Origin: Candidatus Neomarinimicrobiota bacterium
Lineage (GTDB): Bacteria; Fidelibacterota; Marinisomatia; SCGC-AAA003-L08; TS1B11
Direction of reading: 5' to 3'
DNA length: 58,801 nt
NCBI GenBank assembly: GCA_041862535.1
Contig: JBGVTM010000201.1
Span: 1-58,801, forward strand
Positions 1-58,801 of the stretch are shown here, one piece after another (within the stretch, counting starts at the first letter, position 1; every line of letters begins with the position of its first letter). The notes under the pieces were generated by a model that was not told the origin of the DNA, did not search any database, and was given only the letters and a program-made list of their open reading frames with translations. The position numbers and the translations under genes are program-made.

Positions 1-110
1 AGGCGGCAGCGATCGCGCTGTGGTGTGGGGAACTGGGCAATGAGCTGGTCGGGAATATCCAGGTCGAAGTCCGATAGTCGTGGTGCGCTTTCATTAGTAG
101 GGCGATCCAT
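1..110 (-). CDS. queA: tRNA preQ1(34) S-adenosylmethionine ribosyltransferase-isomerase QueA, N-terminal fragment
   Basis: The 3' part of the gene lies beyond the window edge, so only about 36 codons are visible. The start ATG is at 108-110 on the minus strand, 14 bases after the ruvB stop. After a short variable leader the peptide reads LSDFDLDIPDQLIAQFP, which matches the N-terminus typical of QueA (SDFDFDLPxELIAQxP). QueA transfers and isomerises the ribosyl group of SAM onto preQ1 in the wobble position of GUN tRNAs to form epoxyqueuosine. It follows ruvB on the same strand; linkage of ruv genes with queA is common in bacteria, which supports the call. The fragment is short, so confidence rests on the N-terminal motif plus neighbourhood. 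Confidence 0.85.
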   Translation of the reverse strand, partial: MDRPTNESAPRLSDFDLDIPDQLIAQFPTPQRDRCR

Positions 111-124
111 CCCGCAGACGAGGG

Positions 125-1156
125 CTACCAAAGGCGTTGCTGAGGTTGTTTTGCGTTGCCAGGTGACTTCAGTTTGAGGTAGGAATACACGCGCTCCAGA
201 GCGACGCGTCCGCGGGGGGTTCGCTGCAGGAAGCCTTCCTTGATGAGGTACGGTTCATATACCTCTTCGATGGTTCGGGGGGACTCATGCAGCGCTACCG
301 CCAGCGTCTCGATGCCCACCGGCCCGCCGTTATAGTTGTTCACCAGCGTGGTGAGGATACGCCGGTCCATCTCATCCAGGCCGATCTCGTCGATACCGAG
401 TCGTTTCAACGCGTTTTTAGCCATCTTGACCGAGAGATGCCCGGTACCATCCACTTCTGCAAAGTCCCGTGCTCGGCGAAGGATGCGGTTTGCCACGCGC
501 GGAGTGCCACGTGAACGGCGGGCGATTTCTTCCGCCGCTTCCGGGTCCACGCCAATTTCGAGCAGCTCCGCAGACCGGACGATCACCTCCTTGATCTCAT
601 CCGGGGAATAGAAATCGAGTCGCAGGACGACACCGAACCGGTCACGTAGCGGGGAGGTGAGATTTCCCAGGCGGGTGGTTGCGCCGATAAGGGTAAAGGG
701 AGCCAGGGCCAATTGGACAGAGCGGGAGGCGGGGCCTTTGTCCAGCATGATATCGATGCGATAGTCCTCCATGGCCGCGTATAAATACTCTTCCACGGCA
801 TTGTTGATACGGTGTATTTCGTCTATGAAGAACACGTCCCGCTGGGCCAGGTTGGTGAGAATGCCGGCCAGATCGGCGGGCCGCTCCAGCACCGGCCCGG
901 AGGAGGCCTTGATATTGACACCCAGTTCCCGGGCGATGATATAGGCCAGGGTGGTCTTCCCAAGACCGGGAGGACCGAACAGGAGTACGTGATCGAGGTT
1001 CTCACTGCGTCGCAGGGCGGATTCGATATAAACCCGCAGGTTTGCCACCGTCTCCTCCTGGCCGATGAACTCTGTGAGTCTGGACGGACGCAGAGATTTT
1101 TCGGCGATAATATCTTCTTCGGTGGGCCGCGGAGCAGTGAGTTTGGATTCGATCAT
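125..1156 (-). CDS. ruvB: Holliday junction branch migration helicase RuvB
   Basis: Hexameric AAA+ motor that, with RuvA, drives branch migration of Holliday junctions in the cytoplasm. The 343-residue protein has the full family length. Visible motifs: Walker A GPPGLGKTT (about 61-69), Walker B IDEIHR (about 111-116), sensor 1 GATTR (158-162) and the arginine-finger region RDRFG (171-175), followed by the winged-helix C-terminus with GGPVGIETLA. The ATG at 1154-1156 begins MIESKL; no strong Shine-Dalgarno sequence precedes it. ruvA and ruvC are not adjacent in the window. queA follows 14 bases downstream, so the two are probably cotranscribed. Confidence 0.97.
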   Translation of the reverse strand: MIESKLTAPRPTEEDIIAEKSLRPSRLTEFIGQEETVANLRVYIESALRRSENLDHVLLFGPPGLGKTTLAYIIARELGVNIKASSGPVLERPADLAGILTNLAQRDVFFIDEIHRINNAVEEYLYAAMEDYRIDIMLDKGPASRSVQLALAPFTLIGATTRLGNLTSPLRDRFGVVLRLDFYSPDEIKEVIVRSAELLEIGVDPEAAEEIARRSRGTPRVANRILRRARDFAEVDGTGHLSVKMAKNALKRLGIDEIGLDEMDRRILTTLVNNYNGGPVGIETLAVALHESPRTIEEVYEPYLIKEGFLQRTPRGRVALERVYSYLKLKSPGNAKQPQQRLW

Positions 1157-1498
1157 TTCAAAACACGCTGGATATCATCTTCAGGGACGGATGAAGGCCA
1201 CATTGTGATATGCCAAAATTAGTACGCGTTATAGCCGACATTCAGGCCACATTCTCCCTGCTGCTACCATTGAGTGGAGCCGTTAACGGTCACGGAATAC
1301 AATAGCCGTTTCCATACCACGGAAAAAAGTTACTTCGGTGCCCATAGTAAACAAAGCGGGAAGTCAGGTGCGAGCTCACCCCTGAGATCGGAGGTGATTC
1401 ACTGACCGGCTGGTGCAAGTGACTATAGCCTACCTCCATGAGCGGCAATTAATTTTGCTACTGCCGATATTTTGTACATTTTTATTGAGGAGTGCGCC
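1157..1498. other. Divergent intergenic region between ruvB and the aspartylglucosaminidase gene
   Basis: About 340 bases separate two divergent genes and should hold both promoters. I found no convincing -35/-10 pair. The only clear signal is the ribosome-binding sequence GAGGAG just before the ATG at 1499. No RNA gene or conserved small ORF is recognisable. Confidence 0.4.
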
Positions 1499-2572
1499 AT
1501 GCGGCAAGATCTGATTACCCGCGGCCGTTTTATCAAGACTGCCGCCGGCCTGCTAGCGGGACTGCCTTTTGCTTCCCACCTGCGGGCTGGATTTTCAACT
1601 ATCTCACGGGTCAGTAAGCAAAGGTATCCGGTGCGGGTCATTGCTTCGGCCAACGGCCTCGAAGCTATCAAGCGAGCTTACCAGCTGATAACTAACGGAA
1701 GCGACACTCTCGAGGCGGTCATAGCCGGGATCAATCTGGTGGAGGATGATCCGGAGGATGTGTCGGTGGGTTATGGTGGCCTGCCTAATGAGGATGGAGT
1801 GGTGGAGTTGGATGCGGCGGTGATGCACGGTCCCAGCCACCGGGCCGGCGCGGTAGCTGCCCTCAGGAACATCAAGAATCCTTCCAGAGTGGCCAAGCTG
1901 GTCATGGAGACCACCGATCATGTGCTGCTGGTCGGGGAGGGGGCCCTGCGGTTTGCCCGCGCCCACGGATTCAAGGAACAGGACCTATTGACCGAGAAGG
2001 CCCGTAAGATCTGGCTGAAATGGAAGCAATCCCTTTCTCCTGATGATGATTGGCTGGCGCCTCCTGATGAAGACCCGCAGACCGGCTCGGTGGGCTTTCT
2101 GGCCCGACCTATGGGAACCATTCACTGTGCGGCGATGAACTCGCGGGGGGACATCTCGTGCGCTACCACCACCAGTGGCCTGGCCTTCAAGATTCCCGGC
2201 CGGGTGGGCGACTCGCCCATTGTGGGGGCGGGCCTGTACGTTGACAATGAGGTGGGTTCCTGTGGCAGCACCGGCCGGGGCGAAGCCAACCTCCAGAACC
2301 TGTGCAGCTTTGCAGCGGTGGAGTTGATGCGCGGTGGCATGTCACCCAAAGACGCCGGACTGGAGGTGTTGCGCCGGGTGGTGAGCCATACCCGCGAGGC
2401 CCGTCTGCGGGATGAAAAGGGGCGGCCCAACTTCGGACTTAAGTTCTACCTCCTCGGCAAAGGGGGCTCCTATTCCGGTGTAACCATGTGGGGGCCGTCC
2501 AAGTTTGCCGTGGCTGATGCCAAAGGTGCCCGACTGGAGGAGTGCGCCTTTCTCTATGCAAGGGATAATTGA
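1499..2572 (+). CDS. Exported N(4)-(beta-N-acetylglucosaminyl)-L-asparaginase (aspartylglucosaminidase-like Ntn hydrolase)
   Basis: The family cleaves the GlcNAc-asparagine bond of glycoasparagines, or hydrolyses asparagine or isoaspartyl peptides, after autoproteolysis that exposes an N-terminal threonine. Here the expected cleavage threonine is Thr207 in MGTIHCAAMNSRGD, and the family signature GRVGDSPIVGAG follows about 30 residues later. The substrate loop SCGSTGRGEA is also present. The start at 1499 is chosen because GAGGAG lies 6-7 bases upstream; an in-frame codon at 1472 has no such site. The N-terminus (RGRFIKTAAGLLAGLPFASHL) is a signal peptide resembling Tat types but with R-G-R instead of RR, so Sec or Tat export cannot be decided. 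The product is probably periplasmic. Whether it acts on glycoasparagine or simple asparagine is not shown by sequence. Confidence 0.88.
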   Translation: MRQDLITRGRFIKTAAGLLAGLPFASHLRAGFSTISRVSKQRYPVRVIASANGLEAIKRAYQLITNGSDTLEAVIAGINLVEDDPEDVSVGYGGLPNEDGVVELDAAVMHGPSHRAGAVAALRNIKNPSRVAKLVMETTDHVLLVGEGALRFARAHGFKEQDLLTEKARKIWLKWKQSLSPDDDWLAPPDEDPQTGSVGFLARPMGTIHCAAMNSRGDISCATTTSGLAFKIPGRVGDSPIVGAGLYVDNEVGSCGSTGRGEANLQNLCSFAAVELMRGGMSPKDAGLEVLRRVVSHTREARLRDEKGRPNFGLKFYLLGKGGSYSGVTMWGPSKFAVADAKGARLEECAFLYARDN

Positions 2573-2628
2573 TCGGCCGCCGGGGGCGAGGTAACTTCCG
2601 CCCCGGCTAGCGGCGTGAAGGAGTAACT

Positions 2629-2934
2629 GTGGCGAATCAGTCCCGAAGGTCCCGGAGGGACTCCTCGGCGGGAGATCCCGTGGGAAAGCCAACCTACGAT
2701 TTTCTATACAAGAATTATGCCTGGCCGGAGCCGGGCACCGAGCGCGTGTGTCCCTTTTCGGGCATCCCCCTGCAATTGAACGAGCAGCGGCCTGGTTATA
2801 ATGGTAAACCCTGGACCTGTCCCGAGTGCGTCTGGTTTTTCAGCGAGGAGGAGCTGAGGGCCCCGGCTGCCTTCAAGGGCAAAGACTGCCCGTACACGCT
2901 CCAGCTTAAAGAAGAAACATCCATCGGCGAATAG
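2629..2934 (+). CDS. Small uncharacterised protein with a possible zinc-binding Cys cluster
   Basis: A 101-residue protein beginning with GTG, supported by GAAGGAG 6-7 bases upstream. The N-terminal third is basic and low in complexity (SRRSRRDS). The rest contains Cys residues arranged as VCPFSG, then WTCPECVW about 25 residues later, then KDCPY. This spacing looks like a degenerate zinc ribbon, but the first knuckle has only one Cys, so metal binding is uncertain. It lies 56 bases after the aspartylglucosaminidase gene on the same strand and could be cotranscribed. I do not recognise a named family. Confidence 0.65.
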   Translation: MANQSRRSRRDSSAGDPVGKPTYDFLYKNYAWPEPGTERVCPFSGIPLQLNEQRPGYNGKPWTCPECVWFFSEEELRAPAAFKGKDCPYTLQLKEETSIGE

Positions 2935-2935
2935 C

Positions 2936-2963
2936 CGTCAGCGGCCAGCCTTCAGCAATCAGC
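2936..2963. repeat. Four tandem heptanucleotide units (NNYCAGC)
   Basis: Four contiguous 7-base units, CGTCAGC, GGCCAGC, CTTCAGC and AATCAGC, share YCAGC in fixed phase. They start immediately after the stop of the preceding gene. A related array lies at 5756-5776 on the other strand, and a different heptamer array lies at 39704-39731. Confidence 0.7.
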
Positions 2964-2998
2964 CGGTAGGAACATAGCGCGGGCTCGCCGTGTCGGCC

Positions 2999-3026
2999 GT
3001 CACCCTTCGACGGAGCTCAGGGTGAC
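2999..3026. repeat. Intergenic inverted repeat, 8-bp arms
   Basis: GTCACCCT (2999-3006) and AGGGTGAC (3019-3026) are perfect inverted arms around a 12-base loop. The arms and loop resemble the CCCTGAGCTxxGTCGAAGGG type of dispersed palindromic intergenic element seen in many bacterial genomes. No T-run follows, so it is unlikely to be a simple terminator. Confidence 0.55.
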
Positions 3027-3035
3027 ACCTGGCCT

Positions 3036-3080
3036 TTACTTCAACAGCACCAGCTTGATACCGTGGATTTTCAAAGGGCG
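3036..3080 (-). pseudogene. Possible remnant of a T9SS-type C-terminal sorting domain
   Basis: Minus-strand reading of these bases gives RPLKIHGIKLVLLK followed by a stop. This resembles the last strand of the sorting domains in this window (SIKMILMK stop; RKMVLLR stop). The frame is closed by another stop at 3081-3083, so only the tail would remain. It lies just downstream of an intact T9SS cargo gene on the same strand, so it may be debris of a duplicated or replaced C-terminus. The stretch is short and chance similarity is possible. Confidence 0.35.
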
Positions 3081-3090
3081 TTAACGCCCT
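3075..3090. repeat. Perfect 16-bp palindrome
   Basis: AGGGCGTTAACGCCCT is its own reverse complement over all 16 bases. A second small hairpin (GCCGT, two-base loop, ACGGC) follows at 3121-3132. Both lie in the space downstream of the T9SS cargo gene. Confidence 0.6.
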
Positions 3091-3187
3091 GCGGGTTTCC
3101 TTCTGTTCCTTTGCCCCCCAGCCGTAAACGGCCGGGTTAATCTGCAAATCATTCGTTCCCTCGCTCACCTGGCCATTTATGGTGCCT

Positions 3188-5539
3188 CTACTTCATGAGG
3201 ATCATCTTGATGCTTCTGGAATATAGCGCCGTTACCAAGCGGACGATGTAGACTCCGCTGGGGGCCGGCTGGCCATTGGCTAGCAGGCCATCCCAGACTA
3301 CGTGGTGGTATCCGGTGGGCCAAGGCCCATCCAGTAACACAGCCGTCTCCCGACCCTGGAGGTCGTAGACCACTAGCTGCACCGATGTTGCGCGGGGCAG
3401 GGCGAAGCGGAGGGTGGTGGCGTGATTGAAGGGGTTGGGGTAGTTCTGGTGCAGGGTGAAGGCGGTGGGTAGGCTTGGGGATTCCTCCGTTCCTAGCACC
3501 GTCACTGACACTGCCTGGGAATAGCCGCTCTCATTGCCGTTGATATCCATGGCCGAAACCCAATAGTCGTAGCTCTGGCCCCTTTCAACAGTGGTATCTG
3601 CAAGAGCGGGATCATAGGTCTCAGCCATGATTTCCGCATTAGTATTGGCGGCGGCCTGCCGATATACCCTGAAGAAGTCGAAGTCGTAGTCCACCGGGCC
3701 ATTCCAGACCAGGGAAACGGTGGGACCCTCAATCACCGACGCTACCAACCCCGTGGGGGCCGCCGGGATCAGGTTATCAATAGAGTAACCCGAGTCCATC
3801 GGTGAGGTGTAGTATACGGCAGGATCGGTGGTGTGGGCGGTGACCTGGAACCGGCTCCAGACGAGGCCGTAGGCGCTGGAATCGCCGAAGGTGGCGGCCA
3901 GGTAAGTGTAGCTTTCGGCCTGGCGGGCAGTCACCGTGCCCAAGTCCACCCATTCACCGTGGGGGTTCTGGAGCTGGATGCTGTATTGTGTGAGGCCTCC
4001 CAAAGGGTCATGATAGCTTGCAGACCAATTAAGATAAACATGACGCCCCTGGTCCTGTGGGACGTCCACGATGCAGGCGATAACGGGATAGTAAGGAGGA
4101 TTAACTGTGACATAATTTTCTTTTGTGATTATTAGCGTATCAACACCATCTGACACCGTTAAACTCACGGTATACAGACCTATTTCAGTATAAGTCCATA
4201 CGGGATTCTGTTCCTGGGAATCCATGGTTCCGTCATTATTGAAGTCCCATGCCCAAGATGTAATATGACCCATTGGATAAGAAAGATCCGCAAATTGTAC
4301 GGTGAGAGGCACCCTTCCTTCGGTTGTGTTAGCACTAAAATCAACAACAAGCTGTTCGTATTCATCGGCACTTGTCTTAATCAGCCATACATCATTAAGA
4401 CCTGCTCCATAGGAATAGGTAATGCCAGTAATTACATATCCATTGTCTTTCGTTTGCTGCACGGAGAGGCCTAAATCTTGGTCATTCCCCCCAAACGTCT
4501 TTTCCCACTGCACGTCGCCATTTATGTCGGTTTTGATTAAATATACATCGGTATATCCATAGGGATTGTCATAAAAACCAGTAATTATATAATTACCGTA
4601 CTTAGTTTCCTTAACAGATCGGCCTCCATCATATCGATTATCTCCGAAGGTCTTTGTCCAAAGAGTATCACCATTACTATCTGTCTTAATTAGCCACACA
4701 TCAGAATACCCTGCCCCATAGGATCTAGTCTCTCCAGTAATGATGTAACCTCCATCCATTGTTTGCTGGACCGAATGACCTTCATCCTCATCACTTCCAC
4801 CAAATGTCTTTGTCCAGAGAGTGTCGCCGTTGATGTCAGTCTTGATCAACCAAACGTCTGAATATCCTTCTCCATAAGACCACGTCCACCCAGTAACGAT
4901 AAAACCACCATCAACAGTTTGTTGAACAAACCTTCCAAAATCAGCACTACTTCCTCCAAAGGTTCTTGTCCATAAGGTGTCGCCATTGGTGTCGGTTTTT
5001 ATCAACCACACATCACCATCACCTGCACCATAGGAACGAGTATACCCAGTAATAATGTAACCGCTGTCAGTCGTTTGCTGGACAGAAAAGGTAGCATCAC
5101 CACCTGTCCCACCAAAAGTCTTTATCCATAGCGTATCTCCATTACTATCTGTCTTGATTAACCAAACGTCAGACTCATCTGCAATTATGGGATCATAATA
5201 ATAGCCTGCGATGATATAACCATAATCAGGCGTTTGTTGGACAGACATACCTCTATCATCACCATGTCCACCAAACCTGCTTGTCCACAGAGTTTCACCA
5301 TTGCTGTCGGTCTTTATTAGCCAACCTCCGACACCATAGGAGCGGGTATAACCGGTGATGATATAACCTCCATCAATCGTTTGTTGGACACAGTATCCTC
5401 CATCCTCATCACTTCCCCCAAAGGTTCTCGTCCATAAGGTGTCGGGTCCTTCGCCCTGGCTCAGGGCAGACTGGGCGCGTAGTGAGTTGGCAATACCGGT
5501 GAATAATAGGATTACAGTCAACAGATAATTCAGTTTCAT
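3188..5539 (-). CDS. T9SS-type secreted protein with seven propeller-like repeats, PKD and Fn3-like domains
   Basis: Predicted extracellular or cell-surface protein of 783 residues. The start ATG at 5537-5539 is preceded by GGAGG and opens a signal peptide (MKLNYLLTVILLFTGIANS, ending RAQ); an upstream in-frame codon at 5611 gives a basic non-signal leader and is rejected. Seven repeats of about 50 residues follow, each of the form TLWTKTFGG...VQQT.DGGYIITG...DVWLIKTD.NGD, consistent with a seven-bladed beta-propeller (inference). Then come a PKD-like domain (TSWAWDFNNDG, YTEIGLYTVSLTVSDG), a fibronectin III-like stretch, and a C-terminal sorting domain with HQNYPNPFN and final SIKMILMK. Function is unknown; adhesion or a surface-layer role is possible. 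The repeat region is AT-richer than its neighbours. Confidence 0.85.
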   Translation of the reverse strand: MKLNYLLTVILLFTGIANSLRAQSALSQGEGPDTLWTRTFGGSDEDGGYCVQQTIDGGYIITGYTRSYGVGGWLIKTDSNGETLWTSRFGGHGDDRGMSVQQTPDYGYIIAGYYYDPIIADESDVWLIKTDSNGDTLWIKTFGGTGGDATFSVQQTTDSGYIITGYTRSYGAGDGDVWLIKTDTNGDTLWTRTFGGSSADFGRFVQQTVDGGFIVTGWTWSYGEGYSDVWLIKTDINGDTLWTKTFGGSDEDEGHSVQQTMDGGYIITGETRSYGAGYSDVWLIKTDSNGDTLWTKTFGDNRYDGGRSVKETKYGNYIITGFYDNPYGYTDVYLIKTDINGDVQWEKTFGGNDQDLGLSVQQTKDNGYVITGITYSYGAGLNDVWLIKTSADEYEQLVVDFSANTTEGRVPLTVQFADLSYPMGHITSWAWDFNNDGTMDSQEQNPVWTYTEIGLYTVSLTVSDGVDTLIITKENYVTVNPPYYPVIACIVDVPQDQGRHVYLNWSASYHDPLGGLTQYSIQLQNPHGEWVDLGTVTARQAESYTYLAATFGDSSAYGLVWSRFQVTAHTTDPAVYYTSPMDSGYSIDNLIPAAPTGLVASVIEGPTVSLVWNGPVDYDFDFFRVYRQAAANTNAEIMAETYDPALADTTVERGQSYDYWVSAMDINGNESGYSQAVSVTVLGTEESPSLPTAFTLHQNYPNPFNHATTLRFALPRATSVQLVVYDLQGRETAVLLDGPWPTGYHHVVWDGLLANGQPAPSGVYIVRLVTALYSRSIKMILMK
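4360..5446 (-). repeat. Seven coding repeats of about 150 bases inside the T9SS cargo gene
   Basis: The repeats encode about 50 residues each with recurring TFGG, VQQT, YIITG and DVWLIKTD blocks. DNA identity between units is visible by eye (for example the recurring 'aaccaaacgtc' and 'gtttgttggac' words). Repeats 6 and 1 diverge most: unit 6 has KETKYGN in place of QQT.DGG, and unit 1 lacks the SDVW residues. One 60-base row (4621-4680) counts at about 42% GC, against clearly higher values in flanking genes. Confidence 0.8.
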
Positions 5540-5662
5540 AGGGCGCCTCCGTCTGTTATGGTTGAAGCAGGTTTGCGGACTGGCACTAGGCGAAAAACGC
5601 AATTTTGTCATCGAGAAAAACCTACTATGAAAAGGTATTGATTGCCGGTGAGTCAGGCAAGG

Positions 5663-5699
5663 GATTAGGGACCTGCCCTGAGTGTTCGCCTGAGATCAC
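5663..5699. repeat. Dispersed 37-bp intergenic repeat, copy 1
   Basis: This segment matches 39402-39438 at 31 of 37 positions without gaps (core GCCCTGAG..TTCGCCTGAG). Both copies are intergenic and both lie within about 300 bases of a heptamer array. Confidence 0.65.
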
Positions 5700-5721
5700 A
5701 TCGAAGGGGATGAAAATCGCT

Positions 5722-5744
5722 GGGGCGACTCACCGAGTCGCCCC
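5722..5744. repeat. Perfect hairpin, 10-bp stem, between rpoD and the T9SS cargo gene
   Basis: GGGGCGACTC (5722-5731) and GAGTCGCCCC (5735-5744) are perfect inverted arms around ACC. It lies 34 bases past the rpoD stop and could end rpoD transcription, but on the rpoD strand the hairpin is followed by only a short T-run. The sequence GGGGCGAC...GTCGCCCCTAC is of the type found as dispersed palindromic elements in other genomes. Confidence 0.6.
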
Positions 5745-5755
5745 TACATACTGAT

Positions 5756-5776
5756 GATTGCTAACTGCTGACTGCT
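5756..5776. repeat. Three tandem heptanucleotide units
   Basis: GATTGCT, AACTGCT and GACTGCT are contiguous 7-base units; TACTGAT just before may be a worn fourth unit. Read on the other strand they give AGCAGTC, AGCAGTT, AGCAATC, the same family as 2936-2963. The array ends one base before the rpoD stop codon. Confidence 0.6.
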
Positions 5777-5777
5777 C

Positions 5778-6611
5778 TTACAGGTACGGCCGCAGGTGGG
5801 TGCTGCGGGACTTGTGCTGCAGGCGGCGGATGGCCTTTTCCTTGATCTGCCGCACCCGCTCGCGAGTGAGACTGAACTCCTCGCCGATTTCGTTGAGCGT
5901 CAGAGCATAGTCCTGGTCGATTCCGAAGTACATCTTGATGACGTCGCGCTCGCGATCCTTGAGCGTGGACAAGGCCGACCGAATCTCTTCCTTGAGGGAG
6001 TCGTGGATCAAGATAGTATCCGGCTCCGGTGACTCGGGGTCGGCGATGACATCCATCAGGGAATTGGAGTCGGTGTCGGAGAAGGGCATATCCAGAGACT
6101 GGTGCCGCCGGCTGATCTGGATGGTGTGGGCCACTTCGTGGGGTTCCTTATCCACGTGCTTGGCGATCTCCTCGACCAGGGCCGGACGCTCGTACTGGTG
6201 CTCCAGCTCCTCAGCCGCTTTCACGATCTTGGTGATATCCCCCTGGCGGTTGAGCGGGACGCGCACCATGCGGGAGTGCTCGGACAGGGACTGGAGAATG
6301 GACTGGCGCACCCACCACACGGCGTAGGAGATGAACTTGAAGCCCCGGGTCTCGTCGAAGCGCTCGGCGGCCTTGATGAGACCGAGATTGCCCTCACTGA
6401 TCAGGTCTTCCAGCGGACGACCCTGACCCTGGAACTTCTTGGCGACGCTCACCACGAAACGCAGATTGGATACAATCAGCTCGTGCTGAGCCCGCTTGTC
6501 ACCTTTCTTGATGCGCTGGGTGAGTTCGATCTCCTTGGCCGGCTTCAGCGGTTCATATTTGCTGATTTCCGCCAGGTAGTTACCTAAAGCGCGGTTGGAA
6601 TCACTTCCCAT
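5778..6611 (-). CDS. rpoD: Primary RNA polymerase sigma factor RpoD/SigA, short form
   Basis: Housekeeping sigma-70 that directs RNA polymerase to -35/-10 promoters. At 277 residues it lacks the acidic region 1.1 and the non-conserved insert, as in the short SigA of Bacteroidota and Chlorobiota. Region 1.2 spans about 5-38; region 2 about 40-110 with the core-binding and -10 melting helices (DLISEGNLGLIKAAERFD, FISYAVWWVRQSI); region 3 about 120-195; region 4 about 205-265 with the -35-binding helix-turn-helix (LTLNEIGEEFSLTRERVRQI). The ATG at 6609-6611 has AAGGAGAG about 15 bases upstream, a rather long spacing; no nearer in-frame start exists. It is likely essential and transcribed alone. 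Confidence 0.95.
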   Translation of the reverse strand: MGSDSNRALGNYLAEISKYEPLKPAKEIELTQRIKKGDKRAQHELIVSNLRFVVSVAKKFQGQGRPLEDLISEGNLGLIKAAERFDETRGFKFISYAVWWVRQSILQSLSEHSRMVRVPLNRQGDITKIVKAAEELEHQYERPALVEEIAKHVDKEPHEVAHTIQISRRHQSLDMPFSDTDSNSLMDVIADPESPEPDTILIHDSLKEEIRSALSTLKDRERDVIKMYFGIDQDYALTLNEIGEEFSLTRERVRQIKEKAIRRLQHKSRSTHLRPYL

Positions 6612-7055
6612 AGATGTCTTTAAAACTCTCCTTACTTTTACCTAACGAGCGTTGATTTATTTTGCCTGCTTTATTCAACAGGGCAAAACCTGAACTTCAT
6701 TAAGGGACGAATTGTTCCCATCGTCGTGAATAAGCGGAAACCATCCTTCACTTTCAGCGCTTCCTCAGCTGCACAAAAACGCTTTATTTGCCTGAAAATC
6801 AGAGTTCAAGTCTACAGATAAATTCATAATTTGTAAAGAGTCGTTCCCTAACGTTCGTAGTTCTTTCCCCTGGCTTCCTGGCTACTGTAGGTTTAGCCAG
6901 ATATGTTTATCGGCAGCCAGAGGCAGTTTTTGAAGGGGACGGTGATTTTGGTCGTAAGGCACATAATGTGGTGTTAAACAGGTCAGGTTGGCCTGTATGG
7001 GCCGGTCCCTTAGCGGTAAATTTTCACCTCAAACTATCATGCGACGGGTGTAGTC
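6612..7055. other. Divergent promoter region of rpoD and the asparaginase gene
   Basis: About 440 bases without a gene. On the minus strand TTTACA, a 17-base spacer and TAGACT lie at about 6810-6840, a plausible sigma-70 promoter for rpoD that would give a leader of roughly 200 bases. The region is AT-richer than the coding DNA. I see no RNA gene. The asparaginase start at 7056 has only a weak ribosome-binding sequence. Confidence 0.35.
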
Positions 7056-8048
7056 ATGACCAATCCCATCATGAGTTTTGTATTGCGCAGTGAGCGGGGG
7101 GAAAGTGTGCATCTCACCGCCGCCGTGCTGATTGATCCCTCCGGTGCGGCGGTATTGTCCGCCGGGCTGGTGGACATTCCCTTTTTTATTCGATCCACCG
7201 CAAAGCCCTACCAGGCCATTGCCCTGTTGGCCACGGGTGCTCTTGAGCAGTTTCGGTTGACAGAGGAGGACCTGGCCATTGCCTGTGCCTCCCACAGTGG
7301 AGAGCCGGGTCACGTGGAGGCGGTGCGCGCCTTCATGGCCCGGGCCGGCGTGTCGGAGGCAGCCCTTCTGTGTGGTCCCCACTTTCCTTATAATCGGCAG
7401 GCGGAGGAGGAACTGCTGCGTCGGGGAGAACGTCCCACCGCGCTGCACAATAACTGCTCCGGCAAGCATGCCGCTTTTCTGGCCGCGGCACGGGCTATGG
7501 GCGCTCCACTGGACGGTTACCTGAGCCCGGACCATCCGGTGCAGCAGCTGATTCTGGAACACCTCCAGCGGCTCTCAGGGATCGAGGACATCCCGGTGGG
7601 GGTAGATGGCTGCTCGGCCCCGACTTTTTTCCTGACCCTGACGCTGCTAGCCCGCCTGGCTCAGCGCCTGGCAGCCGGCGACGATCCGCTGCTGGTACCT
7701 CAATTTAAGGCCATGGTCAGCAATCCCTTCCTGGTGGGAGGTACGGGAAGGTTTGATACTGATTTCACCACCGTGATGAATGGCCGGGCCGTGGCCAAGG
7801 AGGGGGCTGAGGGCCTGCAGACGGTGGCCATTCGAGGCCGCAAGGGCCGCGGCTGGGGCCTGGCGCTGAAAGTGCTGGACGGCAGCGCCCGCCCCATGGG
7901 CCAGGTAGCCCTGGAAATCCTGAAGGCCTTCAAGCTGGTCGGATCGGCAGAATTGGAGCAGCTGGCCGCGCACTACCGGCCTGCTTACACCAACCGCGCC
8001 GGACTGAAAGTGGGTACTCTGCTAACCCAACTGGAGCCGGGGCCGTAA
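7056..8048 (+). CDS. L-asparaginase II family protein
   Basis: Asparaginase of the PF06089 type, which converts L-asparagine to aspartate and ammonia in the cytoplasm. The 330 residues cover the normal family length. Recognisable blocks: RSTAKPYQAIALL, CASHSGEPGHVEAV, LHNNCSGKHAAFL, DGCSAPTFFLTL and NPFLVGGTGRFDT. These include the Ser/Lys/His-rich stretches conserved in the family, which is related to the serine beta-lactamase or glutaminase-like superfamily rather than to E. coli AnsA/AnsB. No signal peptide is present. The gene stands alone between two divergent or converging neighbours. It complements the exported asparaginase-like enzyme at 1499 as a second route to release ammonia from Asn. 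Confidence 0.88.
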   Translation: MTNPIMSFVLRSERGESVHLTAAVLIDPSGAAVLSAGLVDIPFFIRSTAKPYQAIALLATGALEQFRLTEEDLAIACASHSGEPGHVEAVRAFMARAGVSEAALLCGPHFPYNRQAEEELLRRGERPTALHNNCSGKHAAFLAAARAMGAPLDGYLSPDHPVQQLILEHLQRLSGIEDIPVGVDGCSAPTFFLTLTLLARLAQRLAAGDDPLLVPQFKAMVSNPFLVGGTGRFDTDFTTVMNGRAVAKEGAEGLQTVAIRGRKGRGWGLALKVLDGSARPMGQVALEILKAFKLVGSAELEQLAAHYRPAYTNRAGLKVGTLLTQLEPGP

Positions 8049-8249
8049 CAGGGCCAGTATCAGGTACCTTATCGTTCAGTGCCTTGCCTCTCTGATAACG
8101 TTTTTATTGTTAAGTAAACTGTTATTCCCTTGTCTTTTTCAATAAATGGCATGTAATAGGCGTAGAAGCGAGTGGATGAGATCACTCGAAGGGAGCAGGT
8201 GTTGCCGCGCTGAGGACCGATGATCTGCCGCCCCTTTGCCGAGCGGAGA

Positions 8250-9350
8250 TCAGGTTAAAGTGAAGTCGTGATACAGGCGCTTGCCTTCAGGAGCCAGCTC
8301 TTTTTTGACATTCCGACCTGACAGTGAACAGGCCCACATTTTCAGGGTGACGCGGGTGCGGAAGATGCCGCGGTAAAGGCGCTCCATGGCATCTCCTCGT
8401 TGGACAGCTGCCATGAGAAAATGGTAGCGGCTGCCTTTCATCCGGTGATAGAACCATCGGACCAGTCTTGTCAGGTCGGGTTCGTACCCCGGACCGCAGG
8501 CGATATCGCGGAGCCACAGATAACGTAGAATACCTCCCGTGATAGGCAGCGCCGGCAAAGGGGTGAAGCGATTCAGTAACCGCGTTAAGGAGGCCACCAG
8601 TGCCAGGTAGGGACTGTAGGCCTCTACAATCGGTTTTTTGAAGGTGCCCTGGTCCCAGGTATGGGCCACGGCTACAGCTTTCCCATTTCTGTGGGCCAGG
8701 ACGTAATCTTCTATCCGCATCCCTTCTTCTGTCAGTGCCATCACTCGCTGGAGCCTTTCAGGGGTGACCTCGATACGGAACTGATGGCGTTGATAATAAC
8801 TATTCAATAGTTCGCAGATGGTTGTTAGATCGTCCCGGGTTGCCGGCCGCAGCTCCAGTCCCTTAAGGCTGTTTTGCACCGGCAGACCGGGATAAAGCTG
8901 GAGCATATCAAAAGTCGCGAGGTAGACGAAGTGGGGGAATCCCGCCCGCCCGGGAGTGAGATTTTCCACCGCCGAGTTGCCTACCAGGGTGGTTCCGATA
9001 GTCAGATCCACGCCATCAGCGCTGGCCTGCTGGTGTGCCTGGCGGAACAGGTGATAGATCAGGGGTGACTTGCGATAGTCGGGGTGCACGCGCACGTCGG
9101 CCAGCCAGCCCACTGGCTCCGGCCGTTCATTGACCAGTACCGGTTGCCAGCTCCAGCTGACGCTCCCGACTAACCGATCCCCGACCTCGGCCACCCACAT
9201 GTAGCTGCGGGTGAAAAAGCGTAGTATCCGGGTATAATCGCCTTCGCGATAGATAAACAGGGTGGTATCGCCCGCCATGGGGCAGGCGCGTTCCAGCTCA
9301 TCCAGGCGAGAAAAATCGGCGGGGGTTGCTGGCCGGATGTGAGGGGGCAT
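8250..9350 (-). CDS. GNAT-family N-acetyltransferase, two-domain
   Basis: The N-terminal half has a GNAT fold: IRPATPADFSRLDEL at the start, then VGWLADVRVHPDYRKSPLIYHLFRQA, which fits the acetyl-CoA binding motif V.P..R....G..L in degenerate form. The second half begins ELRPATRDDLTTICELLNSYY, which looks like a second, diverged GNAT domain. Substrate unknown. The start at 9348-9350 (MPPHIRP) is preferred because the domain begins at once; a TTG at 9377 would add nine residues. Neither has a clear ribosome-binding site. No operon partner; it ends about 200 bases from, and converges with, the asparaginase gene. Confidence 0.75.
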   Translation of the reverse strand: MPPHIRPATPADFSRLDELERACPMAGDTTLFIYREGDYTRILRFFTRSYMWVAEVGDRLVGSVSWSWQPVLVNERPEPVGWLADVRVHPDYRKSPLIYHLFRQAHQQASADGVDLTIGTTLVGNSAVENLTPGRAGFPHFVYLATFDMLQLYPGLPVQNSLKGLELRPATRDDLTTICELLNSYYQRHQFRIEVTPERLQRVMALTEEGMRIEDYVLAHRNGKAVAVAHTWDQGTFKKPIVEAYSPYLALVASLTRLLNRFTPLPALPITGGILRYLWLRDIACGPGYEPDLTRLVRWFYHRMKGSRYHFLMAAVQRGDAMERLYRGIFRTRVTLKMWACSLSGRNVKKELAPEGKRLYHDFTLT

Positions 9351-9692
9351 GTTGAAAACTACGAGGGTAGCTTCCAATCAGAAAAGGTTTTTATGATAGA
9401 TTTACACCTTAAGAAACGATCCGACTATCACGAAGGCATTGTTTCTGGCATATCGGACATGTAAGTTCGCCACGTTTCAGGTAAGCTATTGCAGTTAAAT
9501 GATAAGCGCCTGAGACGAAAGTCGTCATATCCGTAGGCGGGCTGTGGTCCCGACTGTCCGGCTCAGGAGTTCGGGCTGTGGCGATCGGTTAATACTCATA
9601 CCAGCGGCACTATTGCTGGCCGCCTAGCTTTCACCATCACCCTACGGATAACTGACTGACACGAATGCCCCGGGCTTGCTTTATGTATCCAA
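9351..9692. other. Leader region upstream of tRNA-Gln and prs with nested hairpins
   Basis: Visible structure: outer arms CGCCT (9507-9511) and AGGCG (9535-9539) enclose an inner perfect hairpin GACGA-AAG-TCGTC (9514-9526). The decamer CGGGCTGTGG occurs twice, at 9538-9547 and 9572-9581. No ORF is present. The promoter for the tRNA and downstream operon must lie here, but I cannot assign a convincing -35/-10 pair. Confidence 0.4.
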
Positions 9693-9763
9693 TCGGGGGT
9701 CGTCTAAGGGCAGGACTACGGGTTTTGGTCCCGTCAATCGAGGTTCGAATCCTCGCCCCCGAA
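9693..9763 (+). tRNA. tRNA-Gln(TTG)
   Basis: Cloverleaf read by hand: acceptor arm TCGGGGG with CCCCCGA, anticodon stem ACGGG/CCCGT with loop TTTTGGT giving anticodon TTG, T-arm TCGAGGTTCGAATCCTCG, and discriminator A at 9763. CCA is not encoded. It lies 32 bases before prs and may share its transcript. Confidence 0.95.
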
Positions 9764-9795
9764 CGCGATTCAATGGAATTAATGCACATATCGTC

Positions 9796-10734
9796 ATGAA
9801 GCTATTCGCCGGTCGATCCAATCCGAAGCTGGCCCAAGAGATTGCTGATGAGCTGGGTATGCCCCTGGGAGCACTAACCATCAGGAATTTCAGAGATGGT
9901 GAGATCTGGGTAAAATTTGAGGAAAACATCCGCAACGAGGATGTTTTCATCATCCAATCTACCAATCCGCCGGCTGATAATATCATTGAGCTGATGTTAT
10001 TGCTGGACGCCGCCCGCCGGGCTTCCGCCTACAGTGTCACAGCCGTGGTTCCCTACTATGGCTATGCGCGGCAGGACCGGAAGGACAAACCGCGGGTACC
10101 CATTTCTGCCCGGTTGTTTCTGGATACTTTCGAGGCGGTGGGGGCGAGTCGCATCATAACCATGGACCTGCATTCGCCCCAGATCCAGGGCTTCGTGAAT
10201 ATTCCCTTTGATCATCTCTATTCCCGGTTGGTCCTGCTCGAGCGTCTGAAGCGGGAGGGTTTGACCAATGAGACCGGGGTGGTGCTCAGTCCTGATATGG
10301 GCAGTGCCCGCATGGGCCAGGCATACGCCCGCTACCTGGATGTCGGCTTTGCACTGATCGACAAGCGTCGTCCGTCTCCCAACCGTGCTGAAGTAGTACA
10401 CCTGGTAGGGCATTTGACAGACCGCCATGTGCTGGTCATTGATGATATGGTAGATACTGGCGGCACCCTTATCAGTGCAGCGGAAGCCGCTGTCGAGAAC
10501 GGTGCCCTATCGGTGACGGCCATCGCCACCCACGCATTGTTCTCGGGTCCCGCTTCTGCGGATCTGCAACGGTCGCCCATCGACCATATTATCGTTACCA
10601 ATACCATCGACTTTCAGACCAAGGGTTTAGAAGACAAGTTGGAGGTCATTTCGGTGGCCAAAATTTTTGCTGCCTCCATTCGGCGTATCACTGCCGGTCA
10701 ATCCCTGAGTTCCCTGTTTGAATTGGAGAGTTAA
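9796..10734 (+). CDS. prs: Ribose-phosphate pyrophosphokinase (PRPP synthetase)
   Basis: Makes PRPP from ribose 5-phosphate and ATP for nucleotide, His and Trp synthesis. The 312-residue product has the class I layout: N-terminal KLFAGRSNPKLAQEIADELG, catalytic loop YYGYARQDRKDKPRVPISA, and the PRPP-binding loop VIDDMVDTGGTLISAA. The start is ATG at 9796 (MKLFAGRSN), the family N-terminus; the frame is open upstream, but that would run through the tRNA. No strong Shine-Dalgarno sequence is present. rplY starts 4 bases after the stop, so this is the first protein gene of the housekeeping operon. Confidence 0.96.
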   Translation: MKLFAGRSNPKLAQEIADELGMPLGALTIRNFRDGEIWVKFEENIRNEDVFIIQSTNPPADNIIELMLLLDAARRASAYSVTAVVPYYGYARQDRKDKPRVPISARLFLDTFEAVGASRIITMDLHSPQIQGFVNIPFDHLYSRLVLLERLKREGLTNETGVVLSPDMGSARMGQAYARYLDVGFALIDKRRPSPNRAEVVHLVGHLTDRHVLVIDDMVDTGGTLISAAEAAVENGALSVTAIATHALFSGPASADLQRSPIDHIIVTNTIDFQTKGLEDKLEVISVAKIFAASIRRITAGQSLSSLFELES

Positions 10735-10737
10735 GTC

Positions 10738-11406
10738 ATGGCGACAAAAGAGTACAAGATTGAAGTTTTCAAGCGAGAAGAAAGCGGTAAGAGTGGTTTA
10801 CGAAAACTCCGGGCGGAAGGAGTCATACCCGGCGTTTATTATGCTCACGATCAACAGGATGCTATTCCCTTTAAGGTAACCCTTAAGGAGCTGCGCCAGG
10901 CTTTGCAGAGTGACGCCCTGGTTTACCATGTGATTGTGGGTGGCAAGCGACGGAACGTACTAATCAAGGCAATCCAGTACCACCCCGTAACCGAAGAGAT
11001 CATGCATGTGGATTTCCAGGGCGTCCGGATGGATGAGCAGGTGGAGGTACGGATACCCATCCACACGATTGGCCGGCCTATAGGTGTGAAAGATGAAGGG
11101 GGGCAGATCCATCAGGCCCTCATGGAGCTCGAGATCCGCTGCCAGGCGAGTGATATCCCGGCGTACATCGAAGTCGATATTTCTGACCTGCATATTGGAC
11201 ATGCTATCCATGCTGTTGACCTGGATATCGGGGAGGTTGAGTTAGTGACCAGTCCCGATACCATGGTGGTTTCAGTTTCCAAGGCTCGCGGTGCTGTAGA
11301 ATTACCAGTTGTGGAGGAAGTTGAAGAGGAAGAATTTATATTTGAAGAAGGGGCGAAAGGGGAAGCTGCAGCGGAAGCGAGGGCCGAGCGATCCTCTAAA
11401 GAATAA
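10738..11406 (+). CDS. rplY: 50S ribosomal protein bL25, long Ctc/TL5 form
   Basis: Binds 5S rRNA in the large subunit. The N-terminal L25 domain (about 1-95; KSGLRKLRAEGVIPGVYY, VYHVIVGGKRRNVLIKAIQYHP) is followed by the beta-rich TL5 C-terminal domain (about 100-185) and an acidic tail (VEEVEEEEFIFEEGAK). Length 222 matches the Ctc form rather than the short E. coli L25. ATG lies 4 bases after prs, and pth follows 9 bases later; the prs-rplY-pth order is widespread and supports all three assignments. Confidence 0.95.
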   Translation: MATKEYKIEVFKREESGKSGLRKLRAEGVIPGVYYAHDQQDAIPFKVTLKELRQALQSDALVYHVIVGGKRRNVLIKAIQYHPVTEEIMHVDFQGVRMDEQVEVRIPIHTIGRPIGVKDEGGQIHQALMELEIRCQASDIPAYIEVDISDLHIGHAIHAVDLDIGEVELVTSPDTMVVSVSKARGAVELPVVEEVEEEEFIFEEGAKGEAAAEARAERSSKE

Positions 11407-11415
11407 GGCGGCGGT

Positions 11416-12012
11416 TTGCGACTGGTCATTGGTCTAGGGAACCCCGGTTCCCTGTATGCTAAGACCCGGCACAATTTCGGATACTGGGTGGTGGATGCCT
11501 TGGCAAGTTCTCGGCGGCTTCAATTTGGCCCGGGGAAGGGTGATTACCTGGTGGTCGTCCAAGAGTCCGCTGATCTGGCTCTGATAAAACCCACGCGTTT
11601 CGTGAATGAGAGTGGTCTGTCGGTACAGGAGGCGCTGGCGTTCTTTCGAGCTGCCCCGGAGGATATGTTAGTGATTTTCGATGATATTGACCTGCCGCTG
11701 GGCAGCATACGCTTCAGGCCGCGGGGCGGAGCAGGGGGGCATAAGGGTATGAGCTCCATCATTTATCAGGTGGGTTCGGAAGATTTCCCCCGTCTGCGGC
11801 TAGGCATTGCCACTAACGCGCTGATGCGCCCCAGTGAAAAGTATGTTCTGGAACCGTTCCGGCCTCAGGACGGTCCCCTGGTAACAGGGGTTCTAGAGCA
11901 GGCGGTTGGGGGGGTTAACTATTACCTTGAGCAGGGTATCGAGCGTGCGATGACCCAATATAACACGCGTATGATGGAAACACAGACAGAAAGAGAGACG
12001 CATTTAAGTTGA
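11416..12012 (+). CDS. pth: Peptidyl-tRNA hydrolase
   Basis: Releases tRNA from prematurely dropped peptidyl-tRNA. The N-terminus [19 protein letters not shown] holds the catalytic His19 and Asn9; [25 protein letters not shown] carries the conserved Asp and the glycine-rich substrate-binding loop. The start codon is TTG at 11416, placing [10 protein letters not shown] at the usual position. The 198-residue length is normal. Its TGA stop overlaps the TTG start of hppA (TTGA), suggesting translational coupling. Confidence 0.96.
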
Positions 12013-14060
12013 ACCAGTTATTGGGGCTTATTCTCACAGCTGGCTTCCTGGCCCTGGTATTCGCTTTCTGGAAGACGCGCTGGATTGCGCGGCAGGATCC
12101 CGGTTCGGAGAGGATGGTGGAAATCGGTAGGGCCATCCGTGAAGGAGCGATGGCCTTTATCAAGGCCGAGTATCGTGTTCTGGCGGTTTTCGTAGTAGCG
12201 GTAGCACTGTTACTTTATTTTTTTAACCAGGGGCGTGGTTCCGGCCTGGGTTTGGTGGCGATATCATTTATAGTAGGGGCGTTGTGCTCCGGCCTGGCTG
12301 GTTTTATTGGATTGCGTGTCGCTACCAGAGCTAACCATCGCACCACCCATGCCGCCTCCAAGAGTCTCAATGCCGCCCTGGAGGTAGCTTTCGCTGGCGG
12401 CTCGGTCATGGGCCTGAGTGTTGTAGGACTGGGCGTGGTGGGATTGGTGGTGCTGTTTTATATCTATGAACCCATGTTCGCTGGACTGCCCCAGACCATG
12501 GAGGTCCTCTCCGGGTTTGCCATGGGAGCCTCTTCCATTGCCTTGTTTGCCAGGGTTAGTGGCGGTATCTATACCAAGGCCGCTGACGTCGGTGCTGATC
12601 TAGTGGGCAAAGTAGAGGCTGGTATTCCGGAGGATGATCCGCGCAACCCGGCCACCATCGCTGACAATGTAGGCGACAATGTGGGGGACGTGACCGGCAT
12701 GGGGGCCGATCTGTTTGAGTCCTACGTGGGATCAATTATCGGCGCGATGGTGTTGGGATCATTGGCTGTCACCTCCGGTGGCAGTGCTACCTCCCGTCTG
12801 GTGGTGCTGCCCCTCTATTTAGCTGGTGCTGGTATTCTAGCGTCCATCATCGGCACTTTTTTCGTGCGGGTCCGCGAAGGGGGCAGTCCCCAGAATGCCC
12901 TGAATCTGGGGACCTTTACGGCAGGTCTGATCACGCTGATCGCCGCCTGGTTTATCACCCGCTGGCAGCTGCCTGAGGCGGTGCAGGTGGGTGGTAAGGT
13001 CATCGCCGCTGGCTCCGTTTTTGTCGCAGCTGTAACCGGAGTAGTGGCGGGCACCCTGATCGGTCTGTTCACAGAGTACTTCACCGCCGAGAACCGGGCG
13101 CCAGCCCGGCGTATCGCGCGGCAGTCGGAAACTGGGGCAGGCACTAACATCATCGCCGGTCTTGCTAACGGTATGTTCTCAACGGTGGCGCCGATTGTGG
13201 TGATCGCCGCAGCTATTATTTTGAGCCACGTTGCCAGTGGTCTCTACGGCATCGCCATCGCCGCCCTGGGCATGCTGTCCACCACGGGCATCCAGTTGTC
13301 CGTGGATGCTTATGGTCCGATTGCAGACAATGCTGGTGGAATCGCAGAAATGTCCCATCAAGCGCCGGAGGTTCGTCAACGCACGGATCGTCTGGACGCG
13401 GTGGGCAATACCACAGCGGCGATCGGTAAGGGTTTCGCCATTGGCTCGGCGGCTCTCACCGCCCTGGCTCTTTTTGCGGCCTATACGCGGGTGGTTGGAC
13501 TGGAGAGTATTGACGTGGGCCAACCGATGGTGATGGCCGGGATTCTGTTGGGTGCCATGCTGCCGTTTCTATTTTCCAGTCTGGCCATGCAGGCGGTGGG
13601 AGCAACCGCCTCTGATATGATTGAGGAGGTCCGGCGGCAGTTCCGAGAGATTCCCGGTCTGATGGAAGGCAAGCAGCGGCCTGACTATGCCGCCTGCGTG
13701 AATATCTCTGCTAGGGCGGCCTTGCGTAAGATGGTGGCCCCCGGTCTGGTCGCCATTCTCACCCCGGTGCTGGTAGGCTATTTTGCAACCCCTGGCATGC
13801 TGGCGGGTGTCCTGACCGGGATAACCTCTTCAGGTGTGCTGCTGGCCATTTTCATGGCCAATGCTGGTGGCGCGTGGGATAACGCCAAAAAGCACATTGA
13901 AGGTGGTGCCTATGGGGGCAAAGGTTCTGCAGCCCACAAGGCCGCTGTTACCGGCGATACGGTAGGGGACCCCTTCAAGGATACCGCGGGACCATCATTG
14001 AACATTTTGATCAAACTGACAGCGGTGGTATCACTGGTGATAGCACCGTTGATCAAGTAG
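12009..14060 (+). CDS. hppA: Membrane-bound ion-pumping pyrophosphatase, K+-dependent type
   Basis: Hydrolyses pyrophosphate and uses the energy to pump H+ or Na+ across the membrane. The 683-residue protein is rich in transmembrane helices (about 16 expected) and has the substrate motifs [35 protein letters not shown] and the C-terminal [14 protein letters not shown], shown here only by key residues: the Asp/Lys loops binding Mg-PPi. [15 protein letters not shown] has Ala where K+-independent enzymes have Lys, so it belongs to the K+-dependent class; the pumped ion cannot be decided by eye. TTG start overlapping the pth stop. It sits between pth and rpsF, an unusual place in a translation operon, though PPi made in biosynthesis gives a logical link to prs. 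Confidence 0.94.
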
Positions 14061-14077
14061 TATTCGGGAGAGTGATC

Positions 14078-14572
14078 GTGAGGTATTACGAAGCAATCTA
14101 TATTGCCCACCCGAACCTTGAGCAGGAGGATTTATCCAAGCTCATTGAGGAGACGAAGGGTATGCTGAAAAAGCGGGGCTGTGAACTTCTGCACGAAGAA
14201 GTACTGGGTAAGAAACGCCTGGCCTACCCGATTCAGAAGCAACGGTTCGGGACTTACGTACTGCTCCAGTTTCAGGGTGATGGCATCAGTAATGCCGGCC
14301 TGAACCAGGATCTGGAGCTCAACGACAACATATTGGCTCACATGATCGTGCGGATCGATGAGGATGAGATCCGCGAGACGCGGGTGGAAGAATCTAAGGA
14401 GGAGCTCGTGTTTGTCGAGGGCCAGGAGCTGCCGGCCGGGATGGAAGAGGGCGAGGCTGAGGAGGAGGAACCCAGTCAGCCGCGACCGGAAATCGCCCCG
14501 GCTGATTCCACCTCGAATGAGGAAACCGAATTCTCAGAAGAGAAAGACCTGGAGCCAGAAATAAAAGAGTGA
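14078..14572 (+). CDS. rpsF: 30S ribosomal protein bS6 with long acidic tail
   Basis: Central-domain small-subunit protein that pairs with bS18. [13 protein letters not shown] at the N-terminus and [22 protein letters not shown] are family hallmarks. The start is the GTG at 14078: GGGAG at 14066-14070 is 7 bases away, whereas the upstream GTG at 14072 would sit 1 base from it. The S6 core ends at about residue 100; the remaining 65 residues are mostly Glu/Asp/Pro, longer than the usual tail. The rpsF-ssb-rpsR-rplI order is the classical one. Confidence 0.94.
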
Positions 14573-14644
14573 AGTCGTCGATAATGGTGTATCGCCATTC
14601 ATTGATCGTCTTATGTCGGTATACACATGAAGGGGGATGGGCTT

Positions 14645-15064
14645 ATGGATCTTCGAATGCCTGATCTGAACCTAGTACTGCTGGCGGGGAACTTGACCAA
14701 TGATCCCAAGTACTCCGAGACCAAGAATGGTACGCCAGTGGTCAACTTTTACATGGCCTCCAACAAGCGATTCAAGGATCGCAACGGCATTATCAAGGAG
14801 GACGTCTGTTTCGTCGGTGTGGTGGCGTGGGATAATCTAGCTGTCAGTTGCCGGGACAATCTCCAGAAGGGCAGCAGTGTGTTGGTAACAGGAGAATTGC
14901 AGAGCCGCAAATTGTTCTCGGAGGATGGTTCCGGGCGCAATGTGGTCGAAATCAAGGCGAAGAAGATTCAATTCCTGGATGCACATCGGGTCATGGTGGA
15001 TTCCTTTGAAGTGGAACCGGAGGAGGCATCCACCCGGAATCCCGATCTGGACGAGGAAACTTAG
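14645..15064 (+). CDS. ssb: Single-stranded DNA-binding protein lacking the canonical C-terminal tip
   Basis: OB-fold protein that coats ssDNA in replication and repair. The OB domain (about 5-115) is clear: LNLVLLAGNLTNDPKYSETKNG, VVNFYMASNKRFKD, GSSVLVTGELQSRKLF. The start ATG at 14645 is preceded by AAGGGGG at a good distance; the ATG at 14627 would add six residues. The protein is short (139 residues) and ends PDLDEET, without the Gly/Pro/Gln-rich linker and without the DDDIPF-type tip that binds PriA, RecO and RNase HI. It sits between rpsF and rpsR as in most bacteria, so it is probably the main genomic SSB, although a second copy may exist elsewhere. Confidence 0.93.
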   Translation: MDLRMPDLNLVLLAGNLTNDPKYSETKNGTPVVNFYMASNKRFKDRNGIIKEDVCFVGVVAWDNLAVSCRDNLQKGSSVLVTGELQSRKLFSEDGSGRNVVEIKAKKIQFLDAHRVMVDSFEVEPEEASTRNPDLDEET

Positions 15065-15142
15065 ACCTACAACTTAGTGACGGCCTGGTGGCTGATCTCG
15101 GCCGGGATCAGCGACCTGAGGCAAATTAGAGGAGTCTGACAG

Positions 15143-15373
15143 ATGGCTTTTGTAAGCCGGCGGAAGGTCTGCAAATTTTGCGAGAATCAAATCCGGAAGA
15201 TTGATTACAAGGATGTCCGGACCTTGCGGCGATTCATCACCGAACAGGGTAAGATCATTCCCCGCCGGATAACGGGTGTTTGTGCTCGCCACCAGCGGCA
15301 GTTGACCCGTGCTATCAAGCGGGCCAGGAATATCGCCTTGATTCACTATACGCTTGATGTCACCCAGTCCTAG
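15143..15373 (+). CDS. rpsR: 30S ribosomal protein bS18, zinc-binding (C+) form
   Basis: Small-subunit protein that binds next to bS6. At 76 residues it is full length. [10 protein letters not shown] and VCARHQRQL give a CxxC plus C.H set, the zinc-binding form; C-minus paralogues used under zinc starvation lack it. The core [26 protein letters not shown] is typical. RBS GAGG lies about 10 bases before the ATG. Confidence 0.96.
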
Positions 15374-15393
15374 GTGAGCCGGGAGAAGTGCTG

Positions 15394-15837
15394 ATGGAAA
15401 TCATTCTGATGCAGGATGTTGACAGCCTTGGAACGGCCGGACAGGTAGTGCAGGTTAGTGCCGGATATGCCCGGAATTACCTTTTCCCCAAGCGTCTGGC
15501 CCTGCTAGCTACGCCAGCTAACCTTAAGAAGGTAGCGGAGGAGACGCGGTTGGGCGAAATCCGGGTTGCCCGACAGCGAGCGGAGATGGCCAAGGTGGCC
15601 GAAAAGCTAAGGAAGGTCGCCGTTACCGCAACGGTCAAGGTTGGAGAAGACGAGAAGGTATTCGGTTCGGTCACTTCGCAGACCATTGCCGACCTCCTCG
15701 CCGGGAAGGGCTATGAGTTTGACCGAAGGGACATCAACCTGGAGGAACCACTCAGGTCCCTGGGGCAGTACGATGTGGAAGTGAAGCTAGGTCATGGGAT
15801 TACCAGCACCGTGAAGGTGTGGGTAGTACGGGAGTAG
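15394..15837 (+). CDS. rplI: 50S ribosomal protein bL9
   Basis: Large-subunit protein at the base of the L1 stalk. The N-terminal domain MEIILMQDVDSLGTAGQ, GYARNYLFPKRLA is followed by the long connecting helix and the C-terminal domain (VFGSVTSQTIADLL). The start is ATG 15394, because GGGAGAA ends 6 bases before it; the GTG at 15388 abuts that sequence. Length 147 is normal. It ends the ribosomal part of the operon; priA starts 105 bases later. Confidence 0.96.
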   Translation: MEIILMQDVDSLGTAGQVVQVSAGYARNYLFPKRLALLATPANLKKVAEETRLGEIRVARQRAEMAKVAEKLRKVAVTATVKVGEDEKVFGSVTSQTIADLLAGKGYEFDRRDINLEEPLRSLGQYDVEVKLGHGITSTVKVWVVRE

Positions 15838-15942
15838 TACCCACGGCTCGGTCTGCTGACTGCATCCCGCCATCTCTGCTACTATCGTCCCGGCTATACT
15901 ACCAGTGAAAAATTCCCTCATTCTGGGTTCTAAGCGGCGTTT

Positions 15943-18183
15943 TTGACTGTGTACGCCCAAGTTGTTCTGCCCTTCTCCAGTTACAAATCCTTCACCTACC
16001 GGATTCCCCCCGAGATTGAGTCTGCAGTGCGGGCCGGGAGTTTTGTGGAGGTGCCCTTCCGCCAGCGAAGCGCCACTGGTGTAGTAATAAGCCTTCACGG
16101 GCGGGCACCTTTTAAAGGCAAGATCAAGCCTATACGGGCTATCAGGGAAGAGCCGACGGCCCTTCCGCAGGATCTCTGGGCCACGCTGGAATGGATCAGC
16201 CGTTATTATGTCACGCCGCTGGGGCTAGTGCTGAAAAGTGCCCTTCCGCTGGGCTTTTCCGAACGGGCATTAGTAGCGCAGCGGAGCCTGGTGTCGGTCA
16301 CGGATGCGGGTTGTCAAGCCCTATCGGGATGGTCGCAGCGGGCTCCGGTCCAGAGGGCAGTGTTGGAATTCCTGGTGGCTCAATCGGGGGAAGTACCTGT
16401 TACCGATCTCGCAGGAATTGCAACTGATCCTTATGCGACCTGCCGCAGGTTAGCGGCCCATGGCTGGGTACGGTTGGAAAAGGGCACGGTGCCGGCTGAC
16501 CCCTTCAGCCTGATGGAGCCGTCAGGCGGTAAGGAGGTCTGTCTCACTGAGGAGCAGGAGCGGGTGCTGGCGTCGGTGATGCGAACCAGTGCTGAAGGGC
16601 GGTTTGCCCCGATTCTGCTGCGGGGTGTCACTGGCAGTGGTAAGACGGAGATTTACCTGAAGGCGGCGCAGGAGGTGCTGGCGCAAGGGGGCTCAGTTCT
16701 GGTGCTGGTGCCGGAGATTGCCCTTACGCCGCAGGTGGCCCAGCGGTTCCGGGCGGCGTTCGGCCAGCGCGTAGCTCTCTGGCACAGTCATCTATCCCGG
16801 GGGGAGCGGGCCTGGACCTGGCAGGAGCTCCTTCGGGGGCGTTTTTCGGTGGTGGTAGGGGCCCGGAGCGCACTGTTTGTGCCTTTACCGCGCCTACGGC
16901 TGTTGATTATTGATGAGGAGCAGGAAGGGAGCTACAAGCAGCAAGAACCGGCGCCCCGCTATCACGCCAGGGATACGGCCTTGATGCGCGGGAAATATGC
17001 TGAAGCCGTGGTGTTGATGACCAGTGCTACTCCCAGTGTGGAATCTTATTATAATAGCCTGATGGACCGGTTCACGAGCCTGGAGCTCACGGGGCGGTTC
17101 GGCGGGGCGGTATATCCCCGTGTTCGTTTAGTGGACCTGAAGGCTGAACGCCAGCGGACGGGGAACTATCAGCTGGTCCTTTCAGAGCCCCTCGTGGCGG
17201 CCATTGGAAAGCGCCTGGAGCGCAAAGAGCAGGTGATTCTCCTGCAGAACCGGCGGGGGTTTGCCCCGATCATCGGTTGCAACGATTGCGGCTACGTGAT
17301 GGAGTGCCCCCACTGTGCGGTTTTATTCACCTATCATAAGTCCAGGCGATTGCTGGTGTGCCACTATTGCGGCGCTACCGCCCCGGGTCCCGAAGCCTGT
17401 CCCCAATGCGGCAGCCCCTACATCTACCTCCATGGTGTTGGCACGGAAAAGGTGGAGGAGCATTTGCGGCAGCTGTTTCCGGGGGCGAGTATACGGCGCA
17501 TGGATGTTGATACCACCCGCCGTCGAGGTGCCCTCCAGCAAATTCTCCAGGAATTCGCCGAGGGAAAAATTGACATCCTTCTGGGCACTCAAATGATCGC
17601 CAAGGGGCTGGACTTTGGTAACGTCACCCTGGTAGGAGTAGTGAATGCCGACACCGCCCTTTTTTTACCTGATTTCCGGGCGGGAGAGCGTACTTTCCAG
17701 TTAGTATATCAAGTTTGTGGCCGGTCGGGACGGCGTCCGGAGAAGCCGGGAGAAGCTATCATCCAGACCAATCATCCCACGGATATTGCCATCAAAGCGG
17801 CAGCTCGTCTCGACGCCCATCGGTTCTACAATCAGGTTTTGGCTGAGCGTCAGGAACTATTATATCCCCCTTTTTCCCGATTGGTCAGGCTGCTACTTCA
17901 TGGAAAGGACCGGGAGAAGGTCTGGCAGCGGGCCCGGGATCTGCGTAGCAGATTGACGCCGTTGCAGAAGGGCATGACTCTCCTGGGTCCGGCCTCGGCG
18001 CCCTACGAGCGGCTGCGGGGCCTGTGGCGGGTGCATCTGCTATTGAAGTCCAGCCGGGAGGTCGATACCAAAGGCCAGCGTCTACATCAACTCGTCCTTG
18101 CCCGGGTCCCCCGCGCCTGGCTGGAGCGGAGTCATCAGGGTGTTCGGCTGATAATCGACGTCGATCCAGTGTCCCTGCTATGA
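15943..18183 (+). CDS. priA: Primosomal protein N' (replication restart helicase PriA), variant motif II
   Basis: 3'-5' superfamily 2 helicase that reloads the replisome at stalled forks. The 746-residue protein shows the N-terminal DNA-binding domain (YAQVVLPFSSYKSFTYRIP), Walker A GVTGSGKTEIY (about 228-238), motif II, the YKQQEPAPRYHARD loop, and eight cysteines in CNDCG, CPHC, CHYCG and CPQCG pairs for two zinc ions (about 444-490). Motif II reads IDEEQ, not the DEEH usual in PriA; the codon is CAG at 16921-16923. Start may be TTG 15943 or GTG 15949; neither has a strong ribosome-binding site. The stop overlaps the next gene (ATGA). Confidence 0.94.
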   Translation: MTVYAQVVLPFSSYKSFTYRIPPEIESAVRAGSFVEVPFRQRSATGVVISLHGRAPFKGKIKPIRAIREEPTALPQDLWATLEWISRYYVTPLGLVLKSALPLGFSERALVAQRSLVSVTDAGCQALSGWSQRAPVQRAVLEFLVAQSGEVPVTDLAGIATDPYATCRRLAAHGWVRLEKGTVPADPFSLMEPSGGKEVCLTEEQERVLASVMRTSAEGRFAPILLRGVTGSGKTEIYLKAAQEVLAQGGSVLVLVPEIALTPQVAQRFRAAFGQRVALWHSHLSRGERAWTWQELLRGRFSVVVGARSALFVPLPRLRLLIIDEEQEGSYKQQEPAPRYHARDTALMRGKYAEAVVLMTSATPSVESYYNSLMDRFTSLELTGRFGGAVYPRVRLVDLKAERQRTGNYQLVLSEPLVAAIGKRLERKEQVILLQNRRGFAPIIGCNDCGYVMECPHCAVLFTYHKSRRLLVCHYCGATAPGPEACPQCGSPYIYLHGVGTEKVEEHLRQLFPGASIRRMDVDTTRRRGALQQILQEFAEGKIDILLGTQMIAKGLDFGNVTLVGVVNADTALFLPDFRAGERTFQLVYQVCGRSGRRPEKPGEAIIQTNHPTDIAIKAAARLDAHRFYNQVLAERQELLYPPFSRLVRLLLHGKDREKVWQRARDLRSRLTPLQKGMTLLGPASAPYERLRGLWRVHLLLKSSREVDTKGQRLHQLVLARVPRAWLERSHQGVRLIIDVDPVSLL

Positions 18184-19190
18184 TCTGCGCTGCTGATAAA
18201 TGGTTAATATGGCTGCTATTTCCCTGGTGGTTTGGGGCCGCGGTGGAGCCACATCCATCGGATTCGGTTATCACCACCGGGTCTGTCGCCAGTTCGCTGG
18301 GGAATTTTACACTTCATTTCCCGGCTGATTATCCGGTGGAGGTGGAGACATATCTCCGGGAATTGACCGTGGATGTGACCCTGGCCCTCGTCAGTCGGTT
18401 TGGCCCAGTGGAGCCGGCCCCTTTTCAATTGATGATTGTGGATTCCCGGGCCCAGCTGGAAAAATGGGTGGGCGGTAAGCTACCTACATGGATTCATGCT
18501 GTGGCCCGGGAACATCCCCCAATGGTTGTAGTGCTGGGACCCGCTACCGAGGTAGCTGAGCCGATCAGCCACCGATTTGAACAGATCCTGCTCCACGAGT
18601 TGACTCACGTCTACCTCTATCGTCTCTATCCCAGCCGTAATGGTGAGCGCTTGCCCGGTTGGTTCCATGAGGGGTTGGCCGTCCACGTCAGTGGTGGCCT
18701 GGATCGGGGTCTGCACCAGGCCCTGGTCCGGGGCCGGCTCACCGGGCGGTTCTATACCCTGGACCAGCTGGACCGGATTTACCACACCTCGTCCGTACTC
18801 AGCGAGCTGGCCTATGCCCAGTCCGTAGTTGCGGTCCAGACCATGGAAGATTTTTATGGCCAGGGGGTATTCCGGTCTCTTTTTGATGAGATTCGCGGTG
18901 GACTGCCTTTCCCTGCGGCCTTTGCGCAGATAGGGGGGGAGCCACTGGAGGAGTTTCAGGCCCGCTACCAGGCGGCGCTGAGACGGCGCTATAATATTCT
19001 CCTGGTGCTGGCTGATCCCGGCGTTCTGTTTATCCTGTTGCCACTGCTGTTATTGACAGCCTATCTAATAAAATTATGGCGTAATCGGGCTATTGCTGCC
19101 AGGTGGGCCGCTGAAGATATTGGAGGCGGTGATCGTCCAGGGAACCTGGCCCCACCTGATGATAACCACCAGGTGAATGGGTGGGAATAA
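18180..19190 (+). CDS. Exported membrane-anchored zinc metallopeptidase (peptidase MA-like gluzincin)
   Basis: The 336-residue protein has an N-terminal hydrophobic signal (WLIWLLFPWWFGAA), a gluzincin site HELTH (about 139-143) with the third ligand in GWFHEGLA (Glu about 164), and a C-terminal transmembrane helix (about 283-305: GVLFILLPLLLLTAYLI) followed by a charged cytoplasmic tail. The topology implies a periplasmic catalytic domain tethered to the inner membrane. The start is the ATG overlapping the priA stop; an upstream codon at 18024 would lie inside priA. A barrel gene and an EEP gene follow with 3- and 7-base gaps, so the three genes form one unit. The substrate is unknown. Confidence 0.8.
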   Translation: MICAADKWLIWLLFPWWFGAAVEPHPSDSVITTGSVASSLGNFTLHFPADYPVEVETYLRELTVDVTLALVSRFGPVEPAPFQLMIVDSRAQLEKWVGGKLPTWIHAVAREHPPMVVVLGPATEVAEPISHRFEQILLHELTHVYLYRLYPSRNGERLPGWFHEGLAVHVSGGLDRGLHQALVRGRLTGRFYTLDQLDRIYHTSSVLSELAYAQSVVAVQTMEDFYGQGVFRSLFDEIRGGLPFPAAFAQIGGEPLEEFQARYQAALRRRYNILLVLADPGVLFILLPLLLLTAYLIKLWRNRAIAARWAAEDIGGGDRPGNLAPPDDNHQVNGWE

Positions 19191-19193
19191 GTC

Positions 19194-20201
19194 GTGAGCC
19201 GGCATAACGTGGATGAATGGCTGCAACGCCGTTCCGTAGTTGCAATACTAACTGCGAGTCTGTGGCTTCCGGCGATGGTATCGGCTCAGACGAGCTTCGA
19301 ATGGCTGACCGATGCCGTCCATCCGCGTGGCATGGCGCTGGCTAACGCAACGGTAGCGGACGCGGATCCCGCCGAAGCTTTGGGCCTGAATCCCGCTGGA
19401 CTCCAGTGGGCCTTTTCCCCCGCTGGCTCGACGCGCCTATTCCAGTTGGGCCTCAGGCGCTATCCTGCCGATATCACTCAACAGGTGATCCAGGTTGTTT
19501 TTCCGGCTGGTGAACAATTGGTAGGGATTGAAATCCGCCATTTCGACTATGGGACTTTTTATGGTTACGACGATGATGGCCGGAGGCAGGAAGACTATAC
19601 AGCTGGTGATCTACTGTTGCGTAGCGGCTTGCGACACATGGTGGGGAGGTACCTAGCTGTGGGAGTGGCGGTTGGGATGCTGTCCAGCCAATTAGAAGCG
19701 GTGACTGCCCGGGCCCTGGTGTGGTCTTTGGGGGTGCAACTGGAAGTGGTGCCTCTGGCGGCCCGTCTGGGTGTCGTAGTACAGAATCGAGGTCGATTCA
19801 CCACTCTCTTTGGGAACACTTTGCCTGATGAACTTCCTGGCACCTGGCTGGTGGGGCTGGCCAAGTCGCTGGCCTACCTGCCGTTTACCCTCTATATATC
19901 TGCTGGCCAGAATGTGGCGGATAGCCGACTGCTTTGGCGCCTGGGTGGTGAGTTTCGGCTGCATAGGCGCCTGGTCCTGCGCTTCGGTGTGGACCAGGGA
20001 AAAACGGACTACCGCCGGGGGAATGCCTACGCCGACCTGTTCTCCGGGTTCTGCCTGGGATTTGGCACCAGTGTGGGAGAGCCTGACCTGTCGAGGGTGA
20101 CAAGCCGCAAACGACCTATGGTCCTTGCGCTGGATGGCGCGGCGAAGTTGTTGGGCCCGCTGGGATTCAGCACCTCGGTTGCCCTGGGACTGAGGTTTTA
20201 G
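19194..20201 (+). CDS. PorV/PorQ-like outer-membrane beta-barrel protein
   Basis: 335 residues from a GTG start 3 bases after the previous stop. A signal peptide (VVAILTASLWLPAMVSAQ) is followed by HPRGMALANATVADADPAEALGLNPAGL, which matches the start of FadL/PorV/PorQ-type barrels (GARAxGMGxAxxAxADDxxAxxxNPAGL). Alternating amphipathic strands continue to a C-terminal F (SVALGLRF), as usual for barrels. PorV and PorQ are accessory proteins of type IX secretion in Bacteroidota; since this window encodes T9SS-type cargo, that role is possible, but the assignment to PorQ itself is an inference. Confidence 0.7.
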   Translation: MSRHNVDEWLQRRSVVAILTASLWLPAMVSAQTSFEWLTDAVHPRGMALANATVADADPAEALGLNPAGLQWAFSPAGSTRLFQLGLRRYPADITQQVIQVVFPAGEQLVGIEIRHFDYGTFYGYDDDGRRQEDYTAGDLLLRSGLRHMVGRYLAVGVAVGMLSSQLEAVTARALVWSLGVQLEVVPLAARLGVVVQNRGRFTTLFGNTLPDELPGTWLVGLAKSLAYLPFTLYISAGQNVADSRLLWRLGGEFRLHRRLVLRFGVDQGKTDYRRGNAYADLFSGFCLGFGTSVGEPDLSRVTSRKRPMVLALDGAAKLLGPLGFSTSVALGLRF

Positions 20202-20208
20202 GACCATT

Positions 20209-21156
20209 ATGTCCATTGCGGTGTTACGGTGGGCCCGGTATTTGTTTGGCCTCTTGAGCCCGGGAGTCATTTTCATGGTTATAGTTAGATGCCCCGGACC
20301 GGCCCCTCCCTCCAGTCAGAATGGCGCTGAGGGACAACAAACGTGGGACATTCCCGCTTTTGGGACCGATTCGACCTTTGAGATAATGACCTGGAATCTG
20401 AGCAACTTCGGCCAGCGTTCGCCCGTGCCCCTTCATCGCGTGGCGGAGATTGTTCGTGATCTGGATGTGGATGTGGTGGCCCTGCAGGAAATCGTCAGCC
20501 AGGCGGTTTTTGAGGCGTTGGTGGATAGTCTCGCTGGCTGGAGCGGCTATCGGGCTTCGCCGACCAGCCCGGGGCAGGAGCTGGCCTTCCTTTACAAGGA
20601 CTCCCTTTTTACCGTCGTCACGCCGCCATTTGAAATCTATGCGGCTGAGGACCTGGCCTTTCCCCGTGAGCCCCTGGTGCTGGAGCTGGCGCTCGATACT
20701 GTCCGGATTGTCGCCATCAACAACCATCTCAAATGCTGCGGCGATGGAATCATAGATGATGATCCCGATGACGAGGAGGCCCGGCGCCGGACTGCCAGCT
20801 TGCTGCTTGAAGACTACCTCCGGACCGAATTGCCGGAACAGAATGTCATTGTTTTGGGAGACCTGAACGACGAGATCGATGATCCCGAGGGAGAGAATGT
20901 CTTCCAGAACTTCATTGCTACTGACAGCCTGTTTTTCTTTGTGACCATGACGCTGGTGGAGGATTCCACCCAGATCACCTATCCCCAGGCACCCTGGTTC
21001 AGCTTCATCGATAACATTCTTATTACCGCCAGCCTATTCGACGAGTGGGAGGCTTCCGGTCAAGTGGCGACTATGCGCCTTGATGATGTGATGGACGATT
21101 ATCTGGAGGTGGTTTCCGATCACCGCCCTGTGGCCTTGAAGCTGCAGATACGGTGA
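20209..21156 (+). CDS. Exported endonuclease/exonuclease/phosphatase (EEP) family protein
   Basis: 315 residues. After a membrane or signal segment (YLFGLLSPGVIFMVIV) come the EEP motifs in order: MTWNLSNFG, DVVALQEIVS, AINNHLKCCGDG, VIVLGDLNDEIDD, and SDHRPVALKLQ at the C-terminus. These supply the Asn, Glu, His, Asp/Asn and final Asp-His pair of the metal-dependent phosphoesterase site. The substrate may be DNA, a lipid or an inositol phosphate; sequence does not decide. It is the last gene of the unit starting at 18180. Confidence 0.82.
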   Translation: MSIAVLRWARYLFGLLSPGVIFMVIVRCPGPAPPSSQNGAEGQQTWDIPAFGTDSTFEIMTWNLSNFGQRSPVPLHRVAEIVRDLDVDVVALQEIVSQAVFEALVDSLAGWSGYRASPTSPGQELAFLYKDSLFTVVTPPFEIYAAEDLAFPREPLVLELALDTVRIVAINNHLKCCGDGIIDDDPDDEEARRRTASLLLEDYLRTELPEQNVIVLGDLNDEIDDPEGENVFQNFIATDSLFFFVTMTLVEDSTQITYPQAPWFSFIDNILITASLFDEWEASGQVATMRLDDVMDDYLEVVSDHRPVALKLQIR

Positions 21157-21515
21157 TCGGTGGCGTTTCTTTGATGGCAGACATAGTGTCGCGAGTAGGT
21201 CTCCAGGTGCTCAGGCCACCATTTGTTGCCGTTTAAGAATTAGTAATTGCCTGTGTCGAACGAACTTTACAGTATACTTGACTATTATCTTAGAAATAGC
21301 TTATAATTAGTATTGAGGGCAAGTGGGTAAAAGCGCCAGTACTTACTACGCCAAACCCTCTAAACTTCTATATGGCCTCACCGGGCATTATATTAGTAGA
21401 TGGTAGCTACAGTTTTGGAAGCTCACCTTGGAAACTTGGGGCACTTACACATTATTCTACCAAGGTAAAAGGTAGAGTATAACCGACACCAACCTGCATA
21501 ATAGGAGGGTACAGC
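21157..21515. other. Leader region of the small membrane protein pair
   Basis: AT-rich, about 360 bases. It contains the promoter at 21278-21307 and then a roughly 200-base untranslated leader. GAGGG (about 21315) and CCCTC (about 21356) could pair. The leader ends in a near-perfect AGGAGG ribosome-binding site 6-7 bases before the ATG. No ORF of note is present; a leader RNA with a regulatory role is possible but unproven. Confidence 0.45.
21278..21307 (+). promoter_or_regulatory. Near-consensus sigma-70 promoter
   Basis: TTGACT (21278-21283), an 18-base spacer, then TATAAT (21302-21307). This is the best -35/-10 pair I noticed in the window. The predicted start is near 21314, about 200 bases before the first small membrane protein gene. 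Confidence 0.65.
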
Positions 21516-21740
21516 ATGGCAGCTATACAGGATTGGATTGATACCCTGGTATCATGGCTAAAGGCCTTAGTTGAGTTTGGATTGGCCTTGGCCGTGGTAT
21601 TCCTGGTTATCGATATTCTGTTCCCTGGCCAGCCAATAGGTATTGTTGACAACGTGACCGGCCTGGTAAACGTTTTTGTTGAGAATGGTGTGGTTGGCCT
21701 GATTGCCCTGTTATTTTTCCTGGCAATCTATCAGAAGTAG
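21516..21740 (+). CDS. Small two-TM membrane protein, paralogue 1
   Basis: 74 residues with AGGAGG upstream. Predicted layout: amphipathic N-terminal helix (IQDWIDTLVSWLKALV), first membrane helix (about 20-37, GLALAVVFLVIDILF), a polar loop containing VDNV, and a second membrane helix (about 57-72, NGVVGLIALLFFLAIY) ending in a Lys. It aligns with the next gene at about 42 of 72 positions, with ENGVVGLIALL identical in both. I recognise no family. The strong promoter, strong ribosome-binding site and terminator suggest high expression. The short two-helix form recalls holins, small stress proteins or membrane-complex subunits, but no motif supports any one of these. Confidence 0.75.
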   Translation: MAAIQDWIDTLVSWLKALVEFGLALAVVFLVIDILFPGQPIGIVDNVTGLVNVFVENGVVGLIALLFFLAIYQK

Positions 21741-21758
21741 CGTTTCTTAAGATACGGC

Positions 21759-21797
21759 ATTCGCCCCCTTTGCAAGGGGGCGAATCATACTTTTCTT
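21759..21797 (+). terminator. Hairpin terminator after paralogue 1
   Basis: Arms ATTCGCCCCCTT (21759-21770) and AAGGGGGCGAAT (21774-21785) form a perfect 12-bp stem with a TGC loop, followed by a T-rich stretch (ACTTTTCTT). It separates the two small genes and may make the second a readthrough product. Confidence 0.8.
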
Positions 21798-21892
21798 GAA
21801 TCGCCTTCCTCTCATCCTAAGGAGAGAGGAGCTTGTTTGCTCGGAGATTCTGAAAGCGGTGGTCTACTCTTGCCAAAAATGGAGGGATAACG

Positions 21893-22111
21893 ATGGCAAC
21901 GTTTAAAGATATAATCGACACTTTCATTAGCTGGCTCAAGGTCTTGATTGACCTGGGACTGTCACTAATTGTGGTGTTCTTACTGATCGACGTTCTGTTT
22001 AGAACAGGATTTGTGATTGATAATGTTAGCGACATTGTGGCCACCTTCGCTGAAAACGGCGTGGTCGGCCTGATTGCTTTATTGCTCTTTGTATTGATCT
22101 ATAAGAAGTAA
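21893..22111 (+). CDS. Small two-TM membrane protein, paralogue 2
   Basis: 72 residues, clearly a tandem duplicate of the preceding gene: same amphipathic N-terminus (FKDIIDTFISWLKVL), first membrane helix, IDNV loop, and ENGVVGLIALL second helix ending in KK. GGAGGG lies 7 bases before the ATG. The two loops differ by a two-residue gap and by charge (LFPGQP versus LFRTG), the most diverged part. A small hairpin (CTCTC/GAGAG) lies in the 150 bases before it. No separate promoter is evident. Confidence 0.75.
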   Translation: MATFKDIIDTFISWLKVLIDLGLSLIVVFLLIDVLFRTGFVIDNVSDIVATFAENGVVGLIALLLFVLIYKK

Positions 22112-22195
22112 GCTGCCCAGCAAATTCCGGCCCTTTCCCTGTTATCGGGGAAGGAGACCATTATTTGTGGCCGGGAGCGGGCATTGATTGTCAAT

Positions 22196-22226
22196 GACTA
22201 AAAAGGCCCCGTGTGGGGCCTTTTTT
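22196..22226 (+). terminator. Strong intrinsic terminator after paralogue 2
   Basis: AAAAGGCCCC (22201-22210), loop GTGT, GGGGCCTTTT (22215-22224) and further Ts. The A-run on the other side also makes it usable for the minus-strand peptidase gene ending at 22327. A weaker GC hairpin lies at about 22125-22150. Confidence 0.9.
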
Positions 22227-22326
22227 ATCTTCCGGGTCAGGCGGGACGTGTTTTTATATCCTCAGCTTCACCCCCACCCCACCGAGCGGGCATAGTGGAG
22301 CTATAATATTCTGCCTTCCGCCCCGC

Positions 22327-25300
22327 TCACAGGCTGATAGAGGGAAGCGACAGGCCGATCCGCCAGCCTTCATAAGGGGCCTCGCCGATCTCGGGTTCCC
22401 AGCTGTGCCACAAAGGGACGATAAACTTGATGGGTCCCAGGCTCCAAATGATACCCGCATCTGTATATGTCTGCCAGGATTCATCGTCACCGTTGTTGGT
22501 GCCGGCGATATCGGCAAACAACGCCAGCGGATATTTGCTGGTAACGTCGAGGTTCAGGGCCCAGGCAGTAATCCCGGGGACTTCGGTGTTCAGGGCCCGG
22601 ATAGCCGGACCCTCGTCGGGGATATAAAACTGATGATAGACCCTGAAGGTGCCCGATCCTGTCCGGTTGAAGGCCAGCGGGTTACTGAAATCGGTATCCA
22701 GTCCGCCGCTGAGCCAGAAGCGGTACTGGTTGGGGATAAGGTCTTTGTCGGTGAGGGTGTGTCCCAGCCAGCCGCGCAGATACAACCGGCCCTGGCGGGC
22801 ATAGCGGTAGGAAGCCTTGGCGGTGCCCTGCAGGATGGTGGCTTTTAGATCCGATTCGAGCTCGTCGGCGCTTCCTGATACCATATGGGCTTGTCCCGCT
22901 AGGTCCCAGCGTAGCAAGGCGTGGGTGTGATTCCAGTACCTGGTATTCAGGGCGGCGCTGATGAAAGTGCCGGTATCCCAGAGGGTGTTATCAAGGGCGC
23001 CCTCCGTCAGCTGCTGCCATGCCAGTGCCATGCCCAATTGTAGGGCGGGGGAGCTGACCGCCCTTTCCCGGAAAATGGCGTCCAAATCCAACTGTGCCAT
23101 ACTGTAATCCGGATAGCTGGCGTAATTGACTTTCCCGGTCAGCTTATCGGTTCCCCACAGGCGGTAGCGGTTGATGGCCAGCCCGGTGCCGCCAGCCAGG
23201 CGTTTCTGCTTGAGGCTGTAGAAAAGGCTGCCGGTGAGGTGGTTCTTCGATGGTGGCAGTACCCCGCCATAAAAGATCGTGCCGGGCAGCAGACCACTAT
23301 AGGTGCAGTAGGAAAGCATAGGAATAAAATACAGCTGGGAGCGGCCTGGTTCCGGTGCGCTGAGCAGGAACCGTAGCGCTGGCTTGTGCAGGTAGATATC
23401 TGCCAGGCGAATGAGGGGCAGGTAGTCGTTGGAGTGGTCCACATCCGGCGAGTAGCCGCCGGGATCGGTGGTGGCGGAGTGTACGGCTTCGCTATCGAAG
23501 GTGATTGTTCTGGAGCCGGAGAATCCGGGCAGCCAGCGACTTTCCAGCACCGCTCCCTCCCGATCCAGGGTGGCCACTTCTACCGGTGCCTCGATCTCAC
23601 CGTAATTAGTTATTGTGACCTGCACCACATCCTTGCTGGCTACCATCCGGCTCACGCCGTAATCCAGGCGCCGGTTGGTCTTGACGATATCGTCGAAGAA
23701 CCAGGAAAGGTCTTCCCCGGAGATGGTTTCGAAAGCGGCCCGCAGGTCTTCCGGTCCGGGATGAGCGAAGGACCAGATTCGGGTGAACGCGTCCCAGGCG
23801 GCCTGGTTGCGCTCCGGGCCCAGGTAGTGCTCCAGAAAATCGAACACCACGCTGCTCTTGTAATACACCACGGTACCGTAGTTGGTGGGCTCAAAACCGG
23901 AGGAATGACCTTCCATGGGCTGGTCATCGTGTGTGCCCACGGTAAAGTTGGCGACGAATTGTTGGAAGTGCCGCTTGGTGTAGGGATTCTTCATGATCCT
24001 GGTCAATCTCTCGGGGATCAGGCCCATGGAGAATAGCCCACCCGTTTTTTCACCGTACTTGGCGTACCAGTACCGGATTTCCGAATAGACGGTCAGACCT
24101 TCATCCAGCCAGGGGTGCAGCCGCTCGTTGTAGCCGAAGATGCCGTAATGCCAGTTGTGGCCTACCTCGTGCATAATCACGTCTTCCAGGGTTTCCTTGG
24201 TGCCGCCCATGGAAATGACCGTGATGTTGGGGTACTCCATGCCGCCGCCGGCCGCCATGTCCCCGGATACGGCCGACACGTGGTTATAGGGATAGGTCCC
24301 GTACCACTGGCCGTACCAGTAGGCGGCGTCGTGGGCATATTCAAGGGATTCTTCCCATAGGTCAGCGAAATTGGAGCGGTGCAGGCACCAGACCGTGACG
24401 GCCCTCGTGGAATCCTCCACCCACAGGGTACCCTTCTGCACCATATAGCGCTTGTCGGCGAACCAGGCGAAATCGTGAACCTTTTCCTGGTGAAAGTGCA
24501 GGGTCTTGGTGGGTCCATCACCCGGCGCAGTGAACTCCCGCTTATCGAACTTTTTAAGCCACTTCTTGCGGGCACTTTTGTCAGGTTTGCCGTCGTCTTT
24601 TTTCAGGGCATAGTACTCGGCGGTAACCGCGACCAGGCTGTCCAGGAACTCGTAATCGGGATCGCCCTGTGGGAGATCACCCGTCGCCATAACCACGTAT
24701 TCTCTGGGCAGGGTGATGTGCACGTCGAAGGTGCCGAATTCGCTGTAGAATTCCCCCATGTCCAGGTAAGGCATGGCATGCCAGCCGTCCCGGTCATACA
24801 CCGCCGGCTTGGGATACCATTGGGTGATCTCATAGTGGTTATCAGTGTGGCCGAGGCGGCTGAAAATATTGGGGATCTTGACTAAAAAGGGTGTTTCTAT
24901 AGTTACCGTGTCCCCGGGAGCTAAAGGATGGGCCAGGTAGACTTTGGCTACGTCGATCCAAGCGTGGTGATATTCCCACTTGAGTGCATTGTCGCCTGAA
25001 CGGAAGTCCAGGCTGTCGATATAGCCCCGGTCTTTGTCCTTGGCGAAGTAAAATCTGGTGCTGCCCTGCTCGAATTCCTGCCTGGCAAAAGCCGTCTCAT
25101 TGCTCCGGTAGGCATTGGGCCACAGGTGGAACCAGATAAAGTTTAGGGTATCGGGCGAGTTGTTAATATAATCTAGCGAGAGGAAGACCGACAGCGTGTG
25201 GTCTTCATCGTTGAGGGTAACGTCAATGCGGTAGGCCACCTCCTGCTGGAAGTAGTCGCTGGGGCGTGTGAGGGTTTGGGCCAGGATCCAGTTTGTGAGG

Positions 25301-25347
25301 AGCAGTGTTCCAAGTAAAAGATAGCACTTCCGAAGAAGGTAAAGCAT
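22327..25347 (-). CDS. Exported M1-family metallopeptidase fused to a C-terminal outer-membrane beta-barrel
   Basis: 1006 residues. Signal peptide (LLLGTLLLTNWILAQ), M1 domain (about 25-560) with the substrate motif GGGMEYPNITVI and the zinc site HEVGH (393-397) plus Glu416 in WLDEGL, exactly 18 residues on. A linker or Ig-like region (about 560-640) follows. From about 650 to the end the sequence alternates in the manner of barrel strands (SLFYSLKQKRLAGGTGLAI, RYARQGRLYLRGWLGHTL, WRIGLSLPSISL), with aromatic girdles. This suggests an aminopeptidase-like enzyme displayed at the outer membrane by its own barrel. ATG supported by AGGAGG 5 bases upstream. Divergent from pip. Confidence 0.85.
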   Translation of the reverse strand: MLYLLRKCYLLLGTLLLTNWILAQTLTRPSDYFQQEVAYRIDVTLNDEDHTLSVFLSLDYINNSPDTLNFIWFHLWPNAYRSNETAFARQEFEQGSTRFYFAKDKDRGYIDSLDFRSGDNALKWEYHHAWIDVAKVYLAHPLAPGDTVTIETPFLVKIPNIFSRLGHTDNHYEITQWYPKPAVYDRDGWHAMPYLDMGEFYSEFGTFDVHITLPREYVVMATGDLPQGDPDYEFLDSLVAVTAEYYALKKDDGKPDKSARKKWLKKFDKREFTAPGDGPTKTLHFHQEKVHDFAWFADKRYMVQKGTLWVEDSTRAVTVWCLHRSNFADLWEESLEYAHDAAYWYGQWYGTYPYNHVSAVSGDMAAGGGMEYPNITVISMGGTKETLEDVIMHEVGHNWHYGIFGYNERLHPWLDEGLTVYSEIRYWYAKYGEKTGGLFSMGLIPERLTRIMKNPYTKRHFQQFVANFTVGTHDDQPMEGHSSGFEPTNYGTVVYYKSSVVFDFLEHYLGPERNQAAWDAFTRIWSFAHPGPEDLRAAFETISGEDLSWFFDDIVKTNRRLDYGVSRMVASKDVVQVTITNYGEIEAPVEVATLDREGAVLESRWLPGFSGSRTITFDSEAVHSATTDPGGYSPDVDHSNDYLPLIRLADIYLHKPALRFLLSAPEPGRSQLYFIPMLSYCTYSGLLPGTIFYGGVLPPSKNHLTGSLFYSLKQKRLAGGTGLAINRYRLWGTDKLTGKVNYASYPDYSMAQLDLDAIFRERAVSSPALQLGMALAWQQLTEGALDNTLWDTGTFISAALNTRYWNHTHALLRWDLAGQAHMVSGSADELESDLKATILQGTAKASYRYARQGRLYLRGWLGHTLTDKDLIPNQYRFWLSGGLDTDFSNPLAFNRTGSGTFRVYHQFYIPDEGPAIRALNTEVPGITAWALNLDVTSKYPLALFADIAGTNNGDDESWQTYTDAGIIWSLGPIKFIVPLWHSWEPEIGEAPYEGWRIGLSLPSISL

Positions 25348-25490
25348 GAGGGCCTCCTGCTGGATAAATTGATTACGTGTACCGGCAAGATTATTATGCT
25401 ACTGACTCAGCCATCAATTTATTGCACCTGCGGCTGGAAGTTATCAGCTTTTTCAGGCTGACCCTGCCCTTTATCCAGTGTCAAATATAA

Positions 25491-26444
<954 letters not shown>

Positions 26445-26457
26445 ATAGCAGCGGCTG

Positions 26458-27045
26458 CTAGCGAATGATCCCTTTCAGCGAAGCAACGTAGTCAACCAGC
26501 TCGGGGAAAAAGGCCCGGAAGTCGTTTTCCAGGCTAGAGTAATTTCTTCGGAGCTCTTCCAGTCCCTGGGCCAATTCGTTGTCACAGCCCAGTCGGTGGG
26601 ATAGCCCGCGCAGCGCGTGCCCGATATTGGTCAGATCGCGGTATGACAGCAGCCAGTTATCCGTGATCATAGCGGGCAGCATCCGCTGCAGGCGTGGCGG
26701 CATTAGCTCCACATGCTTATCCAGAACGTAATATACCCGCCTGGTAAATTCCGGGAGGGGTTCGCCAGCGTATTCAGCCCAGTTCCGGGCCAAAAAATGA
26801 TCGTAGAACAGGTCGACCAGGATACCCCTGGTATGGCGGAATTTCCGGTTGAGGCGAGCCTTACTCTGCTTGTGAAGGGGGTGCGCATCGGTGAAGGTGT
26901 CGATTTTGCGATGGATAAGGATGGCCCGTCGGACGCCCTCGCTATAGCCGTTGTAGTCGTCTCCTTTGACGAAGTCTCCCAGGAGGCTGCCCACGAGCGA
27001 TTCGGCGGTATCATCAGCCAGGTACAGATGGGCCAGGTAGTTCAT
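26458..27045 (-). CDS. acpH: Acyl carrier protein phosphodiesterase (AcpH family)
   Basis: Family DUF479/AcpH removes the phosphopantetheine arm from ACP. MNYLAHLYLADDTAESLVGSLLGDFVKG at the N-terminus holds the HD-like His and Asp; RKIDTFTDAHP and FYDHFLARNW are further family blocks. The 195 residues are full length. It converges with pip, leaving only 13 bases between stops. Confidence 0.9.
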   Translation of the reverse strand: MNYLAHLYLADDTAESLVGSLLGDFVKGDDYNGYSEGVRRAILIHRKIDTFTDAHPLHKQSKARLNRKFRHTRGILVDLFYDHFLARNWAEYAGEPLPEFTRRVYYVLDKHVELMPPRLQRMLPAMITDNWLLSYRDLTNIGHALRGLSHRLGCDNELAQGLEELRRNYSSLENDFRAFFPELVDYVASLKGIIR

Positions 27046-27108
27046 GCGTATAAGGTCGAGAGATCGGGTTAAGTTTGGCTGCTAACTTACATCAGAGGAG
27101 ATCGTATT

Positions 27109-27528
27109 ATGAAATCCTATCGCAAGGAGCTGTGGTTCAACGTCCTGGCCCGGATGGACTTTGTCAATATCACGCCCCAGGTAGCGACGGCGGTGCGGGA
27201 AAGCGGCGTGCAGGAAGGGCTGTGCCTGGTGAACGCCATGCACATCACGGCCTCGGTGTTCATCAATGACGACGAGCCGGGCCTGCACCGGGACTACAAG
27301 CGCTGGCTGGAGGAGCTGGCCCCCCACGAGCCCCTGTCCCGCTATGACCATAACCGCACGGGAGAAGACAACGGCGATGCCCATCACAAGCGGCAGGTCA
27401 TGGGCCGGGAGGTGGTGGTGGCCATCAGCGAGGGCCGGCTGGACTTCGGTCCGTGGGAGCAGATCTTCTACGGGGAGTTCGATGGGCGGCGCCGGAAGCG
27501 GGCGCTGATCAAGATTGTCGGGGAGTAG
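27109..27528 (+). CDS. YjbQ/UPF0047 family protein (secondary thiamine-phosphate synthase-like)
   Basis: 139 residues, full family length. The conserved core [32 protein letters not shown] and the C-terminal [18 protein letters not shown] are characteristic; conserved His and Glu residues bind metal. Members can partly replace thiamine-phosphate synthase in vivo, but the physiological role is unsettled. GAGGAG precedes the ATG. Divergent from acpH. Confidence 0.92.
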
Positions 27529-27566
27529 GAAGTGGGTGTCAAACGGCCGGGGTGGTGTTGGCGCGG

Positions 27567-27791
27567 TTATTCCGTCTCCGGCCTGGCATTCAGCAAAGCC
27601 AGAGCTTCTTCGGCCTGGTCTTCGGCTACCAGAAGGCGCACGCCCTTGCTGCCGAAAGCGAGGCCCGGTGCCATGCCCCCCAGGTCATCGGCATGGATCA
27701 CAGCCGCTATGCCGTGGGATTCGAGGAAGGCTTTGTCAATCTGCGCTCGCTGACGATCAGGATAGGTTTTGATGCAGATATATTCCGTCAT
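27567..27791 (-). CDS. DUF2007-like small protein
   Basis: 74 residues. YICIKTYPDRQRAQIDKAFLESHGIAAVIHADDLGG followed by GVRLLVAEDQAEEALALL matches the layout of the DUF2007 'putative signal transducing' family: a betaalphabeta unit in which a protein senses or binds an unknown partner. No catalytic residues are evident. It converges with yjbQ and lies 26 bases before the M1 peptidase stop on the other side. Probably cytoplasmic. Confidence 0.75.
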   Translation of the reverse strand: MTEYICIKTYPDRQRAQIDKAFLESHGIAAVIHADDLGGMAPGLAFGSKGVRLLVAEDQAEEALALLNARPETE

Positions 27792-27817
27792 GGTAGGTTT
27801 ATTTCCGGTTCTAGCGG

Positions 27818-29842
27818 TTATCTAAGCAAGACCATCTTCCGCGTCTGGCTAAATCTAATACGGCTGCCTGATCCCAGCTCACTCATTTCAATGCGGTACA
27901 GGTAGATCCCGCTGGCAACCGGTATGCCGCGGTGATCGATACCCCTCCAGATAAACTCATGTCGTCCGGGTCCGCAATCAAGTGCCCTCATACTGGTTAC
28001 TTTGCGTCCCAAAAGGTCGTAAATCACGAGTTTTACATCCGAGTTTAGGGGTAATTCGTAGGGTATGGAGGTTGCGATACTCGTAGCCGTATTGAAAGGA
28101 TTGGGCACGTTCTGGTATAAGGCGTAGTAAATCGGGACCCAGGGTTCCACCATCAGGGTATCAATTTTCTTGAGGATCCAGCCTTCAGGATCCAGCGTCA
28201 CAGCCAGGGGCGGGGCCGGGAGATTGAAGTAATATTGATCGGTGGGGGCGTTATTGAATACGGTTATGATAGTGTCAGCGCCAGTCATATCAATAGCGAT
28301 ATCGATAGGCATAGGGAAAAGGGCTTTTTCGGGATACTGGACCTGATCGATGCGAATGGAAATCAGCTCCAGGCCATTAGTAGTTCCTGCACCCCATACG
28401 ACCTTGTACTCAGGGCGGCCGGCTTCATAGATCCACGGCTGGAAGAACCAGTCGAGATCCTGGTCCGAAACCGTTTCGCAGACATCCTGGAAGCCGCCGG
28501 TGGTGGCATTGCTGTAGGCGAAGCGGGGATCGTTCGAGTAGGCCAGCAGAATGTCGAAGAAGGTCGAATCTCCGACAATATGGCGCAGCATGTGCAGGAA
28601 CCAACCGGCCTTGTCGTACACCGTGATATCGAAAATGCGCGAGACGGAGGTGGTATCATCCACGTAGATGGGATAAAGGTAATCCCGGTCCATCATGCTC
28701 ATATATTCGTGGTAGTAATCTGTGCCCAGGCTATGCTCGAAGTACAGCGCTTCGGCGTAGGAGGCGAAGCCTTCATTCAGCCAGATTTCGTGCCAGTTGG
28801 CGTTGGTGATCTTGTCGCCCCACCACTGGTGAGCGAGCTCATGCACAGTCAGGATAAGCCTGAAACGGCCCTGGCTGGTGATAGTTTGATGCTCCATACC
28901 CCCACCCCAAGCAAACTGAGCAATGCCGTATTTCTCCGTCAGAAAGGGATACGGCCCGAAGATCTCGTGAAAATAGGCCAGCATGTCGAGGGTTTCCGTG
29001 AATTCGTTCCGGGCCTGCTCGAGATCCTCGGGATAGATGTAGTACTGGATCTCCATGGAGTCGCCGGCAGTGTAGTGGAACCACTCCGAGTAGGTGGCGT
29101 AGTTGGTTATGGCCAGGGAGACCAGATAGGTAGTGATGGGGTAGCGCTCCTGCCAATGGAACGTGCAGCCGCTGTCAAGACAGACCTCGCTGACCAGCAT
29201 ACCATTGGAGGCCACGATCAGTCCTCCCGGCACGGTCACGATCATATCCACCGAATCGGCCTTATCGCTGGGGGCATCCTTGCAGGGCCACCAGGCCCGG
29301 GCGCCATAGGGTTCGCTCAAGGACCAGATAATGGGCTCCTCTTCGTGATAATCAAAACCGAAGGCGCCGAAGCCGCTCTTGGCTGGCTGGCCGTGATAGG
29401 TTGTGCTCACATTGAAGTACTCGTCGTTCGAAACCGGCTGGGATAATTCCACGACCAGAAGATCACCTGCGCGGGTGTAACCGGCGGCATCGCCGCCAAC
29501 CGCATCCACCGACATGTTGCCTGCCAGGTCCAGTTCCACCGACGTGAAATCATCGACTTTTGCCCTGGCCGTCATCGTAACTGTCCCGGATATCTGCTTG
29601 GTGGTAGTATCGATATCGAGGTTGATCCGGTAGTAGGTGACGTCGTAGTTCTGTTGTGCTGGGGAGAGCTTGGTGGCTTTCAGCAGTCGCTGGCGCTCGA
29701 GTGCAGCCTGCCGGGCGTTGATTTCCAACCGCCGCATCTCTAAAAGCTCTTCACGGGTCGGCAACACCTGTTGCGCCCATACATTGCCACACGAGAGTAG
29801 GCTAATGAGGCCCAGGATAGGAAGCACAGGTCGCGGTCTCAT
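27818..29842 (-). CDS. Secreted M1-family metallopeptidase with T9SS-type C-terminal sorting domain
   Basis: 674 residues. Signal peptide (MRPRPVLPILGLISLL to VWAQ), M1 domain with GGGMEHQTIT and the zinc site HELAHQWWG plus Glu in WLNEGF 18 residues on, then a sorting domain starting YQNVPNPFNTATS, continuing VKLVIYDLLGRKV and ending RKMVLLR. The tail implies export through a type IX-like route. ATG at 29842 is preferred since the signal peptide begins there; a GTG four codons upstream is possible. Differs from the M1 at 22327 in having a sorting tail instead of a barrel. Confidence 0.88.
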   Translation of the reverse strand: MRPRPVLPILGLISLLSCGNVWAQQVLPTREELLEMRRLEINARQAALERQRLLKATKLSPAQQNYDVTYYRINLDIDTTTKQISGTVTMTARAKVDDFTSVELDLAGNMSVDAVGGDAAGYTRAGDLLVVELSQPVSNDEYFNVSTTYHGQPAKSGFGAFGFDYHEEEPIIWSLSEPYGARAWWPCKDAPSDKADSVDMIVTVPGGLIVASNGMLVSEVCLDSGCTFHWQERYPITTYLVSLAITNYATYSEWFHYTAGDSMEIQYYIYPEDLEQARNEFTETLDMLAYFHEIFGPYPFLTEKYGIAQFAWGGGMEHQTITSQGRFRLILTVHELAHQWWGDKITNANWHEIWLNEGFASYAEALYFEHSLGTDYYHEYMSMMDRDYLYPIYVDDTTSVSRIFDITVYDKAGWFLHMLRHIVGDSTFFDILLAYSNDPRFAYSNATTGGFQDVCETVSDQDLDWFFQPWIYEAGRPEYKVVWGAGTTNGLELISIRIDQVQYPEKALFPMPIDIAIDMTGADTIITVFNNAPTDQYYFNLPAPPLAVTLDPEGWILKKIDTLMVEPWVPIYYALYQNVPNPFNTATSIATSIPYELPLNSDVKLVIYDLLGRKVTSMRALDCGPGRHEFIWRGIDHRGIPVASGIYLYRIEMSELGSGSRIRFSQTRKMVLLR

Positions 29843-30001
29843 ACGACGATCCACTCTAGTAAAACTACTGTTTCTTTATCCCTGGTCAAGCGCGCCGCCA
29901 TAGATTACGCCACTTCCTGCCTTGATCCCAAAGCATAACTGCAGCTCGCTTAATGAGGAGCGTTGGCCCGAAAATGGAACCGGCTTGGGATCACTGATGC
30001 G

Positions 30002-30745
30002 CTAGCGGTGAGTCCGGAATGCCAGGCCCAGTTCCATACTGAAACCGCCAAAGTTCATGTCCAGGTACTCCAACTCGGTATGAGAATTCTGGTCTTCTAT
30101 TCTCGCTTTTCCGGGCATGAAACTGTACCTGAATTCGCCAACCAGCATCAGATCAAAATAGACCGGCCGGTAAAATCCGAGCAAAAAGTGAAAATCCGGC
30201 ACAATAAACTCTCCCTTGTACCAGTTGGGTGATCCGTTCTCAATATCACGTCGTGTCTCCCAACGCATCAGGTTCATACCAAAACCCATACCGAAATACG
30301 GCTGCACGGATACGCCGCCGGAAGAGGATCTCATGATCCCGGAAGGCAGAAGTCCGTGAATTCGGCTCAACTTCACACTGCCGGCCGTCATTTGATGGAA
30401 ATATTCCTCCCACAATCCATCCGGCGCCAGGCTCATCCGGTGATCCAGCCGCTGAAGTCGGCCACCAACCTCCAGCAAAAGCGCACTCTGACCACTCCGG
30501 CTGTATCCGCCGATCAACCCAAATTCCATTCCCGGACCAAAGCCGGTTGCATGCAGACTGGCCGGGGACCCTTCGGCATTATAACCGACGGTACTGTAGC
30601 CCTGAAGAAGGGTATGCAGGGGAGCAAACGGGCCCCCTTTCAACCCGAGAAGGAACGTCCTTTCCTGGGCCTGAAGAAAGGAGCCCATACCCACAAAACA
30701 AATAATCAGGATTACAACCCTTAATCCGAGTCGTTCGTTTTTCAT
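30002..30745 (-). CDS. Probable outer-membrane beta-barrel protein, uncharacterised
   Basis: 247 residues with a signal peptide (VVILIICFVGMGSFLQAQ) and a good AAGGAG site. The mature part is Gly- and aromatic-rich with alternating strands (FLLGLKGGPFAPL, MEFGLIGGYS, FGGFSMELGLAFR) and ends in FRTHR. The pattern fits a small eight- or ten-strand barrel (OmpW/OmpA-like fold). I know no closer family. Next upstream gene is another barrel gene 79 bases away. Confidence 0.65.
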   Translation of the reverse strand: MKNERLGLRVVILIICFVGMGSFLQAQERTFLLGLKGGPFAPLHTLLQGYSTVGYNAEGSPASLHATGFGPGMEFGLIGGYSRSGQSALLLEVGGRLQRLDHRMSLAPDGLWEEYFHQMTAGSVKLSRIHGLLPSGIMRSSSGGVSVQPYFGMGFGMNLMRWETRRDIENGSPNWYKGEFIVPDFHFLLGFYRPVYFDLMLVGEFRYSFMPGKARIEDQNSHTELEYLDMNFGGFSMELGLAFRTHR

Positions 30746-30824
30746 AATGCTGACTCCTTATGATGGAATGCTGTCGGGAAAGATGATGAGAAGCGGCTTC
30801 GGTACCTTTTCGGTAAAGTCACGT

Positions 30825-32069
30825 TCAGAAACGATACACGAAGTTTACCGTGATATTAACGGCACCGGACTCTTCTTCGATGTTTGTGTCCAAGCTTCGC
30901 TCCCAGGTGGTGAGACTGAGGGCGGTGTCGATTTTGATCTGCGGGACGGGTACAACGCTCAGACCCAGATTAAGGGTGTGTTGGGGTACCTGGGGAAAGG
31001 GCTTCCGGTAGAGGGGGGGATCGTAGCGGTATCCGCCCCTGAGTTTGATATTGATCATTGGCAGGAGAAATTCGGCCCCAGCGGCATAGCCTGGGAGATT
31101 GGCGTATTGCGTACGGAGGGTATCGTTGATGGAGATGTCGATTGGGACCTCAATGGAGTCGATAACATCAACCAGGTCTGACTCGAACCGAATCTGGGAG
31201 TAATCGAACCATGCTAGATCACCGCTAAGGAGAAGCGGGCCTACAGTGAGGGATGAGCCTACCCGCAGGCAGTAGGAACCGCGGATCTTATAGTCGCGCT
31301 CCTCTTCGAAGCCGATGTAACTGTCATAAGATGTTTCGCTGACACTGACCCATTGTGGTGAGCGCAGGAGCAGCCCGATCCGCCAGGGTGGCAAGGGCGC
31401 GAGGAGTATCCCGAGGCTCAATCCTACACCAATGTATTCCGGCTCGACAAGGAGATAGTCGCTGGAGGCGACCGTCGCTCCGGTATAGTAAGTATTATTG
31501 TCAGTGTAGACATTTTTGCCGGCGAGGATATCAAACGCACCCCCCAGAGCCAGCTGGGTGGACACCTGGTAGCCGACGCCTAAACTCCAGTAGCCAATCC
31601 GTCCCTCTTCAGTCAATACTTCATGTATGGTGGATGCAGCATCACGGGGATAGGTTTGTTCCAACTGGCGCTCGAATGCCCGGGCCTGATTATAGCCAAT
31701 AGCTATGGTCAGTTTCGAGTTGGGGAGGGGCAGGGCTACCCCGGCGTTGCCGAGTCTGGTTGCCGTGATGGTGGCAGTGCTGGTGTTTCCCGGGCTCCTG
31801 ACGTCCGTCGTGGCGGTCAGGTAAGTAAATCCCAGGTTGATTTCTCTTTTGGTGATGTGAGCCAGTCCGGCGGGATTGTAGAACAGGGCGGTGAGGTCGT
31901 CAGCGATGCCAGTGAAGGCCTGTCCCATGCCAAGGGCCCGGCTTCCCGGTCCCCCGAGGCCAGTGAAGGGACGTACGGCGTCAAGATCAATCTGCCCGTT
32001 CAGCAGAGCGGTAGTGACGAAGATTAACGATACAATCCTGCGAGGGAGTTGAATTTTTGGGATTGCCAT
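30825..32069 (-). CDS. PorV/PorQ- or FadL-like outer-membrane beta-barrel protein
   Basis: 414 residues with signal peptide. The mature start, GLGGPGSRALGMGQAFTGIADDLTALFYNPAGLA, shown here by its key blocks GMGQAF and YNPAGL, is the classic opening of UPF0164/PorV/FadL-type proteins. The rest consists of amphipathic strands ending NITVNFVYRF with C-terminal Phe. It could be a hydrophobic-solute channel or a T9SS accessory protein. The lipoprotein gene ends 20 bases before its start on the same strand, so the two are probably cotranscribed. Confidence 0.75.
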   Translation of the reverse strand: MAIPKIQLPRRIVSLIFVTTALLNGQIDLDAVRPFTGLGGPGSRALGMGQAFTGIADDLTALFYNPAGLAHITKREINLGFTYLTATTDVRSPGNTSTATITATRLGNAGVALPLPNSKLTIAIGYNQARAFERQLEQTYPRDAASTIHEVLTEEGRIGYWSLGVGYQVSTQLALGGAFDILAGKNVYTDNNTYYTGATVASSDYLLVEPEYIGVGLSLGILLAPLPPWRIGLLLRSPQWVSVSETSYDSYIGFEEERDYKIRGSYCLRVGSSLTVGPLLLSGDLAWFDYSQIRFESDLVDVIDSIEVPIDISINDTLRTQYANLPGYAAGAEFLLPMINIKLRGGYRYDPPLYRKPFPQVPQHTLNLGLSVVPVPQIKIDTALSLTTWERSLDTNIEEESGAVNITVNFVYRF

Positions 32070-32089
32070 CGTGAATAGTGGACGAAAGC

Positions 32090-33097
32090 CTAAGGCTGCC
32101 GGTCGCGAGTACGGGAAGTTTTGGTGCTCCTGCTGGCTTTGCTGCTAGATCTAGGCGCAGATTGGGATGTTCGGCTGACACCCGGTGATGATCTGGTTGT
32201 TGTTCCGCCGGTGGTATAGCTTCCCTGTCGATCGGAGGACCGGGCGGTCTGGTCGGATACAGCGCGACTGCTCTCAGGTTGCTGTTGGGAGGCCTGCTCG
32301 GTTGCGCCGGTGGAGGTGCTCTGGGATTGGGTTTGACCGGTCTGTGAGGCGACGGTCTTGGTCATGTCGCCACTAAGTTCTGAGTCGGGAGTCAGTTCGG
32401 GACTCAACCCGGTAGGCAGATCGCGCCGGTTTCGGGGGCGCCGCTGGGTGGCTTTTGTCGGCGCGGATACAGTAATGGGAGTTCCATACCAGGGATACGA
32501 GCTATACCCGCCATAGTAGGAATAAGGGTACCCATAATCCCAGTAGGGATCGTAGTACCAGGGGTCGTAGTACCAATCATACCAGGGATCATACCACCAG
32601 CTGTAGCGATTGTAGCCGTAATCCCCGTATGGATACCCGGTGCCCCAGTAAGGGTAATCCCACCACAGATCGTCGAACCACCAGGGGCTGGCGTACATAG
32701 GCAGCCGGTTCCAGCGGCGTTGGTATTGCATCCAGTAGCGGGTCTGCCAGTCGCGATAATAATAGGGGCCGTTGAGGTGATACAGGAGGTTGACGCTAAT
32801 GTGGGTATCGTCTTCTCGATAGCGGTCCCGATACCAATCCTGGTAGGTATAATCCACGTCGCCGGGTTCCTCGATTTTCCCTGGCTGATCAGGTGGAGGT
32901 TGGGTTTCAGGGATTGGTGCTGTTGGGGCGAGCGCTTCGCGATCGGTGATGGCTGCGGTCAGGCCCCGGGACGGGTCACTCCGATGGTAACCGGCAAAAT
33001 AGGGATCGTCGGATAGCCGGGTGAAACTGGCACACCCGACCAGTAGAATCCCGCTCAAGAGGAGGAACGTCAACCGGAATGATGCGCGTGCAGCCAT
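32090..33097 (-). CDS. Tyr/Trp-rich lipoprotein with Ser/Thr/Gln-rich tail
   Basis: 335 residues. The signal ends in LLVGC, a canonical lipobox, so the mature protein is probably lipid-anchored. The middle (about 80-205) is extremely rich in Tyr, Trp, Asp, Pro and Gly (YDPWYDWYYDPWYYDPYWDY), and the last 110 residues are Ser/Thr/Gln/Arg low complexity, likely disordered. ATG at 33097 is set by AGGAGGTGA 5-7 bases upstream; the GTG at 33106 lies within that site. No enzyme domain is visible. A structural or matrix role is conceivable. It precedes the PorV-like barrel gene by 20 bases. Confidence 0.75.
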   Translation of the reverse strand: MAARASFRLTFLLLSGILLVGCASFTRLSDDPYFAGYHRSDPSRGLTAAITDREALAPTAPIPETQPPPDQPGKIEEPGDVDYTYQDWYRDRYREDDTHISVNLLYHLNGPYYYRDWQTRYWMQYQRRWNRLPMYASPWWFDDLWWDYPYWGTGYPYGDYGYNRYSWWYDPWYDWYYDPWYYDPYWDYGYPYSYYGGYSSYPWYGTPITVSAPTKATQRRPRNRRDLPTGLSPELTPDSELSGDMTKTVASQTGQTQSQSTSTGATEQASQQQPESSRAVSDQTARSSDRQGSYTTGGTTTRSSPGVSRTSQSAPRSSSKASRSTKTSRTRDRQP

Positions 33098-33278
33098 TAG
33101 AATCACCTCCTGCCTAAATGTAGGTGCTGGCTATCGCGGTTACAACCTTTTCCGCTCTAATATGCTAACGGCTGGCAGGGTCGGTTGGTTCCCAGCCCTG
33201 ATGGTCGTATCGGCGGGGTAGGTCCTGCTACGGAACGAGATAAACCCTTTGATCCAATGAACATACGTCAATTTATAT

Positions 33279-33307
33279 TTGATGCTTCGGGCCTCGATAG
33301 GTAATAT
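33279..33307 (+). promoter_or_regulatory. Possible sigma-70 promoter for the DoxX gene
   Basis: TTGATG (33279-33284), 17-base spacer, TAATAT (33302-33307). Four of six matches at each hexamer. It predicts a leader of about 120 bases that includes the inverted repeat at 33380. Confidence 0.35.
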
Positions 33308-33379
33308 CGACGTGGTAAGAGGAGCATATCATAGGTTCAGGTGTTAATGATCTTCTTCATAAATGGTAGTTAGGCGTCT

Positions 33380-33396
33380 CGTGTCAGAATGACACG
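33380..33396. promoter_or_regulatory. Operator-like inverted repeat before the DoxX gene
   Basis: CGTGTC-AGAAT-GACACG: perfect 6-bp arms with a 5-base centre, 40 bases before the DoxX start. The spacing fits a dimeric repressor site or a small RNA hairpin. Confidence 0.4.
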
Positions 33397-33435
33397 TAAT
33401 CCCAACCATATATCAGTAGAAAAGGAGAAGCATAA

Positions 33436-33822
33436 ATGGAAATCGCATTTCTAATCGGTCGAATAATTGTCGGTATCTTATACCTATTTAATGCCAGCAA
33501 TCACTTTTTTCAGTTGAATACCCTAAGCGGTTTCGCCCAATCCAAGGGAGTGCCCGCGCCAAAACTGGCAGCCCTCGTATCTGGTGTGCTACTGCTCATT
33601 GGTGGCCTGAGCATTATTACTGGCTTCCAGCCTACCATTGGTGTCGCGGCCTTAGTATTGTTCTTCTTGCCTATCACATTCATAATGCATGCCTTCTGGA
33701 AAGTGGAAGACCAGATGATAAAGATGGGCGAGATGGTAAACTTCACCAAGAACATGGCGCTAATGGGTTCTGCCTTAATGTTCTTGGCAGTACCACAGCC
33801 TTGGCCTTTCAGCATAGGTTAG
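33436..33822 (+). CDS. DoxX family membrane protein
   Basis: 128 residues with four membrane helices: LIGRIIVGILYLFNASNHFF, LAALVSGVLLLIGGLSIITGF, VAALVLFFLPITFIMHAFW and a last helix near MALMGSALMFLAV. The opening GRI.VG.LYL..A..HF and the G..SGV.LL.GGL.I..G motif are those of DoxX. Members act in redox-related membrane complexes or are uncharacterised. AAGGAG precedes the ATG. It stands alone. Confidence 0.85.
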   Translation: MEIAFLIGRIIVGILYLFNASNHFFQLNTLSGFAQSKGVPAPKLAALVSGVLLLIGGLSIITGFQPTIGVAALVLFFLPITFIMHAFWKVEDQMIKMGEMVNFTKNMALMGSALMFLAVPQPWPFSIG

Positions 33823-33979
33823 GCAATAAAAGCCCAAATTGAGAAGCAACGTCTTCGTTAGAGACGCCGCCTACCCAGCGGTTCCAGCCGACGCACTGCG
33901 CGCACGAATCAGATCGCAGCCGTAGGACGAAATCAGACTACAACCGGGCGGGCGCTGTGATGAAAACTACTAAGGTCGT

Positions 33980-35797
33980 TCAAGGCTCCCGTCCCACGGG
34001 ATATAGCCGCCACTGTTGATCATAATACGGCGTGCGTTCGTAGAACCACTGGAGCCGTGCCCGGGGGTTGGCGGCGAATTCGGCGTCCTGGGCCAGCTGC
34101 TGTTTGAAGGCTTCCTTCAGTGCCGGGTCACGGTCCAGCATGCGCCGCGCCAGCGGTTCCATGACGTAGTCCTCGACGTATTCGGTGTGCTGGAGGACTT
34201 CGAGGAAGAAGCCCCATTGGAAGAAGGAGTCCGGCGAGCGCGGTTCCAGGAGCAGGATGGCCAGGTCACCCAGGGGCTGGTCTGTGGGCACGCGCACCGA
34301 GCCGGCCGGGAAAGTCACCAAACAACGCTCGGCGGTAGCGGCAGCCGTTACCGGCACGTGCCCCTCGTAGGGCCGCCTGGCCAGTTCGACCTCGCTGAGC
34401 CGGTAGAGCTCCACCTCCACCTCGCGGGGCTCGGAAATGGTCTCCACGTAGATGCCGTGGAGTTTCAGGCGCTGAATCACCTCGGGCCAGGCAGATGGTA
34501 TCCAATAGGCCCGGGGGCGGGTGACTGATAGATCAGGTTCGGTGAATTTAATGCGGGGTACTGTCAATGTTACTGGTTGCCCGGTATACTCGATGTGATC
34601 GGTACCGCTGATCTCAGAAGGGATTGTTTTTAACTGAATGCCCAGAAAATTCACCATATCTGGCTGAGTATCGGGGGCTTTCCATGTCAGGGGGAGCTGT
34701 TCAGAGGCCCGGGTGCGGTCGGCGATGGTGGCGCGGTGTAGCGCAGCCTGGTATTTGGCCAGGATTCGCAGGGCGCTTTCCAGCAGCACATAGGTGCCGA
34801 GCACGCGTTGCCGGTACGGCTTCAGGGAGTGGTTCTCCACCAGGACGGTGGGCAGGTGGCGGGCGTCGCCATAGCCGTTGGAGAAGCGGGGCTCGGGGGT
34901 CCAGGCCGCAAGGCCTTTGGAGGGGTCCAGGTTGTTAACGGCGAAGATGAGGGGCCCAGGGATATGGCCCATGGCCGCCAAATCCTTGTACAGGGCCGGG
35001 GTCAGGCGTTTGTCCAGCCAGGCGGCGATGCCGGGTGAATAGCCGTGCTGTCCGGTATAGTCGAAGGTGATGTCGTACTGGTAGTCGATGCCGTCAGTCA
35101 CGTGGATGTCGATATAAAGGTCCGGCTCCCACTGATTGATGGCCCGCACCAGAGCCTGCATTTCGGGAGTGTCCAGCTTGCTGTAGTCCCGGTTGAGGTT
35201 CAGGTTACGGGCGTTGGTGCGCCATCCCGAAACTTCGGGACCCCGCTGGTTAATGCGGCCGTAGGGTGAGGAGCGTTCGTACCCGTCGGGGTTGAGGATA
35301 GGTATGAAGAGGAAATTGGTCTCCTTCAATAGCCCGGTCTTGGTGCCGCTGACGGTCAGGTCCCGCAGGAGCATCAGCCCCGCGTCCTTGCCGTCGATCT
35401 CGCCGGGGTGGATGCCGGCCTGGGCCAGCAGGATGGGCTTACCGGTGGCTTTCAGGGCCGCCGGTGTGAAGACCTGCTCCGTGGAGGCAATGACCATCCA
35501 GATGTCCCGCCCTTCATAGGACTGGCCGAGGGAGGCCATGCTGAGCTGCGGCGCGGCAGCCACCAGCTGCTCCAGCCAGGCGACCGTTTCGTCGTAGCTG
35601 GGGGTGGCGGTCAGGCCGGTGCGCTCCGCGGGTGTGATCCACGGATCATTCTCAGCCGCAATGAGTTCCTGGCTTTTACCGTCCCAGGGCAGTTCCGGAG
35701 GCAGGGGTGCGGACCAGTCCTGGGCCGTGGCAGGCATCCAAGCGGCAGTGAGCAGGCACAGTGGCAGTAATAATGGCCAGCGGCGGATTGTGTTCAT
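33980..35797 (-). CDS. Exported M14-family zinc carboxypeptidase-like protein
   Basis: 605 residues. The start at 35795-35797 opens a signal peptide (LLLPLCLLTAAWMPATAQ); a 50-residue upstream extension to 35947 is Arg/Pro-rich and lacks signal character, so it is rejected. The M14 fold has HPGEIDGKD (His and Glu zinc ligands), the substrate Arg/Asn block NPDGYERSSPYG...RTNARNLNLNRDY, the third ligand in DIHVTDG, and the catalytic Glu in VENHS. The C-terminal 230 residues contain no domain I can name. Probably periplasmic or secreted, removing C-terminal residues or cutting peptidoglycan peptides. Confidence 0.88.
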   Translation of the reverse strand: MNTIRRWPLLLPLCLLTAAWMPATAQDWSAPLPPELPWDGKSQELIAAENDPWITPAERTGLTATPSYDETVAWLEQLVAAAPQLSMASLGQSYEGRDIWMVIASTEQVFTPAALKATGKPILLAQAGIHPGEIDGKDAGLMLLRDLTVSGTKTGLLKETNFLFIPILNPDGYERSSPYGRINQRGPEVSGWRTNARNLNLNRDYSKLDTPEMQALVRAINQWEPDLYIDIHVTDGIDYQYDITFDYTGQHGYSPGIAAWLDKRLTPALYKDLAAMGHIPGPLIFAVNNLDPSKGLAAWTPEPRFSNGYGDARHLPTVLVENHSLKPYRQRVLGTYVLLESALRILAKYQAALHRATIADRTRASEQLPLTWKAPDTQPDMVNFLGIQLKTIPSEISGTDHIEYTGQPVTLTVPRIKFTEPDLSVTRPRAYWIPSAWPEVIQRLKLHGIYVETISEPREVEVELYRLSEVELARRPYEGHVPVTAAATAERCLVTFPAGSVRVPTDQPLGDLAILLLEPRSPDSFFQWGFFLEVLQHTEYVEDYVMEPLARRMLDRDPALKEAFKQQLAQDAEFAANPRARLQWFYERTPYYDQQWRLYPVGREP

Positions 35798-36435
35798 AAC
35801 CTGGTTCCTCTGGGTGTGGAGTTTGCTTGGAGCTAAGTTAGGGCGGAGGCCCTGGAGGTTGCCAGCCCGCTGGCAGGATTCAGTTGTCCAGCTATGCCGG
35901 GCGCTTCTGGGAGGACCGCCGGGTGGTTCCGCTTTCAGGCCTGGCACGGGCTGGTCGGCGATATCAACTAGGGGACAACCGGCGAGGGCGTTATAGTCTG
36001 CAAAGACGGCTCCGGCCTGTTCTGTGAGATGGAGGTGCAGTAGCCAATACGAAAGAGTGAATATCCTGTAAATTATTCAATTGATTTACTGGAATAACAA
36101 TTCCTATTTACTCCTTATACATCATTACTTCTGCCGCTCTATATAGTGGTTGACGCCACTATCTCTGCCCCGTCGCTAGTGCCGTTAATGGTTTGGCGTT
36201 AAATTGCCGGCTATGGAAGGTGATCCCTTTTTTGTCACTCATGCCCGCCGGTTGGCCGGCCGCTGACGAATTGGCTGCCCCGTCGGATGGTGGATCGCCT
36301 CCGACAGGTGGTGGCCGATGGGCGGTACAGCCGCTATTGCAACTGGTGGTCCTTTGTGACCTGAACGGATATCACATGGACCTGTACCAGAGCCCAGACA
36401 CTGCTAACCGAGTCTGATAGTGAGAGGAGAACGCT
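35798..36435. other. Long intergenic region with possible gene debris
   Basis: About 640 bases. In one plus-strand frame, the segment 35990-36043 reads EGVIVCKDGSGLFCEMEVQ before a stop, and in another frame near 36260-36360 a stretch reads MVDRLRQVVADGRYSRYCN. Both look protein-like but are short, lack starts in frame and match nothing I know. They may be remnants of decayed genes. An AT-rich patch at about 36060-36150 could hold promoter elements for the CDGSH gene. Confidence 0.3.
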
Positions 36436-36672
36436 ATGCCTGAGCCGGTAATTGCATTTAAGAAGCCAGCCATTTTGAACCTGAAACCAGGTACTTACCG
36501 GTGGTGTCAGTGTGGCCGGTCAAAGGGGCAGCCGTTTTGCGACGGCTCGCATCAGGGCACGGGTTTTGAGCCGGTTGAATTTGTTATCGATAATGAGCGG
36601 CGGGTGGCCCTGTGCCGGTGCAAGCACTCGGGCACCAAGCCCTACTGCGATGGCTCCCACGCCCGTTTATAA
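36436..36672 (+). CDS. CDGSH iron-sulfur domain protein, tandem-motif type
   Basis: 78 residues with two CDGSH units: CQCGRSKGQPFCDGSH (about 24-39) and CRCKHSGTKPYCDGSH (about 60-75). Each supplies the three Cys and one His that hold a labile 2Fe-2S cluster; the two half-sites arranged in one chain are typical of bacterial mitoNEET relatives. GAGAGGAG precedes the ATG. The neighbouring convergent BolA gene is another Fe-S-linked protein, with only 3 bases between stops. Confidence 0.93.
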   Translation: MPEPVIAFKKPAILNLKPGTYRWCQCGRSKGQPFCDGSHQGTGFEPVEFVIDNERRVALCRCKHSGTKPYCDGSHARL

Positions 36673-36675
36673 GCG

Positions 36676-36990
36676 CTAGTCGGCCTGCTCGGTGGGGAGG
36701 GTTGGCTGTATCCGTTCCCACTCACCTGGCGTGAGCGTCTTCATGGACAGGGCGTGCACTTCGGTTTTGAACAGATCATGCATCGCCTCATAGACCATGC
36801 GGTGGCGCTCCACCAGATCCTTTCCCGCGAACTGTTCCGAGACGATGAAGATGGTAAAATGCCTGCTGCCAGGGGTCGTTGCCTCGGGGCGACTGACATA
36901 GCGCTGGGAGTCGTCCTGAACTTCCAGGTGACTGGGGGACAGCGTGTCTTGAAGGTGCTGTCGGAGTTTGTCGGTATGCGAATTGATCAT
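36676..36990 (-). CDS. bolA: BolA family protein
   Basis: 104 residues, full length. FAGKDLVERHRMVYEAMHDLF and TEVHALSMKTLTPGEW match the class of E. coli BolA, including the His in VHALS that helps hold a 2Fe-2S cluster in BolA-glutaredoxin complexes. BolA proteins affect cell shape and Fe-S trafficking. The product is cytoplasmic. tRNA-Thr lies 38 bases upstream on the same strand. Confidence 0.92.
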   Translation of the reverse strand: MINSHTDKLRQHLQDTLSPSHLEVQDDSQRYVSRPEATTPGSRHFTIFIVSEQFAGKDLVERHRMVYEAMHDLFKTEVHALSMKTLTPGEWERIQPTLPTEQAD

Positions 36991-37028
36991 GTCTGGCCGG
37001 GTAAGTTAGATTGCGTCATTCGCTATTG

Positions 37029-37101
37029 AGCCACCTGGCGGATTCGAACCGTCGACCTGCCGATTACGAATCGGCTGCTCTACCAGCTGAGCTAAGGTGG
37101 C
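37029..37101 (-). tRNA. tRNA-Thr(CGT)
   Basis: On the minus strand the acceptor GCCACCT pairs with AGGTGGC, D-arm TAGCTCAGCTGGTAGAGC, anticodon stem GCCGA/TCGGC with loop TTCGTAA giving anticodon CGT, and T-arm GACGGTTCGAATCCGC. Discriminator T at 37029. CCA is not encoded. Confidence 0.95.
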
Positions 37102-37266
37102 CTGATCCTGCTCCAGGCTCTGCGACTAAAGTTAATGAAATTTCGCTGGTCGTGGGGGTGAATCGGGTCAGCGATGCTAACTGGGTGGTACGCGCCAAGC
37201 CAGGACTCACATGCTGAGGTTTCATAACTAACTTATCACGATAAATATCAAGTCAGGAACTGAGTG

Positions 37267-37974
37267 ATGAATTTGTTTCGATTGTGCCTATTACTATCCC
37301 TTTCAACAGCGCTTATGGTTTCAACGGCCTGTCAGGCTCCGGCGCCAGGTTTTGAACCCGGCGGCCGGATTGTCTTTCTGGGTGATTCTATAACCGAAGC
37401 CGGGGAGCAGCCGGGAGGGTATGTGGCCATCGTGCGTGATACCCTGGCGGCCCGGCATCGGGAGCTGGGTCTTGAGGTTATCGGTGCCGGTATAAGTGGT
37501 GACAAAGTTCCGGATCTTGAGGAGCGCCTTCACCGGGACGTGCTCGCGAGGCATCCCACTATCGTTTTTATTTATATCGGGATTAATGACGTGTGGCACT
37601 CCATTATGGCCGTTGGCGGAACACCCAGGGACCGCTACGAGGCGGGATTGCGAAGTATCATCCGTCGAATAACCAGTACTGGAGCCAGGGCGGTGCTGTG
37701 CACGCCCTCCGTCATTGGTGAACGGCACGACGGCACTAACTCGCTGGACGGTATGCTGGACGAATACACCGCCATCAGCCGCCAGGTGGCGCGAGAGATG
37801 GACGTGCACCTGATCGATCTGCGCAAGTCTTTTCTGAAATACCTGCGCCGTCACAACGCGGCCAATCTGGAGAGCGGTATTCTCACCTACGATGGGGTGC
37901 ACCTGAATGGCGCGGGCAACCGACTGGTTGCCAGGGAAGTGCTACAATCGCTCGGGGAAAAATTGCGGGAATGA
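37267..37974 (+). CDS. Exported SGNH/GDSL-family hydrolase
   Basis: 235 residues. A hydrophobic leader (LLLSLSTALMVSTACQ) suggests a lipoprotein or signal peptide; the bases before the Cys (STAC) are not an ideal lipobox. The SGNH blocks are in order: FLGDSITEAG (nucleophile Ser), GAGISGDKV (Gly), YIGINDVWH (Asn) and DGVHLNGAG (Asp and His). Likely a periplasmic esterase or deacetylase of carbohydrate or lipid; substrate unknown. The ATG at 37267 is preferred over the adjoining GTG at 37264. Confidence 0.88.
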   Translation: MNLFRLCLLLSLSTALMVSTACQAPAPGFEPGGRIVFLGDSITEAGEQPGGYVAIVRDTLAARHRELGLEVIGAGISGDKVPDLEERLHRDVLARHPTIVFIYIGINDVWHSIMAVGGTPRDRYEAGLRSIIRRITSTGARAVLCTPSVIGERHDGTNSLDGMLDEYTAISRQVAREMDVHLIDLRKSFLKYLRRHNAANLESGILTYDGVHLNGAGNRLVAREVLQSLGEKLRE

Positions 37975-38086
37975 TGAGGACTGTTGGGAGTATATAAGGC
38001 CGTCCATCTTTCACTTGCCATTTTCCTTCCAAGCTTGTTCCTTTCACGTGTACTTCACTCCCCAACACAGTTAGGAGACGACTGCC

Positions 38087-39394
38087 ATGCAATTATATAG
38101 CCGGCGTCAGTTTTTGGGGGCCCTTGGCCGGCCCGCCATGGCCGTTCTCGCCGTGGCTACCCTGGACCCTGACGCGATGAAGGACGCCCTTGGTGCCATA
38201 GCCAAACGCAAGGGCAAGCCGGAAGAGATCGCTGCGGATGAAAGCTACTGGTATCCCATTCAGCAGGCCTATACAGTGGACCGCAGCCTGGTCAATTTGA
38301 ATAATGGTGGTGTAAGTCCCTCTCCGGCCATGGTCCAGAATGCCATGAAGCGCTACCTGGACTATTCGAACACGGCGCCCGTGTACACCATGTGGCGGAT
38401 TCTAGAGCCCCAGCGGGAAGGGGTTCGCAAGCGGATGGCGCGGGCGTTTGGCTGTGACCCGGAGGAGGTGGCGCTCACCCGCAACGCCTCTGAGGGACTG
38501 GAAATCTGCCAGTTGGGCATTGACTTTTCCTCCGGTGATGAAATCCTCACCACAAACCAGGACTACCCGCGCATGATCACTACGTTCCAGCAGCGGGAGC
38601 GCAGGGAGGGGCTCGTGCTCAAGCAGTTCTCCATCCCAGTGCCTGCTGAAAGACCCCAGGAGATCGTGGACCTGTTTGCGGAGCACATCAGTCCCAAGAC
38701 CAAGGTTATCCTCATGTGTCACATGATCAACCTGACCGGTCAGATTTTGCCGGTGAAGGAGGTGGTGGCCATGGCCCGCAGGCGGGGGATTCCAGTGATC
38801 GTGGATGGGGCGCATGCCCTGGCCCATTTTGTCTTTTCGCTCCAAGATTTGGACTGTGACTATTATGCCACCAGCCTGCATAAGTGGCTTTGCGCCCCTC
38901 ATGGCACTGGGCTGCTATATGTGCGCCGGGAGAAGATTGCCGGTCTGTGGCCGATGATGGCGGCGCCGGAGACCATGGATGAGGATATCCGCAAGTTCGA
39001 GGAGATCGGGACCCATCCCGCAGCTAACTGCCTGGCCATCGCCGATGCCCTTACCTTCCATCAGGGCATTGGCGCTGCCAACAAAGAGGCCCGGATGCGC
39101 TATTTGCGGGATCGGTGGGCCAAGCGCCTGATTAAGTATGACCGCGTCCGGCTGCATACCAGCCTGAAGCCCCAGTTCGCCTGTGGTCTGGCCACGGTGC
39201 AGATCAAGGAGGTTGATTCTGAGAAGCTGGCGGATTATCTATGGCAGCGGTACCGCATCATCGTAACCCCCATCAAGCATCCGGAGTTCGAAGGTATTAG
39301 AGTGACGCCCAACGTGTATACTACCTTGGAAGAGATTGATCGCTTCACTGATATTATGGAGATGGTAATCCGGAAAGGACTGCCCGAAGCTTGA
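38087..39394 (+). CDS. Tat-exported class V aminotransferase-fold PLP enzyme (isopenicillin-N epimerase-like)
   Basis: 435 residues. The N-terminus SRRQFLGALG is a consensus twin-arginine motif followed by a hydrophobic stretch (AMAVLAVATL), so a folded PLP enzyme is probably exported. The fold is that of the CsdA/epimerase group: LNNGGVSPSP, TRNASEGLEICQLG, the Asp-His pair in VDGAHALAHF, and the PLP lysine in ATSLHKWLCAPHGTG. Activity (epimerase, cysteine desulfurase or other lyase) cannot be read from sequence. TAGGAG lies about 10 bases before the ATG. Confidence 0.87.
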   Translation: MQLYSRRQFLGALGRPAMAVLAVATLDPDAMKDALGAIAKRKGKPEEIAADESYWYPIQQAYTVDRSLVNLNNGGVSPSPAMVQNAMKRYLDYSNTAPVYTMWRILEPQREGVRKRMARAFGCDPEEVALTRNASEGLEICQLGIDFSSGDEILTTNQDYPRMITTFQQRERREGLVLKQFSIPVPAERPQEIVDLFAEHISPKTKVILMCHMINLTGQILPVKEVVAMARRRGIPVIVDGAHALAHFVFSLQDLDCDYYATSLHKWLCAPHGTGLLYVRREKIAGLWPMMAAPETMDEDIRKFEEIGTHPAANCLAIADALTFHQGIGAANKEARMRYLRDRWAKRLIKYDRVRLHTSLKPQFACGLATVQIKEVDSEKLADYLWQRYRIIVTPIKHPEFEGIRVTPNVYTTLEEIDRFTDIMEMVIRKGLPEA

Positions 39395-39401
39395 GGCTTG
39401 G

Positions 39402-39438
39402 GACTAGGGGCTTGCCCTGAGCATTCGCCTGAGCTCAC
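39402..39438. repeat. Dispersed 37-bp intergenic repeat, copy 2
   Basis: Ungapped match of 31/37 to 5663-5699. Copy 2 is followed by GCTGAAGGCTTGTCGAGG, related to the CTTGTCGAAGG half of a common palindromic element. Confidence 0.65.
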
Positions 39439-39703
39439 GCTGAAGGCTTGTCGAGGAGATGGGTGTTTGTGGCTGGCTGAAAGAACCACAGAGGGCTCAG
39501 AGAACGCAGTGAGGGAAAAGAGAAGAGCGGCGGGCGAGGAGCGACAAGCGAAAGATGCCGTCACGCTGCTCAAGGTGATCTTTGGCTTTTCATGAAATGA
39601 ATAACAGTAGTTGCGCTGAAGTTCTCGAAGCGCGATATGCCCGCGCGGTCGCAAGGCATATCTGCAGCTGGGGACATGGAGTAAGAAGTTAGTAAGAACA
39701 AAC

Positions 39704-39731
39704 TTGGAACTTGAAACTCGTAACTCGTAAC
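39704..39731. repeat. Four tandem heptanucleotide units (TYGNAAC)
   Basis: TTGGAAC, TTGAAAC, TCGTAAC and TCGTAAC in unbroken 7-base phase, ending 15 bases before the RidA start codon. The unit differs from the YCAGC heptamers at 2936 and 5756 but the period is the same. Confidence 0.7.
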
Positions 39732-39746
39732 TAGGGATTTTGAACG

Positions 39747-40208
39747 ATGAACTCGAAACCTAAATCGCAGTTCAAGCCTGTATTGCTATTACAACTGCTA
39801 TTGGTACTAGGATGCGGCTGGCCTATGCTGGAGCGGGAGATTATTGCCACCGATAAGGCCCCGGCGGCCATCGGGCCCTATTCCCAGGCGGTTCGGGCGG
39901 GGCGTACGCTCTACCTGGCCGGGCAAATCGGCCTTGATCCTAGTACTGGCCAACTCGTGAGCGGTGGTATTGAGAACGAGACGCACCAGGTCATGGCCAA
40001 CATCCAGGCTGTGCTGGAGGCGGCCGGCTACACATTGACCGATGTCGTCCAGGTGCAGGCTTACCTGGCGGATCTGGATGAGTATGGCGCTTTCAACGCG
40101 GTCTACGCGGGCTATTTTGGTGACCGGCCGCCGGCCCGGGCCGTAGTGCAGGCTGTCCGCCTGCCCCGGGACGTCAGGGTGGAAGTAATGGCGACGGCTG
40201 TGAAATAA
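39747..40208 (+). CDS. RidA/YjgF-family protein with lipoprotein signal
   Basis: 153 residues. Residues about 27-153 are a full RidA domain: ATDKAPAAIGPYSQAV, LYLAGQIGLDPSTGQLV, VQVQAYLADLDEYGAFN, and the C-terminal PPARAVVQAVRLPRDVRVEV containing the Arg that binds carboxylates of imine substrates. RidA normally works in the cytoplasm deaminating reactive enamines and imines. Here a basic N-terminus and a hydrophobic stretch ending LLVLGC precede it, implying a periplasmic lipoprotein. It follows a Tat-exported PLP enzyme gene, which could be the source of exported enamine products (inference). Confidence 0.85.
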   Translation: MNSKPKSQFKPVLLLQLLLVLGCGWPMLEREIIATDKAPAAIGPYSQAVRAGRTLYLAGQIGLDPSTGQLVSGGIENETHQVMANIQAVLEAAGYTLTDVVQVQAYLADLDEYGAFNAVYAGYFGDRPPARAVVQAVRLPRDVRVEVMATAVK

Positions 40209-40249
40209 GTCCGGACCGCAGATTTATCCCGGGCAATAAGGACGGAGCT

Positions 40250-41455
40250 ATGGCACCGCTACTGGACCTGAAGGACGAAGTCTTGTATGAAGGGCGGATA
40301 GGGCTGCTGTGCAACCACACTGCTTTCGATTTCGAGCGCGGACAGTATATCTTTGAGGCTCTGGCTGCGCGCGGCACCCTCAAGCGCCTGTTTCTGCCGG
40401 AACATGGCCTTTTTGCTGAGTGGCAGGATCAGGTTCCCCTAGCCGGAACTAAGATTTATGCCGACCTGGACATCGAGGCGGAGGTGGTTTCGCTATATGG
40501 GGGCACGGAGGCATCATTGACCGTCGGTCGAGAGCACCTGACCGACCTGGACGCTGTTGTCATTGACTTGCAGGACGCAGGCTGCCGGTATTTCACGTAC
40601 ACGACCACGGTCGGCCTGCTGTTTGCGGCCCTAGCCGCGAATGATGCGGCTCTAAAGGTCTATGTAGTGGATCGTCCCAACCCCGCCGGGCGGCAGGTGG
40701 AAGGCATCCCATTGCCTGACGCCTATATCTCCTTACTGGGCTGGTCCGGATTGCCCCACCGCCACGGCCTCACTCTGGGAGAGCTGTGCCAGTTGTTCAA
40801 GGATGAGGTTGGAAGCCGTTTCGAGATGGAAATAATACCGTGTTCAGGCGAGGGTAGGGAGTTGCCGGCGATCTTACCGCCCAGGGAGACGTGGGAGATA
40901 GCGCCATCGCCCAACATGCCTGGTCCGTTAACGCCCCTGGTCTATAGCGGCCAGTGCCTGCTGGAAGGTACCAACTTGAGTGAGGGTCGCGGCACCACCC
41001 GCCCGTTTGAAATCTTCGGTGCACCTTACCTGAAGCGGATTCACCGCCAGGGCGATCTACCCCCAGCCGAAGGGGCGGTCCTGCGACCCCTGCGGTTTGT
41101 GCCAACCCATCATAAGTACGCTGGTCAGGTCTGTTACGGTTTCCAAATCCACCTCACCGGTGAGCCCTACCATTCTCTGGCCCATTCATTAAGGCTCATC
41201 CGGTTTATCCGGGAGTATTCCGGCGAGGACTTCGCCTGGCGGGAGGGGCCGTACGAGCTGGGTTCCGATCGCCCCGCCATCGAGCTCCTGGCTGGTGACA
41301 GCACCCTGCTTAATTACCTTAAGGGGAGTGCATCGTTCAGGACAGTCCAGGAAGCGCTGGCGGAGGGTGAGCAGATCTGGATTGGGCGGGCCAAGCCTTA
41401 TTTGATCTATCCTGAGCCGTTGGGGAGAGTTACCATTAAGGCTAAGAATGATTAG
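40250..41455 (+). CDS. namZ: NamZ-like exo-beta-N-acetylmuramidase (DUF1343)
   Basis: DUF1343 family, whose characterised member removes terminal MurNAc from peptidoglycan fragments. The 401 residues show the typical blocks: RIGLLCNHTAFD, RLFLPEHGLFAEWQDQVPL, VIDLQDAGCRYFTYTTT, VVDRPNPAGRQVEG, PSPNMPGPLTPLVYSGQCLLEGTNLSEGRGTT (given only in part here) and FVPTHHKYAG. No signal peptide is present at this start, unlike many exported family members, so it may act in the cytoplasm on imported fragments. The AAGGACGGAG site supports the ATG. It is 41 bases after the RidA gene and probably cotranscribed. Confidence 0.9.
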   Translation: MAPLLDLKDEVLYEGRIGLLCNHTAFDFERGQYIFEALAARGTLKRLFLPEHGLFAEWQDQVPLAGTKIYADLDIEAEVVSLYGGTEASLTVGREHLTDLDAVVIDLQDAGCRYFTYTTTVGLLFAALAANDAALKVYVVDRPNPAGRQVEGIPLPDAYISLLGWSGLPHRHGLTLGELCQLFKDEVGSRFEMEIIPCSGEGRELPAILPPRETWEIAPSPNMPGPLTPLVYSGQCLLEGTNLSEGRGTTRPFEIFGAPYLKRIHRQGDLPPAEGAVLRPLRFVPTHHKYAGQVCYGFQIHLTGEPYHSLAHSLRLIRFIREYSGEDFAWREGPYELGSDRPAIELLAGDSTLLNYLKGSASFRTVQEALAEGEQIWIGRAKPYLIYPEPLGRVTIKAKND

Positions 41456-41493
41456 GCCTAGACTTCGACCAATACCGGGACCTGGAGCGTAAT

Positions 41494-41702
41494 ATGCCGG
41501 GCCAAGGCTCGGCAGGCAATGTTTTAGCGGCTTTTGCCAGTCTGGTTATCCCGGGATTGGGACAGCTGCTCCAGGGCCGTCTGGGAATGGCCATTTTCCA
41601 GTTCGGGCTGGCGGTATTCATGGGGCTGTTTTACCTGGGCTGGATCATCCACCTCTGGTCCCGAAGTTTCGGGACGCGGCCTGGTTTACCCCCAGGTACT
41701 AG
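41494..41702 (+). pseudogene. Small two-helix membrane protein with an apparent frameshift
   Basis: The first 56 residues (LVIPGLGQLLQGRLGMAIF, then a second helix, then GWIIHLWS) match small TM proteins of the P-G-L-G-Q type, which usually end shortly after WS..DAA. The unshifted frame continues into Arg/Pro/Ser-rich sequence overlapping the next gene's 3' end at 41732-41841. In the +2 frame the expected ending DAAWFTPRY and a stop at 41700-41702 appear. The shift falls within a perfect inverted repeat TCCCGAA-GT-TTCGGGA (41659-41674). Either the gene is mutated, read by frameshifting, or the sequence has an error at the hairpin. Confidence 0.6.
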
Positions 41703-41731
41703 GGGGTTATCAGCGAGATCCGGGCGGTGGA

Positions 41732-42694
41732 CTATGAGGTCTGAGCCGTCGGCCTTTCCTGCTCGACCATCTCCAGCACCAGACCCCAGCGAAGCCCCTG
41801 GTCACTCACGGTCACTGTTTCCAGGCCGAAGTGGGCTATAATGGCCTGAAGGATCAGGCCGCCGGCAATGATCACCTCGGCCCGTCCGGGTTGCAGACCG
41901 GGCAGCTTTAGCCGCTTCTCCAGTGGCAGAAGCGAGCAGCGGGCCAGGATCTTCTGCAGGGTCGAGCCGGTCATGGTGGCGCCATGAACGCGGTCGTGAT
42001 CGTAGGTGACCAGTCCCAAGTGCATAGCAACCAGGGTTGTGGCCGTGCCTCCGACGGCTACAATAGTATCCACTGGTGGTGCGAGTTTCGAGTGGGTGAA
42101 GATGTCCGAAATATTGTGCTCCGCGGCCGCTAGTTCTTCGGGTGAAGGCGGGTCGTGGTGCAGCCAACGCTCGGTAAGTCTTACGCTCCCCAGCGGTAGG
42201 CTCTCCGAGTCGGCCAGTTGTCTATCCTTTTCCAGGATGAGCTCGGTACTGCCGCCGCCGACATCTACGATTGCCCGGCTGCCCTGTGTAGAGGGAGAGG
42301 CATGTTGCACAGCCCGGAGGACCAGCTCCGCTTCCTCCCGGCCACTGAGCTCAGTGATGCTGTAGCCGGTTGTATCCTTGATGCGTCGGTGGAGGACTTC
42401 CTTATTGGAGGCTTCCCGGAAGGCGCTGGTGGCCACGCACCGCACCCGATGGCAATTGTAAGAGTCGATCAACCTCTGGTATTCCTTGAAGACCAGAGCG
42501 GCCCGGGATATGGCCTCCTGTGAGAGTTGTCCGGTTTTATCGACCCCGGCTCCCAGACGGATAGTCCGCAGCTCCTGGGCGAGGGGTACTAGTCTGGTAC
42601 CATCCCAGCGGGCTATCAGTAACAGGCAGGTGTTGGTACCCAGATCTATGGCGGCGTAGCAGTCTGAACTGTCGTAGGCGGAGAGGCCTGCCAT
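41732..42694 (-). CDS. Exopolyphosphatase / guanosine pentaphosphatase (Ppx/GppA family)
   Basis: 320 residues of the sugar-kinase/Hsp70 actin fold. AAIDLGTNTCLLLIA is the phosphate-1 motif, AIVDVGGGSTELIL the phosphate-2 motif, and VAVGGTATTLVA the third nucleotide-binding block. The length equals the short Ppx form without the C-terminal HD domain, so polyphosphate or pppGpp are both possible substrates. It ends the minus-strand glycan operon, 9 bases after the GT2 gene stop, though its function is not tied to glycans. Confidence 0.92.
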   Translation of the reverse strand: MAGLSAYDSSDCYAAIDLGTNTCLLLIARWDGTRLVPLAQELRTIRLGAGVDKTGQLSQEAISRAALVFKEYQRLIDSYNCHRVRCVATSAFREASNKEVLHRRIKDTTGYSITELSGREEAELVLRAVQHASPSTQGSRAIVDVGGGSTELILEKDRQLADSESLPLGSVRLTERWLHHDPPSPEELAAAEHNISDIFTHSKLAPPVDTIVAVGGTATTLVAMHLGLVTYDHDRVHGATMTGSTLQKILARCSLLPLEKRLKLPGLQPGRAEVIIAGGLILQAIIAHFGLETVTVSDQGLRWGLVLEMVEQERPTAQTS

Positions 42695-42703
42695 GCAGAG
42701 CCT

Positions 42704-43705
42704 TTAACGCTCGGTTGGGATAGAGGGGTTCAGAGGTGACTGCGCCTCAACCGGGTGGTTGCGCACATAGCGGCGCAGGCCACGTACCACGCTGCTTACC
42801 GTCAGGAAACGCACGAGGATGCTGCTCGCCGGGAAGGGAGTGATAGGCAGCAGGGCCCGTGCTAGCGAGTTTGTCAGCCGGTTAAACAGGAGCCGTCCCG
42901 CTCTGCGGCGGCGGCGGAAGTAATTTCCTGAAAAGGGCCAAGCGTAATCGGCGGCCAGAGGGGTGGCGATTTCCGGATAACGGGTGATTATCCGGGGCAG
43001 GTTGTGATACCCATAGTCGCCAAAGTCTTTCAAGTGTTGCCGGAGGGTCCGGTTGTGGTGATGGACCGCCACCGGCTGGGGACTGTAGAAAATGCTGTTG
43101 GGGAGCTTACGTGCCAGGCGGTAACCGAAGAGGGTATCCTCACCGCCATAACAGCGGAAACTCTCTTCTAATGGACCACCCGCCTCCAGTGCCCGCCGGC
43201 TCAGGGCCAGGTTGTTGGTGAGCAGATATTGAAAGCCTATGGGGACGTCGGGGCCGAACTGCCTGGCCCCACGACGGGGGTATTCATACAGGTAGCGATT
43301 CAGTTTCGATCTGGTCAGCCAGGAAGCGGGCACAACCCGGCCGATCACCGCTTCACGCCCTGGCCGGGCCAGTTCGTCCACGTGGGCCTTCAGGAAATCG
43401 GGCTGCACCTCCATATCACCATCCAGGAGGATAACCACCTCCCCGGTGGCATCGCTCAAGGCCAGGTTGCGCACCCGGGCGCGTCCCAGGTTGGCCTCGG
43501 GGAAGTGGAGCCGGATGAAGTCGGGCGGCGACTGCCGCTGGAGGTACTCCCTGGTACCGTCGGTGGAATAGTCGTCGATGACGTGGATTTCGAGGCTGCC
43601 AGAGGGGTATTCGAGTCGGCTCAGGGCCTCAAAGCAGGTCGGGTAGTGGGGGCCGCCATTGTGGATGGGCGTAATGAGGGTTACGTACGGAAGGTGGTCC
43701 TGCAT
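42704..43705 (-). CDS. Glycosyltransferase family 2
   Basis: 333 residues. The start ATG at 43703-43705 (MQDHLPYVTLITPIHNGG) gives the normal GT-A beginning; the frame is open to 43870 but that part overlaps the upstream gene. VIDDYSTDGTREYL, RARVRNLALSDATGEVVILLDGDME (DXD-type metal site) and YGGEDTLFGYRL are standard GT2 motifs. An Arg-rich segment (YFRRRRRAG) before two hydrophobic C-terminal helices suggests peripheral membrane association. Donor and acceptor are unknown. Confidence 0.88.
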   Translation of the reverse strand: MQDHLPYVTLITPIHNGGPHYPTCFEALSRLEYPSGSLEIHVIDDYSTDGTREYLQRQSPPDFIRLHFPEANLGRARVRNLALSDATGEVVILLDGDMEVQPDFLKAHVDELARPGREAVIGRVVPASWLTRSKLNRYLYEYPRRGARQFGPDVPIGFQYLLTNNLALSRRALEAGGPLEESFRCYGGEDTLFGYRLARKLPNSIFYSPQPVAVHHHNRTLRQHLKDFGDYGYHNLPRIITRYPEIATPLAADYAWPFSGNYFRRRRRAGRLLFNRLTNSLARALLPITPFPASSILVRFLTVSSVVRGLRRYVRNHPVEAQSPLNPSIPTER

Positions 43706-43776
43706 GAGCGGTCCTGATGCAACCTGTATTGAAGCCCGATGAATGATCCGGGCTGGATAAGGGTTGGGTAGTACAT

Positions 43777-44442
43777 TCAATAGTTTTCCAGTGGTGTCTT
43801 GTCGTACCACCAGAAACCGTGCGTAAGAATGTATAGTTGGTCTGTTCGGCCGATATGTTGGCACATACACCCTTCCCGCCAGTAGGCGGAACTGTCGGAT
43901 ATATACTTGAGCGGGGTGAACTGGCTGCTGTAGGCTTCGTACTCAAAACCAAGGGCCCGAAACCAATCCTCTTCCCGGTTTTTCCTTATCCTGAAAGGTT
44001 CATGGACACTCAGACCGGTCACCTCTGTACCGATGATGCGGGAAAGCAGTTCTCGCTCCTGCCGCAAGAGAGATTTATCGCGATCTTCCACCTGTGGAAG
44101 GGCGTGGGTTTCCCCATGGAGACCGATTTCGTGCCCCTGTTGCTGCATTCCCGTGACGACAGCCAGGGAGGGCAGCGATAGCAGGTTGTACTGGCAGGCA
44201 TGAAGACGGAAGAAGAACGAGGAGCGAATACCGAGCGCAGCCTCGACATCTGCCAGTCGCCTGGCCGCTTCCAGGGACAGGTCTTCATCATGGCGCATGA
44301 TAATGATCCGCTCGTCCGTCGCTGCCCCTTTGACGTACGCCTGCATAGTGAGAAACCGGTAATTCTCATCCAGGCCCTTTTGAAGGCAGTAGCGGTAATG
44401 GCCCAGGGAGAAATTGCAGGAAGGATCGATTTTCGATGTCAA
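43777..44442 (-). CDS. Polysaccharide deacetylase-like protein
   Basis: 221 residues. IIIMRHDEDLS gives the Asp-rich first motif and EIGLHGETHA the His-x3-His second motif of the NodB/CE4 fold, in the divergent form seen next to glycan genes. FFFRLHACQYN and LSVHEPFRIRK are also typical. No signal peptide, so it probably acts on nucleotide- or lipid-linked sugar in the cytoplasm. It starts inside the end of the WbqC gene (ATGA overlap). Confidence 0.8.
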   Translation of the reverse strand: MTSKIDPSCNFSLGHYRYCLQKGLDENYRFLTMQAYVKGAATDERIIIMRHDEDLSLEAARRLADVEAALGIRSSFFFRLHACQYNLLSLPSLAVVTGMQQQGHEIGLHGETHALPQVEDRDKSLLRQERELLSRIIGTEVTGLSVHEPFRIRKNREEDWFRALGFEYEAYSSQFTPLKYISDSSAYWREGCMCQHIGRTDQLYILTHGFWWYDKTPLENY

Positions 44443-45131
44443 GGTGGTCCTCCAAAAAGATAAGTCCTGGCTTCAGGTCCCGTGTTAAATAAAAGGTCGA
44501 TAATACTCAGGTTGGGGATGAATTCCCCATAAAGCTGGGGATAGAGTATCGGTGTATAGTGCTGGTATTCGAGCTTGATCCCGGCTTTCTGGAAGGCCCC
44601 CTCATCCAGGTATTCTCGAGCGCCCATACCTGATAGGTAAGTGTCGGCACCTGCGTGGCGGGCAATGCGGATTAATTGCCCGGTGTGCTGGCCAAAGTCC
44701 ACTCCCAGCTCCGATAGCCGCAGGGAGGGAGTCGCGATCTCCAACTCCTGGCAGATATAATTGATCAATGCCAGGTTAAGGCTTGCGAGAGATGCCCATT
44801 TCCTGCGGAGAACATCCATCAGATTGTCTATGTAGAGGTGATAATAAGGGGCCTGGTGATAGCTGTTGTAAAGTCGGTTCTGGATTATGGTTCGCCATTC
44901 ATCATTTGCCAGGCGCACCCTGTTGAGCGGTTGGGCAAAAGGATTGCTGCCGGCTCTGTGGACGATAATCCACCGTTTGGAGCCGTCGGGGATTTTGATC
45001 CAGTTGCGGTGATCGAATTCCAGGCGGACATGCTGTGCCGTGTCCATATGGACCATGAGATCCGCCAGGGCGTATTTGTGAAAATAACCGGGCCATGGCA
45101 GGAAGTTAGGCTGGTGGATCGCTACTTTCAT
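44439..45131 (-). CDS. WbqC-like family protein
   Basis: 230 residues, full family length. VAIHQPNFLPWPGYFHKYALADLMVHMD at the start and the RNWIKIPDG block, followed by YLSGMGAREYLDEGAF, are WbqC hallmarks. The family occurs in O-antigen and capsule gene clusters, possibly as an amide-forming or aminoacyl-type sugar modification enzyme; the activity is not firmly established. Its 5' end overlaps the GNAT gene by 26 bases. Confidence 0.88.
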   Translation of the reverse strand: MKVAIHQPNFLPWPGYFHKYALADLMVHMDTAQHVRLEFDHRNWIKIPDGSKRWIIVHRAGSNPFAQPLNRVRLANDEWRTIIQNRLYNSYHQAPYYHLYIDNLMDVLRRKWASLASLNLALINYICQELEIATPSLRLSELGVDFGQHTGQLIRIARHAGADTYLSGMGAREYLDEGAFQKAGIKLEYQHYTPILYPQLYGEFIPNLSIIDLLFNTGPEARTYLFGGPP

Positions 45132-45612
45132 ATTCCGGGCATCGCTGAAGCAGTATATCCAAAGCTACGGACATGTGACCGTATGCCAGATCATCATCGG
45201 GATCGATATAGCTATCGTCAAAGGTTAGACCAAGTGTCTGGTGGAAGGCAACCGCTACTTTGTCGCTCAGGATGCAATTGGCAGTGAGCTTGATCAGGCC
45301 ATCCGACCGGGCCTGGGATGCGATGCGGCAATAGGCCTGTCGTGCCAGGCCCTGGCGCCTATATGCGGGGTCGATCGCTACCTGGTGGATATGAACGGAG
45401 TTCTGTTTTTTAGAAGCTATGATCACGCCCGCCACTTCATCCCCTGCCAGCCAGAAACGGCTGTAGTGAAATTTGTGCGGTCGTTCCTGCAGCAGTTCCG
45501 TCTCCCGCCACGGTTTCCCAGGTATGGTCCCGATCAACTCAAGAAGCCTGGAGGCATAATGACGGGCAAGGGGGCGGGTAAGCGGGATCAACCTGGTTTC
45601 GTGGCCGGTCAT
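45106..45612 (-). CDS. GNAT-family N-acetyltransferase in the glycan operon
   Basis: 168 residues. VHIHQVAIDPAYRRQGLARQAYCRIA is the acetyl-CoA binding motif A (R-R-x-G-x-A), and KLTANCILSDKVAVAFHQTLGL is motif B. The start is the ATG at 45612, overlapping the GT4 stop by four bases; the frame extends upstream to 45687 but with Arg/Pro-rich non-domain sequence. In this operon it may acylate an amino sugar (inference). Confidence 0.85.
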   Translation of the reverse strand: MTGHETRLIPLTRPLARHYASRLLELIGTIPGKPWRETELLQERPHKFHYSRFWLAGDEVAGVIIASKKQNSVHIHQVAIDPAYRRQGLARQAYCRIASQARSDGLIKLTANCILSDKVAVAFHQTLGLTFDDSYIDPDDDLAYGHMSVALDILLQRCPEYESSDPPA

Positions 45613-46691
45613 ACGATGCCGAGTTCGCGGTAATAGCCGTAAAGCCGGTCCCCGGTCACGTCCAGGGCGTGATGAGTTTCGGCCCATTGGCGGGCAGCTG
45701 TCCCCCGTTCCAGAATGATGTGCGGGGCTTCCACCAGCCCGGTGAGCCTCTCCAACAGGTTTTCCCGGGTAACCTGCACAAAGGGATGGTCCGGCATGAA
45801 GGCTTGATAGTTCTCATCCATATCGGTGCAGCAGGCCAGTCCCAGGGCCATGGCCTCTACGGAGTTCATACCGTAACCGGGCCCCACGTTGGCTACCTGG
45901 TCGATGTAAATATCGGCCTGGCCTTTAAGGCGCATGGTCACCTCATGTGATTGATTTTCGATGAGAATGAACCGAACTCCGTGAGACCGCTCCAAGGCTC
46001 TGCAAGCCATGATAATGGTGTCGGAACCCTTCGCATACCGGTTGCGCGTGGCGTGGCAGATGGTGATGGGATCGTGGAGTTCTCGATGGGGATCGAATGC
46101 ATGCACATCGAAGGGCAGGAACAGGTAGTGCAGGTTCGGGTGGCGCGAGATCAGGTCGTACTCGCTGGTGAGGCTGAACTGAACGTGCCGGTCCACTGCC
46201 GGGATGACACCCCGGTGCCGCAGGTCCTGACCATGGTACGTGCAAAGAATGGGCTTGCTGCGTTTATGCAGCCGCTCAACAAAGCTGCCGTTGCGATAGA
46301 ACTCCAGGCCCCATTCCAGGTGATAGATGTCGAAGTCAAGCAGATCATAGCGCCGGATAGCCGGTTCCACCCAGAAGCGCCAAAGCCAATCTCTGAAGTT
46401 GAAGAAAGCTCTCTCGACAGTGCTCTTCGGCTCCCAGATGGGTGGATTTCCGGGCAGCGGGGTTTCGTCCCCCAGGGGGCCTTTCGACCAGGTGTAGACC
46501 AGGTTGCGGAGCTGAATGAACCACTTGGCACTGCTAATCAGGGGCAAGTGCAGGCAGATGTCATCGGGGAATCCCATGGGAGAAGGGAAGTAGGTGATAT
46601 AGCGACATTCGTTTCCCCGGTTCCGATGAATGCGCTGCCACAGGCCCAGGGTACCGACGGTATTCTCCGGTGAGATATAGAGGATTTTCAA
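45609..46691 (-). CDS. Glycosyltransferase, GT4-like (GT-B fold), first copy
   Basis: 360 residues. MKILYISPENTVGTLGLWQ and the central CTYHGQDLRHRG, then ICHATRNRYAKGSDTIIMACRAL and the C-terminal donor-binding block YIDQVANVGPGYGMNSVEAMALG (given as QVANVGPGYGMNSVEAMALG) with the E-x7-E-like Glu residues. No membrane helix. Donor sugar unknown. Overlaps the following GNAT gene by four bases and the preceding GT4 by four bases. Confidence 0.85.
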   Translation of the reverse strand: MKILYISPENTVGTLGLWQRIHRNRGNECRYITYFPSPMGFPDDICLHLPLISSAKWFIQLRNLVYTWSKGPLGDETPLPGNPPIWEPKSTVERAFFNFRDWLWRFWVEPAIRRYDLLDFDIYHLEWGLEFYRNGSFVERLHKRSKPILCTYHGQDLRHRGVIPAVDRHVQFSLTSEYDLISRHPNLHYLFLPFDVHAFDPHRELHDPITICHATRNRYAKGSDTIIMACRALERSHGVRFILIENQSHEVTMRLKGQADIYIDQVANVGPGYGMNSVEAMALGLACCTDMDENYQAFMPDHPFVQVTRENLLERLTGLVEAPHIILERGTAARQWAETHHALDVTGDRLYGYYRELGIV

Positions 46692-47785
46692 GCTAACTCC
46701 TCATAAATAGTGAGGTACTCGGGCTCAACCAGTTCCCAATGATACAACGATTCAATGAGCTGCCTACCCTGCCTGGTGAGTGATCTGCGCAAATCCTCAT
46801 CTCTTAACAGACGGATCAAGGCCGTTGTCAGGGCCTCGGCATCATCGGGCGGGACGAAATAAACGGCAGTTTTACCCTGCTCCCGGAGGACGGGAAGATC
46901 GCTGGCAGCAACCGCGCATCCACAGAGCATATATTCGTAGAGTTTATTGGGAGGGGCAACCCGAAACAGGGGGGCGTCTGTAAAGGGGATGACCCCAACT
47001 CGGGCACCGGTCAGGCGCATGAGGATGTTCTGATAAGGTATGGTAGGCTTAATGGCAATGGACTTGCCCATACCGATGTGGTTGATGGACGCGTGCAACC
47101 TTTGTACCAGGCCAGGTACCCACTCATTACCATAGATCTCCAACCTTGCCTCTGGCACCGCTGCCACTACGCCGGCGAAGGCGCTGACCAGCAGGGGGAT
47201 GCCTCTTTTCACTGAGAGTTGGCCGTGGTAGATCACCAGCGGTTCCCGCGGTATGTTGAGGTCGATAGATATGAGATGAGGGTAGTTAGGAACAAGCACG
47301 ACCTTGAGTCCCCATTTCTGATATTGCCGCTGAATATGCGGCGAAAGAGCCGATACCCGATCCACGTATTTCAGATGTCGTTTTTCAAATTGTAGCAGAC
47401 CCTGGTTGATAATGTGTTTAATTAAGGGAGGCTTGGAAGAGAACGTAGCCCACATTTCCTTGTGAGCATCTTGTACATCATAGATGATAGGGATGCCCAG
47501 TTCCCTTTTTATGCGGCCGGCAGCTACCAGCAGATCGAATTCGTGGATTTGAAGGGCGGCTGGTTGCCATTCGCGGGCCAGTGTTTGGAGTTCCTTTGAG
47601 AATTGAACAACGCCAATAGGACCAAGGGCCAGGTTTCGGAATCGGGGCAGGCCGGAGTCAACGGTCTGCTGTATGCGGGTTACCAGGGTAACTTCATGGC
47701 CATGTTTCAACAGGGACCGAATTTCCTTGTGGAAGATGCGGTCATCGTCGGGTGAGTGGCCCCGGGTGGCGACGAGGATTTTCAT
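46688..47785 (-). CDS. Glycosyltransferase, GT4-like (GT-B fold), second copy
   Basis: 365 residues from the ATG at 47785, which overlaps the flippase stop by four bases (ATGA). MKILVATRGHSPDDDRIFHKEI, the UDP-sugar-site precursor VIYHGQLSVKRGIPLLVSAFA, and PPNKLYEYMLCGCAVAASDLP are typical GT4 features. The frame extends upstream to 47965 but that lies within the flippase gene. Probably adds a sugar to a lipid-linked glycan on the cytoplasmic side. Confidence 0.87.
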   Translation of the reverse strand: MKILVATRGHSPDDDRIFHKEIRSLLKHGHEVTLVTRIQQTVDSGLPRFRNLALGPIGVVQFSKELQTLAREWQPAALQIHEFDLLVAAGRIKRELGIPIIYDVQDAHKEMWATFSSKPPLIKHIINQGLLQFEKRHLKYVDRVSALSPHIQRQYQKWGLKVVLVPNYPHLISIDLNIPREPLVIYHGQLSVKRGIPLLVSAFAGVVAAVPEARLEIYGNEWVPGLVQRLHASINHIGMGKSIAIKPTIPYQNILMRLTGARVGVIPFTDAPLFRVAPPNKLYEYMLCGCAVAASDLPVLREQGKTAVYFVPPDDAEALTTALIRLLRDEDLRRSLTRQGRQLIESLYHWELVEPEYLTIYEELA

Positions 47786-49278
47786 GACTGTTTCAGTGCG
47801 CGGTGAAAAAATTGCCGTTCTTCCGGGGTCGCTACCCGGGTAACCCATATGCCCACCGGCAGCAGGAAAGTAAGGCTCAGGTTGCGCCACAGGTTGGGAG
47901 GTAGGCTGTATAGGATGATAATGCCAAGTACGAGCAATCCGGCTATCCTGGCCAGTCGGCTCCATTCATACGGCACGGGATAGATGCGGTTAATGACCAG
48001 GAAGGTGACCAGCCCCATGCCGGCAAAAGAGATACAGGTGGCCAGTGCCGCTCCCATAGCGCCCCAGATGGGAATGAGCATGATATTCAGGGCGACGTTT
48101 ATAGCGGCGCCGATACCCCGGAAGACGATTACCCAGTGCGTCCGCGAACACAGATGGATACCGGGGAGCAGGAGGACATACAAGCCGAAAAAGAGATATC
48201 CCAGCATGATGATAGGCACGATTCCCGTGGCGGACCAATAGTCCTGACCGAAAATAGTAATGGGCCCTAACGGCAAGCGGACCAGGTCGTCTATCCAGGC
48301 GCCAGTAATCAGCATCAGTGTGGCCATGATGGTCACCATGTAAGTGGCAGTGCGGGCGAAGACCGGCTGAGCACCTGCCGCTTTACCCCTGCGCAGGAAA
48401 AAGGGCTGCCATCCCATATTGAAACCCATGACCAGAATAAGCATGAGTATTCCCAATTTGTAGCCAGCGGAATACAGGCCAACGGTCTCCAGGTCGGCCA
48501 ACCAGCGCAGTAGATACCGATCGGCCAGTTCAATGGTCATGGTCAGCAGTCCCGCGGGAAGGAAGGGCAGGCCGAATTTCAGGAGTACCTTGAGCGTTTG
48601 TGATGAGTAGGCAGACAGGGATAGCCGCCGGATGAGGCTCGGCAACGTAGCCGCGAAGATGGTGCCCGAGGCGGCCAGGTTGGCCCATAGCGCACCGGCG
48701 ACCCCCATCTTGAGGTGACCTATCAGGATAATACTGAGGGTCATGATTATAATGACATTCAGTAGGCTAAAGGTGATATAGGGACGGGATTTCTCGTGCG
48801 CCCGGAATAGATGCATGGGGATAATCCATAGTACGTCAAGGAAAATGATCGCAGCTAGCAGGATTATCCACTCTGGCTGATTGACGCCCAGGAGGGCTTC
48901 AGCCAGGCTGCGGCGGAAAGGGAGGATGACGGCGGACAGGACCAATCCCACTCCCACTTGTGTGAAGTACACGGTGGCTAGTACTTTCTTTTGCTTTTCA
49001 GCGGACTCGCCGACGTAATAGCGCAGGAGGGCTGAGTCTAGCCCCAAGTGGTACACAATCAGTCCGAAGGCAGCAAAGGCGAAGGCCAGGGATAGGACAC
49101 CCATTTCCTCCGGCGCCAGGGCGTTGGTATACAGCGGGAGGAGTAGGAAGGACACGGCCCTGGTGGCCAGGTACCCCAGGACATAAGCTATGGACTTGCG
49201 TCCCAGCTGGAAGATATCCTCCTTCATGGACGGAACGCCGCCGGAGAACTCCTCCGCGCCGCTGTTAGCCACCGTCAT
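47782..49278 (-). CDS. Oligosaccharide flippase (Wzx/MATE-like MOP superfamily)
   Basis: 498 residues with about 12-14 membrane helices. The opening IFQLGRKSIAYVLGYLATRAVSFLLLPLYTNALAPEEMG and the internal repeat LVILLKFGLPFLPAGLL type segment are those of polysaccharide transporters that flip lipid-linked glycans to the periplasm. The first ATG (49278) and a second in frame (49227, MKEDIFQLG) are both possible; neither has a strong ribosome-binding site. No Wzy-type polymerase is seen in the window. Confidence 0.88.
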   Translation of the reverse strand: MTVANSGAEEFSGGVPSMKEDIFQLGRKSIAYVLGYLATRAVSFLLLPLYTNALAPEEMGVLSLAFAFAAFGLIVYHLGLDSALLRYYVGESAEKQKKVLATVYFTQVGVGLVLSAVILPFRRSLAEALLGVNQPEWIILLAAIIFLDVLWIIPMHLFRAHEKSRPYITFSLLNVIIIMTLSIILIGHLKMGVAGALWANLAASGTIFAATLPSLIRRLSLSAYSSQTLKVLLKFGLPFLPAGLLTMTIELADRYLLRWLADLETVGLYSAGYKLGILMLILVMGFNMGWQPFFLRRGKAAGAQPVFARTATYMVTIMATLMLITGAWIDDLVRLPLGPITIFGQDYWSATGIVPIIMLGYLFFGLYVLLLPGIHLCSRTHWVIVFRGIGAAINVALNIMLIPIWGAMGAALATCISFAGMGLVTFLVINRIYPVPYEWSRLARIAGLLVLGIIILYSLPPNLWRNLSLTFLLPVGIWVTRVATPEERQFFHRALKQS

Positions 49279-49338
49279 GGGCCTGCCACCCCCTGAATAA
49301 CCGATTTTCGGAAATCCATTCCGCGGGTTATGGTCATG

Positions 49339-50319
49339 CTAATCGACCGGCTGTAGCTGGATCGTCAGGGTATCGCGGAACATGCCGCTGGCACCGAAGC
49401 TTTCCTTGAAGCGGGCCAGGCCAAAGTTGGGCTCCATATTCACGGTGAAGATGCCAAAGTCCAGGTAGCGGAAGCCTTTCTCGCTGGCCCAGCGGATCAT
49501 TTCGTAGAACAGCAGGTTCACTGCCCGGTACCGCTGATAGGCTTCATCGTGGCTGATGTAGAAGGCCAGGGTGACATCCGGGTTGGCGTCGAAGATCGTG
49601 ATACCGGCGATCATGCGGCCCTCCAGGTAGGCCGCCAGCAGGCGGATTTCATCGGGGAAGAGGTCCGCCAGCCGTAGCAGCTCTTCCAGGGTGTGGGTGG
49701 GTTGGACGTTGTGGCGGCGCTTGAGGTTGTGCAGCAGGATGTCGTAAAAGGTGGCCAGATCCTCACTGAAGTGCATGTCTATTCCGGACTGGTGGGCCTT
49801 TTTAACTGCCCGGTGGGAGGCAGCGGTGAACTTGGCCAGATTATCTTCCGGGGTCGGCTCCAGAAAGAGAATGCTGGAGACTTCGCGCCGCAGATAGGTG
49901 AAGCCGTGTTGCAGGAGGGCAAAGTCCACGTAATTTGATAGGCGGCGGTTATAGATGGTTGGCGGCAGGGTCAGGGTGATCCGGCGGAAACCCTGACCCT
50001 CAGCGTAGTCCAGGAGGCTTTCTACCAGTTCATAGCTGTTTTTGAAGGACAGCCCGATGGGAGTGACCAATCCGCCATAGGAGGCGCCCGGGTGGGAAAT
50101 GAGATGCCGTTGGCCGTCTACCTCTCGCCCGGCGGCAGGCATAAGAGCCAGCACGCCTTTGGGACCGGTGAAGAGGAGTGAATGGTCCTGGAACCGTCCC
50201 TCCGGGTGATAGCTCAGGAATCGTCGCAGGTGAAACAGGGTGCCGTTGTTGGCCTCACGGACGTAACGGTCCCATTCTTCCTGAAAGGATGGCTGATACA
50301 GGGAAACGGTCAGGGACAT
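49339..50319 (-). CDS. FemAB/GNAT-type aminoacyl or acyl transferase
   Basis: 326 residues of the double-GNAT FemAB fold: NGTLFHLRRFLSYHPEGRFQDHSLLF, PGASYGGLV, then LAKFTAASHRAVKKAHQSGI and the C-terminal YLDFGIFTVNMEPNFGLARFKESFGA, which is the conserved F..G....P..GL..FK..FG block. Relatives add amino acids from tRNA to peptidoglycan precursors or modify exopolysaccharide. First gene of the minus-strand glycan operon; the promoter should be in the 240 bases before it. Confidence 0.83.
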   Translation of the reverse strand: MSLTVSLYQPSFQEEWDRYVREANNGTLFHLRRFLSYHPEGRFQDHSLLFTGPKGVLALMPAAGREVDGQRHLISHPGASYGGLVTPIGLSFKNSYELVESLLDYAEGQGFRRITLTLPPTIYNRRLSNYVDFALLQHGFTYLRREVSSILFLEPTPEDNLAKFTAASHRAVKKAHQSGIDMHFSEDLATFYDILLHNLKRRHNVQPTHTLEELLRLADLFPDEIRLLAAYLEGRMIAGITIFDANPDVTLAFYISHDEAYQRYRAVNLLFYEMIRWASEKGFRYLDFGIFTVNMEPNFGLARFKESFGASGMFRDTLTIQLQPVD

Positions 50320-50516
50320 ATTAGCAAAGCGCGTGGGAATTTATCGGCGTGAGGGAAGAAGTGGAAGGGAAGAGTTCAGTGCCACTTGAACTCCCTTACA
50401 TCCGGAAACTGATGCTGGCTTCAGCGGTGGACTTTACCGTGCATCTTACGACGGACAAGGATAAATTGGTGGGTTAGTCGTAATAACCGCTGCCAGATTG
50501 AAAGCGTCAGAACGTG

Positions 50517-50533
50517 GATAACAGCATGTTATC
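50517..50533. promoter_or_regulatory. Operator-like inverted repeat between divergent genes
   Basis: GATAAC-AGCAT-GTTATC: perfect 6-bp arms around a 5-base centre, 27 bases before the ATG of the 7-TM protein gene and about 200 bases before the FemAB-like gene. Arm and centre lengths equal those of the repeat at 33380, but the sequences differ. Confidence 0.4.
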
Positions 50534-50559
50534 TTAGACTAAAGAACTGAAAATCAGCG

Positions 50560-51306
50560 ATGAATTCACGCCCCTTGATCTATTACCTGCCGATTGCCAC
50601 CACCATCCTGGCCCTCGTTTTTGCCTGGAACATTTACCGGCGCTATGTGCAGCGGGGACGCCAGGGCACTCACCTGCGGTGGTGGACCATCGGTGTGCTG
50701 ACGTATGGTATGGGCACCTTCTCCGAAGCTTACATCACTCTCCTGGGCTGGAACCCGGTTATATTCAAGTTCTGGTTTATCGTGGGTGCCCTGTTGGGTG
50801 GTGCGCCCCTGGCCCAGGGCACCGTGTGGCTGCTACTAAGGCCCCAGACCGCCAGGCGGCTCACCATCGCCCTGATAACTGCGGTGGTGATAGCGGCCAT
50901 CTTTGTGATCGCCAGTCCGATCAATCTGGCCGCAGTGGATCCGCAGCTGCCCAGCGGCCGGGCTCTTGGCTGGCAGTGGGTGCGGCGCTTCAGCCCCTTT
51001 ATCAATACCTATGCCGTGATTTTCCTGGTGGGTGGTGCGCTCCTTTCTGCCTGGCGTTACTATAAGGTATCTCGTAGGGGGGAGGGCCTGGCGGCGGAGC
51101 TGGCCCGGGATCGGTTTATCGGGAATAGTTTTATTGCCGTTGGGGCCATATTCCCTGCTATCGGGGGCACATTCAGCCGGTTTGGTCACACCGAAGTCCT
51201 TTACATACTGGAGCTGGTGGGGATTATACTTATCTGGCTGGGCTACTGGTTCAACATCCGCAAGCATCCCGTAGATGAGCCCCTGCCGGTTCAGGCCAAG
51301 GAGTAG
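50560..51306 (+). CDS. Uncharacterised seven-helix membrane protein
   Basis: 248 residues with about seven hydrophobic helices (LIYYLPIATTILALVFAWNIY, WWTIGVLTYGMGTFSEAYIT, LTIALITAVVIAAIFVIA, INTYAVIFLVGGALLSAWRYY, LYILELVGIILIWLGYWF among them). A basic loop (RRYVQRGRQGTHLRW) after helix 1 marks the cytoplasmic side. No catalytic motif is visible, and I do not recognise the family. rnhA follows after 3 bases. Confidence 0.7.
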   Translation: MNSRPLIYYLPIATTILALVFAWNIYRRYVQRGRQGTHLRWWTIGVLTYGMGTFSEAYITLLGWNPVIFKFWFIVGALLGGAPLAQGTVWLLLRPQTARRLTIALITAVVIAAIFVIASPINLAAVDPQLPSGRALGWQWVRRFSPFINTYAVIFLVGGALLSAWRYYKVSRRGEGLAAELARDRFIGNSFIAVGAIFPAIGGTFSRFGHTEVLYILELVGIILIWLGYWFNIRKHPVDEPLPVQAKE

Positions 51307-51309
51307 CAC

Positions 51310-51765
51310 ATGTCCTCGGACCTGCCGCAGGTGACTCTTTACACCGATGGGGCCTGTTCGGGCAATCCCGGTCCCGGGGGGTGGGCCGCCATTTTACAGT
51401 ACGGCGGACGCGAGAAAGAACTGGCCGGCAAGGCGGATAACACCACCAACAACCGCATGGAGCTCACGGCCATCATCAAGGGACTGGAGGCCCTTAAAAA
51501 GCCCTGCCGGGTTATCCTGTACTCCGATTCGCGCTATGTCGTGGACGCCATCGAGAAGGGTTGGCTGGAGAGCTGGATGGAGCGGGGCTGGCGCAAGATC
51601 GTCAAGAAGGGGCGCGGCCAGCCAGTGCTCAATGTGGACCTATGGGAACGGTTGGTGGCGCTGCTGCAGGTGCACAAGGTGGAATTTCACTGGGTCCGCG
51701 GGCACGAAGGGCATCCCGAGAACGAACGGGCGGACCGATTGGCCGTTTCCATGATCACGAAATAG
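51310..51765 (+). CDS. rnhA: Ribonuclease HI
   Basis: Degrades the RNA strand of RNA:DNA hybrids. 151 residues with all four catalytic acids: Asp in [15 protein letters not shown], Glu in NRMELTAII, Asp in [11 protein letters not shown], and Asp in NERADRLA. The basic handle region ([23 protein letters not shown]) and [12 protein letters not shown] are present. AAGGAG lies in the end of the preceding gene. In E. coli RNase HI binds the SSB tip, which the SSB encoded here lacks. Confidence 0.96.
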
Positions 51766-51796
51766 CAAAGCTAATCGGCTGATCCTATCCAGGTGC

Positions 51797-52378
51797 TCAT
51801 AAAGCTGCGTAGGTCAAAGCCACCGAAACCTTCACCTGGTCCTTCTCCAGAGCAATCGCTCGACCCTCCACGGTCACGCCGATGCGACGCTTATTGCCAT
51901 CGCCGATGTCCATCTCCACCTCCTGCTGCACCGGCTCGGGGCCGTTGAATTCGAACTTGGGCTTGTAATATTGGCCGATATCCAGGGTGGCGAGTTTCAC
52001 TTTGGTGCCCAGGACTTTCACGTAAATCGGGAATTTGGCCTCCACCACCTGCATGCGAATCTTGTTGGTAGCGGCGTCGTAGTCTACCGCCAGGCGGCCA
52101 TTCACCCGGTTCGTGAGCGTGACGATTTTGGTTTTGACTTTAACCTGGGCTTTGAAACCGGCCGTACCGGGCTCAAAATCCACCTGCGGTTCAGAAACCG
52201 TCCAGTTGTAGTTGATTTTCCGGGCACCGGTGCCCTCCCCCTTCACCGGTCCCACCGCGCCCAGGAAATCGTTGACCGTCTGTTCACTGATGACTACTGC
52301 TACGGATTGTCCCTTGACTATTGGTGGGAAAATGCCCAAAGCGGCCATGACCAGGAACGCGATAATTGACGTACGCAT
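51797..52378 (-). CDS. Uncharacterised exported protein
   Basis: 193 residues with signal peptide (IIAFLVMAALGIFPPIVKGQ) and a strong AAGGAGGGG site. VVISEQTVNDFLGAVGPV is followed by regularly alternating strands (FKAQVKVKTKIVTLTNRVNGRLAVDYD, KFPIYVKVLGTKVKLATLDIG, VEGRAIALEKDQVKVSVALTY), partly quoted. The all-beta pattern resembles lipid-binding-type domains, but I cannot name a family. Likely periplasmic. It converges with rnhA. Confidence 0.65.
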   Translation of the reverse strand: MRTSIIAFLVMAALGIFPPIVKGQSVAVVISEQTVNDFLGAVGPVKGEGTGARKINYNWTVSEPQVDFEPGTAGFKAQVKVKTKIVTLTNRVNGRLAVDYDAATNKIRMQVVEAKFPIYVKVLGTKVKLATLDIGQYYKPKFEFNGPEPVQQEVEMDIGDGNKRRIGVTVEGRAIALEKDQVKVSVALTYAAL

Positions 52379-52468
52379 AATTCCCCTCCTTATAAGTAAT
52401 AAATCTGTGTGGGAAGTCGCTCGCTCGTATAGGAGTTGCGATCGACCCGTAAAATGCCACTGCGTGTG

Positions 52469-53308
52469 CTATTCTTTTACGCTTTTGCGCGAGAATCGGA
52501 CGCTGGCCCGGTAGAGGATATCCTGCTCTTCCTTTGACAGGGCGACATAGCCTTCGGTATTGATTTTGTCCAGGATCTGGTCGACTTGCTGGCGCAGGGC
52601 TTCATCTTCCTGATCCTCGAAGAATTCTTTCCGGATGTGCCGTTCTTGCTGAAGGCTGGCTACTCGCTGGCCCAGGTGGTACCAGGTTGAGCGCCACCCC
52701 GACTTGAGGTAGAACCAGCCGATGACCATCCCGGACAGGTGGGTGAGGTGACTGATGGTTGATACCCCGGGCTGGATAGACGCGAAGAAGGCCATCAGGG
52801 CAAAGAAGCCCACGAAGTACTTTACTTTTACGGGAAATATAAAGTAGAGGTACACCTCCCGGTTGGGATATGCCAGGCCGTAAGCCAGGAGCACGCCGTA
52901 AATGGCACCGCTGGCACCGATGACTGGTATTATTGAGTTGAGGCTGAACAACATGGTAACCAGGCCTGATCCCACGCCGGTGATGAAATAGTAGCGGAGG
53001 AAAGCCGCTTTACCCCATTCCCGCTCCAGTTCGGAGCCGAACATCCAAAGGGCGAACATGTTGAGGGCCACGTGCCAGAATCCGGCATGGATAAACATAT
53101 AGGTGATGGGTTGCCAGACCATGAGCCGGGACCAGACCAGCTTGGGCACCAATCCCAGGTAGGGGAAGATCAGCCGGCTGGACTCACTAAGGGTCAGTAG
53201 CACCCAAATGGCCAGGTTGATGATGATCAGAGCCCTGATAATGGTCGTGCGGGGGCGGCCCCAGCTGAACGAGTCGTAGCTACCGGGACTGGTGTAGCGG
53301 TATCGCAC
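52469..53308 (-). CDS. Rhomboid-family intramembrane serine protease
   Basis: 279 residues. Six membrane helices carry the family motifs: HAGFWHVALNMFALWMFG (the HxxxN block), IGASGAIYG with the catalytic Ser, and ISHLTHLSGMVIGW with the catalytic His. A charged cytoplasmic C-terminal tail of about 75 residues follows (RHIRKEFFEDQEDEAL), as in the Aminotransferase-linked or GlpG-like bacterial forms with extra tails. GTG start, overlapping the upstream hydrolase gene by 29 bases. Confidence 0.92.
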   Translation of the reverse strand: MRYRYTSPGSYDSFSWGRPRTTIIRALIIINLAIWVLLTLSESSRLIFPYLGLVPKLVWSRLMVWQPITYMFIHAGFWHVALNMFALWMFGSELEREWGKAAFLRYYFITGVGSGLVTMLFSLNSIIPVIGASGAIYGVLLAYGLAYPNREVYLYFIFPVKVKYFVGFFALMAFFASIQPGVSTISHLTHLSGMVIGWFYLKSGWRSTWYHLGQRVASLQQERHIRKEFFEDQEDEALRQQVDQILDKINTEGYVALSKEEQDILYRASVRFSRKSVKE

Positions 53309-54077
53309 GGGTCTGCTTTGGGATATGGAGGGTTAAGAAGTTCAGAATATCGGACCAGACTTTCTCTTTCTCAGAGCTGTCGGGGAGAACGTGGCCGGAA
53401 TGACCGTAGGTGATTAGCGTTTTGTCTTCGGAGCGGATTCTATTAAACACGAGATTGGCGTTCTCGAAGGGTGCGGTAGTATCAGCCCGGGAGTGCATGA
53501 CCAGAGTCGGAAGAGTAACCTTTGAGAGCCCGGCCTGGATATACCGGTTCAGCTTGAGCATTGCCCGCAGCCCATTTGGGGGATAATAGTGATAGCCATA
53601 GTGAGGATGTTGCGCAGTATTTTTCCGTGCTTCGGCCCGGTCTTTGGAAATGGATGAACAGAATGGAGCTATCAGCGGTAAGTACCAACGCAGCCAGCGG
53701 AAGTTCAGGATTAGCGCGGATGACATGGCTACGATCCCTGCCACCGGGAACAAGGTGGATAGGTATAGAGCCAGGCCGGCACCCATACTGAGCCCGAGCA
53801 CGAAGGTGGTCTCACACTGCAGGAAAAATTCAGTAAAGTGAAATTCTATCTCGTGCACCCAATCCTCGGCCCGCACCAGGTTGCAATCCTGGATAGTAGT
53901 ACCATGACCAGCCAGCAGCTTGGCGGTGACCCGGAAGCCCTGGCGGGAGAGAAATTCGGCCAGTCCCTGGAGCTCATAAGTTGAACCGGTGAAACCGTGT
54001 ATGAGAAAACAACCTATTGGCCCTTCGCCCAGCTCGATTTCCCGGGGAGAGAATCGTTCTGTGATCGTATCGGTCAC
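53280..54077 (-). CDS. Alpha/beta hydrolase (carboxylesterase or monoacylglycerol lipase type)
   Basis: 265 residues. The fold is shown by CFLIHGFTGSTYEL (oxyanion HG), the nucleophile elbow GLSMGAG (Ser), the acid in MHSRADTTAPFENA and the His in TYGHSGHVLPDS. The spacing resembles Est30/YvaK-type carboxylesterases and bacterial monoacylglycerol lipases. GTG start overlapping the recO stop by four bases. No signal peptide, so it acts in the cytoplasm. Confidence 0.88.
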   Translation of the reverse strand: MTDTITERFSPREIELGEGPIGCFLIHGFTGSTYELQGLAEFLSRQGFRVTAKLLAGHGTTIQDCNLVRAEDWVHEIEFHFTEFFLQCETTFVLGLSMGAGLALYLSTLFPVAGIVAMSSALILNFRWLRWYLPLIAPFCSSISKDRAEARKNTAQHPHYGYHYYPPNGLRAMLKLNRYIQAGLSKVTLPTLVMHSRADTTAPFENANLVFNRIRSEDKTLITYGHSGHVLPDSSEKEKVWSDILNFLTLHIPKQTRAIPLHQSR

Positions 54078-54826
54078 CTCTTCACCTGCCGCCAGAACTT
54101 GATAGATTTCAAATTGCTCATGCCGTCCACATAGAAAAACAGGTGATTCAGGAGGAAGTCTTCAACCTCCTTAGTCGTTTTATTATCAGGTTGAAGTGTT
54201 GCCAGCTCTGAGATGTGGGTTCGGCTGAGGGTCTGGAGGTGTGCCAGAGCCGGGTTCCCCAACCGGATGTCACCTTTAGGTCGGCACTGATCACACAGCA
54301 GTGAGCCAGTGGTCATGTCCAAGGAGGCTTTTTTTAAGGGACGTTGGCATTGGCTACACGACGATAACTGGGGGCCAAAGCCCAGCTGCTTCGCTAGATG
54401 GAGCTGGTAGAAATGGAGCACCACTGTCACATTCCCATCGGTCTGGTCCAGGTGTCGGAGGGTAGAGCTAATGAGCCGGTAGAGCATGGGATGGGGATCG
54501 GAATCGTGAACTGATCGGTCCAGCATTTCCACGGCCAGTAAAGCGGCGGCGCTTTTAGCCAGGTCGCTGGTCAAACCAGTATAACGCTCAACAAACTCCG
54601 ACTTGGTCAGGGTCTGGATATCACGTCCTTCCTTATGGTAGTACCACACAGCGATGTGATTGGGCGTTTGCAGGACACCGGCTGAGGCCTGTTTCGGTCG
54701 TCGAGCCCCTTTTGCAATGACCGTTACCTTGCCGAACTGTTCGGTAAAAAGGCGGACGATCAGGGAGGTGTCCGAATAATCGATGGTTCGCAGCACGACG
54801 GCGTCCGATGAAAGCGGAATTGACAT
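54074..54826 (-). CDS. recO: DNA repair protein RecO
   Basis: Loads RecA on SSB-coated ssDNA with RecR (and RecF). 250 residues: N-terminal OB domain (VVLRTIDYSDTSLIVRLFTEQFGKVTVIAKGAR), central helical domain, and a zinc finger CSQCQRP...LLCDQC. All three parts are at usual positions. ATG at 54826 without clear ribosome-binding site. In E. coli RecO binds the SSB tip, which is missing in the SSB encoded at 14645. Confidence 0.95.
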   Translation of the reverse strand: MSIPLSSDAVVLRTIDYSDTSLIVRLFTEQFGKVTVIAKGARRPKQASAGVLQTPNHIAVWYYHKEGRDIQTLTKSEFVERYTGLTSDLAKSAAALLAVEMLDRSVHDSDPHPMLYRLISSTLRHLDQTDGNVTVVLHFYQLHLAKQLGFGPQLSSCSQCQRPLKKASLDMTTGSLLCDQCRPKGDIRLGNPALAHLQTLSRTHISELATLQPDNKTTKEVEDFLLNHLFFYVDGMSNLKSIKFWRQVKR

Positions 54827-54859
54827 GGGGCGCGAAGGTAAGCCTTTCCGTTCCGATTA

Positions 54860-56587
54860 TCAATTGTTGCCGTTGGCGGATGACTGTACCTCGGCCTGAG
54901 AGGACATCGCTTGGAAGCCCTCTTTATCATGCCACACTACTTGCCCTCCTACTATAGTCATGAGAACCTTGGCATTGAGCAAGGCCCGGGGATCGCAGTT
55001 CACTGGATTGAGGGACAACACCGTGAGGTCGGCATCATAGCCGGGCAAGATTTTACTGCGGATAGAGTCCTCGAAGGCGGCGTATGCGGCCCAGGAGGTC
55101 AGTGACTTCAAGGCCTCCAGCCCGCCCATTTTCTCACCGGGAAGCCAACCTTTTTCAGGCCAGCCACTGGTATCCTGCCGGGTGCGGGCAGCATAGAGCT
55201 GCAGCAGGGGCTCTTCCCGCTCTACCGGGCAGTCGGAACCACCGGCGATGATCGATCCTGAATTCAGCAATTGCCTCCAGGCGTAGGCGTGGTTTACACG
55301 GTCAGGACCCAGTCGGTTTTCGGCCCAATACATGTCGCTGGTAGCATGGCTGGGCTGCATGGCCGGGATAACCCCCAGGCAGGCAAACCGACGGATATCG
55401 CTTTGGGCAAGAACCTGAGCATGTTCGATGCGGGGCCGGAGCTCCCGGCCTTCAAACTGGGCCATTGCCTGCTCGTAGATATCCAGGACCAGGCGGTTGG
55501 CGCGGTCGCCGATGGCATGGGTGCAGGGCTGGAAGCCGGCCTGGAAGGTACGCCGGACCAGTGCTTCCAGTACATCAGGTGGGGTCACGATAAGACCGCG
55601 ATTGCCGGGATCATCACTGTAATCGTCGAACAATGCTGCACCACGGCTCCCCAGGGCACCGTCGGCAAAGAACTTGACTGCTCGAACTGTCATGCGACCA
55701 CCGTAGTTGATCAGTGTTCCCTGACTGAAATAGGTGTCGAGGAGGGACAAAGAGTCACCATCCAACATGCCGTAATAGCGCAGAGTAAAGAGTTCCTCAT
55801 CCACCAGTTCCCGGATAACCTCCAGGGTGGTATTGTCCACTCCCGGGTCGTGTATTTCGGTCAGTCCGACCTGATTGCAGCGCTGCACTGCCGCCAGGAG
55901 CCAGCGGCGAATATCATCCCGAGTTGGCTGGGGAAGGACCTGGCGAACGAGGTCCATAGCCTTATCTAGGAACACTCCTGTGGGACGGCCCTTTTCGTTA
56001 CGGATAATGGCGCCGCCTTCGGGGGCGGATGTAGAGGATGTGATCCCCGCCAGGGCCAGGGCCCGGCTGTTGGTCCAGATGGCATGGCCGTCTATCCTTG
56101 CCAGTATCACGGGGTGATCGGGAGCGGCCTTATCCAATGGCTCGCAAGTGGGAAAGGCCGGCACTTCCCAGTCGTTCTGGTCCCAGCCCCGGCCTTTGAT
56201 CCACGTACCTGGTGGCAGATCCCGGGCTTTGGCAGCTACCAGTTTGGCAATCTCATCAGCGGAGGTTGTACCAACGAGCTGGAGTTCAACGAGGGAGCGG
56301 CTGAAGCTCCACAGATGAAAGTGGCTGTCTGTCAGACCCGGCATAACGACCGCTCCCCGCAGATCGATGCGCTTTGTCCTGCGGGTAGCCAAGGGCAGAA
56401 TCTCGTCCTCTGAGCCCACCGCCAGGATCCGGCCGTCCACAACGGCCAGAGCCCGCGAAGGGGCAAGGTATTTGTCCATGGTCAAGATCGTACCGCCGCT
56501 CAGAATCACGTCGGCTCCGGAGCGTGGTGTGCATGCCAGGGTTATCATAAGTCCGGTCATCAGGAGAAAAAGAAATCGTTGTTTCAT
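54860..56587 (-). CDS. Exported amidohydrolase (YtcJ-like, metal-dependent)
   Basis: 575 residues. A signal peptide with Cys near residue 19 (LMITLACTP) suggests a lipoprotein or periplasmic protein. The amidohydrolase fold is seen in GLTDSHFHLWSF (HxH metal site), a Lys-type or Glu-type centre near KFFADGALGSRGA, CTHAIGDRANRLVLD, PRIEHAQVL and GSDCPVEREEPLLQLYAARTRQ. These blocks match YtcJ/exoenzyme regulator AepA relatives. The substrate is unknown; amides of N-acyl amino acids are one possibility. It follows recO's start by 33 bases but in the same direction, so they may share a transcript. Confidence 0.88.
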   Translation of the reverse strand: MKQRFLFLLMTGLMITLACTPRSGADVILSGGTILTMDKYLAPSRALAVVDGRILAVGSEDEILPLATRRTKRIDLRGAVVMPGLTDSHFHLWSFSRSLVELQLVGTTSADEIAKLVAAKARDLPPGTWIKGRGWDQNDWEVPAFPTCEPLDKAAPDHPVILARIDGHAIWTNSRALALAGITSSTSAPEGGAIIRNEKGRPTGVFLDKAMDLVRQVLPQPTRDDIRRWLLAAVQRCNQVGLTEIHDPGVDNTTLEVIRELVDEELFTLRYYGMLDGDSLSLLDTYFSQGTLINYGGRMTVRAVKFFADGALGSRGAALFDDYSDDPGNRGLIVTPPDVLEALVRRTFQAGFQPCTHAIGDRANRLVLDIYEQAMAQFEGRELRPRIEHAQVLAQSDIRRFACLGVIPAMQPSHATSDMYWAENRLGPDRVNHAYAWRQLLNSGSIIAGGSDCPVEREEPLLQLYAARTRQDTSGWPEKGWLPGEKMGGLEALKSLTSWAAYAAFEDSIRSKILPGYDADLTVLSLNPVNCDPRALLNAKVLMTIVGGQVVWHDKEGFQAMSSQAEVQSSANGNN

Positions 56588-57056
56588 ATAATACAGATTA
56601 GCAATTGGACGGTAGGTTAGTCAAGGTACATTACGCAACACTATGTTTTATATGAAACCTGATCACTTACTTTCGCATTTCCCAGGATACCTCAGCGGGA
56701 GGACGGTCGTTCAGCGAGCGCAGGTTCGCGTCGGAAGAAGGATATCATTACTTCACTAAGAAGTGCTTGCGCCCTTTGCTAAACAGGCGTAATCTTGCCG
56801 ATGGCTCGTAGCCTTGTATCTTCATTTGTCTGCTTTGAGGTGCATGCTATATCACGCTTCCCGCTCAATTCCCGTTGACAAAAAGAAGTCCTAGGTAACG
56901 ACCAATAAGAATTGCTCCATGGTCGAGGACGTTGTATACCTGTAGAATGGGACAACTATCTGTTCGTGGGGTACTGGTTTCAATCTGATTCGTCTCGATC
57001 TGGGTGCGGTTGTTTACCCACCCTAATCTGAGGCCCTTTGCGGAGAGTAATGGATT
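56588..57056. other. Long intergenic region before the RRM gene
   Basis: About 470 bases between divergent genes. TTGACA at 56875-56880 is a perfect -35 hexamer, but no good -10 lies at 16-18 bases. TAGAAT near 56943 is a possible -10 with a poor -35. Depending on the start, the RRM leader would be 100-170 bases. I see no RNA gene. Confidence 0.35.
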
Positions 57057-57317
57057 ATGGCAAAGACGATTTATGTCGGCAACTTACCATTCAGCGCGAC
57101 CGAACCGGAGATTCGAACCCTGTTCGAGGAATTTGGTACCGTGCATGAAGTCAAAATGATTTTTGATCGCGAAACCGGCAGGTTCCGGGGTTTTGGCTTC
57201 GTTGAAATGGAGGATGAGGAGGCCAATACTGCTATCAGCCAGATGGACGGAAAGGAGTTTGGCGGTCGCACTCTGCGTGTGAGTGAGGCGCGAGAACGTC
57301 CCGCCGGTCGGCGATAG
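57057..57317 (+). CDS. RRM-domain RNA-binding protein
   Basis: 86 residues forming a single RNA recognition motif. RNP2 is IYVGNL (about 5-10), RNP1 is RGFGFVEM (about 44-51), and the C-terminus is Arg-rich (RERPAGRR). Bacterial single-RRM proteins bind mRNA and are often cold- or stress-induced; which RNAs are bound here is unknown. The ATG at 57057 follows GGAGAG by 9 bases; an ATG at 57050 is out of frame. Confidence 0.93.
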   Translation: MAKTIYVGNLPFSATEPEIRTLFEEFGTVHEVKMIFDRETGRFRGFGFVEMEDEEANTAISQMDGKEFGGRTLRVSEARERPAGRR

Positions 57318-57505
57318 CGCCACTGGTAGGGTCCAAGTGTTTCTGTGGCTGAGTCCTGCCCAATCGTTCAGTTAAGGGGGAATGCATACCAATTGTTCAT
57401 CATTAGAGGTCCCTGAATCCACCTTATATAGTCTTTAATCAGACCTGAGGTACTTGCCACAAGAGGTTCCGTCCCACCGGTTGGTTTCCGCAATTAAGTC
57501 CTGCC

Positions 57506-58030
57506 ATGTTGAGATTGGTCATTTTTGTTATCGGGTCGGCGGGAATCGTCTGGATTTCATGGCCTACCTTGCGCAATCCGCGGTCTCATGGCTTCTACCG
57601 GTTCTTTACCTTTGAGTCCCTCCTTGCCCTGATCCTGCTCAACCTGGTCTATTGGCTGCGGGAACCGTTTTCCGCCATGCAAATCATTTCGTGGTTACTG
57701 CTGACGCTCTCATCAGTCCTGGCGGTGCAGGGATTTTATCTGCTATATGTGAGCGGGAAGCCAGTAGGCGGGTTTGAGCATACCACCACCCTCGTCAAGC
57801 GGGGCGTCTATAAATATATCCGCCACCCCCTTTATGCGTCGTTACTGTGGCTGGGATGGGGCGTGTTCTTCAAAGATCCTTCGCTGATCGGCGGCATCCT
57901 GGTTTTAGCTGTCTCTGCCAGCCTGATTGCCACGGCCAAGGCCGAAGAGGCTGAGAACCTGCGCAGATTTGGTGCAGATTATGCCAGCTATATGAAATCG
58001 ACCCGCAGGTTCATTCCATTCCTGTTTTAG
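57506..58030 (+). CDS. Isoprenylcysteine carboxyl methyltransferase (ICMT/PEMT)-like membrane protein
   Basis: 174 residues with about four to five membrane helices. The C-terminal third carries the family SAM-binding motif VYKYIRHPLYASLLWLGWG (R-H-P-x-Y) and the EEAENLRRFGADYASYMKSTRRFIP block (E..L...FG..Y..Y...T.R.IP). Members methylate lipids or unknown small targets in bacteria. Start ATG without strong ribosome-binding site. A hairpin without a T-run lies between this gene and the convergent sirtuin. Confidence 0.88.
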   Translation: MLRLVIFVIGSAGIVWISWPTLRNPRSHGFYRFFTFESLLALILLNLVYWLREPFSAMQIISWLLLTLSSVLAVQGFYLLYVSGKPVGGFEHTTTLVKRGVYKYIRHPLYASLLWLGWGVFFKDPSLIGGILVLAVSASLIATAKAEEAENLRRFGADYASYMKSTRRFIPFLF

Positions 58031-58087
58031 CAGAGGCCCCGTCTGAAAGCGGAGCCTCGGTATGGATATGTCAGTGGATCATTTGAG

Positions 58088-58771
58088 TTATGCTGGAGTC
58101 AGGCCGGGGAATAAAACCGGCAAGACTTCCCCTGCCGGGCTGCGGTACACATCATGGTACAGGCGGGACATTTCGGTCGCCTCGGGATTGATTTCGATGC
58201 AGTGGGTGCCCTGATCGCGGGCCAATTGCGGGAAACCCGCCGCTGGCCACACAAAGGCCGAGGTGCCGACGGCGACCAGCAGGTCACATTGACTGACGGC
58301 TTCGGTGGCCTGATTGAGCACCTCCGGATCTAGATAGTCTCCGAACCAGACGATATCGGGTCGCATCCAGGCGCCGCACTGGCAGTGGGTAGGGCTTTCG
58401 TCCCCGGGTTCTAAATGGAGGATGGTGCCTTCCGCTGAGCAGCGCAGACGCCAGAGGCTGCCGTGCAGCTCAATGATCCGCTTAGATCCCGCCCGTTGAT
58501 GCAGTCCGTCAATATTTTGGGTAATGACCGTAACCTGGGGATGAGATGCCTCGAGGTTGGCAATCACATAGTGGCCCCGGTGCGGCAGGCAGGCTGCCAG
58601 CTGCTGGCGGCGTAGAGCGTGAAATTCGAGTACCTGCTCGGGACTCCGGCGGAAAGCTTCCTCACAGGCCACCTCCTCCCAGTTGTACTTAGCCCAGATA
58701 CCGCCCCGACCCCGGTATGTCGGCACGCCGCTCTCAGCAGACATGCCGGCCCCCGTGAAAAAGACGATCAT
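58088..58771 (-). CDS. cobB: Sir2-family NAD-dependent protein deacylase, unusual zinc site
   Basis: 227 residues. NAD site GAGMSAESGVPTYRG, TQNIDGLHQRAG and catalytic His in ELHGSLWRLRC are intact. The zinc module is not: the first pair has a single Cys (RCSAEG) and the second is CQCGAWM, so the usual four-Cys set is missing one residue. The class III marker Y-x-x-R seen in CobB and SIRT5 reads H-x-x-R here (EFHALRRQ). The ATG at 58769-58771 has no ribosome-binding site and the frame stays open to the window edge, so a longer N-terminus is possible. Confidence 0.87.
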   Translation of the reverse strand: MIVFFTGAGMSAESGVPTYRGRGGIWAKYNWEEVACEEAFRRSPEQVLEFHALRRQQLAACLPHRGHYVIANLEASHPQVTVITQNIDGLHQRAGSKRIIELHGSLWRLRCSAEGTILHLEPGDESPTHCQCGAWMRPDIVWFGDYLDPEVLNQATEAVSQCDLLVAVGTSAFVWPAAGFPQLARDQGTHCIEINPEATEMSRLYHDVYRSPAGEVLPVLFPGLTPA

Positions 58772-58801
58772 CTGGTAGTCAGCTAGTGAAATGGGTCGCG
58801 G

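Follow-up and report, generated by a model that had tools for sequence, protein, structure and literature searches.

A conserved tandem pair of undescribed small membrane proteins, kept with an intercistronic hairpin, in the phylum Fidelibacterota

What is represented by two adjacent genes that encode paralogous membrane proteins of 74 and 72 residues and carry a promoter, a leader and a terminator of their own? The window, meaning the whole 58,801-nucleotide stretch of DNA that was analysed, forms a single contig in a draft genome of Candidatus Neomarinimicrobiota (Fidelibacterota, SAR406) that measures 2.9 Mb and is 96% complete; SAR406 is abundant in the world ocean with almost no cultured members. 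Fidelibacterota is the current name of the phylum (PMC11652737). The neighbours of the pair in the window are genes for an endonuclease/phosphatase-fold protein and an M1-type peptidase. An initial annotation had named a promoter, a leader of about 200 nt, two genes, a hairpin between them and a 3' terminator, and every one of these elements was found in the sequence:

21278..21307, forward strand: sigma-70-type promoter, TTGACT-18-TATAAT, 11/12 consensus positions, with similar elements in families f1, f7, f14 and f18
21314..21515, forward strand: 5' leader of about 200 nt, from sequence (fold of the whole leader z -0.72, not significant)
21455-21477, forward strand: leader hairpin UUCUACC..GGUAGAG, 39-61 nt 5' of the start codon (z -2.1)
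21503-21508, forward strand: ribosome-binding site of gene A, AGGAGG, from sequence
21516..21740, forward strand: gene A, 74-aa membrane protein (profile E 2.2e-24; AlphaFold2; purifying selection across the family)
21759..21785, forward strand: intercistronic hairpin of 12 bp with a 3-nt loop (dG -20.6 kcal/mol, z -3.4), found in this position in most of the phylum's pairs
21881-21886, forward strand: ribosome-binding site of gene B, GGAGGG, from sequence
21893..22111, forward strand: gene B, 72-aa paralogue of A (profile E 1.9e-23), same architecture, basic C-terminus
22200..22226, forward strand: intrinsic terminator AAAAAGGCCCCGTGTGGGGCCTTTTTT (z -4.3)

The two proteins share 42 of 74 residues (57%, E 1e-26, BLASTP), and the segment ENGVVGLIALL is identical between them. 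The window contained three promoters and three terminators compared with 2.1 and 2.4 expected in shuffles, counts that alone would not stand out; the promoter and terminator of the pair are credible because they are conserved: families f1, f7, f14 and f18 have TTGAC-17/18-TAnnAT elements at distances of about 155-210 nt before gene A, and 71 of 103 pairs have terminator-like structures at most 140 nt 3' of gene B. The proposed tandem paralogous pair with its own promoter and terminator was borne out and proved to be conserved in related genomes. High expression, which had been expected as well, found no support in codon bias, codon usage being not raised in the window's genome and mixed in TCS55-like genomes.

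The initial annotation knew no family for the proteins, and none could be assigned here: no significant match was obtained in Pfam, NCBIfam or PHROGs, to holins or any other known family, or in PDB by sequence or Foldseek, and no description of the family was found in the literature. TrbL, TrbC and phenol-soluble modulins scored weakly in a few isolated cases, which look compositional. TrbL reached 15.2 and 20.9 bits relative to a cut-off of 25.9 and T4SS_pilin 8.5 relative to 26.6, while the best isolated Pfam score came from a single member matching TrbC (E 2.8e-4). VirB2/TrbC, the T4SS pilins and TrbL (PF04956, PF18895, PF04610) resemble A and B as hydrophobic two-helix proteins; however, A and B have no evident cleavable signal sequence and no type IV secretion genes alongside, and this assignment was rejected. 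In the protein of gene A, an N-terminal amphipathic helix leads into TM1, followed by an acidic loop with a second amphipathic helix and by TM2, which starts at GVVGLIAL. AlphaFold2 placed its helices at residues 2-35, 43-56 and 58-73 (pLDDT 83, pTM 0.42), and a B-type relative showed the same helix pattern (pLDDT 81, pTM 0.37); Foldseek searches with these monomers returned no PDB match, and the fold search of PDB and BFVD gave nothing significant. TM2 opens with GxxGLxAL, both GxxG glycines being invariant in 94 of 94 members, and median dN/dS values of 0.05 for A and 0.11 for B indicate strong purifying selection. The loop was net acidic in 96-100% of proteins and the C-terminus of B net basic in 100%, a charge distribution that fits the positive-inside rule with N- and C-termini in the cytoplasm, from which we infer that A and B are inner-membrane helical hairpins with both ends inside.

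A family profile built from 22 members was searched against 245 genomes of the phylum and matched in 140 of them: exactly twice in 126 genomes, once in 2, three times in 4 and four times in 8. Streamlined genomes of 0.7-1 Mb (f6 g22) also carry the pair, and its retention there suggests that its function is probably basic to SAR406 cells. Four genomes of another class (f30) likewise have A followed by B, whereas families f12, f16, f5 and most of f4 are without the pair, and in the pair-less genomes G015, G016 and G081 no diverged copies were found beside the orthologue of the neighbouring gene. A scan of named genomes, which used exact peptide patterns of one subtype and cannot prove restriction to the phylum, was run with an A-type alignment and yielded 80 loci; almost all carry the title Candidatus Neomarinimicrobiota/Marinimicrobia or TCS55, and a few are titled only "bacterium", "uncultured bacterium" or "FCB group". 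Collectively, A and B form an undescribed family of about 70 residues, whose inheritance across the main class of Fidelibacterota is chiefly vertical and which is kept as an ordered unit of A, hairpin, B and terminator. The earlier description of this unit as the least explained in the window was too weak, as it is a near-core feature of the phylum's main class and has viral homologues. With a family profile, several hundred genes listed as hypothetical would gain an annotation.

The layout was read in 104 distinct pairs, and A and B shared a strand and were separated by 6 to 152 nt, with the single exception of a locus whose hits are 452 nt apart. The neighbourhood varies by lineage while the pair stays linked, the neighbours in other lineages, named from their sequences, being glycosyltransferases/amidase/MurI/FolC/Rho, enolase, or YajC/Def/Fmt. 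Identity between A and B falls to about 22-25% in some lineages. In the tree, A genes outside the window's lineage formed one clade (100/99), and A and B of the window's lineage (f1, f7, f14, f18) grouped together on the B side (97/94); a single origin of all A genes could not be rejected (AU P = 0.397). The tree may reflect an old duplication that was later homogenised in part, or the window's lineage may have undergone a duplication of its own. Two loci (L047, L048) carry a tandem A-B-A-B duplication with identical protein copies.

The perfect 12-bp hairpin reported between the genes was confirmed at 21759-21785, and its counterparts were surveyed in 100 pairs with gaps of at least 45 nt by taking the best local hairpin of each. 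The median dG was -20 kcal/mol and the median z -3.8 (z < -2 in 81 of 100), whereas the remaining same-strand gaps in these loci had a median dG of -9.1 (Mann-Whitney P = 6e-24). The hairpin recurred with compensatory changes in about 80-90% of these pairs. In the TCS55-like group, 90.9% of stem cells were paired and 9 double changes were counted relative to 3.5 in shuffles; the covariation score was reached by 0 of 500 shuffles, and a one-base slide of the partner destroyed the signal. Within the window's lineage the 5' arm is mostly UUCGYCCC-like. Three pairs with gaps of 6-33 nt, which leave no room, and one with a 59 nt gap (L053) have no strong hairpin, which indicates that it is not essential everywhere.

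Dosage control by partial termination had been proposed for this hairpin, which would then act as a weak intrinsic terminator past which only part of transcription continues into gene B. The window itself offers some support for this reading, as its hairpin precedes CATACTTTTC, is among the few followed by some U, and is called terminator-like by a consensus scan. Across the phylum, however, the stem is the conserved part, and only 2 of the 100 homologous hairpins are followed by a U-rich tail (5 or more T among the 8 nt after the hairpin), which makes partial termination highly improbable; an element of mRNA stability or processing fits better, and the hairpin probably serves as one. A stable hairpin without a U-tract between genes is described as protecting an upstream operon segment (Dar and Sorek, PMC5927463), and hairpins that set operon stoichiometry through decay have precedents (PMC5927463, PMC6238624). 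The classic case is the puf operon (PMC6238624), whose hairpins determine how stable each segment is and in what stoichiometry the products are made (PMC6238624; Klug 1987 and Chen 1988, via PMC6238624 and PMC5927463). The Rhodobacter puf operon (pufBA) likewise joins tandem small membrane proteins with a strong intercistronic hairpin devoid of a U-tract, an mRNA architecture recognised here from sequence alone; it differs in that A and B share no sequence similarity with its products, have two TM helices rather than one, and are not followed by reaction-centre genes. Light-harvesting alpha/beta proteins of the puf type were rejected as an identity, given two hydrophobic helices and no conserved bacteriochlorophyll-binding His in the family columns. 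Operons that combine small membrane proteins with decay hairpins are known, and what is undescribed here is the protein family.

Further structure was present in the leaders. The whole 202-nt leader of the window folded no better than shuffles (z -0.72), and the window's lineage has the hairpin without a U-tract (21455-21477) instead of a terminator-like one, the relative L020 carrying UUCUGCC..GGCAGAA where the window carries UUCUACC..GGUAGAG. In f7 and f14 leaders, a TTGAC-17/18-TAnnAT promoter and a TGATCTCGGAGC motif recur; TGATCTCGGAGC was seen soon after the promoter in six loci (L040, L011, L041, L039, L042, L043), where a short hairpin may form and would carry GGA in its loop. TCS55-like leaders combine a hairpin GUGG..CCAC with a long stem AAUUGAAC..GUUCAAUU, which encloses GGGGGCAGGGAUACCUGCCCCC and a U-tract and ends about 25-40 nt 5' of the start codon, and five pairs of the whole leader structure were changed on both sides (0 of 500 shuffles). 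Terminator-like hairpins occurred in 34 of 101 leaders, compared with 2.3% in shuffles; 15 of the 26 leaders with a divergent upstream gene have one, so these hairpins are not merely the terminator of the previous gene. The leader structures thereby point to regulated expression. No Rfam family scored above threshold in the leader, and caiA RNA (RF02934) was rejected, its best score being 31.7 bits relative to a gathering cut-off of 55.5, with similar scores at unrelated sites elsewhere. About 145 nt upstream of gene A in L106-L124, covarying stems surround a terminator-like hairpin with a U-tract before the ribosome-binding site, a candidate attenuator or riboswitch.

A third member type, 77 residues long and exemplified by G138:C57:11183-11413 (36% identical to A of the window, E 2.4e-7), has 160 relatives in IMG/VR contigs and offers a second angle on the function of the pair. 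The marker genes of these marine contigs are T4-like (Gp23, gp32, gp25 and a T4-type terminase), and the gene was present once per locus in 81 of 81 loci read; it occurs in many different contexts, thus behaving as single-gene cargo. It was absent from 50,697 catalogued phage records, and only the 77-aa type was found in viruses, with no A- or B-type copies. The viral proteins form one clade (98/100), which has a long branch and is nested with the window's lineage (100/100). An own terminator followed the gene in 21 of 50 loci (vs 1.6%), and an HTAAATA box, which resembles T4-type late promoters, lay 39-88 nt (mostly 50-62) 5' of the start in 36 of 50, a 72% share; shuffles gave 12%, and other viral genes carried such a box in 33% of cases. 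Binning and homology suggest that the host of these contigs may be SAR406, but some of them carry 5-aminolevulinate synthase and other heme genes, which are more typical of Alphaproteobacteria hosts. The contig G138:C57 itself is a jumbo T4-like viral contig of 335,231 bases inside a SAR406 genome bin (L260-L266) and carries a gp15 tail sheath stabiliser, a baseplate hub, a primase and DnaB; its presence in the bin reflects either a host link or a binning error.

Taken as a whole, the best explanation, which we put forward tentatively, is that a single inner-membrane assembly contains both A and B as diverged subunits, with their dosage set by RNA. The two proteins would co-assemble through the small-residue face of TM2 (GxxGLxAL), and the transcript would be processed or degraded around the intercistronic hairpin to give a fixed, probably unequal A:B ratio; a U-tract-bearing leader hairpin may further attenuate expression in several lineages. 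Hetero-oligomers of A and B are plausible, and the leading guess for their role is a membrane-structuring or pore-like assembly. Marine T4-like viruses may have acquired a single copy, the donor probably being a lineage close to the window's, and appear to express it late. Against this explanation weigh the low pTM of the AlphaFold2 monomers (0.42, 0.37) and their lack of a Foldseek match in the PDB, the pairs without a strong hairpin, the U that follows the window's own hairpin, the unraised codon adaptation, the families that lack the pair, and the single viral copy, which indicates that the pair is not always needed. It is unlikely, though conceivable, that the full scenario holds, in which an undescribed near-core hetero-oligomeric SAR406 assembly, controlled by a leader attenuator and a decay hairpin, was captured by marine T4-like/jumbo viruses that use one late subunit to take control of it, substitute for it or permeabilise it. 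With covariation in both, the leader and intercistronic hairpins make the locus a compact two-gene test of how operons set subunit ratios.

The single copy in viruses, together with the low A/B identity reached in some lineages, would also suit independent, subfunctionalised homo-oligomers that merely share a transcript, but order and tandem linkage survive changes of neighbourhood and the unit duplicates as A-B, so that we regard separate homo-oligomers as unlikely. A place as accessory subunits of a known inner-membrane complex, such as the Sec translocon, ATP synthase, a terminal oxidase or another respiratory complex, is distinctly unlikely, even though two-TM small subunits are common in such complexes and the pair is nearly ubiquitous in the class, streamlined genomes included. 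The comparison covered SecG, ATP-synthase c and COX1 out of a wider set of complexes that also includes a non-canonical NDH (PMC6143742). A separate SecG was found in 41 of 42 genomes and a separate ATP-synthase c in 42 of 42, whether the pair was present or not, and in the loci read the pair never adjoins operons of this kind. SecG was rejected as an identity, as A and B have no Pfam match to it, and so was ATP synthase subunit c, for want of a PF00137 match and of a conserved acidic residue in TM2. A subunit of an aerobic-respiration oxidase was likewise rejected, COX1 being found neither in the window's genome nor in the 95%-complete G003, both of which have the pair. Most relatives of the window's genome (G000) and its congener G003 have a COX1 match, and these two are possibly anaerobic or equipped with another oxidase.

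The element order of MscL (PF01741), with an amphipathic N-helix, TM1, a periplasmic loop, TM2 and both ends inside, recalls that inferred for A and B and raises a membrane channel or tension valve of this type. MscL was found in 0 of 27 pair-bearing genomes versus 2 of 15 pair-less ones, a weak pattern given that it is missing from 13 of the 15 pair-less genomes too, and A and B, a paralogous pair of 70-75 residues, are about half the length of MscL (about 130 residues) and show no sequence or fold similarity to it, including no PF01741 profile match; such a valve appears very doubtful. MscL is apparently absent from 40 of the 42 Fidelibacterota genomes tested. Class II phage holins have about 70-80 residues, two TM segments and a basic C-terminus, and the viral homologues, at 77 residues with two TM segments, a basic C-terminus and one copy per locus, look late-expressed, with their T4-late-promoter-like boxes and own terminators. 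The viral copies could accordingly be holins of this type and the cellular pair a domesticated holin/antiholin-like system, and a weak, non-significant fold match to a holin (E 7.3) was also recorded. Yet no holin family matched significantly (best PHROG E 0.018, from one member of 60, and none for viral forms), the viral contexts are not lysis cassettes and the catalogued phage records lack the gene, while the cellular pair is near-core, under strong purifying selection with a housekeeping distribution, and without an endolysin neighbour in the loci read. A lysis role is therefore very unlikely, and the tentative reading of A and B as subunits of one assembly remains the one we prefer.

In some viral loci (L182-L187, L194-L196, L178), heme biosynthesis genes adjoin the small membrane gene, namely a row of ALA dehydratase, porphobilinogen deaminase, uroporphyrinogen decarboxylase and coproporphyrinogen oxidase, and a viral 5-aminolevulinate synthase lies beside DUF454.
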